Shown one piece after another: positions 1 through 64,000 of a DNA stretch of 64,000 bases. Source of the stretch: a virus; IMG/VR virus record IMGVR_UViG_3300036770_006511, positions 1-64,000 of that record. One strand, written 5' to 3'. Under the pieces are notes generated by a model. That model did not search any database. It saw only the letters and a program-made list of their open reading frames with translations, and was not told the DNA's origin. Position 1 is the first letter of the stretch; each line of letters starts with the position of its first letter. The position numbers and the translations under genes are program-made.

Positions 1-769
1 TGATTGATTTAAAGTAGTTCTTAATCTTTTCTACATTCTTTTCATCATCATCTGAGAATCCAATAGTTGCTTTACCAGGTATAAATTTATTTGCAATTCC
101 TTTTTTAAGAAATGCTTGCTTATGTAAGAGCGCTGCCATAGATTTTACATAATTTACAAAATCTGACATCGCTTTGACCTTCGCCTCCTCGGGAGACACG
201 GCATTGTCTTGGTCACCAAAACTTACGGGGTTATAACGGTTGAGTTCCAAATACGAACGAATTAATTCTTCATCGGTCATATTTTCCTCGTTGACAAAGT
301 CTCGGTATTTTTTGAGGTTTTTGATAAGTTCACTTTTTGAAATACCACCAAACTCTTGATTGATGTAGTTGTAAACCGCCTCTTTAATGGTGTTTGGATT
401 GTGACCTCGTGCAGTAATAATTGCAAAAATAGAACCATTGTTTATTGATTCCTTAAAATCTTTCCACGCAGGACCCAATTCTGCATTCAGAGAGTCAATT
501 AAAAACTGTTCGTCACCATCTACACCAAAAAAGCGAAAAGGATTATCCGCATAATCCACAACAGTTTTACCGTCGTAATCAAAGTCTTCGATTCCGATTT
601 TATCTCTAAAAGTTGCAAAGTCCTCAGTTGACATTTCTACCTCATCTCCCTTATCATTTAACAAAATGATTTTGGTGGGCATGTGTACTAAGTTGTCATC
701 CCAATCAAAAGCATAGTATTTGAGGTCGGGAGTTCCACTTTTAAAGACTTCAGTCGGTTTAGTTTTCAT
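1..769 (-). CDS. HAD-superfamily phosphatase, C-terminus cut off by window edge
   Basis: The frame reads from an ATG at 769 leftward with no stop before base 1, giving 256 visible residues. The N-terminus carries a HAD motif I (DWDDN, residues 22-26) with the nucleophile and acid/base aspartates. A motif II-like threonine lies in ITARG (about 117-121), and an acidic SDDDEKN stretch near residue 240 could be motif III/IV. HAD enzymes hydrolyse phosphate esters; the substrate here is unknown, with phage 3'-phosphatase or nucleotidase as options. It lies downstream of the tail sheath gene on the same strand, but a strong terminator separates them. A phosphatase fold is well supported, the exact role is not. 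Confidence 0.75.
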   Translation of the reverse strand, partial: MKTKPTEVFKSGTPDLKYYAFDWDDNLVHMPTKIILLNDKGDEVEMSTEDFATFRDKIGIEDFDYDGKTVVDYADNPFRFFGVDGDEQFLIDSLNAELGPAWKDFKESINNGSIFAIITARGHNPNTIKEAVYNYINQEFGGISKSELIKNLKKYRDFVNEENMTDEELIRSYLELNRYNPVSFGDQDNAVSPEEAKVKAMSDFVNYVKSMAALLHKQAFLKKGIANKFIPGKATIGFSDDDEKNVEKIKNYFKSI

Positions 770-781
770 TTTCAATTAGGC

Positions 782-813
782 AAAAAAAGGGTGGGAAATT
801 GTTTTCCCACCCC
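782..813 (-). terminator. Intrinsic terminator after the tail sheath gene
   Basis: A perfect 10-bp stem GGGTGGGAAA/TTTCCCACCC (789-798 with 803-812) and a 4-base loop is followed on the minus strand by seven T (782-788). It sits 8 bases past the sheath stop codon, the expected place to end the strongly expressed sheath transcript. Confidence 0.9.
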
Positions 814-820
814 AAATATA

Positions 821-3800
821 TTAAATATTTTCGAAAGATGCACCAGTTGGTGTAATCAAGAATTCAATATCAATGAATTCGAGAGCCTTCGTTGGTTTGA
901 GGTAAATCTTACCTGTAAGAGTGTTTCTATCCAAATCTTCAGGTGTTGATGCTACCGTAACTCTAAAGTCATACAAACCACGGTCTCTTCTGATTGCGTC
1001 CAAGATTGGGTTTACCGAGTCTAAGAATTGCTGTCTTACAATCTCGTCGTTTTGTTCGAACAACAATCTAACTGCGACCGCGGAAATCAACTTTCTTGCT
1101 TGTAATAACAATCTTCTTACATTCAAACGGTTGAGTGCCGTATCTCGTACTTGAAGAGTTTTGTTACCCCAAATAACAGTACCCACATCAGAGAACGTAG
1201 CAATTGGGTTGATTCTACCTTGATACAAAGTATCCCTGTCTTCTTGAGTTAATTTCAATCTTGCTTTGACTGAGTTTACCAGACCTCTTGTGTAACCCGC
1301 GGATGCGAACCAAGGGAAGGAAATGTTATCGGTTAACGCTAAGTTTCTACAAACCTGACCTGTAGGTGGTATGTAAAGTTGAGTGTTATTTACCGTGTCT
1401 CTTTCCAAAATCCAAGGGTAGTAAGTTGCGGTATAGGATGAATCAATACCTGTTTGGTCAAGATTATCTACCGCCTCTTGAGGGTAAATAATTTCAAACT
1501 GAGAACTACCATCCGCAGTGTACATATTGTAATCAGGACTTGTTACGATATAAACAGAGTCAGACCTTTCATTTTCAATCATACCGATTGCTAATTCACA
1601 AAGGTTTGAGTTATTTACGTAATCAATTCCTGGAGTTGCAAAAACATTAATGTTGGTTGATTCAGGATTTGCAAATGACAACTGTCCCAACAGGTAAGCG
1701 TAGTAATCGGTGTTAGCAAAATCTTGGGTGTTATCACCTACGACAATACGTTTGAATGTGCCGTCACCAGATGCGTTAGGATATCTTTGGGTCGGTGTTG
1801 CGCCTTGAAGGTAACCTGATGCCCCAAGTGCAAATCTGTCTTGGTTAGTTCTGAATTCTCTATAGATGTCCCAACCATCGAATCCTCCTTGGAAAACACA
1901 AGTGAATTTTCTTGAGTAAAGGAAGTAATATGGATTGTCTTGTGAGGTTGGTTCGTCATCGAAACTAGCAACACCACATACGAATGCCGGTGTACCACTA
2001 GTCACTTGTGAATTTGCAATGGTAATAATAGTTGCTCCTGAATCCATATGGAAACCTTTAGTTTGATAATTCCAAGGTTCTGAATTTGTTGCCAAATCCC
2101 AACCAACAACAGGATTTTTCTTTCCTTTGTATTGTAACAAATCACTATCGATTCCGAATTGTGTTGAAATACCTAAGTATGTTCTTCTAACAATGTCACC
2201 TGAAGAGGTTACAATGTTACTTCCACCAGCAGTTGTTCCAAATGGTGGGTCAAATACTGTTTCACCTGGGAAGTAGTATTTGTTCTTTATAATTGGGAAA
2301 GGTGATGGATTTGTAGCACTTTCGTAAACTCTTTCTTCCAAACCATAAAAACCACAAGGAAGTGCATCTATCGGATATTCATCAGAAAGTTCCACCATAA
2401 CGTATGCAGAATTCAATGGATACTCACCATCCGAAGAACCAATCTTTTTAGCAACAAAACTATTTGAACTTGGGTCCATAGTACAGTTAGTGAACTTCTC
2501 GTAAACAACAGGATTTGCATCCGTATCAAAAAAGTCTCTTACTTGAACATCAAAGGTTAAGTTATTGAATGAAATGTTAGCAATAGAAATTTTGACTTGA
2601 GTGTTAGCCGCGTTTCCATCAGAGATTGCAACAAATCTGAATAGTTCATATACAGTGTTACCTCTAAGTTCAGATACAAAGAATGGTGTCTTTGGTGTTT
2701 GATATTGTTCTAAATACCATCCGATTGAAGTAGTCGAACTCTTATCCCTTGCTCCGGGAAGTGCAATCAAATCACATTTGACTCCTCTGACATACCCTTT
2801 ATTGAAACCATAATTAAGCATTCCCAAATAAGATTCCTCAACATAAATTGGAACATCTTGTCTTGGTTTAGAGAAATTAGTGACCCCTAAAACTTTTGTA
2901 ATGTAATTCGAGTTTGTTGAGTTGAATGATGTATCGAATGAGAATGTTTTTCCTTCGAAGGTTACACCACTTAATTGGAATGTTGCGAAAGGACTTTGTG
3001 AAATTCCCGAGTAAGCCCCAGTACATACTAAATTCAAATCTGTCAAACCAGTAACTTGGTATTGAGGTCCATGGTCGTCTGCATCATAGATTGAGATACC
3101 ACGTGAACGTATTGTTGCAAGAATCAGGTTATTCCACTCTGAATATGCAGTTCCCGAATATGTGTACAAGTTACCTGATAAAGTTCCTGTGAAACTTCCT
3201 GTAGCACCAGTTACGAAATTAGTAACACTGTAGTACCAAGAATAACCCGAATAAGAATTAGATGTGGTTACATCGAAAGTCGCGTAGTACCAAGGGTCGT
3301 TATCACCATCAGTCAAGTCTGCAAAATCTAAACTCAAATTATCACAACCAAATTCGTTTGATAAAATACCATAAGATGAGTTCAAAGAGTCATAATCGGT
3401 AGTCGGAATAGAACCATATACGTTTGCTGTGGTTGCTGACACTGTTGTGTTTGCGGAAATGCTAATCATAAAGTTGAATAAATCCGCATTGTAAGTTGAT
3501 GTTGAACCATCAATTAACGAGTAAGAAGTACTCAATGAATTAGATAAAATCGCGGGTAAACCAGATGATAAAGTAAGGGTAGTACCCGACGTGTATCCTG
3601 TGAAAGTTACTGAGAATGGTACGGTTGCAATTGAAGAATTAATACCAACAGTTTGACCGTCAACGTTAGCCACCGCTTGTAATGACCAAGAAGGCCCTGC
3701 ATCATAACCCGATAAACCTAAAATACGGGTTACAAAAAGTTGGTTAGATTGTTGAAGATACGCTTTAGCAATATAAGCGGCTTCATATTTTGGAATTTGT

Positions 3801-4027
3801 GTTCCAATAAATTTTTCAGGTATCGTTCCCCCGAAAAATGTCTGAAACTCATTGAAATTTGTTACGAAGATTGGCTCGAAAGCGGGACCTCTTAAAGTCT
3901 CCCCGACCAAACCTAATGTGGTTACACCCACACTTTGAGCAACAAATGATAAGTCAGTTTCCGATGTATAGACTCCGGGAGAAACAAAAACTTTCTGATT
4001 TGCTTGTGATGTTACTTGAAAAAACAT
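821..4027 (-). CDS. 18: Contractile tail sheath protein (T4 gp18-like)
   Basis: This 1068-residue protein forms the contractile cylinder around the tail tube. The N-terminus (VFVSPGVYTSE, then GLVGETLRGPAFEP) and the C-terminal 150 residues (a stretch of ARKLISAVAVRLLFEQ type followed by LTGKIYLKPTKALEFI) match the conserved sheath core that polymerises through handshake strands. T4 gp18 has about 660 residues. The excess lies mainly in residues about 110-600, a Ser/Thr/Tyr/Gly-rich beta region likely to be surface-exposed domains inserted into the core. It is preceded by two neck/tail-completion genes on the same strand and closed by an intrinsic terminator. A late-type TATTTATC box lies 35 bases upstream. 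The identification is confident. Confidence 0.93.
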   Translation of the reverse strand: MFFQVTSQANQKVFVSPGVYTSETDLSFVAQSVGVTTLGLVGETLRGPAFEPIFVTNFNEFQTFFGGTIPEKFIGTQIPKYEAAYIAKAYLQQSNQLFVTRILGLSGYDAGPSWSLQAVANVDGQTVGINSSIATVPFSVTFTGYTSGTTLTLSSGLPAILSNSLSTSYSLIDGSTSTYNADLFNFMISISANTTVSATTANVYGSIPTTDYDSLNSSYGILSNEFGCDNLSLDFADLTDGDNDPWYYATFDVTTSNSYSGYSWYYSVTNFVTGATGSFTGTLSGNLYTYSGTAYSEWNNLILATIRSRGISIYDADDHGPQYQVTGLTDLNLVCTGAYSGISQSPFATFQLSGVTFEGKTFSFDTSFNSTNSNYITKVLGVTNFSKPRQDVPIYVEESYLGMLNYGFNKGYVRGVKCDLIALPGARDKSSTTSIGWYLEQYQTPKTPFFVSELRGNTVYELFRFVAISDGNAANTQVKISIANISFNNLTFDVQVRDFFDTDANPVVYEKFTNCTMDPSSNSFVAKKIGSSDGEYPLNSAYVMVELSDEYPIDALPCGFYGLEERVYESATNPSPFPIIKNKYYFPGETVFDPPFGTTAGGSNIVTSSGDIVRRTYLGISTQFGIDSDLLQYKGKKNPVVGWDLATNSEPWNYQTKGFHMDSGATIITIANSQVTSGTPAFVCGVASFDDEPTSQDNPYYFLYSRKFTCVFQGGFDGWDIYREFRTNQDRFALGASGYLQGATPTQRYPNASGDGTFKRIVVGDNTQDFANTDYYAYLLGQLSFANPESTNINVFATPGIDYVNNSNLCELAIGMIENERSDSVYIVTSPDYNMYTADGSSQFEIIYPQEAVDNLDQTGIDSSYTATYYPWILERDTVNNTQLYIPPTGQVCRNLALTDNISFPWFASAGYTRGLVNSVKARLKLTQEDRDTLYQGRINPIATFSDVGTVIWGNKTLQVRDTALNRLNVRRLLLQARKLISAVAVRLLFEQNDEIVRQQFLDSVNPILDAIRRDRGLYDFRVTVASTPEDLDRNTLTGKIYLKPTKALEFIDIEFLITPTGASFENI

Positions 4028-4062
4028 TTTTTAAATTTTTCTTATTCGGTTTTATTTTATTA

Positions 4063-4070
4063 GATAAATA
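4063..4070 (-). promoter_or_regulatory. Late-promoter-like box TATTTATC upstream of tail sheath
   Basis: The coding-strand sequence TATTTATC lies 35 bases before the sheath ATG. It belongs to a set of near-identical boxes found before structural genes on both strands of this window. Its assignment as a gp55-type late promoter is inferred. Confidence 0.55.
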
Positions 4071-4150
4071 TTTGATTTAAAACGAAAAAACTTGACTTTT
4101 GAATATGTATTATTAAAGGGTATGTTTTTTTTCTACCTTTTTTCTGCCTT

Positions 4151-4312
4151 GTGAAAAAAAGTCCTAAAACAATCAAAAACCTTAAAATATCCGAAAGTAC
4201 CCATGAGGTACTAAAAAAACATTGTGAAAAAAATGGTTTGAAGATGTATAAGTTTTTAGAAAAACTTATTTTGGACAATTGTAAAGAAACTAAAGATATC
4301 TACGGGGAGTAG
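4151..4312 (+). CDS. Small ribbon-helix-helix-like protein (53 aa), GTG start
   Basis: A 53-residue frame starts at GTG 4151 (no in-frame ATG lies between the preceding stop and residue 30) and ends at TAG 4312, exactly abutting the stop of the convergent gene. The sequence has a short basic strand (TIKNLKIS), then two predicted helices around HEVLKKHCEKNG and YKFLEKLILDN. This is the strand-helix-helix layout of Arc/CopG/MetJ-type dimeric DNA-binding proteins. It is the only plus-strand gene inside the minus-strand tail cluster. It could be a small autoregulator or antitoxin-like protein, but no toxin partner is visible. The existence of the gene is inferred from composition and fit into the gap. 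Confidence 0.5.
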   Translation: MKKSPKTIKNLKISESTHEVLKKHCEKNGLKMYKFLEKLILDNCKETKDIYGE

Positions 4313-5377
4313 TTAAACTAACTTAGATTCAAATAGAATCAAAGCCTCTTCACCAACATTTGTTTTAGTGATATCGACTCTAAAAATGTCACCGGTGTTC
4401 AGTTGTATTACAGATACATTCTGTCCGTAATAGTCACCATTAATGTAAACATCATATGTGTTTACATTTGATGATGAGATAAAAGAAAGATTAACTCGAT
4501 AATCTACTTGGTCATCAACTAAAGAAGTATTACCTGAAGTATAAAAAAGGCGGTACTCGAATTCATCAGGATTAGAAGGAATTGTTTGTGCTCTTAACCC
4601 TTTTGGGACTTGTGTATCAACTTCGAAAAGTTGGACTACTCGAGAAATTGCTGGTTTGACTTCAAATTCCTCCTCGTCAATAAGATACCCCAACATGGTG
4701 AAATCATAACTTTGGATGTAGTAGTTTCTCCTCTCAACATCAATTACAGATTCATCTGAAATGTTGTTCATAATAATTGGAACATACTGTCCTTTGATGA
4801 ACGTGTAGGCTTGTCTTGATGAAAAAGTTTGTAAAACATTTTTGTTGAATGTGTTTAACTCTCTCATTCGGTTACAGATAATTTTTACACTGTAATTTAT
4901 ATCCACAGGTACTGGTTGAGGAATAGTATAAACGTCGTACCCTTTTTGATTACCATTCCAAGTGGGGACTGTGGCGTAATAAAATTGTTTTCTAACGGGA
5001 ATTGTATACTGAGTTGAGGGGTTGGTTCCATACTTTACCTCAGGTTGACGGACTAAGGTAATGAAAGGAAGTTGAACGTTGAAATCATCGTCCTTGAAAT
5101 TCCAAGTTTCAGTGAATTGAGACCACCTTTGGTTGGTTATGATTTTATCAATAACATTAATATCCTTTCCTGATACGGTCGTTTTTAATTCGTTCTTTAC
5201 AAACTCAAGCATTCCCCCATCTAAATCGGCATGAAGTACACTCTGAGGAAGGTAAGTTCCATCCTCATTAATAAACTCAAGTAATTGGTGTCTTCTCGCC
5301 GACAAAGTTTTGGGAGGAACCAAATCAATATCCATTTTGATTTGTTTCTTGAATATGGGATTTTTAGGAAGTGCCAT
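4313..5377 (-). CDS. Tail-completion/sheath-terminator-like protein (gp15-like, tentative)
   Basis: The 354-residue protein is placed directly upstream of the sheath gene and overlaps the preceding gene by one base (5377). The central part (about 95-235) has the pattern YSVKIICNRMRELNTFNKNV, then F.KGQYVPI, then ERRNYYIQSYDFTMLGYLID. This resembles the T4 gp15 tail terminator, where a conserved strand-helix unit is followed by a strongly hydrophobic strand ending in G(W/Y). T4 gp15 is shorter (272 residues). The C-terminal 90 residues look like an added beta domain (NVNTYDVYINGDYYGQNVSV). The order neck protein - this gene - sheath is compatible with the T4 order 14-15-18. The role is tentative; a structural tail protein is likely. 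Confidence 0.5.
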   Translation of the reverse strand: MALPKNPIFKKQIKMDIDLVPPKTLSARRHQLLEFINEDGTYLPQSVLHADLDGGMLEFVKNELKTTVSGKDINVIDKIITNQRWSQFTETWNFKDDDFNVQLPFITLVRQPEVKYGTNPSTQYTIPVRKQFYYATVPTWNGNQKGYDVYTIPQPVPVDINYSVKIICNRMRELNTFNKNVLQTFSSRQAYTFIKGQYVPIIMNNISDESVIDVERRNYYIQSYDFTMLGYLIDEEEFEVKPAISRVVQLFEVDTQVPKGLRAQTIPSNPDEFEYRLFYTSGNTSLVDDQVDYRVNLSFISSSNVNTYDVYINGDYYGQNVSVIQLNTGDIFRVDITKTNVGEEALILFESKLV

Positions 5378-5892
5378 TAGGTACCAAAGAATTCGTTCTG
5401 ACTTGTTGGTGTTGCAATAATTGTTCTGTAGAACGGTTTGTAACCACCATAAGTATGTTTATTGTCTGACACGACACGACCATCATCTGAAACGGTGTAG
5501 TATCTAACCTTACTTTCAGACTCATAATATCCGAGGTAATCTCCGTATTGAATATCAACCCCCAATTCTTCAAGGTATGCTTGGTAGACAGAGAACCTCA
5601 TGTTACCAGGTTCGTTTTGTTCCACTCTTGAAGTACCGAGACGTTGAGCTGTTGGACCCAAGATTTGTACGTAACCCTTGAGTTCCACAGGAGCCAAGAA
5701 CTGAATTCCTCCTTCGGGGGATTCACCGTAAACGTCATCAATACGAGTGCGGTATCTGTCGATACGATATAATACCACAGTAAAGTTCATATCACCCTCG
5801 AGCCATTCTTGACCCATGGAGATATCCAAACTGTAGTCCTCACCACCGAAGAACTTTCCTAACCTTGTAATTGGAACTAACTTCTCTGCCAT
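5377..5892 (-). CDS. Neck/head-tail connector protein (tentative)
   Basis: This 171-residue protein heads a minus-strand operon with the gp15-like and sheath genes. Visible features are a short N-terminal FFGGEDYSLDI, a beta-rich middle (MNFTVVLYRIDRYRTRIDDV), a segment VELKGYVQILGP, and LEELGVDIQYGDYLGYY, a phrasing seen in T4-type neck proteins that state a start-to-end strand order. No enzymatic motif is seen. The position ahead of the tail terminator suggests a gp14-type or other connector. It has a late-type box 12 bases upstream of the ATG. Structural role likely, exact identity unproven. Confidence 0.45.
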   Translation of the reverse strand: MAEKLVPITRLGKFFGGEDYSLDISMGQEWLEGDMNFTVVLYRIDRYRTRIDDVYGESPEGGIQFLAPVELKGYVQILGPTAQRLGTSRVEQNEPGNMRFSVYQAYLEELGVDIQYGDYLGYYESESKVRYYTVSDDGRVVSDNKHTYGGYKPFYRTIIATPTSQNEFFGT

Positions 5893-5902
5893 AATGAATA
5901 TA

Positions 5903-5933
5903 TTGATAAATACCTGTTTTTAAGTTATATTTT
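5903..5933 (+). promoter_or_regulatory. Possible Bacteroidota-type housekeeping promoter for the SET/SNF2 pair
   Basis: TTG (5903-5905) is separated by 20 bases from TATATTTT (5926-5933), a 7 of 8 match to the TAnnTTTG -7 element known in Bacteroidota. It lies 14 bases before the SET-domain start, in the divergent spacer, and overlaps the opposite-strand late box. This is a sequence match only. Confidence 0.4.
5905..5912 (-). promoter_or_regulatory. Late-promoter-like box TATTTATC before the neck operon
   Basis: The coding-strand GTATTTATC lies 12 bases before the ATG at 5892. It has the same box and orientation as at the other structural genes in the window. Confidence 0.55.
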
Positions 5934-5947
5934 AAATAAAAAAAACT

Positions 5948-6343
5948 ATGGAACTTATCTTACCCACCAAGATTACGGTCAAATCAAGTGACATACACGG
6001 ATTGGGTGTGTTCGCTACCAAGAAAATTAAGAAAGGAGAAATCATCGAGGAATGTCCACTGATGGTTTTACCAATTGAACCTGGTCAGACAAGTGGTTTG
6101 TTTATGAATCACCGTTTTGCTTGGCCAAAAGGTATCGGTTGGTACCAACACGTTGTTGCGATGGGTTATGCATCCTACTACAACCATTCCGATACACCAA
6201 ACGCAGATTGGGAAAACAACATGGAAAATGGTACTTTCTATTTTCGTGCCCTGACTGATATTAAACCAGGTGAGGAAATTTTTGTTTGGTACGGTGATGA
6301 AAATTACTGGTCAGACGGGCGTTCGGATATTGAAATTAAATAA
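5948..6343 (+). CDS. SET-domain protein, putative lysine methyltransferase
   Basis: A compact 131-residue SET domain, a fold that transfers methyl from S-adenosylmethionine to protein lysines. Visible motifs are the N-terminal strand-turn HGLGVFATKKIKKGE (17-31), the NHSDTPNADW motif (79-88) that corresponds to the cofactor-binding NHS-PN signature, and GEEIFVWYGD (108-117), the position of the catalytic tyrosine motif. There is no pre- or post-SET zinc cluster, as is usual for bacterial and viral stand-alone SET proteins. Its stop overlaps the ATG of the SNF2 helicase gene (TAATG), so the two are probably translated together. The target could be phage or host proteins; nothing in the sequence decides this. 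Confidence 0.85.
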   Translation: MELILPTKITVKSSDIHGLGVFATKKIKKGEIIEECPLMVLPIEPGQTSGLFMNHRFAWPKGIGWYQHVVAMGYASYYNHSDTPNADWENNMENGTFYFRALTDIKPGEEIFVWYGDENYWSDGRSDIEIK

Positions 6344-8097
6344 TGTCGGTTGGAACAACTATAGAATCCAAAGCCATCTCTATTTTAGAGAACTATCAAG
6401 GGGCTAACAATTATATTTTGGGATTAAAACTCAAGTTAGAGAAAAATTCCAAATTTTATCCCACGCGTAGTCAGTCTGAATATATTTTAAACAATCACGA
6501 TAAAAACCCCCTTGTTGCTAAAAAGTGGGTGGTTTTGGATTCTTATTTTGCCAACAAAATTGCCGACGAAAGATTTTTGATGACCATACCCGAAAGGATG
6601 TGGATTGAAAAACTTCTCTCTGAGAAGGACAAAGCATATCACATTTGGGGTAAGTTTAACGAGGGGGACCAACTATCTGACATGTGGATTCCCAAAGCGG
6701 CAATCATTAAGGACAATAAGGTTGAAATTAAAGAAGTGGATTACTCGAAGTATTCACATCGTCCACCATTGGACCACCAAAAGATTGCCATCGAAGAACT
6801 CCTCAAAAACAAAAAGTATATCTTGGCGGATGATATGGGTTTGGGGAAAACAACCTCCACTATAATTGCGTCCTTAGAAACGGGGGCTAAGAAAATCCTA
6901 ATCATTTGTCCCGCATCTCTGAAAATTAACTGGCAAAGAGAATACCAACTCTACAGTGAAAAAATCAGTTATGTTTGCGAAGGAAAAAATTATTCGGAGG
7001 ACGCTGAGATTGTCATCATGAACTATGACATTATCAAAAACTTCCACGATTCAAAAGACAGAAAAAACTCAATCATCTTGAACTCAAAGTTTGATTTGGT
7101 AATCATCGACGAGGCACACTATATTCAAAACGTTCAGGCACAAAGAACAAAACTAATTAACGACTTGGTTAGAGACATTGAAAGATTGTGGTTACTCACA
7201 GGAACCCCTATGACATCTCGACCGATTAATTACTTTAACCTTTTATCCCTTGTGGATTCCCCTGTCGCGAAAAATTGGATGGCGTATGTTGTTAGATATT
7301 GTGCGGGATATCAGTTCAAAGTGGGACCAAGAAAAGTTTGGAACGTGATGGGTGCTTCCAATTTAGAGGAACTAAGAGACAGAACCTCGGCTACAGTTCT
7401 GAGAAGATTGAAAGAAGATGTTTTGGATTTACCCGACAAAATTATCACTCCTGTTTACCTTAGACTTCGTTCAAAAATGTACGAAGAGGTCATGGGTGAT
7501 TACTACAATTGGTACGACAAGAACCCCGATGAAAGTAAAAACCTTTCAATTCAATTTACAAAACTAACTCAAGTTCGACAGGTGATTGCGGATGAAAAGA
7601 CACAACACACAATTGAACTTGCGGAAAACATTGTGGAGCAAGGAAAAAAGGTTATTATCTTCTGCAATTTCACAAAATCACTTGAGGTCATCTGTAATCA
7701 CTTTGGAAAAAGTGCAGTTCGGTTGGATGGTTCAATGAGTAAAATCCAAAGACAAGATGCTGTCGACCGTTTCCAAGAGGATGAAAAAGTAAAAGTTTTC
7801 GTGGGTAACATAAAAGCCGCTGGTGTTGGAATCACCCTCACCGCCGCGGAAGCTGTTATTATGAACGACCTGTCGTTCCTACCCTCAGACCATAGCCAGT
7901 CTGAAGACCGTGCGTACAGATACGGACAAAAAAATAATGTTTTGGTCTACTACCCAATTTTTGAAAACACAATCGAGGGTATTATTTACGACATATTAAA
8001 CAACAAAAAAAGAATTATTGCCACAGTCATGGGTGACACACCCGATGAAACAAATATTGTTGAAGAAATTTTAAACAGTATCAATCAAAGGAGATAA
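6343..8097 (+). CDS. SNF2-family DEAH helicase/ATPase
   Basis: The 584-residue SF2 enzyme has both RecA lobes. Lobe 1 has Walker A DDMGLGKT (163-170), CPASLKINW, the DEAH box (256-259) and LTGTP (285-289). Lobe 2 has IIFCNF, RLDGSM, a motif V region NIKAAGVGITLTAA, and motif VI in SEDRAYRYGQ. This set is diagnostic of SNF2 translocases of the SMARCAL1/RapA-like group, which move on double-stranded DNA and remodel or reanneal it. The N-terminal 140 residues have no clear domain. In T4, UvsW does related fork and recombination work, but that protein belongs to a different SF2 branch. Translational coupling to a SET protein suggests a shared task such as repair, fork handling or counter-defence. 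Confidence 0.9.
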   Translation: MSVGTTIESKAISILENYQGANNYILGLKLKLEKNSKFYPTRSQSEYILNNHDKNPLVAKKWVVLDSYFANKIADERFLMTIPERMWIEKLLSEKDKAYHIWGKFNEGDQLSDMWIPKAAIIKDNKVEIKEVDYSKYSHRPPLDHQKIAIEELLKNKKYILADDMGLGKTTSTIIASLETGAKKILIICPASLKINWQREYQLYSEKISYVCEGKNYSEDAEIVIMNYDIIKNFHDSKDRKNSIILNSKFDLVIIDEAHYIQNVQAQRTKLINDLVRDIERLWLLTGTPMTSRPINYFNLLSLVDSPVAKNWMAYVVRYCAGYQFKVGPRKVWNVMGASNLEELRDRTSATVLRRLKEDVLDLPDKIITPVYLRLRSKMYEEVMGDYYNWYDKNPDESKNLSIQFTKLTQVRQVIADEKTQHTIELAENIVEQGKKVIIFCNFTKSLEVICNHFGKSAVRLDGSMSKIQRQDAVDRFQEDEKVKVFVGNIKAAGVGITLTAAEAVIMNDLSFLPSDHSQSEDRAYRYGQKNNVLVYYPIFENTIEGIIYDILNNKKRIIATVMGDTPDETNIVEEILNSINQRR

Positions 8098-8105
8098 TCG
8101 GTAAG

Positions 8106-8124
8106 TTTCTATTATTTATAGAAA
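8106..8124 (+). promoter_or_regulatory. Late-promoter-like box TATTTATA inside a small palindrome
   Basis: TATTTATA (8113-8120) lies 17 bases before the superoxide dismutase fusion ATG. It falls within a perfect 7-bp inverted repeat TTTCTAT/ATAGAAA (8106-8112 with 8118-8124). The box matches those of structural genes; the palindrome may be accidental or an operator. Confidence 0.5.
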
Positions 8125-8137
8125 AATATTAAGGACA

Positions 8138-9664
8138 ATGCAACATATACAAGAACAAGTAGAGAAAATAGAAAATCAAATTCTCCACGAAAAGAAAAGA
8201 GAACAAGCCAAAGAAATTTTAAAAGAAGGAAAAAAAATCGGAATTGAAAAACTACCCTACAGTTACTCAGCGGTAAAGAGGTTTATTGATTCCGAGACAA
8301 TGGATGTTCACTATAACAAACACTACAAAGGTTACGTAGATAAACTCAACAACCTATTATCCAAAAGAAAGGGTGACCACGATTTGGAAAGAATCGTAAG
8401 GAACATATCAAGATATCCTAAGGGAGTAAGGGACAATGCTGGTGGTGCTTTCAACCATGCACTTTTTTGGAACATGTTGTCACCCAAACCACAAAGAGTG
8501 GGTAAAAACTTGATGACAAAAATCAAAAAGGACTTCGGAACTTTTGAAAAATTCAAAAAACAATTTGAAGAAGTTGCTAAACAAAGATTCGGCTCAGGTT
8601 GGGTATGGTTAGTGTTAACCAACAAAGGGACACTAAAGATTATGTCTACCCCCAACCAAGATAATCCATTAATGAATGTAATTGAAGGCGGCGGATATCC
8701 ACTTTTAGGCTTAGATTTGTGGGAACATGCATATTACCTCAAATACCGAAACAAAAGAGATGAGTACATCAACAACTTTTGGACTGTTGTCAATTGGGAC
8801 TTTGTGGAAGATATGTTTTTACTTAAGACTGAGACCAAATTATTAGAATCACAAGAAATGGGTAAATTACTTATGGAGACAAAATCAGAGGCGTGCCCAA
8901 GAAACGAAGTGGAAATCTATCGGGAGTTGTTTAACACAAACACCCGAGCAAGAACCCAATACAAAAACACCATCAACGACATTCTCAAGAGATTGTTTCG
9001 TGACAAATACCACAACAAAAGAGAAAATGGTGAAATACCTGGGGTATATGATTTAGAAAAACCAGGTCGCAGTGTCATCAACTACTTGAACACAAACTAT
9101 TCGGTTTTTTGTATTATGGTCCGTGACCTCAACAGAGTTATCACCAAATCTATGGGTGAAAAACCAATTGTTTTTCAAGGTAAAAGTTACGATGACCAAG
9201 TTCAAGAGATGAAGAGAATGTGTAATTACATCGAGCAATTCAGTAATAGAATTTTCGACCCCAATTCACAAACCTTTCATTCCATAATGAATACTTTGAA
9301 AGAAAAAGATAATATTGGGACTCGTAGAGAACTTACGGCAAAGAACCGAATCATGGAGAGCCTACCGAATTTCAAAGTCTCAGTAACCGCAGGAGCGGGA
9401 AAAACCAAAGACGCGGTACAAAAAATCGACATGGAGGTTATCACCGAAAACGGTAAACGTACTGCACAGGTTAAAGGTTACGACGAAATCTTGGAACAAG
9501 ATGGTCGTTTAATTATGACCAAAACGGGTGAGGTTGCAAAATACAATGTTGATTGGATGGTCTTTGTAAAAGGGAGTAAGGTCGTTGTTTTTGAAAACAA
9601 ATGTGAAATCGAAAAGGGAAACTACGTTTTTGACAAAAAGAGTCTGATATACGATTTGAGATAA
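8138..9664 (+). CDS. Mn-type superoxide dismutase fused to a C-terminal nuclease-like domain
   Basis: Residues about 33-228 are a complete Fe/Mn superoxide dismutase. All four metal ligands are present: H58 (in VHYNKH), H107 (in NHALFW), D193 and H197 (in DLWEHAYY). The gateway tyrosine Y66 and the FGSGW segment are also kept. Gly at 103 and Gln at 174 (NQDNPL) point to the manganese rather than iron type. Residues 1-32 are a charged helix. Residues 230-508 have no superoxide dismutase homology. Their end has the pattern KIDMEVITENGK-RTAQVKGY (starting near residue 420), then VDWMVFVKGSKVVVFENK, resembling the D...QxK core of Mrr-like PD-(D/E)xK nucleases. The gene has a late-type box and precedes a neck protein, suggesting late expression and possibly packaging. 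The dismutase domain is certain; the C-terminal assignment is tentative. Confidence 0.85.
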   Translation: MQHIQEQVEKIENQILHEKKREQAKEILKEGKKIGIEKLPYSYSAVKRFIDSETMDVHYNKHYKGYVDKLNNLLSKRKGDHDLERIVRNISRYPKGVRDNAGGAFNHALFWNMLSPKPQRVGKNLMTKIKKDFGTFEKFKKQFEEVAKQRFGSGWVWLVLTNKGTLKIMSTPNQDNPLMNVIEGGGYPLLGLDLWEHAYYLKYRNKRDEYINNFWTVVNWDFVEDMFLLKTETKLLESQEMGKLLMETKSEACPRNEVEIYRELFNTNTRARTQYKNTINDILKRLFRDKYHNKRENGEIPGVYDLEKPGRSVINYLNTNYSVFCIMVRDLNRVITKSMGEKPIVFQGKSYDDQVQEMKRMCNYIEQFSNRIFDPNSQTFHSIMNTLKEKDNIGTRRELTAKNRIMESLPNFKVSVTAGAGKTKDAVQKIDMEVITENGKRTAQVKGYDEILEQDGRLIMTKTGEVAKYNVDWMVFVKGSKVVVFENKCEIEKGNYVFDKKSLIYDLR

Positions 9665-9670
9665 TCGCGG

Positions 9671-9678
9671 TATTTATA
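9671..9678 (+). promoter_or_regulatory. Late-promoter-like box TATTTATA, 3 bases before the start codon
   Basis: GTATTTATAGGT is followed at once by the ATG at 9682. If this is a -10 element, transcription would begin at or next to the start codon, giving a leaderless message. Confidence 0.55.
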
Positions 9679-9681
9679 GGT

Positions 9682-10800
9682 ATGGCTGTAATACCTGAAC
9701 CCGAAAGAAGTAGAATCTATACCAGACTTCGTCACCAATTAGGTGCCCCACTTCGAGCAGTAGAACTCGAAGATGAAATGCTTGATTCCTTAATGGAGTT
9801 ATCCATTCAGGACTATGAGCAATATACTTTAGATTGGTTAATTGAATCAAATTGGGTCAATTTGGTCAATCTCAATATGAAAGAAAAGTCTGTTGCTCGT
9901 GCTTTAGTTACAAGAACATTTAACTTAGAGGACCAGTTCACTTATGCATATTCCAAAATCGTTGGACTCCAAACTACAGGACCATACGTAATTAAGAAAG
10001 ATTATTTTATTTTAAGTGCAGATACACAATCATATGAAATTCCTGCAGGAAGAGAAGTCAACGAGTTGTTATGGTTTTCGAACCAACCATTTCAAAACTT
10101 AGCTCTTTGGGGGACAACTGACTATGGTTTCGGTGGTTTGGGTTTGGGTGCTAACCAAGCGGGATACGCTCAAATCGGAACTGCTGGTGGTTATTTTATG
10201 ATGAGCGGATTTGATTACCTTATTCGTGCACAAGAAGCTAATATTCTCAACCGCATATTAGGGGGTGCTTTGACCTATAAAATAACTGGTCTTCCCGATG
10301 GTAAAAAACTAATCACTTTATACAACGCACCTGGTTCGAATTTCTCGTTCAGTAATTATTCACAGTATACCGGTAAAGCGGTTTGGTACTGGTACTATGA
10401 TACCGATGGAGATAGTAGAGCACAATGTCTGAAAGACAATCCTGATATTATAAAACTCCCTTCCGATGTCCCTATTGAGGAATTAAGTTGGGAAGATTTG
10501 AACACTCCCGCACAACAATGGGTTAGGAAGTGGTTCACCGCTTACGCTAAAGAAACTTTATCAAGAGTCAGAGGTAAGTTTTCAGGAAACCTCAAAACAC
10601 CTGACTCAGAATTACAGATGGATTATCAATCTTTGGCTACCGAGTCAAAAGATGAAAAATCTAAGTTAGAGGAGGAATTGAAATTGAGATTAGAAAGACT
10701 TCGTCCTGAAAAACAAATGGAAAAAGAAGCACTTCTTGCTGAGAATTTGAATAAACAAATGAGATTTAGGGCCATGCCACGTCAAATTTACGTAATATAA
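9682..10800 (+). CDS. 13: Neck protein (T4 gp13-like)
   Basis: The 372-residue protein opens with a conserved connector pattern, RLRHQLGAPLRAVELEDEMLDSLMELSI, where a short helix bundle precedes the beta domain. Later come QSYEIPAGREVNELLWF, LNRILGGALTYKI and GLPDGKKLITLYNAPG, a run typical of the T4-group neck protein gp13 (T4 protein 309 residues). The C-terminal 70 residues are a charged helical or coiled-coil extension (KSKLEEELKLRLERLRPEK). gp13 completes the head and makes the surface to which the tail attaches. It carries a late-type box almost touching the ATG. Other structural genes of the neck lie nearby on the opposite strand. Confidence 0.65.
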   Translation: MAVIPEPERSRIYTRLRHQLGAPLRAVELEDEMLDSLMELSIQDYEQYTLDWLIESNWVNLVNLNMKEKSVARALVTRTFNLEDQFTYAYSKIVGLQTTGPYVIKKDYFILSADTQSYEIPAGREVNELLWFSNQPFQNLALWGTTDYGFGGLGLGANQAGYAQIGTAGGYFMMSGFDYLIRAQEANILNRILGGALTYKITGLPDGKKLITLYNAPGSNFSFSNYSQYTGKAVWYWYYDTDGDSRAQCLKDNPDIIKLPSDVPIEELSWEDLNTPAQQWVRKWFTAYAKETLSRVRGKFSGNLKTPDSELQMDYQSLATESKDEKSKLEEELKLRLERLRPEKQMEKEALLAENLNKQMRFRAMPRQIYVI

Positions 10801-10801
10801 T

Positions 10802-11182
10802 ATGAGTGAAGTTGAAGATAAATTTGGTTTGATGTTTGAATTTTTCTTAAAGAATATAAACAAACCTTTTAGTGAATTCAAAAGACCTCGTGTTATTTTG
10901 GATTATGAAAAAACAGGGGGAATTCTTTCGTACGATATTTTCATGGAAATTAATGGTGACGATTACGATGGAATAGAATACGAAACTTTTTTGGATGAAA
11001 TCAAAGAAGTTGGTGATTTTCTTTATTCTTTTTTCTCAGATTATTCAATTAACAAGTCGGGTAAACTCACGAAAGAAAAAGACTCAACAAGTTTTGTGGG
11101 TGTCGTTTTGGAACAATTGAGAACAAGTAATGACCAAGCAGGATTTTCTTCAAGGTGGATGATAAGAGTAGAACCAAAATAA
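10802..11182 (+). CDS. Hypothetical protein, 126 aa
   Basis: Starts two bases after the neck protein stop and is likely cotranscribed with it. It is acidic and rich in Asp, Glu and aromatic residues (FLYSFFSDYS, then a Lys/Glu turn). No motif, signal peptide or membrane segment was recognised. The mixed pattern suggests a small alpha/beta protein. Position next to gp13 suggests a tail-completion or connector role, but that is only context. Confidence 0.7.
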   Translation: MSEVEDKFGLMFEFFLKNINKPFSEFKRPRVILDYEKTGGILSYDIFMEINGDDYDGIEYETFLDEIKEVGDFLYSFFSDYSINKSGKLTKEKDSTSFVGVVLEQLRTSNDQAGFSSRWMIRVEPK

Positions 11183-11188
11183 AAAAAT

Positions 11189-11524
11189 ATGTCAGTAATT
11201 AAAAATACCCCATCGCAAAGAGTAATTAACGGAAAGGTTATTACAACATCAGAAACATCCGTTGTTTCAGAACCATTTTACGAAACACACGGAGAAGCGT
11301 GTATTGTAATTAGAGGAGTACCTCAAGCCAAAGTTCGTTTAGATAGTATATCAACGGACCACACCGTCATTAAAGCAATGACCAAAGTCTTGATAATTCC
11401 CGATGTGGGAAAAATCGATGAAGATTACGATGAAATCTTAATTGACAAGGGTGCTTGTGTTGAGTTCAGATTCTGTGCCGGTGTTTGGTACATTATCTCT
11501 TCTGATGGACTCAAGCAGTCGTAA
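11189..11524 (+). CDS. Hypothetical beta-rich small protein, 111 aa
   Basis: Third gene of the neck operon, 6 bases after the previous stop. Alternating hydrophobic residues through the whole length (EACIVIRGV, KVLIIPDVG, VEFRFCAGVWYIISS) suggest a small beta-sandwich or barrel, as in phage decoration or head-to-tail interface proteins. The function is not recognised. Its last 14 bases overlap the 3' end of the convergent HsdS-like gene, with no terminator between them. Confidence 0.7.
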   Translation: MSVIKNTPSQRVINGKVITTSETSVVSEPFYETHGEACIVIRGVPQAKVRLDSISTDHTVIKAMTKVLIIPDVGKIDEDYDEILIDKGACVEFRFCAGVWYIISSDGLKQS

Positions 11525-11798
11525 TAGGAATTTCTCCTAAATCTTTGATTTTAATACTTCTAATCCCTGTGGTTCCCTGAGCCAAAGAACTGAACGCTCC
11601 CACGCTAGAGAAGTATTCAAAAAGATAGAAAAGAAAATCATTCAGAACTAAATCAGGTCGAGTGATAGTAACACCAATATGTTCAGGTGAAAACTCACGA
11701 GTAGGTTTACCGACCATATTTTTAGTTCCTTTACGGATTAACCAAAAATCCGCATCGGGATTGTTGACTTGGAGATTAACTATGTCTTTCAGTTTCAT
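11511..11798 (-). CDS. Lone HsdS-like target-recognition fragment
   Basis: A 95-residue protein is read from ATG 11798, which lies inside the last codons of the DNA polymerase gene; an upstream in-frame start would lengthen the overlap. The pattern is MKLKDIV, then DADFWLIRKGTKN, IGVTITRPDLVLNDFLFYLFEYF, and SLAQGTTGIRSIKIKDLGEIPI. It closely follows the second half of a type I restriction specificity (HsdS) target-recognition domain, including the GTT-x-x-x-I-x-I-K-D-L end signature. A full HsdS has two such domains plus spacer helices (about 400 residues), so this is a single minimal unit. It could bind DNA alone or block a host HsdS, but no HsdM or HsdR is visible. Confidence 0.6.
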   Translation of the reverse strand: MKLKDIVNLQVNNPDADFWLIRKGTKNMVGKPTREFSPEHIGVTITRPDLVLNDFLFYLFEYFSSVGAFSSLAQGTTGIRSIKIKDLGEIPITTA

Positions 11799-14577
11799 AA
11801 TGGTAAATATACCGCTCCCAACCCTCTTCCGCCAAATCATACATATAATTTGGTGAAAGACCTCGTTTTTCCCAATATTTTACCTCACCGTCTGACATAG
11901 TCATAACTTCATCCAACTCATCTTGGTCACCAGGTCCCATCGGGTAACCATTGATAAGTTCACACTGACTAGCGGTGAAAATCCCCATATCCTCAGGATT
12001 ATTCACAAGAAGACCCTCACGAATTTCATCTTTAAAACAAATCAACAAAGGTTCAATACGTTTGTTGAATGTTGTAATTGCACGAGCAACATTGTAATCA
12101 CCCGTCATATCAGGGTTCTTTTCAAGTTCATCGGTATCCAAGATGTAACAATTCAGTTTTACATATGAAGGAATGTCCACAAGAACTTCACCAGTTTTCT
12201 CAAAATGTTTTTTCTTCTGTAACTCTGAGTATTTCTTAGCAGGTACTTTCTGTACGTCACCGTGAGATGCTTTCTCACCATTGTTGACGTACATAATCAT
12301 ATCACCCAAGTTCACATTCATTTTGTGTTCAATAGCAAGTTCCATATGTGCTTGACGAGACATCAAAGAACCCGCTTTGGTGGTCTGAGTACAACGGACT
12401 TTGTAATCCTCGAGGGTCTGTTTAACCTTGGCTTTTTGGGCAATCTGAGCGAGGGGAATTTGATGGTCGTAAATTCTCTCCAAGTATTCATAGTAATAAT
12501 CCACAAACTCCTTACCCTTACCCTCGAGTAACATCTTGATACCTTTGTCCAAGAACTTCTCGATGTAACCGGGTAGTTTCTTCGATTTAATGGAGTTACC
12601 AGTAAGTTTAATCTTACCCTTGTAATCCATAACCGCATAGTTCTTCCGAGCGAGGTTAATACACGATGGCCATACACCATCAGTATCTAACGCCATTTCC
12701 CCCCTCATAAAAAGGTCGTTGTATTCTGCAACATCCGCTTCCGCACCTTCATATACTTTACCGGCTTTTACCTTCCAGTTTAAACCACGACCTACATACG
12801 TACGAGATTTAGCACCCTCAGGAAGTGAAAAGTTTACACCGTCAGTATCCATTACAAGGGGGGTGTAACCTTTAGCCATAAAGAACTTAATCATCTGACG
12901 AAGGTACTGACGACCAGTACAAGTGATTTGTTCCCCCATGTACATATCTCCCCACGCAAACACTTGAGGTGCGGATAGAGCACCGAACATGGAGTTGATG
13001 AAGATTTTAATAGGAAGTTGTTTGTTACCAAAAGATTCGGATTTTTTCCTGTCAATCTCATAATATTCTTCGGCGAGTTGTTTGTACTTGATACGAGTGT
13101 CACGGAAGTACTTGAGCATTCCTTTCATCGCACCTGTTACATCACACGCAGGAAATACATCGTGTACGAGTTGAATAGAGGGGTATAGAGACGAGAAGTC
13201 AAGTTTGAGGACATCCTTTGAGTATCCAACCTTTAAGAGTCGTGAGAGACCTCCTACGAAGTCTGTCTTACTTTGTTTTGCTGGAATTGCAAGATTGTTC
13301 TTGTAACTCCAAGCAAGCATCAACATTTTCCACAGAGTTGCAGTTCCCATTGTAGAAACCCTCTCGTATGTTGTGGGTATCATCGCGGCAAGAAGAAACG
13401 AACCCTGATTGAATTCTTTATCTACTTTAAGAGTTTCCTCCAAGTCATCCTGAAGGTAACGTTCCACAATGTCGGCTCCGTTAGTTAGAAGATATGTGTC
13501 AGGGAATTTTACATCCAAATCCAAAAACTCACCCTTTTTACGATATTCTCCGTTTTTGAGATTCAACCAATATTCTTGTTTCTCGGTATACATCTTACCA
13601 ATACTGTCGTGGTTGATGTACACTCGGTCAGGTTCCTTAGCATTGATGAACTCAGAGATATACTTAAGACCTGCGGATTTAATTGATGAGTTAATTGCTT
13701 GAGCACGTCTAACAGCATGGATAATGTCAATTACATTATATCCCCAAATCGAAGTCTGCATAAAATCCTCAACTTCGTTCGCAAGTTTGAGCATGTTCTT
13801 TTTCTGAGAAATAGAATGTTGAGGGTGCAGAGACTTGCAGACCTTTCTAATGTCAATCCCCAAAATACGGGAACGTTCGAACAACCAATACCAGTCGAAG
13901 TTTGCTGAGTTGTAACCCCCAATAATACTTGGTTTGAGTTCATTGATGATGTTGAAAAATTCGACAATACCCTTGACCTCATCTTCTTCGTTGATACATT
14001 CGATAATCTTATTGAATCCCTTGTTGGTACGAATACCAATCATAAAGATTCTACCATCTTTGGGTTCTAACGAAGTGGTCTCCAAGTCATATACCAATCG
14101 AGTTACGTCATCGTAATCTTCGTAACCTTTAAAGAGACGTTTTTCTTTTGAGATAAAGTATTGTTCAACGGGGGGAAGAATAAGAATCTTGTCTCGAAAC
14201 TTATCACCCCAAGGGTCTGCACCACCCTCACGGAAAAATTGAATTAGATGACGATAACCCTTGAGTGATTTAACCATAAAGGTTAAACCTTTTTCCATTC
14301 TCTCATCACCGTGGGTGTCAAGTTTGGTGATAACAATACCGTGTTTGGTCATTGCCTCTTTTTGTAACCCTTTGGAATTTTGATAAAATCCCATGTTACG
14401 AAGGTCACCAACCCAACAGAAGGGGGTAAAGGTATCTTTTCGAATCTCCTTTCCTTTACCGGGTATTTCTTTGATTTTATAAATGGAGTCTGATGCGTAG
14501 TCAAATTCACAGGCTACGATAAATTCTTCAGGGTCGTTACCCTCCAAGAATGACTTGATAGTTTCTTCGTCAATCAT
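11776..14577 (-). CDS. 43: Family B DNA polymerase with 3'-5' exonuclease (T4 gp43-like)
   Basis: This 933-residue replicative polymerase has the exonuclease motifs Exo I YDLETT (D164, E166) and Exo II YNSANFDWYW (D228). The polymerase motifs are A LDFSSLYPSI (D460), B in the INSMFGALSAP region (527-536), and C MDTDG (D577, D579). The usual motif C is DTDS, so the serine is glycine here while both metal-binding aspartates remain. A downstream basic KIKLTGNSIKSKKLP segment fits the thumb. The length agrees with T4 gp43 (898). It is transcribed with the HsdS-like gene, whose start lies within its 3' end. The nearest late-like box is 66 bases upstream, which may or may not serve this gene. Confidence 0.95.
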   Translation of the reverse strand: MIDEETIKSFLEGNDPEEFIVACEFDYASDSIYKIKEIPGKGKEIRKDTFTPFCWVGDLRNMGFYQNSKGLQKEAMTKHGIVITKLDTHGDERMEKGLTFMVKSLKGYRHLIQFFREGGADPWGDKFRDKILILPPVEQYFISKEKRLFKGYEDYDDVTRLVYDLETTSLEPKDGRIFMIGIRTNKGFNKIIECINEEDEVKGIVEFFNIINELKPSIIGGYNSANFDWYWLFERSRILGIDIRKVCKSLHPQHSISQKKNMLKLANEVEDFMQTSIWGYNVIDIIHAVRRAQAINSSIKSAGLKYISEFINAKEPDRVYINHDSIGKMYTEKQEYWLNLKNGEYRKKGEFLDLDVKFPDTYLLTNGADIVERYLQDDLEETLKVDKEFNQGSFLLAAMIPTTYERVSTMGTATLWKMLMLAWSYKNNLAIPAKQSKTDFVGGLSRLLKVGYSKDVLKLDFSSLYPSIQLVHDVFPACDVTGAMKGMLKYFRDTRIKYKQLAEEYYEIDRKKSESFGNKQLPIKIFINSMFGALSAPQVFAWGDMYMGEQITCTGRQYLRQMIKFFMAKGYTPLVMDTDGVNFSLPEGAKSRTYVGRGLNWKVKAGKVYEGAEADVAEYNDLFMRGEMALDTDGVWPSCINLARKNYAVMDYKGKIKLTGNSIKSKKLPGYIEKFLDKGIKMLLEGKGKEFVDYYYEYLERIYDHQIPLAQIAQKAKVKQTLEDYKVRCTQTTKAGSLMSRQAHMELAIEHKMNVNLGDMIMYVNNGEKASHGDVQKVPAKKYSELQKKKHFEKTGEVLVDIPSYVKLNCYILDTDELEKNPDMTGDYNVARAITTFNKRIEPLLICFKDEIREGLLVNNPEDMGIFTASQCELINGYPMGPGDQDELDEVMTMSDGEVKYWEKRGLSPNYMYDLAEEGWERYIYHYETERHS

Positions 14578-14643
14578 ATTTTAAAATTTTCCGAGTGACA
14601 CATTATCTTCTACACAAAGTAGAGTTTGTCTTGCTCATTCAAT

Positions 14644-14651
14644 GATAAATA
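14644..14651 (-). promoter_or_regulatory. Late-like box TATTTATC upstream of DNA polymerase
   Basis: TATTTATC lies 66 bases before the polymerase ATG. This is much farther than for the structural genes, so its relevance is uncertain. The spacer 14578-14643 also has a small inverted repeat, TCTAC/GTAGA (14609-14623), that could be an operator. Confidence 0.35.
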
Positions 14652-14677
14652 TAAAAGACTGTGGGGGTCTTGTCAAA

Positions 14678-15076
14678 CTAGCAACACGCTTGTTCCGAAA
14701 TAAAACTATCTTCGATATTGATGTACAATTCTTCTCGTATAGGAACAATCAAACTCCCTGATTGAGTTCCGAGTAAACCACTATTCTTAATTAGGAACTG
14801 ACCTTGGTATCTTCCTGGAGTGTCGGTCTGTCTTGAGGTAAATTGATAATAGATATAATATTCAGTGGGAGCACCTGGTTCATTGGGAATCAAACTCACA
14901 ATAGAACAAGGGGCTCCCACAATTTTGGGAATTCCGGTCTTCACATCGGTCATCGAAAAGAAAATGGTTGAGAGTTCCAAAAACTCCATAGTATCACCAT
15001 AACTACTCCTACCGTCCTGAACAACCTGCATCTTCAATACAGGTAAAGTTGCGTTTTTTCTAATAAAGAATTCCAT
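14678..15076 (-). CDS. BppU-like baseplate/fibre-attachment protein
   Basis: The 132-residue protein has the pattern of the N-terminal immunoglobulin-like domain of baseplate upper proteins. It begins with IRKNATLPVLKMQV, then DTMEFLELSTIFFSMTDV followed by TGIPKI. Next comes an aromatic strand YYIYYQFTSRQTDTPGRYQG, and SGSLIVPIREELYINI closes the sheet. Proteins of this type link receptor-binding modules to the baseplate. It ends with a Cys-Cys pair. A late-type box is 5 bases before its ATG, unlike the adjacent glycosyltransferase genes. Virion structural role is likely, precise place unknown. Confidence 0.6.
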   Translation of the reverse strand: MEFFIRKNATLPVLKMQVVQDGRSSYGDTMEFLELSTIFFSMTDVKTGIPKIVGAPCSIVSLIPNEPGAPTEYYIYYQFTSRQTDTPGRYQGQFLIKNSGLLGTQSGSLIVPIREELYINIEDSFISEQACC

Positions 15077-15081
15077 ACAAA

Positions 15082-15089
15082 GATAAATA
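15082..15089 (-). promoter_or_regulatory. Late-promoter-like box TATTTATC, 5 bases before the start codon
   Basis: The coding strand reads GTATTTATCTTTGTATG. The box overlaps a TATCTTTG, which also fits the Bacteroidota -7 consensus TAnnTTTG. It separates the BppU-like gene from the glycosyltransferase genes upstream. Confidence 0.55.
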
Positions 15090-15094
15090 CTTTG

Positions 15095-16765
15095 TTAGGA
15101 CTCTTTTCTTAACTTTCCGTCGTAGAATTCAAATCTATCATGTTCAGTGGGTGTTGCAAAAAGTAATGCGGACTTGATATTACCCTTTTTACCTTCCTGA
15201 TAAATGTAACTCATCCAAGTTTGTTCGAATGGTCTATCCCATTTGGTTGTTAGGAACATTTTTTCATTTCCGTGACGTGTTACCACTTGAGGCCAGTTAC
15301 AATAATAAACCTCACCTACACCATAAGCCAAACCTTTGTACGAACGAACTTCAGTGAACTTTGTTCTTGGAGCATTTGGGTCAAGTCCCTGAACGGGTAG
15401 TGTTGGTTTTTCGGGCCAATATTCTTCCCTAATACTCTGAGGTACATTGTACCAAGACCATTGAGTTCCATTGTCTCCATAAAATTCCGTGAAATTCATC
15501 TTCAAGAAATCCAAGGATTGGTCTTTAGCAATTTGGATGACTTTGTTGTATAGATTGGGAATGTGTCTTATAAAACCATTCTTACAAGTTTCGTTCTCTC
15601 CATTGTAAAAGAACATGTCGTCTTCAAAAAACCAATAGAAGTCGAATTTGTTTTCTTGGGCGTGTTCGGCAATCCATTGTCTACCACCACAAATACCTAA
15701 GTTATCTTTCTTGATGTGTTCGAAACCATGTTGTTCACATAATTCCAAATATCTTTCAGTTGTTGTTAAATCAGAGGAGTTGTCCAACAAAAACTTCTTT
15801 GGTCTTTCCAAGAAATTCTTATCGTAGATTTCCATAGATTTAATTAAAGTTTCAAACTGATTGGGACTATTAAATGTAATTACGTACAGAGCAGCGTTGT
15901 TGATGTTCAAATCCGAATAAGTGGTTTTCCCTGCAGTGTTTTTGATTTTGTGAGTACCGTTTTTCACATCCTCACAAAATTTACCAATCAAACCGTTAGA
16001 TTCAATTTCGTAATAATCAAAAAGGTCGGGGTGTCGGTACAACAAAATACTGAAAAGAGATTCTTCAGTTCCCATGAAACCATCAGACAAAGTTTGATTC
16101 ATCACATTGTAATACAAACCATTTACGTCATTAATTGCATCTTTTCTACCTCCGAAAATTCCTCCACGACAAACTAACTTTACGTGATTTCCCGCGTAGT
16201 TATTTATCTTTGGGTAACTGAACCCATGGATTTCTCTTTCAGCGTTATACGGAAAAGCAATGAAACCAAAATTGTTGAACAACTTATCAAATTTGTGATG
16301 AATTTTGTCGTGAGTAAAATAACCTGGGTGAACGGTGTTTGTAATTCCTGCGTCAATCCAAAATAAATGGGTAGAATCGAAAGAATCAAAAATTCTGGCA
16401 TCATTCAGTAAAAACATTTTGGACATCACAAGTGGATTATACATTTCCAATCTTGCTTGAGTTGATTCGGGTAACCAACCTGATTGATTATACCAATCAG
16501 GATTTGTTCTTATTTGCTGTATTCTATCGTAGAAATTACTTTTAAACCATTCTTGACTCCGAGTAATAAATTGAGTCTTCGATTTGTCTCGTCTTTGCCA
16601 AATAAAATTTTCCAAATCAGAATCACCAAAAATAATTAGATTGGCATCGATTTGTAAAAGTTGTTCGAATTTATCTAAATAGTGTTGGAAAGAACGAGAC
16701 CACCCTTCTTGTAATTCATCTCGTTTTATGTTCCAAAGTCCTGTTACAAATGTTACGTTATTCAT
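15095..16765 (-). CDS. Two-domain glycosyltransferase: HtrL/YibB-like plus GT-A
   Basis: The 556-residue protein appears to hold two transferases. Residues about 1-275 match the HtrL/YibB family: FVTGLWNIKR at the start, NLIIFGD, MSKMFLLNDA, the FWIDAGI motif, and GGIFGG. Residues about 290-556 form a second GT-A-like unit with ALYVITFNSP and a metal-binding EDD in WFFEDDMFF. It is the distal member of a four-gene minus-strand glycosyltransferase set. The ATG overlaps the previous gene by 8 bases. Donor and acceptor are unknown; the adjacency to fibre genes suggests virion proteins as targets. Confidence 0.75.
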   Translation of the reverse strand: MNNVTFVTGLWNIKRDELQEGWSRSFQHYLDKFEQLLQIDANLIIFGDSDLENFIWQRRDKSKTQFITRSQEWFKSNFYDRIQQIRTNPDWYNQSGWLPESTQARLEMYNPLVMSKMFLLNDARIFDSFDSTHLFWIDAGITNTVHPGYFTHDKIHHKFDKLFNNFGFIAFPYNAEREIHGFSYPKINNYAGNHVKLVCRGGIFGGRKDAINDVNGLYYNVMNQTLSDGFMGTEESLFSILLYRHPDLFDYYEIESNGLIGKFCEDVKNGTHKIKNTAGKTTYSDLNINNAALYVITFNSPNQFETLIKSMEIYDKNFLERPKKFLLDNSSDLTTTERYLELCEQHGFEHIKKDNLGICGGRQWIAEHAQENKFDFYWFFEDDMFFYNGENETCKNGFIRHIPNLYNKVIQIAKDQSLDFLKMNFTEFYGDNGTQWSWYNVPQSIREEYWPEKPTLPVQGLDPNAPRTKFTEVRSYKGLAYGVGEVYYCNWPQVVTRHGNEKMFLTTKWDRPFEQTWMSYIYQEGKKGNIKSALLFATPTEHDRFEFYDGKLRKES

Positions 16766-17639
16766 AAATTCTATTAAATTCTTCTAATATTCGATAAAAA
16801 CTTTTTTTATCTTGATAATATGAAATATCCAAATCTCTTGGTCCAGAGTCAGGACACCACCAAATATCGAATTCTTTAGTTTCAAACAATTCTTTGTGAT
16901 TGACCCTCATTAAGGACATTATGTGTTCTTCGTGTGGTAAACCTCTGTCTTCGGTCATTATTTTTTGTAAATAATCCTCAAAAATGTTTACAACATTATC
17001 CCATTTTGATTTGTGTCCACCAAACATTCCACCAATGACATGACGACTTGGGTCATAATCTGTATACCACTTTCGATGGACTGTCCCTGACCAATAATAA
17101 TTTACATTTTCTTTTGCTAATAACAAAAATTTATCACCAGTATCTTCTATAACGTTTTTCAAAAACTCATTGTTGAACAAAGATGACTCATAATATCTTC
17201 TTTCGGAACCTGTACTGTTCAAATATTTGTTGGGGATTAAACCCGTGTGAGATAAGCCAGCATCTATCCAGTAATAATAATCATATGATTTATCCTCATT
17301 CCACCACCAATGAAACTTAGAATATTGAATCTCAACACATCTGTCACCTCTTTTTGTTTCTTCAACATTTTTCACTTCATTTATTAAATCAAAAAATTTT
17401 GTTTTGGAAATGTCAAAAATTTCGAATTTTAATCTATTTTCATCAATATGGTGGTCAGAATAAAAAAAGTTTTTCAACAATTCGATTTCTCTTTCGGAAG
17501 TGTAACATAAAAAATCTGCGTCGGTAATTTTTAACAAGGAAAGTAAACTCCAACGGTAATGACCACCTCTTGAAGCTCTACCACCGAATTCGGTACCTGA
17601 CAAATCACTATAAATACAGGTTATAAATTTAGTTGACAT
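16758..17639 (-). CDS. HtrL/YibB-like glycosyltransferase
   Basis: The 293-residue protein shares the family signature with the N-terminal half of its downstream neighbour: an opening FITCIYSDLSGTEFGGR, ILY-type strands, YYYWIDAGLSHTG and GGMFGG. The IDAG aspartate is the likely metal ligand of the GT-A fold. It overlaps both flanking genes (11 and 8 bases), indicating a tightly coupled operon. The two related HtrL-like domains side by side suggest duplication. Activity is inferred from family only. Confidence 0.7.
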   Translation of the reverse strand: MSTKFITCIYSDLSGTEFGGRASRGGHYRWSLLSLLKITDADFLCYTSEREIELLKNFFYSDHHIDENRLKFEIFDISKTKFFDLINEVKNVEETKRGDRCVEIQYSKFHWWWNEDKSYDYYYWIDAGLSHTGLIPNKYLNSTGSERRYYESSLFNNEFLKNVIEDTGDKFLLLAKENVNYYWSGTVHRKWYTDYDPSRHVIGGMFGGHKSKWDNVVNIFEDYLQKIMTEDRGLPHEEHIMSLMRVNHKELFETKEFDIWWCPDSGPRDLDISYYQDKKSFYRILEEFNRIYE

Positions 17640-18372
17640 CGATAGTTTCTTTAATCATTTGGTCTCTTTTTTGTTTATTTAACTCTGCGTTACAAAAAAC
17701 ACTTGGAATTTTAGTGGGACTAAACAAATTCCAATTGTAGGTTTGAAGATAAAAATTATTATAATTTCCTTGTGATATATCTGACCAATCATTCCCTTGA
17801 GTACAAATGGGTACCACCGGACAGTAACTTTGATATTTTTGTACCACAAACTGAAAAGTGTAATCATCTAACGCATAATAAAAATCACCACTCTGAAACG
17901 CAACATCGGAAATTTTAAACATTTCATCGTAAATTTTTTCATCGTAAATAATCATATTTGCCGCGTAGATATCCCTGTGATTAGGGTCTTGTTTCTCGGG
18001 AAGATTTGTTATATCTAAAAGAAGAGGATATTTTTCAGACTTGTTAACATGACGATTTAAAGTTGGTGACAAGTTCAAGACCGCATATTCAACATCTTCT
18101 ATTTGAGAATTAAGTTTTTCCACAAAATCAGTTGCGTATGGCATGATTTCACAATCATCCTCCATAATCATAACTTTTTTGTAACCTCTTTCTTTTGCAA
18201 TCTGAATAATTGCCAACTGAGATTTTGTAATTCCCATATATGAATTTGTGTCAATTGCTTCAAAGACTTCATAATCCCAACCCAAGTATTCCATTTGTTT
18301 TTGGAATCGTTCTAGTCGGTCAGGTCGTCTTTTTAAATTGACAACAAATTTTGGTATATCTTGTATTCTCAT
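17629..18372 (-). CDS. GT25-family glycosyltransferase
   Basis: The 247-residue protein opens with PKFVVNLKRRPDRLERF, the hallmark of the GT25 family (LPS beta-galactosyltransferases and collagen galactosyltransferase relatives). It carries the metal-binding MIMEDDCEI near residue 90 and ALDDYTFQF further on. The family typically transfers galactose or a related hexose from a UDP-sugar. It starts one base from the stop of the preceding gene and overlaps the following gene by 11 bases. Confidence 0.8.
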   Translation of the reverse strand: MRIQDIPKFVVNLKRRPDRLERFQKQMEYLGWDYEVFEAIDTNSYMGITKSQLAIIQIAKERGYKKVMIMEDDCEIMPYATDFVEKLNSQIEDVEYAVLNLSPTLNRHVNKSEKYPLLLDITNLPEKQDPNHRDIYAANMIIYDEKIYDEMFKISDVAFQSGDFYYALDDYTFQFVVQKYQSYCPVVPICTQGNDWSDISQGNYNNFYLQTYNWNLFSPTKIPSVFCNAELNKQKRDQMIKETIDVN

Positions 18373-18373
18373 C

Positions 18374-19621
18374 TTACAAATTTCCCGTTAAACGGTCACA
18401 CCATCCTTTTGATTCCGAGTGTGGCCAAACAACCCAATATGTTGGTTTTTGTGTGGTTTGAAATTCTCTCCAAATTTTACAATACTTATCGGGGTCATTC
18501 ATCATACGATTGATTTCTGCCTTATCCGCATCTTTTCTGAACAAAGTACTATCATCTGACCCGTGGAAAGCAACCACCCAAAAGTCATAATCTTTTTCGG
18601 GAACACTTGCATAACCAACATCAATACAATGTTTAAACACTTGTGCAAAATCTTTTTTCCAATCCTCTTCAGTTTCATAATTGTAAGGATTCGGTGGGTA
18701 GTGTTTATCTAACGTATATTGTTGAACTGCACGATTTTCAAAAAGAATTCCTGCATATTTTTCGTAATCTCTAAGAGTTCTTTCAGTACCGAAACCAAAT
18801 GGACCATCATGACCCTCTTGAGTTTCACCATCCATCCCAAAAAGTTTTCTATTAGTAAGGTGTGATTTGTTATTTTTATCCACCCATTGTTTGTCATCGT
18901 CCCATTGTTTGGTTCTACCCTTTCGTGTATATTCGTGCCAAATCAAAACTTTATGGGGGTGAAATAAATCGTAACCCCAAGTATATGCTCTCGCAGCGAT
19001 TGAGATTTCTTCACCGTGGAAATAGTATTCAGGATTATGTTGAACTTCAGTAGAAAACTGACCAACAGTGAATGCGTAGTGAGCTGAATAAAATCTTGCG
19101 GGAATAGGCTCTTTCAGTTCCTTCCAACCAGGAATAGTTTCAGGTAGAAAGAAAACAGCTCCTTCAGGAATAAAACGGTCAAATACCATTCTCCACGGTT
19201 CCTGAACTCTACCAGCGGGGTCGTTATCAGGGTCAAAAGATGAAACATAACCTGTCAGCAAAGGTTTTTTATGCCCCTTCTTCTGAAGTTGTTTAATCAT
19301 TTTAATCATCTCGTCATCCCAATTCGGTGCAAAACGCATGTGAGAATCGATTTGCATTGTGTATTCCTCATCCTCGTACAATTGTTGAGTCAAATTACGA
19401 GCCCAACAAACTCCCTTCGAATCTTGATAAGGTATGTCTAAAATTCTAAATCTTTTATCTTTAACAAATTCCGTCAAATCGTCAAACTTGTCTTCGGGGT
19501 GAAATTGACGAGCAATACCAAATCGTAAATTCTTAGGTCGTTTGGCATTGACAATCATATCTCTTAACGTGTGAATTAATTGCGGGTCTCTATACGAGGC
19601 AATCTGAACAAATATTTTCAT
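18374..19621 (-). CDS. GlcNAc-transferase-family glycosyltransferase
   Basis: I chose ATG 19621 over an in-frame TTG one codon upstream, giving 415 residues. The pattern IFVQIASYRDPQL..TL, a WARNLTQQLY stretch, MQIDSHMRF, and EPIPARFYSAHYAFTVGQF matches the GT-A family first described for the Dictyostelium Skp1 GlcNAc transferase. That enzyme adds sugar to protein hydroxyl groups. IDSH would hold the divalent metal. It is the first gene of the four-gene transferase operon. Protein O-linked substrates fit the Thr-rich fibre proteins encoded directly upstream, but this is inference. Confidence 0.8.
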   Translation of the reverse strand: MKIFVQIASYRDPQLIHTLRDMIVNAKRPKNLRFGIARQFHPEDKFDDLTEFVKDKRFRILDIPYQDSKGVCWARNLTQQLYEDEEYTMQIDSHMRFAPNWDDEMIKMIKQLQKKGHKKPLLTGYVSSFDPDNDPAGRVQEPWRMVFDRFIPEGAVFFLPETIPGWKELKEPIPARFYSAHYAFTVGQFSTEVQHNPEYYFHGEEISIAARAYTWGYDLFHPHKVLIWHEYTRKGRTKQWDDDKQWVDKNNKSHLTNRKLFGMDGETQEGHDGPFGFGTERTLRDYEKYAGILFENRAVQQYTLDKHYPPNPYNYETEEDWKKDFAQVFKHCIDVGYASVPEKDYDFWVVAFHGSDDSTLFRKDADKAEINRMMNDPDKYCKIWREFQTTQKPTYWVVWPHSESKGWCDRLTGNL

Positions 19622-19682
19622 CAAATAATAATTTTAAACAAAAAATAAACACAACACAGATAAACTGAATAATCTTTTATAA

Positions 19683-19708
19683 CAAAAAACCCCTCACTAA
19701 GGAGGGGT
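19683..19708 (-). terminator. Intrinsic terminator closing the fibre cluster
   Basis: A 7-bp stem ACCCCTC/GAGGGGT (19689-19695 with 19702-19708) with a 6-base loop is followed on the minus strand by a T run (19683-19688). It is located just after the stop of the last fibre gene and before the glycosyltransferase operon. Confidence 0.9.
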
Positions 19709-19713
19709 CTAAT

Positions 19714-20802
19714 TTAACAAGGTTCTTCTGTAAGTATTTGTCCAGGTGAACCAATATTACTATCCACCTCGAACGCAGAACTTCCATTACCCCACCATCC
19801 ATTATTTGCTGGATTTGTAAGTGCGGTGTCAAAGTATAAAAATTCACCAACTGTTGGACCCTGTGGTTCTGTCGAACTAGAGTATAAGGTGTAGGTTGTT
19901 ACACTCGTACATGCGTCAACCGCAGTACTACCCGAAGTCAGAGAATAAACCCAATACGAAATTGTTGGTGTCGGAGTTGGTGTTTCAGTTGGTGTATTTG
20001 TTGGGGTCTCCGTCGGAGTTGGTGTATTTGTTGGGGTCTCCGTCGGAGTTGGTGTACTCGTCGCAGTTCCCGTTGGGGTTGGAGTATTCGTTGGTGTTTC
20101 TGTCGGTGTTGGAGTGTTAGTTGCGGTTTGTGTTGGAGTCACACAAAGTGATATTGAAAGAACTTGTCCCGAGCTATCTAATTCTACAACAATTCCATTA
20201 TTATTATAGAAACCTGTCATGTCGATTGTTGCAGGACCCGTGGCAACGTCTACAACCGCAGTCACATCACCCCATACTAAATCATTACCATAGACCGTAA
20301 TTGTACTCGAAATTTGAGAACAAGCATCAATCAGTGTAGTACCAGTATAAACTGAGAATGGTGTTCTCGATGGTGGAGTTACTGAAGGAGTTGGTGTTGG
20401 GGATGTAGTGTTTGTTGGAGTATTAGTTGGGGTTTCTGTTGGTGTATTAGTCGGAGTTTCTGTTGGCGTGTTAGTAGGTGTCTCCGTAGGGGTATTTGTC
20501 GGAGTCTCTGTGTTAGTTGGCGTTGGTGTTGAAGTTGATGTGTTTGTTGGTGTAGGGGTCAAAGTTGGTGTGTTACTTGGAGTGGGGGTTGGGGTTACAG
20601 GAAATGGGAACGAACCCAAATCGTTAACTGTTATAATATTCTGTGAAGCAGTGCTGTAAGTACCCGTCGTCAACCAAATGTTTAAAGTTGTTCCTGGACT
20701 AATAAGAACGTCATAAACCCACATTTGGTTTGAACACTCCTGATAAGAAAACACACCGTTAGAATTGGTAGTGTTTGTCAAAATATACTTTTTACACGCC
20801 AT
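19714..20802 (-). CDS. Mucin-like fibre protein with Thr/Pro stalks and two Cys-bounded modules
   Basis: The 362-residue protein starts with a short unique head (about 1-75), then a Thr/Pro/Asn/Glu repeat stalk (units like TPTETPTN). A globular module follows ([12 protein letters not shown]...SISLC), then a second stalk and a second module that ends in Cys right at the stop. Both modules share the arrangement G-T/S-T-x-x-D-A-C, then GFY or an equivalent, then a closing C. The stalk sequence is extremely rich in Thr, as in mucins, and would be extended and open to O-glycosylation. No enzymatic domain or signal peptide is seen. It is the last gene of the fibre cluster, with its own late box upstream and a terminator downstream. 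A side-fibre or surface role is likely. Confidence 0.65.
19988..20047 (-). repeat. Exact 30-bp tandem duplication in a Thr/Pro stalk
   Basis: Two identical 30-base units (19988-20017 and 20018-20047) encode 10 residues each of the Thr/Pro stalk. The perfect identity at the DNA level suggests recent expansion by slippage or recombination. Confidence 0.9.
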
Positions 20803-20818
20803 TTTTTTTTGTTTTATT

Positions 20819-20826
20819 AATAAATA
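20819..20826 (-). promoter_or_regulatory. Late-promoter-like box TATTTATT
   Basis: The box lies 16 bases before the ATG of the 362-residue fibre protein, in an AT-rich spacer. It varies at the last base from the more common A or C. Confidence 0.45.
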
Positions 20827-20858
20827 TATTGAATTGAAGGTTTGTTTGAAAAACTCTT

Positions 20859-22682
20859 TTATGTAAGAATCAAAGTCAGGATATCGGATGGGTATGTAAA
20901 CCCAACCCCTAACGATGGGGTCACTGCTTGACCTGCGGTTTGACTTACACTACTCACAGGTACCCCATTCTTTTCCCAAGAAAGTGTGTATGTACCTGAA
21001 CCTCCAGTCGTTCCAATTATAACTTGGTCAGTTGATAAAATGTCCGACGAATAATTCGCCGAGGAGGAACCACCGGGATTTATTGGGAGTGTTGGTAAAC
21101 TTGAAGAATATGTTGCTGAGTAAAGATTAATCGATACCCCGTTAGGATTATTATTAAAAATAAAAATATTACTTGTGTCAGTTGGTGATGGTGTTGGGGT
21201 ATTAGTTGGAGTCTCTGTGGTTGTTGGGGTATTAGTTGGAGTTTCTGTGTTTGTGGGCGTATTTGTTGGTGTTTCGGTTGGTGTTGAAGTTGGTGTTTCA
21301 GTTGGTGTTGAAGTTGGTGTTTCGGTTGGTGTTGAAGTTGGGGTTTCCGTATTGGTTGGAGTCATTGTAGGTGTTGATGTAGGAGTGGCGGTTGGTGTTT
21401 GGGTAATACAAAGCGACGTTGATAACTGTTGCCCATTAGTATCTACCTCAATAGTGATTCCACCAAAATTATAAAATCCTGACATGTCAATGGTTGCAGG
21501 ACCTGTCGCAACATTAATAACTGCGGTAACATCGCCCCAAACAGAATCATTACCATATACCACAATAGGCCCATTAGATTCTGCACAAGCCTCATTCAGT
21601 GTTGTACCTGAGTAAACACTAAAAGATGTTCTCGTTGGTGGTGTAGTTGTGGGTGTAGGAGTATTCGTATTAGTTGGGGTTACAGTCTGAGTTGGGGTTT
21701 GAGTTGGAGTTTGAGTGGGTGCATCAACACATCCATTTGGGTCAACAAAAATAATTTCACCTTGACCACCACTTACTTCAAAGACATAAACACCATTAGA
21801 ATAGAATCCATCACCAACAGTGTTTGTTGGTGGTGTACCGGCAGTATCATAAATAATTTCATAAATGTTTGGTCCAACTCCTCCAGATAAAGGGGCGTAA
21901 ACATTGAATGGAGATGTTGAATAATTGTAACATGCATCATTAAATGTGCTACCCGACCCAACAAAATAGGTATAGAACCCGATTGTTGTTGTTGGTGTAA
22001 CTGTGCTTGTGGGGGTTGGAGTACTTGTTTGTGATGCCGTATTAGTTGGAGTCTGTGTTGGTGTTTGTGTATTAGTGGGGGTTGGGGTGCTTGTTTGTGT
22101 TGCACAAATACTAAATCCTCCGATTTCTTCACCATCGTAATTGAGTTCAACAACTAATGAGTTGTAACTGTAAAATCCTGTGAGGTCAATTGTTGAAGGT
22201 CCGGCTGGCGTGTTAAAGAACTGAATGTTTGTATCAAAATCAGCATTATCACCATAAAGTATTGTGGATGATAAACCACCGCAAGCCTCAATCGAAGTTG
22301 AACCTGTGGATACGAGGAACACGGCTCTTGTTGATGTTGCCGTTGGTGTTGGAGTTTCTGTAGGTGTACTTGTTGGTGTTTCTGTTGGTGTTGTGGTAGG
22401 CGTATTAGTCGGTGTCTCCGATGTAGTAACACTTGGTGTTGGGGTCGGAGTTGATGAAGGTGTTGGTGTGGGTGTGGGTGAAGGACCTGGAACCTCTAAA
22501 GTGTATGTATAACCATAGGTGGGAGAATAAACTTCATATTCACCAAAATAGTATGGATTCAAGTAGTTAAATGGAATTACTTGGGTACCCAAGTCAATAG
22601 TACCACCCGAAGATGGTAAATAAGTAACATTTACTGTTTGTCCACTTAAATTTTCACTTAAAATTCTTATACCTAAAGCCAT
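20859..22682 (-). CDS. Mucin-like fibre protein with three Cys-bounded modules
   Basis: The 607-residue protein has a beta-type head (1-65, [11 protein letters not shown]), then alternating Thr/Pro stalks and three globular modules of 75-85 residues, and a C-terminal beta domain ([16 protein letters not shown]...). Modules begin with an aromatic strand and a DAC or EAC motif, pass a GFY motif, and end in Cys. The third module is nearly the same as one in the neighbouring gene (both contain GPATIDM and [12 protein letters not shown]), pointing to duplication between genes. The stalks contain 24-base tandem DNA repeats. Late box 3 bases before the ATG. Probable tail or capsid fibre. Confidence 0.65.
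21265..21336 (-). repeat. Three 24-bp tandem units in a Thr/Pro stalk
   Basis: Units 21265-21288, 21289-21312 and 21313-21336 differ by at most one base. Each encodes eight residues of the TPTETPTS type. Confidence 0.9.
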
Positions 22683-22685
22683 AAC

Positions 22686-22693
22686 AATAAATA
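22686..22693 (-). promoter_or_regulatory. Late-promoter-like box TATTTATT, 3 bases before the start codon
   Basis: The coding strand reads GTATTTATTGTTATG, with the box almost touching the ATG of the 607-residue fibre protein. Confidence 0.5.
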
Positions 22694-22717
22694 CTCAATA
22701 TCTTCAATTAGTTTTTA

Positions 22718-23284
22718 TCAACACACACCTGTATTGATTATTAATGTACCACTAATTTGTATTATTTTTACTCCATCAGAAATTGTAAAGTTTGCACCAA
22801 CTGGTGGTATTGTAAATTCTCGGTTACCATACACGTGGTCCCCGACCGTTAATTGACGAAATGGCTTTGCGGAATAGACAGTAACATTTGCTGGAAATCC
22901 ACCAAATTGATTGATAGTCTGACACACATCCTGATAATATCCGCCAGTTCTTAAATTTTGTACAAAACAAGGTGAAGGTGTTGTTGAAGGTGTGACTGTG
23001 TTAGTGGGTGTTGGAGTTTGGGTTATGGGTGTGCAACTCAAACTAACTGTCGGAGTTACAGTGGGGGTTATACTTGGTGTGGGGGTTGGTGACGGACAAA
23101 GACCGTTATTGACAACTGTTAGAGGGGCTCCATACTCTTCAACAATAATGGATTGAGCACAAATATTTTCGGAAAATAAGGGTGCGATTTGTGATAAGTT
23201 TACACTACCTGTACATCCCGTCCATTTATAATAACCGTCCTGTCGGGAATTATAATTTGTTATTTTGTAGTATAAACACGACAT
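22718..23284 (-). CDS. Short fibre protein with one Thr/Pro stalk and a Cys-bounded module
   Basis: The 188-residue protein has a head domain with several Cys (about 1-62), a short Thr/Pro/Ser stalk and a C-terminal module (CFVQNLRTGGYYQDVCQ..., ending GVC at the stop). That module is a divergent member of the repeated family seen in the two neighbouring fibre genes. There is no late box directly before its ATG and the gap to the preceding gene is only 15 bases, so it is probably cotranscribed with the upstream fibre gene. Confidence 0.6.
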   Translation of the reverse strand: MSCLYYKITNYNSRQDGYYKWTGCTGSVNLSQIAPLFSENICAQSIIVEEYGAPLTVVNNGLCPSPTPTPSITPTVTPTVSLSCTPITQTPTPTNTVTPSTTPSPCFVQNLRTGGYYQDVCQTINQFGGFPANVTVYSAKPFRQLTVGDHVYGNREFTIPPVGANFTISDGVKIIQISGTLIINTGVC

Positions 23285-23299
23285 TTTTTTAAAAAAATT

Positions 23300-23971
23300 T
23301 TAATTCCAAACTTGAATGTAACCCAAGTAAGAGGTAAAATCATTTGTAGTATTACTACCCATTATTAATTTGAAATCACCACCGCCGAATCCTGTTACAT
23401 CAATTGGTGTAGATGCGTCAGATAGTGCATATCTTTTAAACTCTCCCTGACTATCACACCATCCAATTGAATAACATGCAACAGCATTCCCACCACTAAA
23501 AATTATTTCTCCGTAAATTTCCGCAGGACGATTATTTGCTTGCGAGGTATCCGTCCCTGAAACTGTAAATGTAGTTAGTGTATCCGAACCAAATAAAACC
23601 GAAACTTGAATCTCTGGTGAACTATCATTTCCACCCCATTTTCCTGTAGTCCTAAAATGAAGAATTTTATCAACATAATTGACACTATTTGTAAAAAACT
23701 CTAACGGAAAATTTCTCGAACCAAAATTAGTTGAACCACTAAACAAATCCGCATCTTCCCCTTCAACATAATTTATAACATTTGTCCTTGAATAAATGGT
23801 TCTCATTGTTGAGCCACCCAAATTATCGGTATTACCTGAAAAGTCAGGAATGTTATTTAAAAAATTATTTCTTGAAATTTGTTTGGTAACCCCATTATTG
23901 ACAATCGCAATTACATCTTCAGTGTTTGCGGTTGTCGTTAGAGGTAATTGAGATATGGGTAAATTAGGCAT
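23300..23971 (-). CDS. Tail fibre-like protein without Thr/Pro stalk
   Basis: The 223-residue protein begins with NLPISQLPLTTTANTEDVIAIVNNGVTKQISRNNF. This head motif, in which a phage fibre protein announces a list of properties before a coiled N-terminus, is seen in many tail-fibre proteins of Bacteroidota and marine phages. The remaining 150 residues are beta-rich (LHFRTTGKWGG, IQVSVLFGSDTLTTFTVSG, YLGYIQVWN) and may be a jelly-roll-like adhesion domain. It has no Cys-bounded module. A late box lies 7 bases before the ATG. Confidence 0.6.
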   Translation of the reverse strand: MPNLPISQLPLTTTANTEDVIAIVNNGVTKQISRNNFLNNIPDFSGNTDNLGGSTMRTIYSRTNVINYVEGEDADLFSGSTNFGSRNFPLEFFTNSVNYVDKILHFRTTGKWGGNDSSPEIQVSVLFGSDTLTTFTVSGTDTSQANNRPAEIYGEIIFSGGNAVACYSIGWCDSQGEFKRYALSDASTPIDVTGFGGGDFKLIMGSNTTNDFTSYLGYIQVWN

Positions 23972-23978
23972 TTTATTT

Positions 23979-23986
23979 TATAAATA
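23979..23986 (-). promoter_or_regulatory. Late-promoter-like box TATTTATA
   Basis: The box is placed 7 bases before the ATG of the 223-residue fibre gene and directly after the stop of the 1504-residue gene. Confidence 0.5.
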
Positions 23987-26900
23987 TTAGAGTCCGTATT
24001 TGGATTTATCGGCATTGAAGTTTTGTAAAACTTCAGCATCTGTTAGTGAATTATCATAAATTCTAACAATTGCAATTGTTCCTTTAAACATAAATTGTGT
24101 TCCTCCGGCTGTTGAAATTCTATGTCCAATACCTACTGAGCTTGTGTTTCCAATATTTCCTAAACCAACCAAACTCACAGTGGAACCTGACACCCCATTT
24201 TTATACTGAGTCAAAATTTGTGTTCCGAAGTCATAAACCCCAACTGATTGATACCATTCACCCGTAGAGAAACCTGCTATAGATGTTGTCGGGTTATTTG
24301 TTCCGTCATAAGCAGCAACTTGGACAGTTCCACTTGTTTCATTGAATCTGAATACATATGGATATCTCGATTGACTGGTTTGGTTCCACTTTTCAAAAAT
24401 TGTTGATAATGTTGCGCTCGGTTGCCCAGAGTCTGGCCTGAACCAAATTTCGACCGTGTAATTTTGAGGACCGGTAAAATTGGTCACCCCATCTACACTA
24501 GAAATTCTTCCGTATTGAGTTGTCCCATTAAATGTAAATCCACTTGAAAGGTTATAAGACGGACTACCCGTTAATGTGGCATCAATTAAGCCAATAGAAG
24601 TATCCCAAACACTTCCAGACCCGGAATAACTTCCTGGTGATAAATAAAGTTGTAAGTTAGATGTTACAATACTGGGTGTTGATGATGGTGTTGGAGTAAC
24701 TGTAGATGTTAAAGTCGTAGTTGTGGTGGGTGTAACAGTATTTGTTGGTGTCGGAGTTGGTGATGGAGTAGGTGATACTGTATTTGTTGGTGTTACAGTA
24801 GGAGTTGGGGTTGTAGTATTAGTTGGCGTAACTGTTGGTGTAGGACAAACACCTGTATATCTGTCTTTGTACTCATCATAAAGTTGTGAAATTTCATATA
24901 AAGACAACTTTCTACCATATAATTTGACGGTTGATACATCACCCCAATATTGGTCTGACCCGACAGTGCCACCAGTATTTCCTATCACATTGTGAAGATT
25001 ACCACCAGCGCCACCATTAACAGTGGAACCAACTTGGGTGTTGTTTATGTAGAAGATACTTGTTGAATTGTCCCCAACAACTGAGTATTGTACCCAAACC
25101 TCTTCAATACTTGTAACATCGTATCCACTATCCATAAAGTTATCACCATTATTATCCCAAAAACCTAAGTTATCGGTTCCTTGTTCAACTAAAATTGGGT
25201 GGTCAAGAGGACTTGTTCTGAACAAAGTTCTAAAAATTGTTGAATTTGTTTGAATCTTAGCCCAAGAAACATAAGTGTATCCAGTTGTTGGTAAGGTTGG
25301 TCCAGGGGTATTTGCCAAAAGGGAATAACCTAAAGAAGATAAATCAAAGTATTTGATACAATCAACTTCTTGATATGACGCTCCATTTGTCAGAGTGTGT
25401 GGATAACTACCCACCAAACTTTGAACCGTAGTACCACTTCCAGGATAACTCGATGTATTGAATGCGTCAATGTCCAATATCAATCCATCATTTAAATCTA
25501 TTGGTGTAGTTGTAGGTGTCGTTGTGGGTGTTGAAGTGGACGTGTTTGTATTGGTTGGTGTAACACTTGGTGTTGGTGTGTTAGTTGTCGTCTCAGTTGG
25601 GGTTGGTGTAACATCAAAAACTGAATTGGTATTAACTTGAACATTTATGCTCGAGCCAGTAACTACATAAGTAATTCCACTAAAGTTTGAAACTTTGTTC
25701 AATTCATCGTAATCACCGGCAATTGTATAATAACTCGTTCCAACACTTGAACCTGAAGTTATAATAACGGAACCACTCAGAGAAATAGGAGAACCTGTTG
25801 TTGTTCCCAATTCATCAACAAAAAATATTTCAACATCCGAATTCAATGTTGTATTTGCCGTTGCAATGTAGAGAGCATTAATTGACCCAGGTGAATATTC
25901 ACCTTCCAACTCAATTGTTACCGTCCCAACAGTTGGTGTTGGTGTTTGAGTGTGTGTTGGTGTGGGTGTGGGTGTTGCTTGAATTGGTTCAATCAAAATT
26001 CCGAAACCATCCTCTTGAAGAATCATAAACAAATCTTCTTGGAGAAGGAATCCCTCATTCGGCAAAGTTGGTGTTGGAGTTGGGGTCTCGGTCGGAGTGG
26101 GTGTTACTGTGTTAGTTGGAGTTTCTGTGGGAGTAGGTGTTGGGGTACTAGATGCAGTTTCACTTGGTGTATTCGTTGGAGTCTCGGTTGGTGTTGATGT
26201 TACCGTTTCTGTTGGTGTGTTTGTTGGGGTTTCAGTTGGCGTTGACGTTTGAGTCTGAGTTGCGGTTGGTGTTAAACCAACAGTGGCCGTTGGTGAAGGG
26301 GTTAAAGTATTTGTCGGAGTATTAGTTGGTGTTTGAGTCACTGTTGCGGTTTGAGTGGGTGTCGTTGTATTGGTATTGGTAACAGAAGGAGTATTCGTTG
26401 GCGTCTGAGTTTGGGTTACAGTTGGTGTATTAGTTGGTGTTTCTGTAGGTGTATTAGTTGGTGTTTCTGTGGGAGTATTAGTTGGTGTTGGAGTTGGCGT
26501 AGTTGTTTCTAAAATAATTTCGTACGTTAAATCATTTTCAGGAATCAAAATGTAACCCAAATCATCATCAGGTATTATTAAGTAAACCAAATCTTCATCA
26601 GGTATAACCAAATAGGTTAAGTCGTTGAATGGTACTATGATTGCACAATCAGGACAATCAGGGTCTAACAAACCATATTTGGTTTTTAATAATCTGAAAT
26701 TGTGTTTAACTTCGGACGCATCCAAAGGTTCAACATACATTCTAAATGCACTTATCGCACCAATAAAACTTCCACCAAAAATTTCTTCTAAATAAATGTT
26801 TGTTGACAAACCCGAATATATTGTGTTGTCCAAATCTTCTGTGGTTAAACATTCAGGGTCTTGTTGATAAACAATTTCTGATAATTCTGCGGGACATCCA

Positions 26901-28501
26901 CCTGAAAAGGTCAGATTGTCTTTCAAACCTTGGGTTCCCCCACCCACAGAAATATTAAAAGGAACGCCAACTTGTCTTTCTTTATATGTGTTTAGTGGTC
27001 TTGGGATAATTTCCTCAAAATCTTCACACACCATTAAAAGTTTTCCGTTTACAAAAACTTTTAATTTACCTAAACGATATTCCCTTTCTTGTAACCAAAG
27101 GTCGTTTATATGAACTTCAGTTGTCTTTGCGGGTTTGTAATCATCATAACCCTCTTCGTGGGTTATTGGTGGTATAACCAAACTAACACTATTATTGGCA
27201 GAAGATGCTGTGAAAACTTCTTTTTCAATCTGACCTAACCCTCCTAAATAATCTAAATCCTTACAATCGTAATAGGCGTTTCTCTCAAATACGGCATCAA
27301 TCTGTACCCAATGTTCTAAGTTGATATATGGTGTGAATTTACAATCTTCGAAAATTCCTCTTGTAGAACACCACTCGACGGTAGTAACACCAGTAACAAA
27401 TGTAGTGGCTGTAAGACAACTTCCTGAGGGAATACAACTTCCTGTGATAAGGTATTCTTTAACACAAACTCTCGGGTTACCAGTATCACCACTAAATCTG
27501 ATGGACATTGCATTAGACACACCATCGTAAAGTGGGTCCAATTCTTTCACAGATGCTTCTGTCGAACAACTACAAGGGCAACCACAATTACAATTCGAAG
27601 ATGTGACACCCGACGGTTGGTATACAGGTATACAATCTGCACCTGTCCCCCCCGTTATGGAACAACCACAGGTGTGCATACAAGTAAGTCCTGAAGTTAC
27701 TCGGGTGTAACCAGTATCAGAAGATGGACTACCATCTGCATAGTGATAAAATTTGTTTTCGGCTCGAGAACCCATAAAGAAAAAAGTTCCCTTGTTTTCT
27801 GGATAACGAGCATTTAATCCAACATTGGTATCACCTGTGAATCGGTACTTCAACATCATTTCAACAGTCCATCCCTGACTCATCCTAGTTGGGAGAACTT
27901 CATAGTCATAACCTTGAAGTTTGTAGAAACCTTGGTAGAATCCACCGTTTAATTGCGCCACGGTTCCGATATCACCACCAGCATTGACGTAACTCAAACC
28001 ATATGAGTATGAATCATCGTTCCACAATCTATTTTCAGGGGTTGTGTTTCCTGAAATAGGATGCATCTTAAATCTTCGGTCGTAAATGTATCGGTTGTAA
28101 GTTTCTGCGGTGGTTGTGTAAAGTCCGGTGAAAGCGGTCATTGTTATTCCCGACATTTCTTTAGTAAGTCCGTTGTCAATACCTGTCAAACCGACATCAC
28201 AAATTTCTGTAGTTTTAGGACAAAAATTAGGGTCTATATTGTCAGGATTATAAAAGTTTTCTGAAACTACTGTATCATATCTAAAATCATCAACTAACGG
28301 TGATATGGTTGTCCCCGTTGAATTGAAATCAAATTTGAATGGCATTCTATTACCATCATCTTCAGCAATCAATAACGGAGAAAAAATAACCTCCTGATTA
28401 AAGTCTCGAGCGTCATCTGCCAAACAGAAATCTGTTATTTCATTGACGGGTTTAAGACCAATCTTTCTATAATTGTATTGATTGAGATTTTGGTATGCCA
28501 T
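23987..28501 (-). CDS. Giant fibre protein: Cys-rich head, LamG-like domains, Thr/Pro stalks
   Basis: The 1504-residue protein is the largest in the window. The N-terminal 640 residues form a head with a Cys-dense loop (CNCGCPCSC) and a LamG/concanavalin-like region ([18 protein letters not shown]..., [13 protein letters not shown]). A four-fold 10-residue repeat ([10 protein letters not shown] type) follows. Next are long Thr/Pro stalks with an internal beta domain, a second LamG-like domain ([12 protein letters not shown]..., [14 protein letters not shown]), another stalk and a C-terminal LamG-like domain ([22 protein letters not shown]). LamG domains bind glycans or proteins, so the protein is a good receptor-binding or host-adhesion candidate. 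It heads the fibre cluster, with a late box 9 bases upstream. Confidence 0.75.
26513..26632 (-). repeat. Four 30-bp tandem units encoding a DLxYLII repeat
   Basis: Units 26513-26542, 26543-26572, 26573-26602 and 26603-26632 encode [30 protein letters not shown] and [10 protein letters not shown]. The copies have diverged at DNA level but keep the acidic-aromatic-aliphatic order, suggesting a small repeated beta element at the base of the stalk. Confidence 0.85.
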
Positions 28502-28510
28502 AAACTATAT

Positions 28511-28518
28511 GATAAATA
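28511..28518 (-). promoter_or_regulatory. Late-promoter-like box TATTTATC for the giant fibre gene
   Basis: The box lies 9 bases before the ATG at 28501. It is one half of a divergent pair with the plus-strand box at 28532. Confidence 0.55.
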
Positions 28519-28531
28519 CCCTTCTTTTGAG

Positions 28532-28539
28532 TATTTATA
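28532..28539 (+). promoter_or_regulatory. Late-promoter-like box TATTTATA for the plus-strand operon
   Basis: GTATTTATAG lies 10 bases before the ATG at 28550. The divergent arrangement with 28511-28518 shows that the box keeps the same orientation relative to each gene. Confidence 0.55.
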
Positions 28540-28549
28540 GTAAAAAAGT

Positions 28550-29320
28550 ATGCTGAAATTAAACGAGGAATATTTCGGTTCAAATTATTATTTCCTTCTA
28601 AGAGAAAAGAAGGACGGTGGACATCTATGGTTTTCCGTTGCCAATACCATTGTGGAGGCTAGGAAGAAAGATGAGTACATCAAAGTGCCCAAAGACAAAA
28701 TTGAGAAACTTAAAAATCACCTCAATAAATTAATTAATAGTAAAAAGAAAAAGTCCACCCCCGAATTGAAGGGAGAAATTGAAGAATTGGTAAATTCTGA
28801 TGGAACTTTGTCTAACTCAAATGTGCCAATTTTGGACCCTCGTTTACACCCAAGAAAAACTATGGACCAAACGGTTCAGGCAGCAACCCAACCAGGAAAC
28901 TACTTGGCGTGGAGTTATAGAGGTGGAAGAACTTATTATTCTGAAAGTGAGGTCAAAGAAGAGGATATGTCAGCTGCTTTTGGTTATGAAGAAACAAAAG
29001 ATATGTCCCCTGAGGAAACCATCAAAACTTTGGAGGACATGGGTGTTGACAATCCTGTAGAAAGAGCCATTGAGTTTGGTAAAGACCCAAACATATCACA
29101 AAAAAACAAGAAAAAGGGTAGTGATATGAAAATACGTCTTCAAGAAAAGGAAATGATGAAACGTATTCAAAAAGAACAAATGGCCAAAATAATTGAAGAT
29201 ATTTTGGTTGGAAAAAAGAAAAAGAAAGACGTAGTAGATAGAAAAAGTCCCAAAGATATTTTAACGAAAATTGAAATAATGGATTTGATTAAAAAACATA
29301 TACCTAAGGATAATGAATAG
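28550..29320 (+). CDS. Hypothetical Lys-rich late protein, 256 aa
   Basis: First gene of a five-gene late operon. An N-terminal part (LNEEYFGSNYYFLLREKKDGGHLWFSVANTI) is followed by a strongly basic helix and a middle with PGNYLAWSYRGGRTYYSESEV. The C-terminal 70 residues are a highly charged helical tail rich in Lys and Glu (KEMMKRIQKEQMAKIIEDIL). No known family was recognised. The composition and the late box fit a head-associated or assembly protein. Its stop overlaps the next ATG by 8 bases. Confidence 0.65.
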   Translation: MLKLNEEYFGSNYYFLLREKKDGGHLWFSVANTIVEARKKDEYIKVPKDKIEKLKNHLNKLINSKKKKSTPELKGEIEELVNSDGTLSNSNVPILDPRLHPRKTMDQTVQAATQPGNYLAWSYRGGRTYYSESEVKEEDMSAAFGYEETKDMSPEETIKTLEDMGVDNPVERAIEFGKDPNISQKNKKKGSDMKIRLQEKEMMKRIQKEQMAKIIEDILVGKKKKKDVVDRKSPKDILTKIEIMDLIKKHIPKDNE

Positions 29321-29801
29321 TGGTCTTTATAACTCGGCATCGGGAGAAGTGTTAATTCCAAAAGAAATTAAACAACACTTAAGAAACTCTTTTGCACAGG
29401 CACAAGGGGCTGACAACAACACAGATGGATTTAGACGTAATCAAGAATTACAAGGTCAAGAATCAATCACATACAAACAACTCAAAAGAATCAAAAACTT
29501 TTTCGACACATACAAAGGGAAACCAACAGAACTTCCATTTATTTTGAATGGTGGTGTATTGATGAGAAATTGGGTTAACAACACTCTATCGAATATGAGA
29601 AACAATACCCAAAATAATCAACAAGATACCAAACCCGAAGATGCAAAAGTGAACTCAAACGATTTCAAAAATAATGTGAAGGATTTATCAAGACCTTCTA
29701 AGGAACACAAAAGAACTTCACAAAAACATGCCACAGCAACTTATGAACAAACTGTTGTTGAAAGTTTAAAAAGGATAAATGAATTAATCTCCAAAATCTA
29801 A
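29313..29801 (+). CDS. Hypothetical protein, 162 aa
   Basis: Starts inside the end of the previous gene and its own stop overlaps the next ATG (TAATG). It has a helical N-terminal domain (LIPKEIKQHLRNSFAQA, then YKQLKRIKNFFDTYKGK...LNGGVLMRNWVNNTL). A polar Asn/Gln/Lys-rich linker and a C-terminal helix (YEQTVVESLKRINELISKI) follow. No motif was recognised. It probably works with its operon partners in head or connector assembly. Confidence 0.65.
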   Translation: MNSGLYNSASGEVLIPKEIKQHLRNSFAQAQGADNNTDGFRRNQELQGQESITYKQLKRIKNFFDTYKGKPTELPFILNGGVLMRNWVNNTLSNMRNNTQNNQQDTKPEDAKVNSNDFKNNVKDLSRPSKEHKRTSQKHATATYEQTVVESLKRINELISKI

Positions 29802-30109
29802 TGCCAGCAAATAACCCCAAGGTTTACGAACCTTTAGATTTAAATCAAACTGAACAAAATAACCTCACAGCAATTGCTGATGTGGAAAGAAAAAAATTAA
29901 TCACCCGTAACGACTTCAAGCAAGGTGCTGATGAATACGGTGTGACAAACCCTCAAGCATTGGCTGATGGTGATGATATGGGAAGAGGTACAGGTGCTTT
30001 TCTTGATGTTTATAACGATGCAGCAGGAACAAGTGTGGATATCTTCGAAAGGAAAGATGATATAAAAATCAACAAATATAACAAATTTAAAACTTACCCT
30101 AACTTCTAA
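29801..30109 (+). CDS. Hypothetical protein, 102 aa
   Basis: Small hydrophilic protein whose start and stop both overlap neighbouring genes (TAATG at each end), a sign of strict translational coupling. Recognisable pieces are LDLNQTEQNNLTAIADVERKKL and DMGRGTGAFLDVYNDAAGT. No membrane segment or known domain was seen. Confidence 0.65.
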   Translation: MPANNPKVYEPLDLNQTEQNNLTAIADVERKKLITRNDFKQGADEYGVTNPQALADGDDMGRGTGAFLDVYNDAAGTSVDIFERKDDIKINKYNKFKTYPNF

Positions 30110-30489
30110 TGAAACTTACTGAAGTCTTCAAGTCATTAATAACTGAAATCGCATCTGTGGATTCGGTTAGAAAATCTATTGAAGACAAACAGAAAATCAT
30201 TATGTACTACGATGGTGATGAACCCGGAGGTCGTGGTTTACGTTTGATTGAGCCCGTAGCCTTAGGTAGAAGTAAAAGAGGTAACTTAGTCTTAAGGGCG
30301 TGGGATGAAGAAGGTGCTTCACACAGGGGTTACTTGGGTACAAGACCAATGCCGGGATGGAGATTATTTAAACTCGATAAAATATTGTCATACAAACCGT
30401 CAGGTGAAAATTTTGATACACCGAGACCAAATTTCAATCCAACTGGTGACAAAGACATGACAAGTATTATTATTATTGCAAAGTTCTAA
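30109..30489 (+). CDS. WYL-like domain protein with capsid-targeting-like N-terminus
   Basis: 126 residues. The N-terminus MKLTEVFKSLITE resembles the capsid-targeting leader of T4 internal proteins (short amphipathic helix ending in I/L-x-E, the gp21 protease site). Cleavage would fall after E13. The rest resembles a WYL domain: an initial helix SVRKSIEDKQKIIMYYDGD, then GLRLIEPVALGRSKRGNLVLRAWD and GWRLFKLDKILSY. In bacterial regulators the WYL module binds ligands or nucleic acid. A packaged WYL protein might act in the infected cell at the start of infection. The domain match is by pattern, not by search. Confidence 0.6.
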   Translation: MKLTEVFKSLITEIASVDSVRKSIEDKQKIIMYYDGDEPGGRGLRLIEPVALGRSKRGNLVLRAWDEEGASHRGYLGTRPMPGWRLFKLDKILSYKPSGENFDTPRPNFNPTGDKDMTSIIIIAKF

Positions 30490-30492
30490 GAA

Positions 30493-31080
30493 ATGGATTT
30501 AGAAAAAATTATGTTATCAAAGGCTATTATGGATAGACATAGCCAAATGGATAAAGGTTCTGCACCAAAACCAAAAGCCAATACTGTATTGGAAAATTAC
30601 GATGCACCTCAAGCAAAGTATAACATACCACAAGAGTTTATGGCGGAATCACAACAAATGGTTTCCGCACCATCTATGCCTTCAATGCCTTCGAGTCCAT
30701 TCCTAAACAAAGGATATCCTGTGGCATCTGCTGAGGCAATTAAAAACTCAAAACTTCCTGACGCAATCAAAAAGTTGATGATAGAACACCCCATCGAACA
30801 ACCCACGTCAATGAGTGGTGGTGTTACACTTTCTGATGAATTGGTCGAAAAGGCTTCGAGATTGATGGGAAAAAAACAATCCACCGTTCAAGAACAATCA
30901 ATTCCAACCCAACCCCAAAACAATGATTTGAGAAGAATGTTGAAAGAGGTGGTTCAAGAAGTTTTATCTGAAAATGGTATTTTGATGGAAGGTGCTGAAA
31001 AGTCAAACGAGAGTTTCAAGTTCCAAGTGGGAAAGCATATTTTTGAGGGTAAACTCACGAAGATTAAAAAGTTATCTTAG
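30493..31080 (+). CDS. Hypothetical protein with basic C-terminal tail, 195 aa
   Basis: Last gene of the late operon. The first 130 residues are low in structure, rich in Ser, Pro, Met and Lys (APSMPSMPSSPFLNKGYPV). The C-terminal part holds helices (DLRRMLKEVVQEVLSENG) and a short beta end (ESFKFQVGKHIFEGKLTKIKKL). LSE in that helix matches the (I/L)-x-E protease consensus of T4-like heads. This fits a scaffold-like or internal head protein, but no family was identified. Confidence 0.6.
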   Translation: MDLEKIMLSKAIMDRHSQMDKGSAPKPKANTVLENYDAPQAKYNIPQEFMAESQQMVSAPSMPSMPSSPFLNKGYPVASAEAIKNSKLPDAIKKLMIEHPIEQPTSMSGGVTLSDELVEKASRLMGKKQSTVQEQSIPTQPQNNDLRRMLKEVVQEVLSENGILMEGAEKSNESFKFQVGKHIFEGKLTKIKKLS

Positions 31081-31107
31081 GTACTTTTCATTTGTGAATT
31101 GAATTCG

Positions 31108-31115
31108 TATATTTT
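31108..31115 (+). promoter_or_regulatory. Weak candidate -7 element before the sugar island
   Basis: TATATTTT matches 7 of 8 positions of TAnnTTTG, 20 bases before the first glycosyltransferase ATG. No TTG at the expected distance is present (TTT is found), so support is weak. Confidence 0.25.
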
Positions 31116-31135
31116 AGGGAACTAAAATAGAATAC

Positions 31136-32350
31136 ATGCCGCAAATTAACGTATTGGTTGTACCATCTGACAGATTTGGTGTTGGAAAATTTCGTTCCAT
31201 CGAACCACACATCTTTTTACAAAATAATTTTTCAGAAGACTTTTTTGTCGAAATTGACTTAAATCCCCCACTCGAGGATTTGGAGTTTTATAAAAAATTC
31301 CAAATTGTTGTCTATCACCGTAGTATTACAAATGACTTTGATAGGTCTTATGAGTTAATTGAAAAACTTAAGGGTTTGGGTATTGTCACTGTCTGTGACA
31401 TGGATGACTATTGGAATCCAACAAAAGACCACCCAATTTATGATGTAATTATGTACAATAAAATCAACGAAAAGATTGTACGTAGTATTAAGCAGTCAGA
31501 TTGGGTAACCACTACAACTTCGTTGTTTGCGGATGAAATTAGAAAATACAATAAAAATGTTTTTGTCTTACCCAACGCAATCAACCCTGATGAACCTCAG
31601 TTCAAAGAAAAAACTATTGAATCGGACAAACTTCGTGTAGGTTGGTTAGGGGGTTCATCTCACTTAAGTGACCTTCAACTTTTGGATTCTTCATTCGCAA
31701 AACTTTCACAGAACTACAAAGACTTACAATTTGTTCTATGTGGATTTGACACCAGAGGTACTATTACAGAAATTAATGGACAAACTGGAGAACATAAAAA
31801 ACGACCCATTAAACCCGAAGAGACTGTTTGGGCTCGTTATGAGGAAATTTTTACCCAAAACTACAAGTACGTAAGTCCTGAATTCGAAAAAGTTTTGAAA
31901 AAGTATACCCAAGACGAACACACAGAGTTTGGAAATGAGTCTTACCGTCGAGTTTGGACACTACCTGTTACCTCTTATGCAAAAAACTATGCAAAATTTG
32001 ATGTATCTTTGGCACCAATCAAAAATCATATGTTCAACAGAATGAAGTCCCAACTAAAAGTTATTGAGGCAGGATTCTACAAAAAGGCTCTTATTGCAAC
32101 AAATTTGGGTCCCTACACTTTAGATTTGAAACACTGTTTGAAGAATGGTGAATTCACTGACGGTAACGCATTATTGGTTGACGAAAATCGAAATCATGGT
32201 GATTGGGCTAAGTTTATAATCAAACTTCAAAAAAATCCTAACCTTGTTAAAGATATGGGTGAAAGGTTATATGAAACTGTTAGTAAAAAATACGATTTGA
32301 ATATCGTGACACGAGACCGAGCTGATTTTTACAAAAGTTTAATTAAATAA
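31136..32350 (+). CDS. GT-B glycosyltransferase (GT4-like)
   Basis: 404 residues, first gene of the sugar island. The N-terminal lobe has VYHRSITNDF and VCDMDDYWN; the central linker has VLPNAINPDE followed by RVGWLGGSSHLSDL, the start of the second Rossmann-like lobe. The C-terminal part has RMKSQLKVIEAGFYKKALIATNLGPY, where the conserved glutamate of retaining GT-B enzymes is expected to bind the nucleotide ribose. The family uses activated sugars to extend glycans. It is cotranscribed with an exonuclease gene that starts 10 bases later. Confidence 0.8.
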   Translation: MPQINVLVVPSDRFGVGKFRSIEPHIFLQNNFSEDFFVEIDLNPPLEDLEFYKKFQIVVYHRSITNDFDRSYELIEKLKGLGIVTVCDMDDYWNPTKDHPIYDVIMYNKINEKIVRSIKQSDWVTTTTSLFADEIRKYNKNVFVLPNAINPDEPQFKEKTIESDKLRVGWLGGSSHLSDLQLLDSSFAKLSQNYKDLQFVLCGFDTRGTITEINGQTGEHKKRPIKPEETVWARYEEIFTQNYKYVSPEFEKVLKKYTQDEHTEFGNESYRRVWTLPVTSYAKNYAKFDVSLAPIKNHMFNRMKSQLKVIEAGFYKKALIATNLGPYTLDLKHCLKNGEFTDGNALLVDENRNHGDWAKFIIKLQKNPNLVKDMGERLYETVSKKYDLNIVTRDRADFYKSLIK

Positions 32351-32359
32351 TTTTTAACG

Positions 32360-33070
32360 ATGATTAAAACCCCAATAAATAAAATACTTTTTCTTGACAT
32401 CGAGACCGTTGGTTTGGAAAAAAACTACGATGACTTAAGAAAAAATCATCCACGTATTGCAGACCAATTTGACAAGTATTTTGATTGGTTCCTGAAACGA
32501 TTTCCCGAAGACAAGGAAATTGAGTCGGACCAAAAAAATATTGTCTTTGCCACCCGAGCGGCGTTAGTACCTGAATTTGCTAAAGTTGTTTGTGTAAGTG
32601 TTGCCTTTGTTCTAAACAACGGAGAAATTAAAAAACAGACATTTGCCGGTGATGACGAACATCAATTATTAAAGGATTGTCAAAATCTTCTCGATAGATG
32701 TGGTAGATTGGATTTTTGGTTGTGTGGACATAATTTGAAGAATTTTGATATCCCTATGTTGGCTAAACGTATGTTGATTCAAAACTTACTACCACCCTCG
32801 ATTCTTCCTTCCTACGATACTAAACCGTGGGAAGTAAAAGCGATTGATACCAAAGAAGTTTGGCAATTTGGGGCTTATACCGCCATCGGTTCGTTGGATT
32901 TATTGTGTGCATGTATGGATGTACCCTCACCTAAAGAGGGTGAAGTAACAGGTTCAAAAGTACATGACGCATATTGGAATAAAAATATGTTACCCGAAAT
33001 CGCAGAATACTGTGAACGTGATGTTCAAGTACTTGTAGATGTAATTCAAAAATTAAAATCATTAAAATGA
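32360..33070 (+). CDS. PolB-type 3'-5' exonuclease (DnaQ fold)
   Basis: The 236-residue stand-alone exonuclease has LFLDIET near residue 12 (Exo I), the HNLKNFDIPML segment (Exo II), and YCERDV near the C-terminus (Exo III). This is the DEDD arrangement of the group related to the exonuclease domain of family B polymerases. It could proofread, resect ends or degrade host DNA. It sits between glycosyltransferases and overlaps the dUTPase start by 4 bases, making a small nucleotide-metabolism pair inside the sugar island. Confidence 0.85.
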   Translation: MIKTPINKILFLDIETVGLEKNYDDLRKNHPRIADQFDKYFDWFLKRFPEDKEIESDQKNIVFATRAALVPEFAKVVCVSVAFVLNNGEIKKQTFAGDDEHQLLKDCQNLLDRCGRLDFWLCGHNLKNFDIPMLAKRMLIQNLLPPSILPSYDTKPWEVKAIDTKEVWQFGAYTAIGSLDLLCACMDVPSPKEGEVTGSKVHDAYWNKNMLPEIAEYCERDVQVLVDVIQKLKSLK

Positions 33071-33714
33071 ACGACCACCAAGATAACCTAAATTACCCTG
33101 AGGACGATAATGATTTGAACAATCTCATTGATGCTGAACTACGAAAACTCATCGATGAAATTGAACAACTTACCTTTAACCCTGACTCAACCCAAGAAAA
33201 CTTATCTGAGGATGAAAAAAAGTTAGAAGAAGGATTAAATGAGTTAGATAAATACATGAATAAGGAACTCCTAATTGTTGAACTCCCATTTATGAAGTTA
33301 CACTCTGATGCGGTTTTACCAAAATACGCCTATGAATTAGATTCGGGATTTGATTTGTATAGTGTCGAAGAAGTTAGTCTTCAACCATTTGCTCGAGTAC
33401 TTGTCCCAACTGGTTTGGCATTCCAAGTACCCGATGGGACAGAAATTCAAGTTAGAAGTAAAAGTGGTTTGGCAATCAACCAAGGACTGATGGTTCTGAA
33501 TAGTCCAGGAACTGTTGATTGTGGGTATTTGGGTGAAATTAAAGTTATTGTTATGAATATGAACAACTATGCCGTCACAATACAAAAAGGTCAAAAAGTG
33601 GGTCAAGCGGTACTCTGCCCTGTCTATAATGGAAAAAAAGTTAGGCTAACTGAGAAAGATAACTTAGGAATTTCAGACAGAGGAATAAATGGATTTGGAA
33701 GTACAGGAATATAA
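33067..33714 (+). CDS. dut: dUTPase with acidic N-terminal extension
   Basis: Residues about 78-215 form a trimeric dUTPase: motif 1 in ELDSGFDLYS, motif 2 in VRSKSGLAI, motif 3 in NSPGTVDCGYLGEI, motif 4 in GQKVGQAVLCP, and motif 5 in GFGSTGI at the C-terminus. It hydrolyses dUTP to dUMP and keeps uracil out of phage DNA. The first 77 residues are a highly acidic, probably flexible extension (PEDDNDLNNLIDAELRKLI) not found in ordinary dUTPases of about 150 residues. It may be a docking or regulatory segment. The stop overlaps the next ATG. Confidence 0.93.
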   Translation: MNDHQDNLNYPEDDNDLNNLIDAELRKLIDEIEQLTFNPDSTQENLSEDEKKLEEGLNELDKYMNKELLIVELPFMKLHSDAVLPKYAYELDSGFDLYSVEEVSLQPFARVLVPTGLAFQVPDGTEIQVRSKSGLAINQGLMVLNSPGTVDCGYLGEIKVIVMNMNNYAVTIQKGQKVGQAVLCPVYNGKKVRLTEKDNLGISDRGINGFGSTGI

Positions 33715-35348
33715 TGATTACAGTAGGTTATTCAACTCGCTCACATAAACCCGAACTAATAGAGTATTTTAAAAAATCGTCGGGTAACCCAAATCACGTT
33801 GAAGTAATAGAAAAAATTAATGACGGAAGTAAATCTCTGTCAGAAGTTTATAATGAAATTATTTCAGAATCTAAAAGTGATATTGTAATACTGTGTCACG
33901 ATGATATCTATTTTGACACCAACGCATGGTATTCAAAAGTTCTAAGGAACTTTGAGAAAACTGAATTTGGTATTATTGGTGTCGCGGGAACACCCAAATT
34001 ACCTGAAAGTGGTAGGTGGTGGGAAGACCGTTCAAAAATGTTTGGTATTGTAAATCACGAAAGTGAAGGAAGAAAATGGACCTCAACATACTCCTCGAAT
34101 TTAGGAAATGAAATCAAAGAAGTTGTAATTGTTGATGGTGTTTTTATTTCTATTCATAAGAAAAGAATCAAAAGTCAGTTTCTCGAAGAGTTTGAAGGAT
34201 TTCACTTTTACGACTTACCGTTCTGTTTGGAAAATTATTTGAATGGTGTTAAGGTCGGTGTATGCACAAATATTCGGATAACCCACAAATCAATTGGAGA
34301 AACCAACCAACAGTGGGAAGATAATAGAACTCTTTTCGTAAAAAAATACGAAAATAGTTTACCTGTTAAAGTTCCGTTTGACCCCAAGCATAAAATGAAA
34401 GTCCTTATTTCTTCTATGTTTTTTAGAACTTTTACTGGGTCTGAGGTTTATGTCTATGAGTTGGCAAAATCACTTAAAAAACAAAATTGTGAGGTAACAG
34501 TTCTTTCACAAATTGGTGGACCTCTTACTGATTTGGCAAAAAAAGAGGGAATCAAATGTCTGTCTTTCGAAGAAGCCCCTGGTTTTAAAATGGGTGATGG
34601 TAAATGGTTAGTAATGGGTCCTGACGGTAATCCACAACCTTCAAACCCAACAACACTTTATAAAACAAGTGAGGTCGACTTCGATATAATTCATATTCAA
34701 CACAAACCCGTGATGGAAAGAATTATAAATTTGTATCCCAATATAGATAAAATTGCTTCCATTCACTCTGAGGTAATTGAGTTGGAAGACCCAATTATTC
34801 ACGATTCAATTAAACATTACATAGCAATCAGACCTGAAATCAAAGAACATATTGTAAGTAAATTTGGTATTGATGAAAATAAGGTTTCAGTAATTTATAA
34901 TCCAATCGACAAAAACAAGTTCCCTACATTACCTAAAAAAGAAAATGGTTATATTCTATTCGTTGGTACTATCGACTACCTGAGGGAGTTTGCAATTAAA
35001 GATGCTGGAGAATATGCCATATCATTAGGAAAAGAACTTTGGTTGGTCGGAGAGGACAAATCCATTTATTTAAAAAGTTATTTGAATAACCCATCCATTA
35101 AACATTTTCCATCAACTTGGAATCTAAAACCTTTTATCGAAGGTGCATACGAAACTGCAGGAATTCAATTAGGTCGAACCACAATCGAAAGTTGGATGAG
35201 TGGTAAAGACAGTTGGATTTACAAAGTCAACGAAAATGGTGATATTATTTCAAAAGAAAAAACTTCATCTCCTGAGGATATCGAGAAATTCTACTCAGAA
35301 AATGTTGCAAAACAAATTAAAGAAGAGTATTTAAAAATATTGTCGTGA
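33714..35348 (+). CDS. Bifunctional glycosyltransferase: GT-A plus GT-B domain
   Basis: 544 residues with two joined units. Residues about 1-220 form a GT-A domain (VGYSTRSHKPELIEYF, DIVILCHDDIYFD with the metal-binding DD, and a VDGVFISIHKK strand). Residues about 228-544 are a GT-B type (VLISSMFFRTFTGSEVYVYELAKSL, then IHSEV, NPIDKNKFP, ILFVGTIDYLREF). Such tandem enzymes often add two consecutive sugars. The stop overlaps the GTG start of the following GT2 gene by 4 bases. Confidence 0.8.
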   Translation: MITVGYSTRSHKPELIEYFKKSSGNPNHVEVIEKINDGSKSLSEVYNEIISESKSDIVILCHDDIYFDTNAWYSKVLRNFEKTEFGIIGVAGTPKLPESGRWWEDRSKMFGIVNHESEGRKWTSTYSSNLGNEIKEVVIVDGVFISIHKKRIKSQFLEEFEGFHFYDLPFCLENYLNGVKVGVCTNIRITHKSIGETNQQWEDNRTLFVKKYENSLPVKVPFDPKHKMKVLISSMFFRTFTGSEVYVYELAKSLKKQNCEVTVLSQIGGPLTDLAKKEGIKCLSFEEAPGFKMGDGKWLVMGPDGNPQPSNPTTLYKTSEVDFDIIHIQHKPVMERIINLYPNIDKIASIHSEVIELEDPIIHDSIKHYIAIRPEIKEHIVSKFGIDENKVSVIYNPIDKNKFPTLPKKENGYILFVGTIDYLREFAIKDAGEYAISLGKELWLVGEDKSIYLKSYLNNPSIKHFPSTWNLKPFIEGAYETAGIQLGRTTIESWMSGKDSWIYKVNENGDIISKEKTSSPEDIEKFYSENVAKQIKEEYLKILS

Positions 35349-36070
35349 TAAAAGTTGTTAGTTGTTTTTGGAATGCGGAAAAGTACATTGGGAAATGTGT
35401 TGAGTCTCTTTTAATGCAAAAACATACAAACTTTGAGGTTTTTTTTATTGATGATATGTCTACAGATAATACTGTAGAAAAAATAAAAAAACTCATTGGT
35501 ACTGACCCTCGTTTCAAAATAGCGGTAAACTCAGAAAAAAAATTCAAACTTAGAAACTTAGATGAATTAATCAGAACCTTTGATGACGAGGACATTGTAA
35601 TCGAATTAGATGGGGATGATTGGCTATATGTTCCTACAGTTTTGAGTGAGATTGAAAAAACATATCAAGACCCATCAGTGTGGCTCACAAACGGTTCCTT
35701 TATGTATTCTAATGGTATGAAAGGATTTTCCTCTAAATGTAATCCAAACTCAATTCGTAGAGATGCTTTTCGGTTTTCACATTTGAGGACTTGGAAATCT
35801 TTTTTGTGGAAAAATATTCCGTTGGAAAACTTCAAAGAAACCAATGGTGAATACTTCAGGTCAGGTGCAGATGTGGCATACACTTTTCCACTTTTGGAAC
35901 TGGCTGGTGAGGAAAACTACAAATTTATCCCTAACGTATTATATGTTTATAATGGGGAATCTCCCTACAATGACCATAAAGAAGGAAGTGCTTGTGGAGG
36001 TTTATCGGAACAATCACGAGTCGCAAATATCATAAGAAATAAACCCCCCCTTAAAAAATTAATTAGATAA
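35345..36070 (+). CDS. GT2-family glycosyltransferase, GTG start
   Basis: The 241-residue GT-A enzyme opens with VVSCFWNAEKYIGKCVESLL and has EVFFIDDMSTDNT and the DxD-type ELDGDDW. These are the classical GT2 signatures for nucleotide-sugar and metal binding. I read the start as GTG at 35345 because it overlaps the previous stop (GTGA). Its own stop overlaps the ATG of the GT11 gene. The C-terminal third lacks membrane segments, so it acts in the cytoplasm. Confidence 0.85.
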   Translation: MIKVVSCFWNAEKYIGKCVESLLMQKHTNFEVFFIDDMSTDNTVEKIKKLIGTDPRFKIAVNSEKKFKLRNLDELIRTFDDEDIVIELDGDDWLYVPTVLSEIEKTYQDPSVWLTNGSFMYSNGMKGFSSKCNPNSIRRDAFRFSHLRTWKSFLWKNIPLENFKETNGEYFRSGADVAYTFPLLELAGEENYKFIPNVLYVYNGESPYNDHKEGSACGGLSEQSRVANIIRNKPPLKKLIR

Positions 36071-36885
36071 TGTCAGAAGTTATTTCAACTGCATTCCTCA
36101 TGGGAGGACTTGGAAATCAAATGTTCCAAGCCGCACATGCACTTGCACAGGGTAAAAAACACAACGTACCTGTGAGGTTTAAGTGTGAATCATGGACACC
36201 AATGCAAGGGAGACAAACTCCCGAATATAAAAACAATATTTTCAGAAACCTCGATTTCAATTGGATTGAAACTCCGCTTAACCGAGTGGTCGAAGGTCCT
36301 TGGGAATATTCTGAAATTGTTGCAGATTGGACTCGTGCCACTGAATTTTACGGATACTTTCAAAGTAGTCGTAACTTTTTGGGTTATGATGATTACATCC
36401 GAGAAACCTATTCCCCCACTGAGGAATTCAAAAATGAAGTCTACGAGAAATACCCTCAATTGAATCAAGACAATACTCTGTCCATACACATTCGTTTGGG
36501 AGATTATAAAAACAACCCACACATTCACCCATCAATTTCAGTTGAATACATCAATAGAGCCCTTGCTGAAATTGGAGGTTATTCACACGTGTTCATTTTT
36601 AGTGAAGACAAGGAATGGATTAGAGAAAACTTACAATTAGAAAACTCAACTGTGGTTGATGAAGAAGATTGGAAAGAACTATGGATGATTTCAATGTGTA
36701 AAAACAACATCAATTCTAATTCAACGTTCTCTTGGTGGGGTTCATTTTTAAATCAAAACCCAAATAAAAAGGTGGTTGCACCATCGATTTGGTTTGGACC
36801 GAGTGGTCCACAATATTATAAAGACATTTACGAGTCTTATTGGACTGTATTGGATGTTGTATATGATAACGGACTCTTAAAATAA
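36070..36885 (+). CDS. GT11 alpha-1,2-fucosyltransferase-like
   Basis: 271 residues with the full GT11 signature set: GGLGNQMFQ (12-20) that starts the fold, HIRLGDY (140-146), the GDP-fucose-binding basic motif, and NSTFSWWGS (217-225). Family members move L-fucose (or a related GDP-sugar residue) to a galactose-like acceptor in alpha-1,2 linkage. In this genome the donor might be a GDP-6-deoxyhexose or GDP-L-galactose made by the nearby enzymes. It is followed after 6 bases by a second fucosyltransferase family. Confidence 0.9.
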   Translation: MSEVISTAFLMGGLGNQMFQAAHALAQGKKHNVPVRFKCESWTPMQGRQTPEYKNNIFRNLDFNWIETPLNRVVEGPWEYSEIVADWTRATEFYGYFQSSRNFLGYDDYIRETYSPTEEFKNEVYEKYPQLNQDNTLSIHIRLGDYKNNPHIHPSISVEYINRALAEIGGYSHVFIFSEDKEWIRENLQLENSTVVDEEDWKELWMISMCKNNINSNSTFSWWGSFLNQNPNKKVVAPSIWFGPSGPQYYKDIYESYWTVLDVVYDNGLLK

Positions 36886-36891
36886 AAAACT

Positions 36892-37701
36892 ATGGTAAAA
36901 ATTAATATGCTTTCTCGAAACTTTGCACACGACAAAGGTTCCACCGCGAATAAACCACCAGTTCACATTGAGTGGGCTTTTGGTTCTTATGATAACCCTA
37001 TCTCAGTCTATTTGGATAACGATGCAATGAGGGGGGTAAATGATAAAAGTAATGGTAAACTTAGTTTTCTGTGGTTAATCGAATCAAGAAGATTTGATGG
37101 TGGTGCAATTGATACCATCAAAAATAACTTGGATGCAATTGTAAACACATACGAACAAATTTGGACTCACAACCAAGAGTTGTTGGCACTTCACCCCAAA
37201 TTCAAATGGGCACCCGCGTATGGTAGTTATATCACAGATTTTGGTATTCACCCGAAAACTAAACTCGCTTCGATGATTGTTTCAGACAAGAGATGGACTC
37301 GTCAACATGAAATTCGTCACGATTTTGCAATGGCAAATAAAGAAAACATCGACGTATACGGACGTGGTACTCGTGAAATAGCAAAAAAAGAAATTGGTTT
37401 AAACGACTATATGTTCTCGTTTGCTGCGGAAAACGATACCTACGACACTTACTTCACGGAAAAAATCTTGGATTGTTTCGCTACGGGGACTATTCCTATT
37501 TACATGGGAACATCAAGAATTGTGGAACATTTCAATCCTGATGGAATATTGTTCTTTGATGGTACCTACGACTTGAGTACTCTAACACCCGAACTTTACT
37601 ATTCTAAAATGGATGCAATTAAAGACAACTTTGAACGTGTACAAAAATATAGTGTGTTGGATGATTGGTTGTTTGAAAACTACCTAGTTCATTATGTCTA
37701 A
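36892..37701 (+). CDS. GT10 alpha-1,3/4-fucosyltransferase-like
   Basis: 269 residues. The C-terminal half has the GT10 donor-binding pattern: IDVYGRGT, LNDYMFSFAAEND, YFTEKILDCFATGTIPIYMG and VEHFNPDGILFF. The N-terminal half is the acceptor domain and is shorter than in Helicobacter FucT. GT10 enzymes add fucose to GlcNAc-type acceptors. The pairing with GT11 is also the pairing used to make Lewis-like glycans; whether such an epitope is made here is unknown. It overlaps the next gene by 8 bases. Confidence 0.85.
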   Translation: MVKINMLSRNFAHDKGSTANKPPVHIEWAFGSYDNPISVYLDNDAMRGVNDKSNGKLSFLWLIESRRFDGGAIDTIKNNLDAIVNTYEQIWTHNQELLALHPKFKWAPAYGSYITDFGIHPKTKLASMIVSDKRWTRQHEIRHDFAMANKENIDVYGRGTREIAKKEIGLNDYMFSFAAENDTYDTYFTEKILDCFATGTIPIYMGTSRIVEHFNPDGILFFDGTYDLSTLTPELYYSKMDAIKDNFERVQKYSVLDDWLFENYLVHYV

Positions 37702-38404
37702 AATTTGTTTGATTAATCAACCGGCTGGGTTGGGTGATATATTCTTTCTTCAAAAATTTGTCGATAAAAAAATTTCTGAAGGGTTTGAGGTTATATTCCC
37801 AACCCTTCCGTCTTTGATTTATGTTAGAGATTACATAAAAAAAGATGGATTAAGATTCTTCTCCATTGACGAGGATTTTCCTCATAAAGGATTTATGGGT
37901 CACCATGACATTGTGAAAAACGAAAATTTGGAATACTATCCTTTTCACATTGCAGACAGACGAATTCCAGGTTCTTGTATGGAAGCAAAATACACTCTTG
38001 TGGGAGAAGATTATCTTGGATGGCAAGACCACTTCAGTTGGACAAGAAATTTAGAAAAAGAAAATGAGTTGTACTATAATATTTTGGGACTAACAGACGG
38101 TGAAGAATATTCCTTAGTTTCAAACGTGTGGGGCACTCCACCAACAAATAATTTTCGTGAAGTTCCCATCAGTGGAAAATACAAAATTGTTCAGGTTAAA
38201 ATGGTGGATGGATTCACTCCTTTTGATTGGTCAAAAGTTATCGAAAACGCAAAAGAAATATCAATTGTGGACACATCATTCAATTACCTTATTGAAAAAT
38301 TGAATTTAAAATCGGAGAATCTTTATCTAACTTCAAGGTTTACTCCTCCTGACTTTTCCCATATTATTAACATATTCAAGAAAAACTGGATATATCAAAA
38401 CTAA
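37694..38404 (+). CDS. GT9-like/unclassified glycosyltransferase-like protein
   Basis: 236 residues. The N-terminus CLINQPAGLGDIFFLQKF resembles the first strand and glycine-rich loop of heptosyltransferase-type (GT9) GT-B enzymes (xxGLGDxxxxxP-like). The second lobe is short and the usual nucleotide-binding signature is not evident. Its place in the middle of the sugar island and the heptose-activation genes nearby make a transferase role reasonable. It may also be a truncated or specialised relative. Confidence 0.5.
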   Translation: MSKICLINQPAGLGDIFFLQKFVDKKISEGFEVIFPTLPSLIYVRDYIKKDGLRFFSIDEDFPHKGFMGHHDIVKNENLEYYPFHIADRRIPGSCMEAKYTLVGEDYLGWQDHFSWTRNLEKENELYYNILGLTDGEEYSLVSNVWGTPPTNNFREVPISGKYKIVQVKMVDGFTPFDWSKVIENAKEISIVDTSFNYLIEKLNLKSENLYLTSRFTPPDFSHIINIFKKNWIYQN

Positions 38405-38405
38405 A

Positions 38406-39389
38406 ATGAAAAAGAAATTTTTAATCACAGGAATTACAGGTTTTGCTGGACCAAATTTGGCGAAACTTTTACTAAAAGAAGGACACGAAGTTCACGGGGT
38501 AATTAGATGTCCAAACGGCAGACAAACTGATTTGTTGGATATTCTTACCATTGATGAGTTGAATGCAATTACCTTTCATAATCTCGATTTGAGACTTTAT
38601 CACAGTGTACAAAAGTTGTTCTCAACCCACCAATTTGATGGTGTGTTTCACTTGGCGGCACAATCACATCCACCCACCAGTTTTTCTGACCCCATTTTGA
38701 CATTCGAAGAAAATGTTACTGCAAGTATGAATATTATCACCTGCTTGGATAATACAGATACTAAACTAATGTTCTGTTCTACCTCCGAAGTTTATGGTGA
38801 TACGTGTAAAGACCGTGGAATTTTGAGTACAACTGACCCCCTTACACCTCATAACCCCTACGCAGCATCAAAAGCGGCAATTGACTTGTATTTGCAAGAG
38901 AGATTCAAAAATGGATTTATCAAAGGATTTATCACACGTGCATTCTCTCACACAGGACCTCGTCGTGGTTTTAACTTCTCTATTTCATCTGATGCATATC
39001 AAATCGCTCAAATGGTACTTGGTAAACAGGAAAAGGTTCTAAGAATTGGTAATCTTAACACTGAGAGAGTTGTTATTGACGTAAGGGATTGTGTCAACGC
39101 CTACTACCTACTTATGATGACTGAGGAATCAAATGGTAAAGTGTTTAATGTTTGTGGTACAGAAAAACACAAAATGCAATACTTCACAGATAAGTTAATC
39201 GAAGCATCGGGTATCCCCTATGATGAAATCGAACAACGTATTGATGAAAAATTGTACCGACCCATCGACATTCAAGTACAAATTGGTGATTCAACGGAAC
39301 TCAAAGATATTACAGGTTGGGAACCCACTTACACCATTGAAGAAACTATGAGAGACCTGTTAAACTACTGGATTAACAAACTTAAGTAA
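38406..39389 (+). CDS. GDP-4-keto-6-deoxymannose reductase/GDP-mannose dehydratase-like SDR
   Basis: 327-residue extended short-chain dehydrogenase. It has GITGFAGPNLA (NAD(P)-binding), a VFHLAAQ strand, STSEVYG, and the catalytic NPYAASK. The later part (RIGNLNTERVVIDVRD...AYYLL, then RPIDIQVQIGD and ITGWEPTYTIEETMRDLLNYW) resembles GDP-6-deoxy-4-ketomannose reductase (RMD) more than the dehydratase (GMD). RMD makes GDP-D-rhamnose. If it acts as a GMD, the product would be GDP-4-keto-6-deoxymannose, which a DegT aminotransferase could convert to GDP-perosamine. No separate second SDR of the WcaG type was seen. Confidence 0.8.
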   Translation: MKKKFLITGITGFAGPNLAKLLLKEGHEVHGVIRCPNGRQTDLLDILTIDELNAITFHNLDLRLYHSVQKLFSTHQFDGVFHLAAQSHPPTSFSDPILTFEENVTASMNIITCLDNTDTKLMFCSTSEVYGDTCKDRGILSTTDPLTPHNPYAASKAAIDLYLQERFKNGFIKGFITRAFSHTGPRRGFNFSISSDAYQIAQMVLGKQEKVLRIGNLNTERVVIDVRDCVNAYYLLMMTEESNGKVFNVCGTEKHKMQYFTDKLIEASGIPYDEIEQRIDEKLYRPIDIQVQIGDSTELKDITGWEPTYTIEETMRDLLNYWINKLK

Positions 39390-39390
39390 T

Positions 39391-39780
39391 ATGGAAAAAC
39401 CAATGATTATCAACACCCACGAGTGTCCCGAATGTAAGATTCCAAAAGGATGGGGACATGAAGTTATTTTTGAAAATAACGAATTGTACTGTGGAAAATT
39501 ATTGGTTTTTAAAAAGGGGTGTTCTTTCTCTATGCACTACCATATGATTAAAGATGAAACTTGGTATGTACAAGAGGGTGAATTCATTTATAAATGGGTC
39601 GATACAGAAACCGCAGAAGTTGTACAAGAGGTTTTAGTTCAAGGTGATAGTGTTAGACAAAGACCTGGACAACCTCACCAACTCGAAGCATTAACAGATG
39701 GAGTTATCTATGAGGTTTCAACACAACATTTTGATTCTGACTCCTACCGTGTTTGGAAAGGAGAATGTCGCAATCAGTAA
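39391..39780 (+). CDS. Cupin, mannose-6-phosphate isomerase C-domain-like
   Basis: 129-residue cupin with PKGWGHEVIFENNELYCGKLLVF, the metal-binding HYH (in SMHYHMIKDE), ETWYV and the second motif around PGQPHQLEAL. The family resembles the C-terminal domain of mannose-6-P isomerase/GDP-mannose pyrophosphorylase and other sugar-nucleotide cupins. A leading CPECK could bind zinc. It likely works on a sugar phosphate or as a regulatory partner. Its 3' end overlaps the start of the cytidylyltransferase gene. Confidence 0.7.
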   Translation: MEKPMIINTHECPECKIPKGWGHEVIFENNELYCGKLLVFKKGCSFSMHYHMIKDETWYVQEGEFIYKWVDTETAEVVQEVLVQGDSVRQRPGQPHQLEALTDGVIYEVSTQHFDSDSYRVWKGECRNQ

Positions 39781-40169
39781 ATGTTTGGGTTAACGGTACT
39801 TTTGATATACTTCATCGCGGACACCTTGAACTCTTTGAGTTTGCGTCCAAGTTAGGAAAGTTGAGGGTCGGGATTGACACCGACGTTAGAGTTAAAAAAT
39901 TAAAAGGGGAAACCCGACCTATCAACACATTCGAGGACAGAAAATTTTTCTTAGAGTCCCTATCTTTTATTGACAGTGTTGTCGGATTTTCAACTGATAA
40001 AGAACTGGTAGAACAAATCGAATTTTGGAACCCAAAATATTTTGTCATTGGGACAGACTATTTCGGGAAAAATATTATTGGTCGAGACAAAGCACAGAAC
40101 CTTATTTTTTTTGAAAAAATTTCAGGTTACTCAACAACAAAAATTATTGACCAATGTACAAAGTACTAG
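39765..40169 (+). CDS. hldC: Heptose-1-phosphate adenylyl/cytidylyltransferase (HldC/RfaE2-like)
   Basis: I chose ATG 39765, with AAGGAG a few bases before it, over an in-frame TTG at 39753. This gives 134 residues. The nucleotidyltransferase signature VNGTFDILHRGH (HRGH at 17-20) is followed by GIDTDVRVKKLKG and by GYSTTKII, the place of the second family motif ISTTKII. These are typical of the RfaE2/HldE C-terminal domain that activates heptose-1-P. The next gene is the matching kinase half, so both parts of the HldE enzyme appear as separate proteins. Confidence 0.8.
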   Translation: MSQSVNVWVNGTFDILHRGHLELFEFASKLGKLRVGIDTDVRVKKLKGETRPINTFEDRKFFLESLSFIDSVVGFSTDKELVEQIEFWNPKYFVIGTDYFGKNIIGRDKAQNLIFFEKISGYSTTKIIDQCTKY

Positions 40170-40903
40170 TTGTTGGGGAAAGTTGTTTAGATGTTTTCAC
40201 TTATGGTGATGTGGAACGTCTATCTCCTGAAGCTCCAGTACCAGTTTTCAAACCAAAAAAAGATGTTTCTAACCAAGGTATGGCGGGGAATGTTGTCAAA
40301 AATTTGGAAAAGATTTCCACCAATTCTGAAATAACATTTTGGACTCAAATCGAACAAATTACAAAACAAAGGATGGTTGATAAAAAAACCAACCATATGT
40401 TAATTAGGGTAGATACAGGTGAAAATTCTAAACTTTCTGAATTAGTTTTAGACCAAGAACTAAAGAAAACTATTTCCGAGTTTGATGTAGTTATAATAAG
40501 TGATTATAACAAAGGTTTTATCTCTGAGGAAACCTTCGTTGAAATCGGAACTTTGTCTAAACTTTTATTTGTGGATTCGAAAAGAATGTTGACGCAAGAA
40601 ATGATTGATGTATCAAATTTCATTAAGTTGAATCAACAAGAATACTACAATAACAAAGAAATTGTTCACCAAAATCTCGAAAAATTTGTAATCACCTTAG
40701 GTGCGGAGGGTGCTCAATATCTTGGTACAATATACCCTTCACCTAAACCTCAAGAAACTATTGATGTGAGTGGAGCGGGTGATACTTTCATCGCATCCCT
40801 AACCATCAAATATTTAGAAACAAATAAAATAACAGAAGCAATTGAGTTTGCAAATAAAATGTCCTCCATTGTAGTATCGAAAAGGGGGGTAGTAACACCG
40901 TAA
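40154..40903 (+). CDS. hldA: PfkB sugar kinase, HldA/RfaE1-like
   Basis: 249-residue ribokinase-family enzyme. It has VVGESCLDVFTYGDVERLSPEAPVPVF near the N-terminus, the diagnostic RfaE/HldE start, then VDTGENSKLSE and the catalytic DVSGAGDTFIA loop, and it ends with VSKRGVVTP, again as in RfaE1. It should phosphorylate D-glycero-D-manno-heptose-7-P at C1. Overlap of 16 bases with the cytidylyltransferase gene suggests that both act together. At about 250 residues it is shorter than the usual 310-330, mainly in the lid region, so activity should be checked. Confidence 0.8.
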   Translation: MYKVLVVGESCLDVFTYGDVERLSPEAPVPVFKPKKDVSNQGMAGNVVKNLEKISTNSEITFWTQIEQITKQRMVDKKTNHMLIRVDTGENSKLSELVLDQELKKTISEFDVVIISDYNKGFISEETFVEIGTLSKLLFVDSKRMLTQEMIDVSNFIKLNQQEYYNNKEIVHQNLEKFVITLGAEGAQYLGTIYPSPKPQETIDVSGAGDTFIASLTIKYLETNKITEAIEFANKMSSIVVSKRGVVTP

Positions 40904-40908
40904 TTATA

Positions 40909-41571
40909 ATGAGTTTATTCGGAGCATTTTGGGATAAGGACCCAAATCCTGTAGGTGGTAGTCAGTTTGGTAATAACAAAGGGCTATTTTATAATCTAAA
41001 CTGGTACCCTAAAGGGGTATTACACATTGGTGCTTGGGACGCATGGGAGGCTAAACAATATGCTCACTATTGTGGTTCTAACTCAATTTTTATCGAGGCC
41101 AACCCAAAGTCCTATGAAAGGTTTAAAAAAGAAATTGAACAATTTGGTCAGAAAATTTTTAATTTTGCTGCGTGGAATGAAGACGATAAAGAAATGAATT
41201 TATATTGTCCACCAGGTCGAGAAGACACAAGTTCACTCATTCAACAAACAGGAAATATAATAAAAGTTCATACTATACGAATGGACACATTATTTGATAG
41301 ATTCGGGTTCAATTTTGATAACTTTGATTTATTAAACATCGACACTGAAGGAGTGGAGCTCCAAGTGTTACAAGGTTTGGGTGAAGGATTAAAAAAATTT
41401 ACTTATATCATTGTTGAGGTTAGTGATATAGGAAGTGAATCGGATAAAAATGTAAATCAATATCTCATCGACAATGGATTTGAATTTATAAAAGATAGTA
41501 CCCACCACCATAGTGGTATAAATAACAAATGGTTTTGTGATAAACTATACAAAAAAAATGACAATATCTGA
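40909..41571 (+). CDS. FkbM-family methyltransferase (first copy)
   Basis: 220-residue Rossmann-type enzyme: GVLHIGAWDAWEA (SAM-binding), IFIEANPKSYERF, NFAAWNEDD, and the FkbM pattern DLLNIDTEGVELQVLQGL. Such enzymes O-methylate sugars or small molecules. It is followed by a sulfotransferase whose start lies within its last codons. A second FkbM homolog lies at 47485. Confidence 0.85.
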   Translation: MSLFGAFWDKDPNPVGGSQFGNNKGLFYNLNWYPKGVLHIGAWDAWEAKQYAHYCGSNSIFIEANPKSYERFKKEIEQFGQKIFNFAAWNEDDKEMNLYCPPGREDTSSLIQQTGNIIKVHTIRMDTLFDRFGFNFDNFDLLNIDTEGVELQVLQGLGEGLKKFTYIIVEVSDIGSESDKNVNQYLIDNGFEFIKDSTHHHSGINNKWFCDKLYKKNDNI

Positions 41572-42229
41572 AAAACAAAAATTCATATTTGTTGAGGTAG
41601 GTTCTACGGGTTCAACCTCAATAAGAAATGTTTTAAAACGATATCAAGACATTAGATTACAAGTCAAAGAAGGATACCACTATAGTAAAGATAGTCACGG
41701 TAATCCATCACATATTGCTTTGTGGGCTCTTGGCAATAATTTAAATTTAGATGAGTACTACAAATTTGCATTTTTTCGCAATCCTTGGGAGGTTGCTGTC
41801 AGTAAATTCTTTTTTCACAGAGGAAATCATGTTGTAAACAGTCACAAACATCCCGCTGAGGAACGTATACATGGACATTTTTCTTGCGATTTTAATGAAT
41901 GGGCACAAGAGCCAGGTTTTTTAGATACACATTATGAGAGTAAAACAAAAACAATGTGGGATATGGTTGCAAAAGGGGACAAAATTTTAGTTGACGACAT
42001 TTACGATTTTAAAAATTTGTACGACAATTGGGAAATTATTTGTGGAAAAATTGGTATCCAACACCAAAAATTAATCAATAACAAAGACCCTGAAAGTAAT
42101 ATTGTGTGTGGAAAAAAACAAAAAAAACATTATTCCACGTATTATAATGATAAAACTATCCAAATTGTGAGGGAACATTTCGTGAAAGAAATAGAATATT
42201 TTGGATATGAATTTGACGACCAAAGATGA
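41558..42229 (+). CDS. Sulfotransferase
   Basis: Start chosen at ATG 41558 rather than an upstream GTG (41537), giving 223 residues. The N-terminal KFIFVEVGSTGSTSIRNVL holds the 5'-phosphosulfate-binding loop for PAPS. FAFFRNPWEVAVSKFFF corresponds to the 3'-phosphate-binding motif (RNPxxxxxS). It ends with IVREHFVKEIEYFGYEF, as in carbohydrate sulfotransferases. This suggests sulfation of a phage-made glycan. PAPS would have to come from the host, because no CysN, CysD or CysC homolog is visible here. Confidence 0.75.
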   Translation: MTISEKQKFIFVEVGSTGSTSIRNVLKRYQDIRLQVKEGYHYSKDSHGNPSHIALWALGNNLNLDEYYKFAFFRNPWEVAVSKFFFHRGNHVVNSHKHPAEERIHGHFSCDFNEWAQEPGFLDTHYESKTKTMWDMVAKGDKILVDDIYDFKNLYDNWEIICGKIGIQHQKLINNKDPESNIVCGKKQKKHYSTYYNDKTIQIVREHFVKEIEYFGYEFDDQR

Positions 42230-43056
42230 AAAGTTCAGTAGTAATTTTAACAAAAAATGACAATTACGGAGGTAATTTATCACATAGGGCAAAAATGTGT
42301 GTAAACTCCTTAGTTGAGAATTTTGACGAGGTAGTAATAGTTGATTGGAAAACAAGGGATGGGAAAACTCTTTTGTCCACATTCATTGATGAAGTACCAC
42401 ATATCGGTAAGATAAAAAGTATTGAGGTTAGTAGTGATTTACTGAAAGAAAAATACCCTCAATTCTATAAATGGAATATTTTAGAAGCCGTTGGTAGAAA
42501 CATCGGGATTCGTAGAGCAACTGGAGATTGGATTGCATCCACTAATGTGGACATTGTGACAACACCTTTAGATTTTTCATCCCTAAATCCAAACGAATTT
42601 TATACTTCCTCAAGACGGGATATCGATGAAAATTTTCACAAAGGTTTTCAAAATTATACAGAGTTAAAAACAACTCTATGGAATAATAGGGATAGTTACC
42701 GAGATAAACCCCAAATTCATAATTCTACAGATAAGTGGTCCTTAGTTATTTGTTGTGGTGATTTTCAAGTTGGTTCAAAAGAAATTTGGGAAAAGTCCAA
42801 AGGATTTGAGGAATCGATACTATTTGGTTGTGGAATTGATTCTAATATAATGAAAAAAGCGTCTTACTATTCCGAGATAAAAATATTACCTTACTATCTT
42901 TTTCACCTTAATCATGGAAAAGGGGGGGAAAGATTCGATGGTGAGCAAACACCCCCAATGTCAAATCAAACCAGTGTAATCCAAGATTTTACAATCACAA
43001 CGAATGATGAGAATTGGGGACTTATGAATGAAGATTTTAAAATAGAAATTATATGA
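42226..43056 (+). CDS. GT-A glycosyltransferase (GT2-like)
   Basis: 276 residues. An opening VVILTKNDNYGGN is followed by FDEVVIVDWKTRDG, a conserved AVGRNIGIRRATGDWIASTNVDIV that provides the metal-site region (NVD in place of DxD), and GFEESILFGCGIDSNIMKK, where galactosyltransferase-like enzymes place the second acid. It is linked by 4-base overlaps to both neighbours. Confidence 0.75.
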   Translation: MKSSVVILTKNDNYGGNLSHRAKMCVNSLVENFDEVVIVDWKTRDGKTLLSTFIDEVPHIGKIKSIEVSSDLLKEKYPQFYKWNILEAVGRNIGIRRATGDWIASTNVDIVTTPLDFSSLNPNEFYTSSRRDIDENFHKGFQNYTELKTTLWNNRDSYRDKPQIHNSTDKWSLVICCGDFQVGSKEIWEKSKGFEESILFGCGIDSNIMKKASYYSEIKILPYYLFHLNHGKGGERFDGEQTPPMSNQTSVIQDFTITTNDENWGLMNEDFKIEII

Positions 43057-43685
43057 AAATTATTATAGTAGGTGGTCAAGCGGGTGCTAAGATTGCAACA
43101 GAAATTTTTACCATAAATTACCCACACGCAGAAATTTTTTACGCAGAAACCTATTGGGTGGATAAGAAGGGGGAACAAATAACTGATGACTATAAAAAAG
43201 TACCTGAACTCATTTCTGATGAAGGATTTGAATATTTCATAGCAACTGGAGACAACCTCCAAAGGTCGGAAATCCATGGGTTTATAAAGTCACAAACTCA
43301 AAAAGAACCAATCAATTGTATTCACCCTTCAGTGGTTGTTTCACCATCTGCAAAAATTGGATTTGGTAACTTGATTTGTCCAACCGCAGTATTACACACT
43401 GATTCTGAAATTGGTAACTGCACGATTGTAAACACAGGTGCTATTGTAGAGCACGATTGTAAAGTAGGAAACTATTCACAAATATCACCCAACGTTACAT
43501 TATGTGGTAGAGTACAGGTTAGTGAATATTGTTTTATTGGTGCATCATCCGTTATTATTCCAGGTAAAATTATTGGTACTAAATCTACCGTTGCTGCAGG
43601 TAGTGTCGTAATTGATTATGTACCTAACAATGTATTAGTTGCTGGTGTACCTGCTAAAATTAAAAAAAATAACTATCAAAAATGA
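43053..43685 (+). CDS. Hexapeptide-repeat acyltransferase (PglD/NeuD/PerB-like)
   Basis: 210 residues. An N-terminal Rossmann-like half (IIIVGGQAGAKIATEIF) is followed by a left-handed beta-helix made of hexapeptide repeats (IHPSVVVSPSAKIGFGNLI, GAIVEHDCKVGNYSQISP, with the catalytic His in EHD). This is the sugar-nucleotide N-acetyltransferase type. The DegT aminotransferase gene overlaps it by 4 bases, so the pair likely makes an N-acetylated amino-deoxy sugar such as N-acetylperosamine or QuiNAc-type sugars. Confidence 0.85.
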   Translation: MKIIIVGGQAGAKIATEIFTINYPHAEIFYAETYWVDKKGEQITDDYKKVPELISDEGFEYFIATGDNLQRSEIHGFIKSQTQKEPINCIHPSVVVSPSAKIGFGNLICPTAVLHTDSEIGNCTIVNTGAIVEHDCKVGNYSQISPNVTLCGRVQVSEYCFIGASSVIIPGKIIGTKSTVAAGSVVIDYVPNNVLVAGVPAKIKKNNYQK

Positions 43686-44821
43686 TTTATAATATTCCGA
43701 TTTTCAAACTAAACTTTTCTTTGGGTTTTAAATTAAAATTCCTGAAAGGCGCTTGGGATATTCTATCTTCTGATAGACCCTTGGGAGAATCAAAATATGT
43801 CAAAGAGTTCGAGACAAAATTTTCTCAATTAGTTGGTAGTGATTATGCGGTGGCTTGTAGTAACGGGACAACCGCAATCGAATTGGCTCTCAAGTCGATA
43901 AATGTAAAAGGAAAAAAGGTTGTTTGTCCAAGTAATACTTTTTTCGCAACCACCGTCGCAATTGAAAACGCGGGTGGAGAGGTGATATTGGCGGATTGTG
44001 AAAAAGAAACTTTTTCATTGTCATATACACACTTGAAAAAATTAATGTCCGAAAATGAAATCGGCGCGGTAGTAATTGTTCATATTGGGGGAATTATATC
44101 AAAAGACATTTCTAAGATTGTGTCTTTGTGCAAAAAAAACAATATACCCCTAATCGAAGATGCCGCACATGCACAGGGGTCACAAATCGAAAACTTCACA
44201 GCGGGGACCATCGGTGATATTGCATGTTTTTCATTTTTCCCAACCAAAGTTATGACAACAGGTGAAGGGGGTATGGTAACAACCAACAATCCTGACATAT
44301 ATGAATCTGTCAAATCATTGAAAAACTTTGGAAGAGATAACAAAAATGCGGGAATTATTGTCAATCCTGAAGGAAATAACTTCAAGGTCCATGAGTTCAC
44401 TGGGTTGATGGGGTCCCTTGAATGTGATAGAGTTTTAAGTAGGGTGGAAAAGAGAACTCAACTAGTCAAGCAATATCAGAAAAATTTAGAGGGAACTAAG
44501 TTCAAAGTGATTACACAAATTGAAGGTAGATGCTCATATTATAAATGTATTCTTTTATCACCCTATAACACAGATGAATTACGTCAGTGGTGTAAAGAAG
44601 ATAACATAACTCTGACAGGTGAAGTATACCGAATACCCGTACACCACCAACCCCTTTACAAAGAAAAATTTGATTCTTTAGAATTGAAGAACACAAACTA
44701 TATTGCAGATAAACACATCTGTCCTCCACTATATCCTGAGTTGACTTTCGATGAAGTAGATTACATATGTGATGTATTGAAAAATTTTGAATATGAAAAA
44801 CAGAGTCGCAAAGTTAGTTGA
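43682..44821 (+). CDS. DegT/DnrJ/StrS sugar aminotransferase
   Basis: 379-residue PLP-dependent enzyme: SNGTTAIELAL (61-70), IEDAAHAQGS (D160 near the pyridine nitrogen), and FSFFPTKVMTTGEGGM with the PLP lysine K189, then LKNFGRD. Family members transfer an amino group to C3, C4 or C5 of a keto-sugar nucleotide. Next to an SDR giving 4-keto-6-deoxy sugars, a GDP-perosamine-type synthesis is possible. It overlaps the upstream acetyltransferase and the downstream alcohol dehydrogenase genes. Confidence 0.9.
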   Translation: MIYNIPIFKLNFSLGFKLKFLKGAWDILSSDRPLGESKYVKEFETKFSQLVGSDYAVACSNGTTAIELALKSINVKGKKVVCPSNTFFATTVAIENAGGEVILADCEKETFSLSYTHLKKLMSENEIGAVVIVHIGGIISKDISKIVSLCKKNNIPLIEDAAHAQGSQIENFTAGTIGDIACFSFFPTKVMTTGEGGMVTTNNPDIYESVKSLKNFGRDNKNAGIIVNPEGNNFKVHEFTGLMGSLECDRVLSRVEKRTQLVKQYQKNLEGTKFKVITQIEGRCSYYKCILLSPYNTDELRQWCKEDNITLTGEVYRIPVHHQPLYKEKFDSLELKNTNYIADKHICPPLYPELTFDEVDYICDVLKNFEYEKQSRKVS

Positions 44822-45824
44822 AATACAAAAAATAGAAATTTTCGAAGAAGAAGTCCCAAAACTACAACCTGGACAGATTTTGGTGTCAATGAAGTCCGTC
44901 GGTATATGCGGTTCTGATATGCACTACTTTAAAGAGGGGGGTCTTGGTTCTTTCAAAAACCCATTACCCATGTATATGGGTCATGAACCTGCAGGACAAG
45001 TTGTTGATGCTAATGGTTCACTAAAGTTTAAAGAAGGTGACAGAGTCGCGGTGGAGCCGGGAATGCCGTGTGTCACAAGTTATTGGTCTTTAAAGGGTAA
45101 ACACAATTTATGTGACAAAGGAACATTTATGGGGGCAAACGCACAAGGGGCATTTGCGGATTATGTGATTGTAGATGAACTTCAGTTAGTAAAAATACCT
45201 GAATCAATGTCCTATGATTTGGCATCACTTATGGAACCTTTGGGTGTTTGTCTTCACACAGCAAACTTAATAGAACCCAAATTCACAGAAAGTGCAACAA
45301 TTTTTGGTGCGGGTCCAATCGGATTGAGTATGTTTTCTATACTCAAAAAAATGGGTTTGAAACAAATTTACTTAATTGATAAATTAAAATACCGTGTTGA
45401 TTTTGCAAAAAGTTTTGGTGCAACAGATGCATTTCTCTTAAGTGATGATTATGTGAAAAAAATTAAAAGTGCAACAAATGGATTTGGGACTCATTTGGCT
45501 ATTGATACTGGAGGTACGACAGATTCAATAGATGGATGTATAAACATTTCAGCAGTTAACGGAAGGGTCGCACTTATTGGAATACCCGAGGCTGATTGGG
45601 TAAGTTACAATCCTCACAGAATGAGAACTAAAGAATTGACCATAAAAAATGTGAGAAGGTCTAATCAAACGTTAGACGATTGTGTTCTGAATTACACAGA
45701 TGACACAACTTTCGAAAAAATTGTTACCCACCGTTTTGAGTTTGAAAACATTCAAAAAGCGTTTGAATTAGTTGCACAATACGGTGATAATGTTTTAAAG
45801 GCAATTATAACAAATCATGGCTAA
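44793..45824 (+). CDS. Zinc-dependent medium-chain (sorbitol/threonine-type) dehydrogenase
   Basis: 343 residues from ATG 44793, chosen over a TTG two codons upstream. The N-terminal catalytic domain has VGICGSDMHYFKEGG, with the zinc Cys, and a GHEPAGQVV stretch. The Rossmann domain has ATIFGAGPIGLS and an acidic end (LIDKLKYRVDFAKSFGA) fitting NAD. The structural four-Cys zinc loop is incomplete (CVTSYWSLKGKHNLC). It resembles sorbitol/L-threonine dehydrogenases and could oxidise a sugar or polyol in the island. The substrate cannot be told from sequence. Confidence 0.85.
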   Translation: MKNRVAKLVEIQKIEIFEEEVPKLQPGQILVSMKSVGICGSDMHYFKEGGLGSFKNPLPMYMGHEPAGQVVDANGSLKFKEGDRVAVEPGMPCVTSYWSLKGKHNLCDKGTFMGANAQGAFADYVIVDELQLVKIPESMSYDLASLMEPLGVCLHTANLIEPKFTESATIFGAGPIGLSMFSILKKMGLKQIYLIDKLKYRVDFAKSFGATDAFLLSDDYVKKIKSATNGFGTHLAIDTGGTTDSIDGCINISAVNGRVALIGIPEADWVSYNPHRMRTKELTIKNVRRSNQTLDDCVLNYTDDTTFEKIVTHRFEFENIQKAFELVAQYGDNVLKAIITNHG

Positions 45825-46551
45825 AATACAGGTTGTCGATGGGTTTAAATATTCAACCCAAGAAAGAAACGAAGAAATTTTCAATACAATAAGGTGGAAC
45901 ACCAAAGTATTCGATAAAATTTATATTCTATGTGAAAATCTACAATATTTTGAGCATTACTTCCCGTTGCAAAATGACGTAGTTCGTGTTGTGAATACAG
46001 AAAAAAATTCTTTAATTTCGATGCAATATATGTTTGACTTTATAAATCGAAATTCTTTACCTGAGGATATTAAATTTATTTCAAATGTAGATTCAATTTA
46101 TACTGAAAACTTTGTCAATTTTGATGTGGAAGATGATTATGTTTATTCATTCACAAACCGCTCAATGAGAAACCCCAATGTAAATGATGGAAGAGACCAC
46201 AACTCTTATGTCAGAGAAGAAAATGACGGACTGATTTTATTTAATCGGGACGGCATTTTGGATAAAAATTGGTTTATGAGAGATGAGGAAATTAGTACAA
46301 AATATTGGCATTCAGCTGTTTGTGGTTGGGCTTGGAAAAATATAAAACCATTATCTTTTGAAAAGGAATGTTTTCAGTGTTATCCTCAAGCGGAACAATG
46401 TATGATGCATTGTTTTAGAAATAGTGGATACAAACTAAAATCCGCAGCAATAAAATTCCCAACATATCACAATCACGGGTCAAATGAAAAAACCGAAAAT
46501 AACAGACGTAGTGGTATGGGATTCGATGGAAATATAAATGAATTATTATGA
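45817..46551 (+). CDS. Putative glycosyltransferase-like protein
   Basis: 244 residues with a leading IQVVDGFKYS, a fold-defining ISNVDSIYTENF (possible acidic metal site), KYWHSAVCGWAWKNI and FPTYHNHG. These traits recall small GT-A enzymes in surface polysaccharide clusters, but no classical DxD is present. Its location between a dehydrogenase and the STELLO-like gene, with overlaps at both ends (8 and 4 bases), supports a sugar-related role. Identity tentative. Confidence 0.5.
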   Translation: MAKIQVVDGFKYSTQERNEEIFNTIRWNTKVFDKIYILCENLQYFEHYFPLQNDVVRVVNTEKNSLISMQYMFDFINRNSLPEDIKFISNVDSIYTENFVNFDVEDDYVYSFTNRSMRNPNVNDGRDHNSYVREENDGLILFNRDGILDKNWFMRDEEISTKYWHSAVCGWAWKNIKPLSFEKECFQCYPQAEQCMMHCFRNSGYKLKSAAIKFPTYHNHGSNEKTENNRRSGMGFDGNINELL

Positions 46552-47483
46552 AAAAATTTATTATTACAACAACAATCAATTCACCAACAGAGGCGACAAT
46601 CAAATTTTGTGAAATCGCCGATAAAAAAAATTTTACTTTTGTTATTATTGGGGACACTAAAACCCCCCACGATGAATACAGAAAATTGGAGGAAAATTAC
46701 CAAAATGTAAAATATCTTTCCCCTGAACAACAAACAGAACTTTATCCCGAATTGTCCGAAATCATTGGGTGGAAAACTATCCAACGTAGAAATATTGGTT
46801 TTGTTTACTCATATGAAAATGGCGCGGATGTGGTTGCTACGGTAGATGACGACAACATTCCATATGATACTTGGGGTGATAATATTATGGTGGGAAACGA
46901 AATGATTGTCGACTTGTATGAAAACATTTCTTGTCCTTATTTCGACGCGATATCGACAACAGAACACAATGAATTATGGCACAGAGGATTTCCAATTGAG
47001 TACCTCCAAGTAAAAAATCACATTGAGTATAAAGGTCAAACTAAAATTACCCCCCTTGTTCAAGCAGAGTTTTGGGATGGTGACCCCGATATTGACGCAA
47101 TTTGTCGACTCAGTAAAAAACCAATCGTGAAGTTCAACAAATTTAAACCTTTTACAACGAATCAACTAACACCTTTTAATTCACAGAACACTTTCTTACA
47201 CAGAAGTGTACTGAAAAATTATTCAGTGTTTCCGTACACAGGTAGAATGGATGATATTTGGGGGGCATATGTCATGCAACACTATCATCCAAATTCAGTA
47301 ATTTTTACTCAGGCGTCAGTTTATCAAGCAAGGAATCCACAAGACCTTGTAAAAAATCTTGAAAATGAAGTTATTGGTTACAGAAATACCCTGAAACTTT
47401 TGGAAAACATAAATGATTATCAAAATATTTTACCCGAACAAACGGTGAAATACTTCGAAATATACAGAAAATACTTTAATTAA
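46548..47483 (+). CDS. STELLO-like glycosyltransferase
   Basis: 311 residues. FIITTTINSPTEATIKFCEI opens the protein, followed by FVIIGDTKTPHDEY, LSEIIGWKTIQRRNIGFVYSYENGADVVATVDDDNIP with the acidic metal site, and DDIWGAYVMQ near the end. This order is that of the STELLO/reversibly glycosylated-protein-like family known from plants and bacteria. It probably transfers a sugar from a nucleotide donor. It is followed after one base by the second FkbM methyltransferase. Confidence 0.75.
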   Translation: MKKFIITTTINSPTEATIKFCEIADKKNFTFVIIGDTKTPHDEYRKLEENYQNVKYLSPEQQTELYPELSEIIGWKTIQRRNIGFVYSYENGADVVATVDDDNIPYDTWGDNIMVGNEMIVDLYENISCPYFDAISTTEHNELWHRGFPIEYLQVKNHIEYKGQTKITPLVQAEFWDGDPDIDAICRLSKKPIVKFNKFKPFTTNQLTPFNSQNTFLHRSVLKNYSVFPYTGRMDDIWGAYVMQHYHPNSVIFTQASVYQARNPQDLVKNLENEVIGYRNTLKLLENINDYQNILPEQTVKYFEIYRKYFN

Positions 47484-47484
47484 A

Positions 47485-48111
47485 ATGAAACTAGTTTTTG
47501 ACATTGGAGCAAACAGAGGCAGAACTGCAGAAATCTTTCTAAACGACTTCGATAGAGTTATTAGTTTTGAACCGAATCCCGGTTTAGCGGATTTTCTAAA
47601 AAATAGATTCCCAAATCCAAAGTTAATTGTTGATAGAAGAGCAATATCTCATCACAGGGGGTCACAAGAATTCAAACTGGCTAATGTGGATACAATCTCA
47701 ACACTATCAATAGATTGGGTTGAAAATTCAAGATTTACAGGTGAATATCATTGGAATAATTCTATTATTGTTGATACAATAACACTATCAGATGCAATCA
47801 AGGAATATGGTGTACCTGATTATGTGAAAATTGATACGGAAGGGTATGAATACGAAATTCTTACTAACTTTCACGAAATACTTTTTGAAACTTTATTTGC
47901 ATTCGAATGGGCTGAAGAACAGAAAGGAAAAATAGAAAAAATTCTTAATCACTTGTATAATTTAGGTTATACAAACTTTGCCTATACCGAGGGTGACCCA
48001 GTCCTTTATGAAAATCAAATCTCATGGACAAATTTCAATGATTTTCATTTCATACCCATGTTGGATGAAAATCGAAAGAGCCTATGGGGGATGATTTACT
48101 TCAAAAAATAA
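47485..48111 (+). CDS. FkbM-family methyltransferase (second copy)
   Basis: 208 residues: LVFDIGANRGRTAEIF (SAM-binding), RVISFEPNPGLADF, and the FkbM pattern VPDYVKIDTEGYEYEILTNF. It is clearly a relative of the copy at 40909, though divergent. It likely O-methylates a sugar residue. The intergenic region after it (30 bases) has no recognisable promoter. Confidence 0.85.
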   Translation: MKLVFDIGANRGRTAEIFLNDFDRVISFEPNPGLADFLKNRFPNPKLIVDRRAISHHRGSQEFKLANVDTISTLSIDWVENSRFTGEYHWNNSIIVDTITLSDAIKEYGVPDYVKIDTEGYEYEILTNFHEILFETLFAFEWAEEQKGKIEKILNHLYNLGYTNFAYTEGDPVLYENQISWTNFNDFHFIPMLDENRKSLWGMIYFKK

Positions 48112-48141
48112 AAGATTAAAATATTAATAATAATTTATAAA

Positions 48142-49269
48142 ATGAAAAAAATTGTTGTTTTAGGTGGTGGTGGTTTCATTGGTGGACACCTCGCACACAG
48201 ATTAAAAAATGAAGGTCACTGGGTTAGAATCTGTGACATCAAAAGACATGAATATTGGAATCACGAAGATATCTGTCATGAATTTATTGTAGGTGATTTG
48301 AGAAACCCTGAGGTAGTATCAACCGTCATTGACGATACAATTGATGAAGTGTATCAACTTGCCGCCGATATGGGTGGAGCTGGTTACATTTTTACCGGTG
48401 ATAATGATGCGAATGTTATGCACAACTCGGCATTAATCAATTTGAATGTTGTACATGAATGTGTTAAGAAAAAAGTTGATAAAGTATTTTATTCTTCATC
48501 GGCATGTATGTATCCCGAACATAATCAACTCGACCCAAACAACCCCAATTGTGAAGAGTCCTCCGCTTATCCCGCAAATCCCGATTCTGAATATGGTTGG
48601 GAAAAACTTTTTTCTGAAAGATTATTCTTGGCCTTCAACAGAAACTATGGTTTGAACGTTAGAGTTGCAAGATTTCATAATATTTTTGGCCCTATGGGTA
48701 CTTGGGTTGGAGGAAAGGAGAAGGCTCCCGCAGCAATGTGTAGAAAGGCTGCAGAAGTTGACAACGTGTCCAAGACACCAGGTCAAGAAAAAACCACACC
48801 TGAAATTGAAGTTTGGGGAGATGGTCAACAAACCCGTTCATTCCTTTATGTTGATGAGTGTGTTGAAGCGGTATTGAGGTTGATGGAATCTGATTTCATG
48901 GGACCTGTTAACATAGGTTCGGAAGAAATGGTGACAATCAATGAATTGGCACAAATGGCAATTGATATTTCGCAAAAAGAAATCAAAATTAAAAATTTGG
49001 GTGGTAAAGATTTTCTTGACAAATACGGTTTTAGTTGTCCTGTTGGAGTACGAGGAAGAAACTCGGACAACAAACTCTTTAAAGAAAGAGTAAACTGGGA
49101 GGTTTCTCAACCGCTTCGTATTGGTATGGAAAAAACTTACGAGTGGATTTCACAACAAGTAGAAAAGAAAAAATCTGAAATGGTCTACATTTATGAAAGT
49201 CCTGATGGCGGCAAAACTGTGTATCGAAGAGAATTTGGTAAACCTCATTCTGAAAGGGAAATTGTGTGA
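48142..49269 (+). CDS. GDP-mannose 3,5-epimerase (GME)-like
   Basis: 375-residue extended SDR closely following plant GME: LGGGGFIGGHLAHRL, LAADMGGAGYIF, YSSSACMYPE (C122, catalytic), SEYGWEK (Y151 and K155), VARFHNIFGPMGTWVGGKEKAPAAMCRKA (K194, the second catalytic base), WGDGQQTRSFLYVDECVEAVLRL, and VGVRGRNSDN. The enzyme converts GDP-D-mannose to GDP-L-galactose or GDP-L-gulose. All catalytic residues known from the plant enzyme are kept. The C-terminal 30 residues are an extension. It overlaps the next gene by 4 bases (GTGA). Confidence 0.9.
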   Translation: MKKIVVLGGGGFIGGHLAHRLKNEGHWVRICDIKRHEYWNHEDICHEFIVGDLRNPEVVSTVIDDTIDEVYQLAADMGGAGYIFTGDNDANVMHNSALINLNVVHECVKKKVDKVFYSSSACMYPEHNQLDPNNPNCEESSAYPANPDSEYGWEKLFSERLFLAFNRNYGLNVRVARFHNIFGPMGTWVGGKEKAPAAMCRKAAEVDNVSKTPGQEKTTPEIEVWGDGQQTRSFLYVDECVEAVLRLMESDFMGPVNIGSEEMVTINELAQMAIDISQKEIKIKNLGGKDFLDKYGFSCPVGVRGRNSDNKLFKERVNWEVSQPLRIGMEKTYEWISQQVEKKKSEMVYIYESPDGGKTVYRREFGKPHSEREIV

Positions 49270-49706
49270 TTAAACACTTCATTTCACACAGAGGAAACAT
49301 AGATGGGCGAGTTGTTAATTCCGAAAACTCTCCTGACTACATTTCTTTTGCCTTGGATAAAGGCTACGAGGTAGAAATTGATGTGTGGTTCGTCGATGAT
49401 TCATATTATTTGGGTCACGACGAACCACTTTATTTAGTAAAAGAATCTTTTTTGGAAAATGAAAAATTTTGGTGTCACGCTAAAAACGAAGAATCTTTTT
49501 TTCGTATGTTACAAAACCCCAACATCCATTGTTTTTGGCATCAAAATGATGATTATACTTTAACCTCTAAGGGAATTCCTTGGGTATATCCAGGAAAAAA
49601 AGTTTTTGAAAACTCTATATGGGTTTTACCTGAAAAAACCACTTACAAATATATTAAATTAAATTGTCTCGGGATTTGCTCGGATAACATTTCTTTGTAC
49701 AAATGA
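49266..49706 (+). CDS. GDPD-fold-like protein of sugar clusters
   Basis: 146 residues, GTG start overlapping the previous stop. The pattern ISHRGNIDG, ENSPDYISFALDKGYEVEIDVWF, YYLGHDEPLYLV, then WCHAKNEESF and FWHQNDDYTLTSKG resembles the first half of glycerophosphodiester phosphodiesterases (HR, ExD, HD motifs). It is shorter than full GDPDs (about 240). It may hydrolyse a phosphodiester in a glycan precursor or have lost activity. Confidence 0.6.
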   Translation: MIKHFISHRGNIDGRVVNSENSPDYISFALDKGYEVEIDVWFVDDSYYLGHDEPLYLVKESFLENEKFWCHAKNEESFFRMLQNPNIHCFWHQNDDYTLTSKGIPWVYPGKKVFENSIWVLPEKTTYKYIKLNCLGICSDNISLYK

Positions 49707-51067
49707 TAAAACTTATTATTTTTGATTTAGATGGGGTGTTAATTGAAGCCAAACACCTACACTATGAAGCACTTAATGATGCATTAAACTTACACTCAAA
49801 AGATTGTGTAATCTCTTGGAATGAACATCTTTCAAAGTATGATGGTTTGAAGACAAAACAAAAACTTGATATGTTGACTAAAGAAAAAGGTTTGGTTGAA
49901 AATCTTCATAGTTTAATTTGGGAAGAAAAACAAAGAATTACCAACGAAAAACTAAAAAATATCATTCCCAATTCCAATTTGTCTCAACTTCTAAAAAAAC
50001 TGTCCGACGATGGTTTTAAAATTGCTTGTTGTAGTAACTCAATAAGAAAAACCGTACTAACAGTTTTATCTAAATTAGACATTATAGAGTATTTTGACCA
50101 GATATTATCTAACGAAGATGTAAAAAACAGCAAACCACATCCTGAGATTTATTGGAAAGTTATTTCAGATATGGGTGTTATTGCAGATGAAACTTTGATT
50201 ATTGAGGATTCCCCTTATGGATTGTTGGCTGCGGCAAGAACTCATGCACCAATTCTAAGAGTAAAGTCCCCCAAAGAAGTTACGGTAGAAAATGTCTATG
50301 AGAAATTAAATCAACTTAATACAAAATTCAAAATGAAAAAACCAAAATGGATTGATGAGAAACTCAACATACTAATACCAATGGCCGGTGCTGGTTCTCG
50401 TTTCGAAAAGGCAGGTTACACCTTTCCCAAACCACTTATTGAAGTTGAAGGTGACCCTATGATTAAAGTTGTTACTGAAAATTTAAATATCAAAGCAAAT
50501 TACATTTACATAGTTCAAAAGTCACATAGAGAAAAATATAATTTAGATACTCTTTTGAATCTAATTTCCCCCAACTGTAAGATTGTTGAGGTGGATGGAT
50601 TAACTGAGGGTGCGGCAAGTACTACACTTTTAGCCAAAGAATATATCAACAATGATTATCCTTTGGTTATGGCAAATTCTGACCAATTCATCGAATGGGA
50701 CTCAAATGAATTCATGTACAAAATGTCTGAAACTGATTGTGATGGGGGGATTGTGACCTTTATATCTACACACCCTAAATGGTCTTTTGCTAAGGTGAAT
50801 GAAAATGGATTGGTGACTGAGGTTGCAGAAAAAAATCCCATCTCTGATATTGCCACTGTTGGAGTTTATTATTGGAAAAAAGGGTCGGATTATGTTAAGT
50901 ATGCAGAGCAAATGATTGAAAAAAATTTACGAGTTAATAATGAATTTTATGTTTGTCCTGTTTTTAATGAGGCAATTTCAGATGGTAAAGAAATCAGAAC
51001 ATTTGAAATATCCAAAATGTGGGGATTAGGAACTCCCGAGGACTTATCGACATATTTAAATCGCTAA
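49703..51067 (+). CDS. Fusion of HAD phosphatase and sugar nucleotidyltransferase
   Basis: 454 residues. Residues about 1-212 are a HAD enzyme of the beta-phosphoglucomutase/phosphatase type: DLDGV (8-12), CCSNSIRKT, NSKPHPEIYW, EDSPYG. Residues about 218-454 are a nucleotidyltransferase: ILIPMAGAGSRFEKAGYTFPKPL (nucleotide and metal binding), MANSDQFIEWDS and a WGLGTPEDLSTYL end. Such fusions can dephosphorylate a sugar bisphosphate and then activate the resulting sugar-1-P. With the hld-type kinase this could form a GDP- or ADP-heptose route. The substrate is not proven. It ends at a strong hairpin terminator. Confidence 0.85.
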   Translation: MIKLIIFDLDGVLIEAKHLHYEALNDALNLHSKDCVISWNEHLSKYDGLKTKQKLDMLTKEKGLVENLHSLIWEEKQRITNEKLKNIIPNSNLSQLLKKLSDDGFKIACCSNSIRKTVLTVLSKLDIIEYFDQILSNEDVKNSKPHPEIYWKVISDMGVIADETLIIEDSPYGLLAAARTHAPILRVKSPKEVTVENVYEKLNQLNTKFKMKKPKWIDEKLNILIPMAGAGSRFEKAGYTFPKPLIEVEGDPMIKVVTENLNIKANYIYIVQKSHREKYNLDTLLNLISPNCKIVEVDGLTEGAASTTLLAKEYINNDYPLVMANSDQFIEWDSNEFMYKMSETDCDGGIVTFISTHPKWSFAKVNENGLVTEVAEKNPISDIATVGVYYWKKGSDYVKYAEQMIEKNLRVNNEFYVCPVFNEAISDGKEIRTFEISKMWGLGTPEDLSTYLNR

Positions 51068-51070
51068 ATG

Positions 51071-51109
51071 TTTTTTTTCCTCAAAATACAACTATTTTGA
51101 AGAAAAAAA
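51071..51109 (+). terminator. Long hairpin, probable bidirectional terminator
   Basis: TTTTTTC-C-TCAAAATA (51073-51088) pairs with TATTTTGA-A-GAAAAAA (51093-51108) around a CAAC loop. That is fifteen base pairs with a single mismatch, flanked by T and A runs. It lies between the HAD-nucleotidyltransferase fusion and the DUF6165-like gene. Confidence 0.7.
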
Positions 51110-51113
51110 CTAT

Positions 51114-51500
51114 ATGATAAGAATCCCTGTAAGTGTTGGAGAATTGTTGGACAAACTTTCCATTTTACACATCAAAAAAATCAAAATTCAAAACTCTGAA
51201 AAACTTCAGAAGATAGAAAAAGAGTTTAATTTATTAAACGAAATATCCACCCAATATTTGGGTGTAAAAGATTTTTTCAATCTCTATGATGATTTGATTA
51301 GAGTGAATTCTAAGTTGTGGGATGTTGAGGATAAATTACGAGTACACGAAAAAAACAAATCTTTTAATGAAGAGTTTATATCACTTGCCCGAGAGGTGTA
51401 TCATACTAACGATGAAAGATTTGAAATCAAAAATAAAATTAATCTTTTGACTAACTCTGAAATTCAAGAACAGAAAAGTTATGAAGATTACAAAAATTAA
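51114..51500 (+). CDS. DUF6165-like small helical protein
   Basis: 128 residues with IPVSVGELLDKLSILHIKKIKI, LYDDLIRVNSKLWDVEDKLRVHEK and FISLAREVYHTNDERFEIKNKIN. These match the DUF6165 family often encoded in polysaccharide loci of bacteria. All-helical and soluble, function unknown. The gene lies just after the terminator hairpin and before PhoH. Confidence 0.75.
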   Translation: MIRIPVSVGELLDKLSILHIKKIKIQNSEKLQKIEKEFNLLNEISTQYLGVKDFFNLYDDLIRVNSKLWDVEDKLRVHEKNKSFNEEFISLAREVYHTNDERFEIKNKINLLTNSEIQEQKSYEDYKN

Positions 51501-51503
51501 TAT

Positions 51504-52229
51504 ATGAGAAAAAAACCATCTCCAACACCATCTTATATGGTACAAGAAAATCCTAAAACAAAAAAAGAGATTATTCAGTCAATTTTAAAGAAAAAGACCA
51601 AGGAAAAATTCTTATCTGAAAGTCAAAAAGAATATTACAAAAAATTGACTGACGCACAAATTACAATTTGTGCTGGTCCGGCAGGTGTTGGTAAAAGTTA
51701 TATCGCGATGAAGGCGGCTATCGATTTGTTGGTTGACCCGTCAACCCCTTACGAAAAAATTATAATTGTTCGTCCTGCGGTTGAAGCGGAGGAAAAGTTG
51801 GGTTCATTACCAGGTAATGTTGAAGAAAAATTAGACCCATACATTTTTCCCATGTATTACCTATTGAACAAGATTATAGGAAAAGATGCTCGTGAAAAAT
51901 TAAAGGAACTTGAGGTTATTGAAGTTTTTGCATTGGCATACATGAGAGGAATGAACATTGATAATTCCATTTTGATTTTTGAAGAGGCACAAAACTCAAC
52001 TCCAAATCAAATGAAACTATTACTTACCCGAATCGGGTTTAATTCGAAGTTTTTTATCTCAGGTGACTTAGAACAAACTGACAGATACAAAGACAAAACT
52101 CACTCAGGTTTATGGGATGCACTCAAGAGATTTCACTCTGTAGACACGATTCTTTGTCATGAATTTACTCAAAAAGATGTGGTTCGAAATCCACTTATAA
52201 CTAAAATATTGGAAAAATACGAAGAATGA
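51504..52229 (+). CDS. phoH: PhoH-family ATPase
   Basis: 241 residues. A P-loop AGPAGVGKS (57-65), VRPAVEAEEKLGSLPG, LAYMRGMNI, the Walker B SILIFEEAQNSTPNQMKLLLTRIG and the ISGDLEQTDR signature identify the PhoH-like group common in marine and T4-like phages. These are ATPases or helicase-nucleases thought to act on RNA or in stress responses. The stop overlaps the ATG of the next gene by 4 bases. Confidence 0.93.
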   Translation: MRKKPSPTPSYMVQENPKTKKEIIQSILKKKTKEKFLSESQKEYYKKLTDAQITICAGPAGVGKSYIAMKAAIDLLVDPSTPYEKIIIVRPAVEAEEKLGSLPGNVEEKLDPYIFPMYYLLNKIIGKDAREKLKELEVIEVFALAYMRGMNIDNSILIFEEAQNSTPNQMKLLLTRIGFNSKFFISGDLEQTDRYKDKTHSGLWDALKRFHSVDTILCHEFTQKDVVRNPLITKILEKYEE

Positions 52230-52825
52230 AAATCGCAATTGAAGTAAATGGAGTCCTTCGAGACACTGTAAAAAAAATTGAACAGGTCTATGAGAAATTC
52301 TATGTTGAAAATATCTTGAATGAAAAGAGAGATTTCGAATATGGAGTAATTTCTCCAATTACTTCTTTGAAGATTCAAGACCACTTGAAATTCAAAGATG
52401 AGGATGAGGTTTATGATTTTCTCTACACAGAACATTGTATGGAAATATTTGGACACGCACCCTCGGTGGAATACAGTAGTTTTATAGACTTGAATGATTT
52501 TTATGTTGACATGAGAGATAATCACGAGATAATCATTATTTCTGATGAAATTGGTAAATCAAAACCTGCAACATTATTTTTCCTTTCAAAATTTGGTTGT
52601 CAAGTTGAAAAAATTATTTTCTATAACCAATTTACCTTGGAAAATGTTTGGGAAGAATTTGACCTTTTACTTACGGCAAATCCTGACTTATTATTAAATC
52701 ATCCTACAGATAAAAAAATTATTAAGTATAATACAAATTATAATACGGAAATAGTTAATTTACCAAATATTGATAACATCAAACAACTCAAAAATTTAAT
52801 AGAAAATGATACCAATTTGGAATGA
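52226..52825 (+). CDS. Degenerate HAD-like protein
   Basis: 199 residues. The opening MKIAIEVNGVLRDTVKKI has the shape of a HAD motif I (normally DxDGVLxDT) but with Glu and Asn where the two aspartates should be. Motif II-like IIISDEI and a GKSKPATLFFL strand with the HAD Lys are recognisable. The phosphotransfer nucleophile is therefore missing, and the protein may be a non-catalytic binding relative. It is coupled to PhoH and to the next small gene by overlaps. Confidence 0.6.
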   Translation: MKIAIEVNGVLRDTVKKIEQVYEKFYVENILNEKRDFEYGVISPITSLKIQDHLKFKDEDEVYDFLYTEHCMEIFGHAPSVEYSSFIDLNDFYVDMRDNHEIIIISDEIGKSKPATLFFLSKFGCQVEKIIFYNQFTLENVWEEFDLLLTANPDLLLNHPTDKKIIKYNTNYNTEIVNLPNIDNIKQLKNLIENDTNLE

Positions 52826-53084
52826 AAATTACTTCATCGACATGGACAAAATTGAGGATTATATCGATTTGTCAGCAATAATTAATGATGAACTTAGTGG
52901 AAGCACTAACGAACACAAAATCAACGTTGTCAAGTATGAGATGGTTAAGTTAATGCTTGAGGTCATAATGAGTGAACAGAATGAAGTCGATGAAAAACTT
53001 GGATTACAGAATTCAAATTTGTCACTTTCTTTCAGATTGGCATTTAACACACTGTTGAATAAAAAAATAATAACACATTACTAA
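52806..53084 (+). CDS. Hypothetical protein, 92 aa
   Basis: Starts 20 bases before the end of the HAD-like gene. It is acidic and helical (KIEDYIDLSAIINDELSG, VVKYEMVKLMLEVIMSE, LSLSFRLAFNTLLNKK). No known motif. Possible small partner of the flanking genes. Confidence 0.6.
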   Translation: MIPIWNENYFIDMDKIEDYIDLSAIINDELSGSTNEHKINVVKYEMVKLMLEVIMSEQNEVDEKLGLQNSNLSLSFRLAFNTLLNKKIITHY

Positions 53085-53087
53085 AAA

Positions 53088-54143
53088 ATGGACCAAGAAC
53101 AAATTGAAAAAGTAAAAAATTCAATTAGTAATCTACGAGAGAAAAAATCTAAATTATATTTTTTCATTCACGATACTAAAGGTAACGCCAAGGCCTCTAT
53201 AAAATACATTTATGATTTGGCATTAACTCTAAAGAGAAACGGATTCAATTCCATTATCCTACACGAAAAATCTGACTACACAGGTGTTACTTCTTGGCTT
53301 GGAGAACATTACATGACAGAAATCCCTCACTTGGTTATCGAGGGACAAAATGTAGAAATTGCTGCGGAAGATTTCCTTATCATTCCAGAAATATTTGGTT
53401 TCATGATGGACCAAGTCAAAAACCTACCCTGTGGTAAAGTTGTTTTGACTCAGTCGTATGCATATATGTTGGAAACACTTCAACCAGGTCAAACATGGAA
53501 TCAATACGGATTCTTTAAAACCATTACTACTTCAGAAACACAAAAAAATCAAATTTCCAAAGTAATGAGAAATCAAAGTTTTGATATCATCGAACCTTAT
53601 ATTTCCGACGTTTTCAAAAAAAGAGAACTACCACCCCTTCCAATCGTTGGAATTCACTCAAGAGAACAAGAAGATACTATCAATTTGATTAAGACATTCT
53701 ACTTGAGATTCCCCCAATACCGGTGGTTCACATTCCGTGATTTGAGAGGTCTATCTCAAGAGGAATTTGCAAACGCGATTTCGGAGTGTTTCGTTACTGT
53801 TTGGATGGACAGACAAAGTGGTTATGGAACATTCCCATTGGAATCGATGAAAGTTGGTAATCCTGTTATCGGACTGACACCTAACTTGGTACCCGAGTGG
53901 ATGAATGAAACCAATGGAATTTGGATTAAAGATGAACTTATACTTCCTGATGTCATTGCGGATTGGATACAGAATTGGTTGGAGGATAACATCTCTGAAG
54001 AAATGTACCAAAACATTCAAGAAACGGTGGACAAACTTCCCACCAAAGAACAATTCGAAAATAAAACCATAGAAATTTTCACAAGTTACTTAGAAACGAG
54101 AGCTGAATCTATGGAGGAACAAATTTCAAAATTTAGCGAATAA
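53088..54143 (+). CDS. GT-B glycosyltransferase-like protein
   Basis: 351 residues. The first lobe has KLYFFIHDTKGNAKASIKYIYDL, and the second lobe starts near PIVGIHSREQEDTINL. Later WMDRQSGYGTFPLESMKVGNPVIGL holds the glutamate region of retaining GT-B enzymes. It is followed after 2 bases by a GT2 protein. Both lie between PhoH and the sigma factor, at the end of the sugar island. Confidence 0.7.
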   Translation: MDQEQIEKVKNSISNLREKKSKLYFFIHDTKGNAKASIKYIYDLALTLKRNGFNSIILHEKSDYTGVTSWLGEHYMTEIPHLVIEGQNVEIAAEDFLIIPEIFGFMMDQVKNLPCGKVVLTQSYAYMLETLQPGQTWNQYGFFKTITTSETQKNQISKVMRNQSFDIIEPYISDVFKKRELPPLPIVGIHSREQEDTINLIKTFYLRFPQYRWFTFRDLRGLSQEEFANAISECFVTVWMDRQSGYGTFPLESMKVGNPVIGLTPNLVPEWMNETNGIWIKDELILPDVIADWIQNWLEDNISEEMYQNIQETVDKLPTKEQFENKTIEIFTSYLETRAESMEEQISKFSE

Positions 54144-54145
54144 TT

Positions 54146-54952
54146 ATGAACAACGTATTAGACATTACCATTGTACTTCCAATCAAATCGGCGGTAACCC
54201 GTGATTTTGAAGATTACTTTGAAAAGGCAATTCAATCAATCAAAAACCAAAAAGTTGGTGTAAAAGAACTTTTGATTGTTGCAACTCAAGAGGAAAAACT
54301 CAACTCACACTTGGATTCTTTTGATTTTGGTGAAATTAATATAAGAAAGTTAATTTGGGATAAAGAACCCAATTTTGCTTCTCAAGTAAATTATGGAATC
54401 GAGAACGCAGACTCAAAGTGGGTTTCGATTTTTGAATTTGATGATGAATACGCAAACATTTGGTTTGATAATGTAAGAAAATACATGGAGTATTACCCAA
54501 TGGTTCAAGCGTTCCTTCCTGTTGTAGTTGATACGGATGAAAAAGGAACCTTTGCGGGATTTACCAATGAAGCGGTATTTGCAGCAAACTTCGCACAAGA
54601 AGTTGGTTATCTCACTAATGACATCCTACAAGATTATCAAAACTTCCAAACCGCAGGAATGGTTCTGAGAAAAGATGTTGTAGAAGAATTTGGAGGTTTC
54701 AAATCATCTATCAAGCTAACATTTGTTTATGAATTTTTGTTGAGACTCACTTATAACTCCACATCGATTATGACAATCCCAAGATTGGGTTACAAACACA
54801 CCAACATGAGAGAAGGTTCTCTGTTTTGGAATTACAAGTTTGGTCAAGAAAAAATGGTAGATGAGGAAGTCAAATTTTGGGTACAATCAGCAAAGAAAGA
54901 ATATTTCTTCAAAGAAGATAGAACCATAAAGTTCCAAACAACAAATGATTAA
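54146..54952 (+). CDS. GT2-family glycosyltransferase
   Basis: 268 residues with DITIVLPIKSAVTRDFEDYFEKAIQSI, ELLIVATQE, ASQVNYGIENADSKWVSIFEFDDEY (acidic metal site FDD), and a late GYKHTNMREG. These fit a GT-A family 2 enzyme. It is the last gene of the sugar island. Confidence 0.8.
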   Translation: MNNVLDITIVLPIKSAVTRDFEDYFEKAIQSIKNQKVGVKELLIVATQEEKLNSHLDSFDFGEINIRKLIWDKEPNFASQVNYGIENADSKWVSIFEFDDEYANIWFDNVRKYMEYYPMVQAFLPVVVDTDEKGTFAGFTNEAVFAANFAQEVGYLTNDILQDYQNFQTAGMVLRKDVVEEFGGFKSSIKLTFVYEFLLRLTYNSTSIMTIPRLGYKHTNMREGSLFWNYKFGQEKMVDEEVKFWVQSAKKEYFFKEDRTIKFQTTND

Positions 54953-54954
54953 TT

Positions 54955-55698
54955 TTGGAAACATTAACGGCAATTACCGAAGATGTTTCATCAAAAAAAA
55001 GGGGGAGGAAAGCTACCACTACCAACTATTTTGATGTTAGAGAGGAAGAGGCCGTAAAGGCCTTCCTTCTAGCGGAATCTTATGAGGAAAAAAATCAGAT
55101 TTACAACGAATTTCTGAGAGCCCCTTTGGACAAGATGATATCTTCGATAATTCGGAGATATAAATTGTACCGTAAAGACATGGATTTCCGTGAAATTCAT
55201 GTTGATACACACTCTTTTTTGATGACAAAGGTGGACAAATTCAAACCAGCAAAGAACAAAAAGGCTTACTCGTATTTTGGTACAATTTGTAAAAACTACT
55301 TGATGGGTCAAATCATCAAAGACCAAAAGGATACCAATAGAAAAGTTTCTTATGAAGATATCTCGGTTTCTTTGGAACAAAGACCTGATATGATTTATAC
55401 CATTGATAATGATGTTTTAGACATGGAGGTAGTAATTCAACGTTACCTCTCAGACCTTAAAGACTATATCAATAATGAGAATCTCACCGAAAACGAAGTC
55501 AAGTTAGGTTATGCCCTTGTCGATTTATTTGAAAACTACGAAAGTATCTTTGCTAGTACCGACAACAACAAATTTAACAAAAATATTATACTTTTATCAC
55601 TGAGGGAGATGACTAATCTATCTACCAAAGAGATAAGAAACTCAATGAAGAAGTTCAAAAAGTTGTATACGGTTTTACAAACCAAAATGAAATATTAA
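54955..55698 (+). CDS. 55: gp55-like late sigma factor
   Basis: 247 residues. The part around residues 75-125 has sigma region 2 character (DFREIHVDTHSFLMTKVDKF followed by KKAYSYFGTICKNYLMGQII), as in T4 gp55 and cyanophage late sigma factors, with SYFxxxxKNYLMGQI as the core-binding and -10-recognition segment. The C-terminal part has helices (LSLREMTNLSTKEIRNSMKKF) that could be region 4-like. The only start near the N-terminus is TTG 54955 (or ATT just before); the next ATG lies far inside. gp55 directs host RNA polymerase to late promoters. It probably reads the TATTTAT box found before structural genes here. Confidence 0.75.
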   Translation: METLTAITEDVSSKKRGRKATTTNYFDVREEEAVKAFLLAESYEEKNQIYNEFLRAPLDKMISSIIRRYKLYRKDMDFREIHVDTHSFLMTKVDKFKPAKNKKAYSYFGTICKNYLMGQIIKDQKDTNRKVSYEDISVSLEQRPDMIYTIDNDVLDMEVVIQRYLSDLKDYINNENLTENEVKLGYALVDLFENYESIFASTDNNKFNKNIILLSLREMTNLSTKEIRNSMKKFKKLYTVLQTKMKY

Positions 55699-55733
55699 CT
55701 TTTCACTTTTTTTATTGATATTTTAATTAATAC

Positions 55734-55741
55734 TATTTATA
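55734..55741 (+). promoter_or_regulatory. Late-promoter-like box TATTTATA, 3 bases before the start codon
   Basis: CTATTTATAAGT is followed directly by the ATG at 55745 of the baseplate-region operon. A transcript start 5-7 bases after the box would leave no leader. Confidence 0.55.
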
Positions 55742-55744
55742 AGT

Positions 55745-56110
55745 ATGCCACGTCCACAACGCAAAGAAATCAAATTTTCCAAGGACTCAATTTTGTCCTT
55801 GATGCAAGAAATCTACAACGAACTTGTAGAACAAAGAAATACTGCCATCAGGATTCAAAATAAAATGATATCAATGATGAAAGACCCCGACGATATGAAG
55901 GAAATCGGGCCTGTATTGGAAAAACAACAAAAAATTATAAACGATTGTGTTGAGAAAAAATTGAGTCTTTCACGTCTCCAAAGTTCAATTTGGGAAAAAA
56001 CAACAAACCAAGAGGAGTCTTTTTCTTTAACTGATATGGATGACGAATTGTTTGAAAAACTTTTGGATAAAGATTCTGATGTGACGGACGACCCAACATA
56101 TAGAATGTAA
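55745..56110 (+). CDS. Hypothetical helical late protein, 121 aa
   Basis: First gene of the baseplate-region operon. It is mainly helical (DSILSLMQEIYNELVEQ, IGPVLEKQQKIINDCVEKK), with an acidic C-terminus (LTDMDDELFEKLLDKDSD). It may act as an assembly factor or chaperone for the large structural protein encoded next, as is common in baseplate operons. No motif recognised. Confidence 0.6.
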   Translation: MPRPQRKEIKFSKDSILSLMQEIYNELVEQRNTAIRIQNKMISMMKDPDDMKEIGPVLEKQQKIINDCVEKKLSLSRLQSSIWEKTTNQEESFSLTDMDDELFEKLLDKDSDVTDDPTYRM

Positions 56111-56115
56111 GTCCA

Positions 56116-58272
56116 ATGCCAATATTCAGTAACCAATCAGTAGACGTTGCGGGGGGATTCGAAGAGATTTCCGCACGAATTTCTGCATTACAGGCATACA
56201 ACGAAGCAAGACTAACTCAAAGTGAAAGTGAAAAAAACAGGGGTGACAGTTTAACTCGTTCACTCCAAATTCTCGCAGGTCAAAAATCCTCAGTAGAGGC
56301 CAACCAAAGTAGGGACAAACGAAACCAAGAAACTTCATTTGATAAGATGATATCTCTTATCAATCAAAGTAGTATTGGTGGGACTGGATTTACAAACACA
56401 AACGCGTTAATACGTAAAAATCTATTGGAGCTCGTCTTTAAAATGAAAGACGAAATTAAAACAATTATCACTGAAGAAGCATTTAGAGTTCTAAATTGTT
56501 CTCAACAAGAAACTTATCAAGGTCTCTCTACAACACAACTTCAAAATATTCCCTCCCTATCCTTATTACCTCAACAGGACGGAATTTATGTTAAGGTAAG
56601 TGATATAGATTTCAACAAATCACTAGTAATCAAACCCCAAACTCAAATCGGTAAGTTGTATTATGAGACGACAGGAATTACTTCTTTATCCGTTTATAAC
56701 AACTATGCGGGAAGGCAACCTTTTCCTATGAATTTTGAGTTGAATCAAAGGATTCAACAACAAAATTCTACATTTAGAGATGAGTATTCAACTTATTATA
56801 ACGGACGTAGCCGTCAAGGAATCTTTGACATCGAATATACAACCCAAAATGGTGTTGGTGCCTCAGGAGACTACTTCAGAGTTTTCTTACTGGACAGGGA
56901 AGGGACACCACCACCAACCACGGGTGGAACTATAAGTACATTAAAGTATTCTGCAAACACCATCGCGGATGCACTTGGAGATTATTATCAGTCAATCGAA
57001 GTATACAACTCCAAGGTGTTTTTGGGTAATTTACTTAACCTTATTTCGGGTACATTATCCGGCTCAGTTTCAATAACTCAAATAGAGGCTCAAAATAGAT
57101 TTATAACAATCCTTAATCGTATCATAGGTCGATGTGAGCCTGGTCAAAGCGAAATCGATGTCTCGGGTGTTGCCAAATTATCAGAGTTAGATATCGATGA
57201 CAATGAATTTTTCACCTTTACCGAAACTGAACTCAATGATATAAATGTTGAGTCAAACAACCAAAAACAAGGAGTTGTAGAATATGTAGATTGTGACAAC
57301 GTTAAGTTACCCGTAAATAATGAAATTCTAATTCAACAATCCCAAAACTTGGCGGACAACATTGATAATCTTACCGTTGAACAACAATTAGAAGAAATTG
57401 AAAGAATACTCGATTCGATTCCTCAAGCATGGTCTCAACAAGGAATTGGAATTGGTTTTGACACACAAAACCCCTTTAATCAAAGTATTTTCAAAAAAAT
57501 CTTGTTGGCTCTATTTGCGTCTATTTTTACCCCCAAGGTTTTACTTCCGATTTTCACGTTCAAGGAATATCTTAACAATCAAATCGTTGGTTTTGCGAAC
57601 ACACTCATTACTTCTGGTAATACTCTTATTTCTTCGGCAAACACCCTCATCAACTCTGCAAGTACTCTAAACAATATCATTAACTCTCAAATCAACACGG
57701 GAGTAGATTTTATCAGAGAATATAAAAAGTTTGTTTTCAGAGTTGTGGGTAGAATTATGAACAGATTTTTGGAGTTGTTGTTTAATATGTTGAAGAAAAA
57801 TCTTCTCAGACTTCTTCGTGAAATTTTAAGGGACATTGCACGAACAAGTAAAAGTGCCAAACTCAAAGCCATAAACGCCATATTAGATTATGCACAACCC
57901 TTAGTACAAGGGTTTCTGAATTACAGAGAGTGTAAGTCACTTATTCAACAAATACAAAGAATAATTCAGTTACTAAGAGGTACACCACGACTACCACCAA
58001 GTCCATTTCCTAATCCAATTTTGGTACTTTCAGAGTTTTTACCTGGTGTAAGTCCCGAAAGGGGGGTGCTGAACATTGTAGAATATATGCAAGCCTACGG
58101 ATTACGTACGGGTACGTTACCCGACGGGTCACCCAATAGAATTGTAAGATTAGTAACTGCAATCGAAAAGGGGGGTTATGACGAGTTTGTTCAAAATGGT
58201 AAAGTCGAAGGTACGGCATTTGTTCCACCTTTAACTGGTGGATTAATAAAAGTATTTGCAAAAGGTAGATAA
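56116..58272 (+). CDS. Large virion structural protein, baseplate region
   Basis: 718 residues, no enzymatic motifs. The N-terminal 130 residues are polar and helical. The centre is beta-rich (YYETTGITSLSVYNNYAGRQ). A hydrophobic stretch (about 455-490, LALFASIFTPKVLLPIF) is followed by NTLI-S-type repeats (NTLISSANTLINSASTLN) and an amphipathic helical part with many Arg. This recalls membrane-perturbing or tape-measure-like proteins of tails. It precedes the gp5-like hub gene, so baseplate hub or wedge assembly is likely. No precise homolog is recognised. Confidence 0.55.
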   Translation: MPIFSNQSVDVAGGFEEISARISALQAYNEARLTQSESEKNRGDSLTRSLQILAGQKSSVEANQSRDKRNQETSFDKMISLINQSSIGGTGFTNTNALIRKNLLELVFKMKDEIKTIITEEAFRVLNCSQQETYQGLSTTQLQNIPSLSLLPQQDGIYVKVSDIDFNKSLVIKPQTQIGKLYYETTGITSLSVYNNYAGRQPFPMNFELNQRIQQQNSTFRDEYSTYYNGRSRQGIFDIEYTTQNGVGASGDYFRVFLLDREGTPPPTTGGTISTLKYSANTIADALGDYYQSIEVYNSKVFLGNLLNLISGTLSGSVSITQIEAQNRFITILNRIIGRCEPGQSEIDVSGVAKLSELDIDDNEFFTFTETELNDINVESNNQKQGVVEYVDCDNVKLPVNNEILIQQSQNLADNIDNLTVEQQLEEIERILDSIPQAWSQQGIGIGFDTQNPFNQSIFKKILLALFASIFTPKVLLPIFTFKEYLNNQIVGFANTLITSGNTLISSANTLINSASTLNNIINSQINTGVDFIREYKKFVFRVVGRIMNRFLELLFNMLKKNLLRLLREILRDIARTSKSAKLKAINAILDYAQPLVQGFLNYRECKSLIQQIQRIIQLLRGTPRLPPSPFPNPILVLSEFLPGVSPERGVLNIVEYMQAYGLRTGTLPDGSPNRIVRLVTAIEKGGYDEFVQNGKVEGTAFVPPLTGGLIKVFAKGR

Positions 58273-58273
58273 G

Positions 58274-58483
58274 ATGACTCAAGAAGAATTTAAAGTATTA
58301 ATGGAGGTTGCTAAAGATGTGAAAAATGTCCCCAATAATCGTTTGGAACAAACTATGGACCAATTAGCCACGGAATTCGAAACAACAAAACAAAATATTT
58401 TGGGTCTGAGTTTTTACTTAGACAAAATCGAAGAATTGTATAATAAAATATTGAAAGAATACCAAGAGAGAAATGGCGAGTAG
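58274..58483 (+). CDS. Small helical protein, 69 aa
   Basis: Start chosen at ATG 58274, directly after the previous stop, rather than a TTG 18 bases upstream. Almost fully helical and charged (EEFKVLMEVAKDVKNVP, NILGLSFYLDKIEELYNKIL). Its end overlaps the hub gene start by 11 bases. Possibly a chaperone or small baseplate component. Confidence 0.6.
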   Translation: MTQEEFKVLMEVAKDVKNVPNNRLEQTMDQLATEFETTKQNILGLSFYLDKIEELYNKILKEYQERNGE

Positions 58484-59972
58484 AATTTGGTTTTATGCGG
58501 TTGTAATTGATAACCAAGACCCTTTAAACTTGGGTAGGGTTAGAGCAAATTTGCTTACAGACGATATCAAAGCAATTCAAAAGAGTTACGATGGATTTGG
58601 TCCTCAAGATTATTGGACTGAAAGAGACCCCTTCATTTTTAATTCTTTGTTACCTCTATACGTTTGGTCTGTTCCGAAAGTAGACGAATTGGTTCAGATT
58701 TACTATCACGAACCCGATAACACACAGTTTCTCAACGCATATTACATACAGGGTCCATTTAATCGAATTCAAAACATTGTACAAGAGAATTACAATGAGT
58801 CTCAAAAGTTTACCGATATTTCGGGTGTCCAAATCTTGGGTGCAAACAACCTCAGAAACCCCGACGGTACTTACAAGAATCCTGACCCTGATGGTGTGTT
58901 CCCTGAACCAGGTGATGTAGGTGTTTTGGGTAGAGGTAGTACAGATTTAATTTTAAAAGAAGACACTACTCTTCTTCGTGCCGGAAAATACAATGGTGAC
59001 TTAATTGCCAATCGAGACCCCAAAGGGAATAAGAACAGAGCGTTTGTCCAACTTAGTAAATTTCAAAATAAAACCTCAATTGGAAACACAACACGTCAAG
59101 CAGAGGTCAAGGTTGAAAACTTACAAGTCAATTACCTAATTGAGTATGACGTGACAAACCCTGAAAATGGGTTCAACTTATTCAATGGAACGGTTAGGTT
59201 ATTTAAATTGTTACCCAACTCAGCCACAACCTCACAAAATCTGAAGGTCGATTCAGACATTGAACAATTCAAATTCATCAGGGCAACTCAAGACTTTTCA
59301 CAATTAAGTTTGGATGGTGTTGTTAATTTTATAAACACATTCATAAGGGATTGTAATAGTAAATTAAAAACTCCAACAGGGGTGGTTCTATTCAACGTTC
59401 TCGATGAAAGGTTCCCCATATACTTCCGACCTACCAATATCTTCTACAACACGATGAAAACCACCTCACAGAACGTGGTAAGACAGAACTTAACAGGTGT
59501 GTTTTCTAAAATCAAACTTTTACCCACGGATAAAGTCGGAGGTTATGGATTGATTTACCAAGAAAATAAAGTTGGTGAGCCAATTAAATTTATCCCGAGA
59601 AGTTTCAGAAAAATAGAAACCAATTCACTTCCTGAGACCTACGCCGCAATGGGTGGACAACATGTCTATCTATTATCTCAATTATCACAAATCCCTGGAA
59701 AATCAAAAATCAATTTTGACAATAGTCTTTACGGGATTGATGAACAAACCTTTGCTCTCCAAATAGAACCCAACACATCAAGTGCTGTCAGGGGTGAAGA
59801 ACTTCTTGAGTTGTTAAATATAATTGTAAGGTTCTTGGTTTCTCACACCCACGGGTTCCCAGGTGAACCCCCCATTCCCGTGACGGAGGACGGTTCGAGT
59901 GTTGCGAATTTGATTCAAGAACTCAATGACGCATATAATAAGGTACTTAATCAATATATTCGATTGAATTGA
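58473..59972 (+). CDS. Baseplate hub protein with gp5-type OB fold
   Basis: 499 residues. The N-terminus WFYAVVIDNQDPLNLGRVRANL corresponds to the OB-fold of T4 gp5 and other hub/spike proteins (VxDxxDPxxLGRxRV), followed by VWSVPKVDELVQIYYHEPDNTQFLNAYYIQG. The C-terminal part holds an SHTHGFPGEPP segment reminiscent of the sites where spike and needle proteins attach. The lysozyme domain of T4 gp5 was not seen, so cell-wall degradation must lie elsewhere. It should form the central hub below the tail tube. Confidence 0.7.
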   Translation: MASRIWFYAVVIDNQDPLNLGRVRANLLTDDIKAIQKSYDGFGPQDYWTERDPFIFNSLLPLYVWSVPKVDELVQIYYHEPDNTQFLNAYYIQGPFNRIQNIVQENYNESQKFTDISGVQILGANNLRNPDGTYKNPDPDGVFPEPGDVGVLGRGSTDLILKEDTTLLRAGKYNGDLIANRDPKGNKNRAFVQLSKFQNKTSIGNTTRQAEVKVENLQVNYLIEYDVTNPENGFNLFNGTVRLFKLLPNSATTSQNLKVDSDIEQFKFIRATQDFSQLSLDGVVNFINTFIRDCNSKLKTPTGVVLFNVLDERFPIYFRPTNIFYNTMKTTSQNVVRQNLTGVFSKIKLLPTDKVGGYGLIYQENKVGEPIKFIPRSFRKIETNSLPETYAAMGGQHVYLLSQLSQIPGKSKINFDNSLYGIDEQTFALQIEPNTSSAVRGEELLELLNIIVRFLVSHTHGFPGEPPIPVTEDGSSVANLIQELNDAYNKVLNQYIRLN

Positions 59973-59980
59973 TATTTATA
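59973..59980 (+). promoter_or_regulatory. Late-promoter-like box TATTTATA
   Basis: The box begins directly after the stop of the hub gene and lies 13 bases before the ATG at 59994. Confidence 0.5.
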
Positions 59981-59993
59981 AAGAAAAAGTATA

Positions 59994-61508
59994 ATGTCAA
60001 TTTATCGGTCGTATTTTAGTAGGAACAATACTTTATTATCAAATCTCTATACAAATACTGCAAGAAACCCTGTAGTACAACTTAACTTTGGTAGTTCTGA
60101 TTTAGTAGTACCCAACTTTGGGTTCACCCGTTTTATTTTTGACTTGGACCTTGATGGTCTCAGAGAAATGATTGCCGAAAAGGTTATCTCCACAGGTTGT
60201 ACCACAGGGATGACTCATACTCTTATGATGACCAATACTTCATCGTTTGATGATGAACTTCTTAACACCAATATGAGTGATGGAAGAAAAAGAGCAACAT
60301 CATTTGATTTAATACTTTTTAGAATACCAAAGTTTTCAGGAGATACAGGAACACCACAAATTTGGGATGAGGGTGTTGGATACGATTATAACGACTTCGG
60401 TACAACACAAAATGGAATTTCAGGACAACAGTCATCCATAGAACAATTAAATAACAAGAGTTTTTCATTAAGACCATCAAACTGGTACCAAACAACAACC
60501 GTTACAAATTGGTCAGAGCCGGGAATTTACAACAACAAAAATATCCTCACAGGTTTAACAGGTCTTAACTATTCATCCCTCACCATCGTAGACGAACAAC
60601 ACTTCGAACTTGGTAACGAGGACATCCAATTTGATATGACCAATGAAATAAATGGTATATTAGATGGAACTATAACAGGTGTTACTGGATGGGGGGTTGC
60701 ATATAAACCCGATATTGAAAACATCACAGGACTTACAGAATCATACTCAGTAGGGTTTTTTGGAAAATACACTCAGACATTTTACCAACCATATCTCCTT
60801 ACAGATTACAACGACTTAATACAAGACGACAGAAACCTGTTCCTTAAAAACCAAACCAATAAGTTATATCTCTATGTGTATCAGAACGGAGATTTTGCTA
60901 ACTTGGATAACTTACCTGGTGTAAACATTGAAGACCAAAATGGTGAGGTCGTAACGGGGGGGAGTGGATTGACAACCTGTCAAGTTACAAAAGGTGTGTA
61001 TGAAGTTACGGTTCCCAATATTTTTGTGAATCAACCAGTACCTTGTTTATTCTATGATGTATGGACAGGACTTACCATCAATGGACAGTCTCTACCCAAT
61101 GTTACCAATCAATTTGTTTTACAACAATACAGTGCGGGTATACAAATAGGTAGTCAATCTAAAGAGCCGAGTAAATACGGATACAGTTTCTACGGTATTC
61201 TACAAAATGAAAAGATTTTGAATACTGAAATCCGTAAGATTGGTGTTGTTGCCAAGAAACAATGGACATCTCAACATCAATTAGAAAACATCGACATATA
61301 CTATCGTGTGTATGTAAGGGAAGGTACCACTGAAGTTCAAGTACAGAACTGGACACCAGTAAACCGAACTCCGAACGAGTATTACTTCATTTTTGATATG
61401 AGAGACAAAATTCCTAATGAGTACTTTGTCGATATCAGAGTGAATACAAGTGGTGAGAAAGATATTTATAAAGACACAATTCAATTCCAAATTGTTAACA
61501 AGAAATGA
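59994..61508 (+). CDS. Virion structural protein, probable baseplate/tail component
   Basis: 504 residues, beta-rich, with an opening YRSYFSRNNTLLSNLYTNTARNPVVQLNFG, a long series of Asn/Gly/Thr-rich strands, and a conserved-looking end DMRDKIPNEYFVDIRVNTSG. Such proteins form baseplate wedges or fibre-connector plates in T4-like phages of marine and freshwater origin. No enzyme motif. It has its own late box and overlaps the next gene by 4 bases. Confidence 0.6.
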   Translation: MSIYRSYFSRNNTLLSNLYTNTARNPVVQLNFGSSDLVVPNFGFTRFIFDLDLDGLREMIAEKVISTGCTTGMTHTLMMTNTSSFDDELLNTNMSDGRKRATSFDLILFRIPKFSGDTGTPQIWDEGVGYDYNDFGTTQNGISGQQSSIEQLNNKSFSLRPSNWYQTTTVTNWSEPGIYNNKNILTGLTGLNYSSLTIVDEQHFELGNEDIQFDMTNEINGILDGTITGVTGWGVAYKPDIENITGLTESYSVGFFGKYTQTFYQPYLLTDYNDLIQDDRNLFLKNQTNKLYLYVYQNGDFANLDNLPGVNIEDQNGEVVTGGSGLTTCQVTKGVYEVTVPNIFVNQPVPCLFYDVWTGLTINGQSLPNVTNQFVLQQYSAGIQIGSQSKEPSKYGYSFYGILQNEKILNTEIRKIGVVAKKQWTSQHQLENIDIYYRVYVREGTTEVQVQNWTPVNRTPNEYYFIFDMRDKIPNEYFVDIRVNTSGEKDIYKDTIQFQIVNKK

Positions 61509-61999
61509 AAAAGGTAATCAAACTCAAAGAATCAGATATTAAAAACATTGTACTCAGAGCACTTAAGGAGGCTGAGCACGAACATAATAGATACATGTTC
61601 TTCAGTAATTTAGAACAATTAAAAAGACAAGCCGAGAAGTTGTTGGAATTGGACCATGACCAAATTCATGCGATTTTGGAAAATGGACACGATTGGGCAG
61701 ACGACCATATCACGGTAGCTAAAGAAAACCTTGACCAAGTATTCGATTTTATGATGAATGAGATTGAAGGTAATGGAGAGGAGTTAATGGTTGCTATGGA
61801 TATGGATATAATGGAAGCGAAAAAGAAAAAGAACAAAAAAAAGGCTGGAACTCCGTTATGTGCTAGAGGTAAGGCGGCGGCTAAGGCTAAATATGATGTA
61901 TACCCTTCAGCGTACGCTAACGGATATGCAGTACAAGTGTGTCAGGGTGAACAACCTGGTCTCGACGGTGAAAAAAGATGTTCGGGGGCTTATTGTTAA
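61505..61999 (+). CDS. Packaged-protein candidate with CTS-like leader and basic Cys tail
   Basis: 164 residues. The leader MKKVIKLKESDIKNIVLRALKE is an amphipathic helix ending in L-K-E, which fits the (I/L)-x-E cleavage consensus of T4-type head proteases after residue 22. The middle is acidic and helical (DHDQIHAILENGHDWADDH). The C-terminus has a Lys-rich linker (AKKKKNKKKAG) and the block CARGKAAAKAKYDVYPSAYANGYAVQVC. That block recurs in many uncharacterised T4-like phage proteins. It may carry this basic domain into the head for DNA condensation or delivery to the host. Confidence 0.65.
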   Translation: MKKVIKLKESDIKNIVLRALKEAEHEHNRYMFFSNLEQLKRQAEKLLELDHDQIHAILENGHDWADDHITVAKENLDQVFDFMMNEIEGNGEELMVAMDMDIMEAKKKKNKKKAGTPLCARGKAAAKAKYDVYPSAYANGYAVQVCQGEQPGLDGEKRCSGAYC

Positions 62000-62023
62000 T
62001 TTGATTTTTATTTTGTACCTTTG
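61993..62023 (+). promoter_or_regulatory. Bacteroidota-type housekeeping promoter candidate
   Basis: TTG (61993-61995), 20 bases, then TACCTTTG (62016-62023). The latter is a full match to the TAnnTTTG -7 consensus reported for Bacteroides and Flavobacterium. It lies 18 bases before the ATG at 62042. It is the best host-type promoter seen in the window and suggests early expression of the two following genes. Confidence 0.55.
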
Positions 62024-62041
62024 TCATCAAAGACATAAGGA

Positions 62042-62446
62042 ATGAATAAAACTGAACACAAATTCCGTAGGTGGGTCCAAAAACTCACTCTCAAATTTTT
62101 TCGATACGTATCGAGTGAACAAGAGAAATCAATCTACGAGAGGGATTGTATTGCGGTTTGTAAAAAATTTATCAACCAACCCGATTCTGTAATGTTGTTA
62201 ACACCTATTAGTGGTAAACGATACATCAAGAGTGAGAAGAACGAAGTTTTTATCATCTTAGAGTCTCATCGAGTAAAAATTATCAATCACGTTTACGCCT
62301 ACGATGTTCATTTGAATGAAAAATCTTGGAACCAAATTGTATCTCTGTTTGATAATGAAGTGGAAAAGAGAAGAGAGGAATTTGAAAAACAAATCACCTC
62401 AAATATCAAATCCTCACTTCAAAAAATTGTAAAAGAAATCAAATGA
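62042..62446 (+). CDS. Hypothetical basic protein, 134 aa
   Basis: 134 residues with a basic helical N-terminus (FRRWVQKLTLKFFRYVSSEQE), a beta middle (SVMLLTPISGKRYIKS, VFIILESHRVKII) and a charged C-terminal helix. No known family. A host-type promoter is immediately upstream and AAGGA abuts the start. It overlaps the membrane protein gene by 4 bases. Confidence 0.65.
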   Translation: MNKTEHKFRRWVQKLTLKFFRYVSSEQEKSIYERDCIAVCKKFINQPDSVMLLTPISGKRYIKSEKNEVFIILESHRVKIINHVYAYDVHLNEKSWNQIVSLFDNEVEKRREEFEKQITSNIKSSLQKIVKEIK

Positions 62447-62832
62447 AAAACCCATTTACCTACTTGTACTACACAGGACTTCTTGTTTTGATTGTTACAC
62501 TTACTTTTACTACTTTCTTTATTTTAAAATTTTCGAGTATACTTCCCTCTTTGTTGTCCCAACAGGGAAAGACAGAGTACTATCAAGAAACTGAAATTAT
62601 ACCCAAGGCAACTTCGGAAATCAAAGAATCTGAAACTTTAGTAATAAAGCCCACGGTTGAAAAAAAACAACCATCAGTTTCAACAACATCCTCATCATCA
62701 GAAGTTTCCACGACATCATTAACAGTAACATCAACACCATCCTCCGAAAAAAAAGATAGTGTTGTAAAAGTTGAAGAAAAATTAACAGATACAAATGTAG
62801 TTCAAATCGATTCTACTTCACAGACTCCTTAA
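62443..62832 (+). CDS. Single-pass membrane protein with Ser/Thr/Lys-rich tail
   Basis: 129 residues. One strong membrane segment (about 10-34, LYYTGLLVLIVTLTFTTFFIL) is followed by a long, low-complexity tail rich in Ser, Thr, Lys and Glu (SVSTTSSSSEVSTTSLTV) and no cysteines. A short N-terminal cytoplasmic part and an external tail fit a type II or i-spanin-like topology, but spanin coiled coils are not evident. It may act on the host envelope in early infection or at lysis. It overlaps the convergent gene at the 3' end by 20 bases. Confidence 0.6.
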   Translation: MKNPFTYLYYTGLLVLIVTLTFTTFFILKFSSILPSLLSQQGKTEYYQETEIIPKATSEIKESETLVIKPTVEKKQPSVSTTSSSSEVSTTSLTVTSTPSSEKKDSVVKVEEKLTDTNVVQIDSTSQTP

Positions 62833-63439
62833 GAACTCTAAAAATTAACCCTCTAAGACCTTCATTTTTTTTCTTTTTTGGTTTGTAAGAAGTCATAGTT
62901 GGTTTGTTACCCTTTCCTGTTTTCGGGTCTTTTTTTTCAGCCCTCCTTTTTTGTGCACAGGCGGCTTTCTTTTGTTCGTCCGTCATTTTAGCGGCAACAC
63001 CAGCTGCACGACATTTCGGATAACCCTTAGATTCACCCTCAGGTCTTCCACAGGGTGGATGCCCTCCACCTTCTTTTTTTCTACAAATATTTACCCAAGG
63101 TCCTTTTGGTTGTTTACTACCTTTAGGTTTTTTCTTGGTTCCAAACCAAACGGCTAAGTCTTCTTTTAAGATATCATCTTTAAAAATTTTTTTTCTCATT
63201 TTTTTCACTTTGTTAATGTTTGATTTGGTTTTTGCCTCATCTTTCTTGACCCTATCGGAGGATTTTCCCACTTCACCATCATAAAAATCATACGAAGTAT
63301 CGTTGTTGAAATACTTCGAGAGTTTTACAGTAAACGGTTGAAGTTGTCCATCTGTCCAAGTTTGAGGTGTAATATTAAGTTTACCCTTGAATTGCCCATC
63401 ACTCGATGATGTTGTTGACTCGTTGATTTTATGTTTCAT
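62813..63439 (-). CDS. Basic Lys-rich Cys protein (DUF5872-like)
   Basis: 208 residues. The centre DLAVWFGTKKKPKGSKQPKGP, then WVNICRKKEGGGHPPCGR, GYPKCRAAGVAAKM and CAQKRRAEKKD matches the DUF5872-type cyanophage/T4-like family. These are small, basic, Cys-containing, probably nucleic-acid binding proteins. The C-terminus LRGLIFRVLKE-SVK repeats the helix-plus-LKE pattern that appears at the N-terminus of the 61505 protein. A late box lies 13 bases before its ATG, so a virion or late role is likely. Confidence 0.7.
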   Translation of the reverse strand: MKHKINESTTSSSDGQFKGKLNITPQTWTDGQLQPFTVKLSKYFNNDTSYDFYDGEVGKSSDRVKKDEAKTKSNINKVKKMRKKIFKDDILKEDLAVWFGTKKKPKGSKQPKGPWVNICRKKEGGGHPPCGRPEGESKGYPKCRAAGVAAKMTDEQKKAACAQKRRAEKKDPKTGKGNKPTMTSYKPKKKKNEGLRGLIFRVLKESVK

Positions 63440-63452
63440 AAACCTATATTTT

Positions 63453-63460
63453 TATAAATA
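63453..63460 (-). promoter_or_regulatory. Late-promoter-like box TATTTATA in a divergent spacer
   Basis: The box is 13 bases before the ATG at 63439. The opposite strand of the same spacer holds an imperfect box (TATTTCTT, 63459-63466) 5 bases before the plus-strand ATG at 63472. Confidence 0.45.
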
Positions 63461-63471
63461 TTTCTTTTTGT

Positions 63472-63702
63472 ATGCAAGATTTCACAGGTTTCCCTTTATT
63501 TGACAGAATAAACATTCAATCGTCCGAAGACTTTGAGAATTTATTGAATGATTTGAACGAGGAACGGGCAAATTTTATAATTCAAATTGCGTTAGAAAAG
63601 GCGTATACCTCGGGTTTATACAGTTTGAGTGAGGCCGAAATTTTATCTAAATCATTAAGATTAAAAATAAAAAAGGGGACCGAAGTCCCCTCTGAAAAGT
63701 GA
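63472..63702 (+). CDS. Hypothetical small protein, 76 aa
   Basis: 76 residues: an N-terminal LFDRINIQSSEDFENLLNDL, a helix pair (RANFIIQIALEKAYTSGLYSL, SEAEILSKSLRLKIKK) and a short tail. Its final codons encode GTEVPSEK within the terminator of the convergent capsid gene, so the DNA serves both functions. Function unknown. Confidence 0.6.
   Translation: MQDFTGFPLFDRINIQSSEDFENLLNDLNEERANFIIQIALEKAYTSGLYSLSEAEILSKSLRLKIKKGTEVPSEK
63669..63692 (-). terminator. Intrinsic terminator of the major capsid protein gene
   Basis: On the minus strand GGGGAC-TTCG-GTCCCC (63690-63675) is followed by a T-rich run (63674-63669 and beyond). The stable TTCG tetraloop and six G-C rich pairs make a strong terminator, 20 bases after the capsid stop. 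It lies inside the coding end of the opposing gene at 63472. Confidence 0.9.
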
Positions 63703-63712
63703 TTTGAGATTA

Positions 63713-64000
63713 TTATCTCAATTCTCTCAAGTCGAATGTTCTAACACCATCAACTGTGATACGACCGTAGAAACGGTTGTTTACAACCTTCTTAGCGTAT
63801 CTGGTCATGATACCCTTGATTGGTGTAAAGTTGAATGGGTTATACATCGTTGGAGTGAGTTGTAAAGGTACGTATGGTGCGTAGATGTAACCAGTGTCAA
63901 GTAACGACGTACCCTTGTGACCCAACAATACTTGGTTTGCTGGGAAGTATGGGTCACGGTAAACTTGATATCTACCTGCCAATGTTCCAACTCTTTCAAT
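63713..64000 (-). CDS. 23: Major capsid protein, C-terminal part (T4 gp23-like), cut by window edge
   Basis: The last 95 residues are visible; the frame stays open to base 64000. VGTLAGRYQVYRDPYFPANQVLLGHKG, then GYIYAPYVPLQLTPTMYN and FTPIKGIMTRYAKKVVNNRFYG match the C-terminal end of gp23-type capsid proteins of T4-like viruses (GRYKVFxDP, LGYKG, YVPL, GFKTRY order). The N-terminal propeptide region and its protease site lie outside the window. A strong terminator follows the stop codon. Confidence 0.9.
   Translation of the reverse strand: MERVGTLAGRYQVYRDPYFPANQVLLGHKGTSLLDTGYIYAPYVPLQLTPTMYNPFNFTPIKGIMTRYAKKVVNNRFYGRITVDGVRTFDLRELR

What the first reader, a model, noticed from the sequence alone, without database searches (positions are those of the whole stretch)
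8138..9664. Manganese superoxide dismutase fused to a nuclease-like domain in a phage
A full dismutase with all four metal ligands (H58, H107, D193, H197) and Mn-type signature residues (G103, Q174) is joined to about 280 further residues. Their end resembles an Mrr-type PD-(D/E)xK core (KIDMEVI, QVKGY). I know of no described dismutase-nuclease fusion in a tailed phage. The late-type box and the neck-gene context suggest that it may be carried in the virion.
Basis: partly seen in the sequence, partly recalled or inferred. Interest (0 to 1): 0.8.

Follow-up and report, generated by a model that had tools for sequence, protein, structure and literature searches.

The report
Phage head-cargo polyprotein: dismutase plus nuclease
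A large T4-like virus of freshwater bacteria makes one long protein that looks built to be packed inside the virus head, cut by the virus's own head protease into a superoxide-destroying enzyme and a DNA-cutting enzyme, and probably delivered into the next host cell; this is predicted from sequence and not yet tested.

Summary
ORF 8138-9664 (508 aa) is a Mn-type superoxide dismutase (all four ligands present) joined to a PD-(D/E)xK nuclease module: AlphaFold pLDDT 82, nearest solved folds I-Ssp6803I and Hjc, and an invariant E398/D431/Q444-x-K446 core. It is not an isolated oddity. All 80 of the closest relatives of the adjacent neck gene carry the fusion directly upstream.

The ~30-residue leader ends in (L/I)xE exactly 8 residues before the dismutase in 59 of 60 dereplicated relatives, and a paired (L/I)xE linker separates the dismutase from what follows. 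This is the cleavage motif of the T4 prohead protease gp21. The record encodes gp21 and a capsid protein with LINE|A at the equivalent of its cleavage site. Both predicted sites of the fusion lie in the two disordered stretches of the model. Five of six dismutase-only relatives lack the linker. Other relatives swap in another nuclease family, two nucleases in tandem, or an N-terminal HExxH protein.

Best reading: a modular prohead-processed cargo polyprotein, like T4 internal proteins but multi-enzyme. Cleavage, packaging and injection are inferred.

The parts
8113..8120 (+). TATTTATA late-type promoter box
   Evidence: Same box upstream of the orthologous ORF in most of the relatives examined and upstream of gp21, scaffold and core genes
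8138..9664 (+). SOD-nuclease ORF, 508 aa plus stop
8138..8227 (+). Leader, residues 1-30, possible capsid targeting sequence; ends L28-K29-E30
   Evidence: (L/I/V)xE fixed at -8 from the SOD LPY motif in 59/60 dereplicated relatives, x variable; pLDDT <50 at residues 23-44
8219..8227 (+). Predicted prohead-protease site 1, LKE|G after E30
   Evidence: motif L/I-x-E (PMC9026906)
8243..8812 (+). Mn-type superoxide dismutase domain, residues 36-225
8840..8848 (+). Predicted site 2a, LLE|S after E237
   Evidence: pLDDT <50 at residues 233-249
8870..8878 (+). Predicted site 2b, LME|T after E247
   Evidence: E invariant in A1
8897..9307 (+). Helical part of the nuclease module (residues 254-390, with RSVINxLNTNY)
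   Evidence: shared with the second nuclease type
9308..9661 (+). PD-(D/E)xK core, residues 391-508: G394, E398, G421, D425, D431, Q444, K446
9671..9678 (+). TATTTATA box of the neck gene
9682..10800 (+). Neck / head-tail adaptor gene, conserved downstream neighbour
   Evidence: PHROG 211
6343..8097 (+). SNF2-type helicase, conserved upstream neighbour
   Evidence: Pfam

Best explanation
The gene encodes a head-cargo polyprotein of a T4-like phage. It is expressed late together with head genes. The N-terminal leader (residues 1-30) would carry it into the prohead core. The phage's gp21-type protease would then cut after E30 and after E237/E247. This would release a free Mn superoxide dismutase starting at almost the canonical dismutase N-terminus, and a free PD-(D/E)xK nuclease. 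Both would stay in the DNA-filled head and be ejected into the next host with the genome. There the dismutase would remove superoxide and the nuclease would cut a DNA target such as host, plasmid or branched DNA. Shown here: the two domains, the conserved motif sites in disordered linkers, gp21 and a matching capsid site in the same record, the shared late box, and modular swapping around a constant dismutase. Inferred: cleavage, packaging, ejection, both activities and the targets.
For: Leader (L/I/V)xE at a fixed position in 59/60 dereplicated ORFs, with the middle residue variable. Against residue shuffles, LxE sites are 56 vs 24 in linkers and 72 vs 41 in leaders, but 43 vs 46 inside the dismutase. 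Paired linker sites in 47/54 extended ORFs; five of six dismutase-only ORFs have no such site. The linker is kept in front of unlike C-terminal domains and recurs between two tandem nucleases in L197. The only two long stretches of pLDDT <50 in the full-length model (23-44, 233-249) contain the sites. gp21 is present in the window's own record at 67493-68209, with capsid protein SYLINE|AASTAD matching T4 gp23 FLTE|A in place (T4 sequence from my own knowledge). gp21 cuts after L/I-x-E, and the T4 leader peptide is enough to package and deliver enzymes, including EcoRI and staphylococcal nuclease (PMC9026906). A free-standing homologous nuclease with a leader ending ILSE lies between gp21 and scaffold in L101. 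The box upstream is shared with gp21, scaffold and core genes. Nuclease fold.
Against: No particle proteomics or cleavage data exist. LxE is a short motif in E-rich segments. The 30-residue leader is longer than T4's 10-20 residues, and its P1' residue is mostly Met, not Ala/Gly/Ser. Forms with an N-terminal HExxH domain have the leader-like segment in the middle, not at the N-terminus. One relative (L037) has NQ instead of xE in the leader. A DNase packed with the genome must be restrained or selective, and nothing here shows how. Not every relative has a nuclease (L047, L048, L054, L077). The shuffle test does not correct for shared ancestry. The motif was noticed before the test was run.
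Confidence: 0.7

Rival explanations
1. Uncut cytoplasmic bifunctional enzyme: an auxiliary gene made during infection, whose dismutase protects the host cell and replicating DNA from superoxide while the nuclease acts in recombination or host DNA breakdown.
For: Dismutases in freshwater phages have been read as oxidative-stress auxiliary genes (PMC6802176). The upstream neighbour is a helicase. Both catalytic cores are intact.
Against: Does not explain invariant (L/I)xE at both domain borders, its absence from most dismutase-only forms, or the late box shared with head genes.
Confidence: 0.18
2. Structural role: the dismutase fold serves as a neck or head building block, cut or uncut, and its activity is secondary.
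For: Always next to the neck gene, and present at all 80 closest neck loci, like a core gene.
Against: All metal ligands and the Mn-type second-shell residues are kept. The attached domains are swapped or lost freely, unlike a structural part.
Confidence: 0.06
3. Head cargo that stays in the particle: the dismutase protects packaged DNA from oxidative damage during free-water life, and the nuclease is held inactive until delivery or acts in head maturation.
For: Same processing evidence as the main reading. Metagenome sources and nearest relatives suggest aquatic phages (inference).
Against: T4 internal proteins of this design are ejected (PMC3012670, PMC9026906). A nuclease has no obvious use inside a full head.
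Confidence: 0.06

Closest known systems
T4 internal proteins IPI-IPIII and Alt (capsid targeting sequence, gp21-processed, ejected)
   Same: N-terminal leader ending in (L/I)xE; gp21 and T4-like head genes in the same record; fast-diverging cargo on a conserved delivery element
   Different: Here one chain carries two or more enzymes separated by repeated cleavage linkers, and the constant cargo is a dismutase; leader is about 30 aa instead of 10-20
Polyvalent proteins of phages and conjugative elements (PMC5512222)
   Same: Many unlike enzyme domains in one injected chain, including zincin-type metallopeptidases; proposed to be separated on deployment
   Different: Separation here appears to use the head protease motif rather than a built-in metallopeptidase; 'dismutase' and 'superoxide' do not occur in the main text of that paper
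Fe/Mn superoxide dismutase family (Sod_Fe_N / Sod_Fe_C)
   Same: Whole domain, all ligands, Mn-type residues
   Different: Flanked by leader and linker and fused to other enzymes
PD-(D/E)xK nucleases: I-Ssp6803I, Hjc, RecU
   Same: Fold and the order E...D...QxK
   Different: No detectable sequence match to solved structures; an extra helical domain with RSxxNxxNTN in front; found fused to a dismutase
A0A6J5L953, 'superoxide dismutase', uncultured Caudovirales phage, 501 aa
   Same: Probably the same fusion by length and fold match
   Different: The database name mentions only the dismutase

Membership tests
Fe/Mn superoxide dismutase | Both Pfam domains above cut-off over full length | tested here: met
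Fe/Mn superoxide dismutase | Three His and one Asp metal ligands | tested here: met
   H58, H107, D193, H197
Fe/Mn superoxide dismutase | Dismutase activity | not testable with these tools
   needs assay
PD-(D/E)xK nuclease superfamily | Core fold | tested here: met
   Model pLDDT 82; top Foldseek PDB hits 2ost and 4tkd/1gef are PD-(D/E)xK, probability 0.9-1.0 although E 4e-3 to 0.1; viral library gives PD(D/E)XK entries
PD-(D/E)xK nuclease superfamily | Catalytic E...D...(E/Q)xK residues conserved | tested here: met
   E398, D431, Q444, K446 invariant in 19 relatives
Mrr family specifically | Match to an Mrr-type profile | tested here: not met
   No Pfam hit; nearest folds are I-Ssp6803I and Hjc
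T4-type gp21-processed internal protein | Leader ending in (L/I)xE | tested here: met
T4-type gp21-processed internal protein | gp21 protease and a matching capsid-protein site in the same phage | tested here: met
T4-type gp21-processed internal protein | Cleavage and presence in particles | not testable with these tools
   needs proteomics
T4-type gp21-processed internal protein | Leader at the extreme N-terminus in all members | tested here: inconclusive
   Met in the window protein; in HExxH-fused relatives the segment is internal
Polyvalent proteins | Several effector domains in one chain delivered with DNA | tested here: inconclusive
   Multi-domain chains shown; delivery not tested

The most novel reading that the evidence does not exclude
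A widespread T4-like phage lineage delivers enzymes into its host as a beads-on-a-string polyprotein. A constant superoxide dismutase and exchangeable nuclease or HExxH (possible metallopeptidase) beads are joined by a repeated (L/I)xE cassette that the prohead protease cuts inside the head, so one gene loads a fixed ratio of several effectors.
Probability: 0.55. Interest if true: 0.85.

Novelty: new variant of a known kind. Interest (0 to 1): 0.72.

Why it matters
Phage dismutases are usually read as auxiliary metabolic genes. If this one is head cargo, superoxide defence is delivered at the first moment of infection, which points to superoxide as an early barrier to phage entry and makes that testable. 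It would also show a T4-like head protease being used as a polyprotein processor, and it gives a sequence rule (a paired (L/I)xE linker) for finding further injected effectors in uncultured phages, including a nuclease family with no detectable sequence match in Pfam or the PDB.

Tried and rejected
Chance fusion or assembly error: rejected, same fusion in dozens of independent contigs. Cellular origin of the C-terminal domain: one scan of GTDB species genomes found no relative. A degenerate-pattern search with the A1 profile failed because its conserved blocks are too short. PDB sequence search with either nuclease profile: nothing credible. PHROG 14585 match to the C-terminus (1e-4) has no function. 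Mrr membership: not supported. A seeming split gene in L125 is an internal deletion in that contig only. An earlier guess that T4's TATAAATA was the late box was replaced by sense-strand TATTTATA. No paper found in the open library reports this fusion; subscription papers are not covered.

Full report
Observation. ORF 8138-9664 is intact. Residues 254-508 have no Pfam or PDB sequence relative. AlphaFold on an alignment of 19 relatives gives a confident model (pLDDT 82, pTM 0.74). Foldseek's credible PDB hits are PD-(D/E)xK enzymes: I-Ssp6803I, archaeal Hjc and, weakly, RecU (E-values 4e-3 and worse, probability up to 1.0). The invariant residues in the alignment include G394, E398, G421, D425, D431, Q444 and K446, the expected helix-E, strand-D, QxK order. 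Both halves therefore look catalytically complete.

Distribution. In IMG/VR at least 110 stretches encode relatives. A scan seeded not with this protein but with the adjacent neck gene returned 80 closest loci, and all 80 carry a dismutase-nuclease ORF directly upstream, usually 15-27 nt away. Across more distant relatives (neck gene about 60% identical) the dismutase ORF still lies between the SNF2-type helicase and the neck gene, with few exceptions. It is a core gene of this phage lineage. The lineage has T4-type portal, gp21, gp23 and terminase and only distant cultured relatives, the best named ones being Flavobacterium phages at 27% terminase identity. A Bacteroidota host is a guess from that.

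Modularity. The dismutase is constant but what surrounds it is not. Forms seen: dismutase alone (L047); dismutase plus the window-type nuclease; dismutase plus a second nuclease type (L051), which is followed there by a further domain; dismutase plus two tandem nucleases of the second type (L197); an N-terminal HExxH domain plus dismutase (L054); HExxH plus dismutase plus nuclease (L055, L057, L073); and HExxH plus dismutase plus unrelated C-termini (L048, L077). The HExxH domain has only sub-threshold SprT-like matches. The two nuclease types are homologous by profile comparison over 178 columns (probability 97.7, E 1.4e-12), including the helical domain in front of the core. Of 88 distinct ORFs with a C-terminal extension over 200 aa, 83 carry the nuclease motif; the five without it are the L048 and L077 types.

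Processing sites. Every relative begins with a variable leader that ends in (L/I/V)-x-E exactly 8 residues before the dismutase LPY motif in 59 of 60 dereplicated ORFs, while x varies freely. Cutting there would leave a dismutase with nearly the canonical N-terminus. After the dismutase, extended ORFs carry a paired motif, typically LLES(x5-6)LLxE, in 47 of 54 cases. Five of six ORFs that end after the dismutase have none; the exception, L062, keeps a short vestigial tail with one site. In L197 the same paired element recurs between its two tandem nucleases. Shuffling residues gives 24 expected sites in the linkers against 56 seen, 41 against 72 in leaders, and 46 against 43 inside the dismutase, which serves as control. 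The shuffles do not correct for shared ancestry, and I noticed the motif before testing it, so the independent evidence is its retention next to unlike domains. In the full-length model the only two long low-confidence stretches, residues 23-44 and 233-249, contain E30 and E237/E247.

Protease. T4 gp21 cleaves C-terminal to Glu in L/I-x-E, and T4 internal proteins carry a short N-terminal capsid targeting sequence that it removes; that sequence alone packages and delivers foreign enzymes including EcoRI and staphylococcal nuclease (PMC9026906; PMC3012670). The window's own record encodes gp21 just beyond the window (G000 67493-68209; Pfam match E 1e-26), with scaffold and a gp23-type capsid protein whose N-terminus contains SYLINE|AASTAD at the place of the T4 gp23 cut (T4 comparison from my own knowledge). 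In L101 a free-standing nuclease of the second type lies between gp21 and scaffold and begins MKITISEGQYKILSE.

Expression. TATTTATA stands 25 nt before the start codon, and a TATTTAT(A) box lies upstream of most orthologous ORFs examined, including the HExxH-fused ones, and of gp21, scaffold and core genes. Eight of ten copies in the window are within 50 nt upstream of an ORF on its sense strand.

Mechanism and limits. I conclude that this is most likely a prohead-processed cargo polyprotein, probably ejected with the DNA. Steps shown: domains, conserved sites, protease in the same record, co-regulation signal, modular exchange. Steps inferred: targeting, cleavage, ejection, enzyme activities, targets. 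How a packaged DNase spares the phage genome is unexplained; substrate choice, DNA modification or lack of metal in the head are options. HExxH-fused forms, whose leader-like segment is internal, are the main structural difficulty for calling the leader a targeting sequence in every member.

Novelty. Dismutases in freshwater phages are known and read as stress genes (PMC6802176). A likely copy of the fusion is already in public databases, named only 'superoxide dismutase' (A0A6J5L953). The nearest concepts are T4 internal proteins and polyvalent proteins (PMC5512222); I found no report of the fusion, the linker cassette or a dismutase as head cargo in the papers that could be searched.

Noticed in passing
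L101:8105-9061 (+): Free-standing second-type nuclease (318 aa) between prohead protease and scaffold genes of a 322-kb T4-like phage record, with a leader ending ILSE and the TATTTAT box 12 nt upstream; looks like another head-cargo nuclease.
   Followed up: partly
L048:7605-9818, L055, L057, L073, L077, L054 (+): Relatives with an N-terminal HExxH domain (TLAHEWVHEYQ...NEDEANAFA), weakly SprT-like, fused before the dismutase.
   Followed up: partly
L197:2297-4915 (+): 873-aa protein: dismutase plus two tandem nucleases, each preceded by the paired LxE linker.
   Followed up: yes
L082:5770-6642 (+): A 735-kb metagenomic phage genome encodes a 290-aa relative of the nuclease alone, without dismutase and without an obvious LxE leader.
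   Followed up: no
window 8113, 9671, 28532, 55734, 59973, 61463 (+); 17609, 23979, 41517, 63453 (reverse strand): TATTTATA on the sense strand shortly before ORFs acts like the late box of this phage; it is the reverse complement of T4's TATAAATA.
   Followed up: yes
window 30109-30489 and 61505-61999 (+): Small proteins starting MKLTEVFKSLITE|I and MKKVIKLKESDIKNIVLRALKE|A also look like leader-bearing head cargo.
   Followed up: no
window 5948-6343 (+): SET-domain protein (Pfam 4e-18) encoded by the phage, present only in the closest relatives.
   Followed up: partly
window about 31136-54952 (+): Long run of glycan-synthesis-like genes (epimerases, nucleotidyltransferase, kinase, aminotransferase-like, judged from sequence starts only) inside a T4-like phage.
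   Followed up: no
L125:865-2288 (+): One contig has an internal deletion that shifts the frame inside the nuclease half; other members of its cluster are intact.
   Followed up: yes
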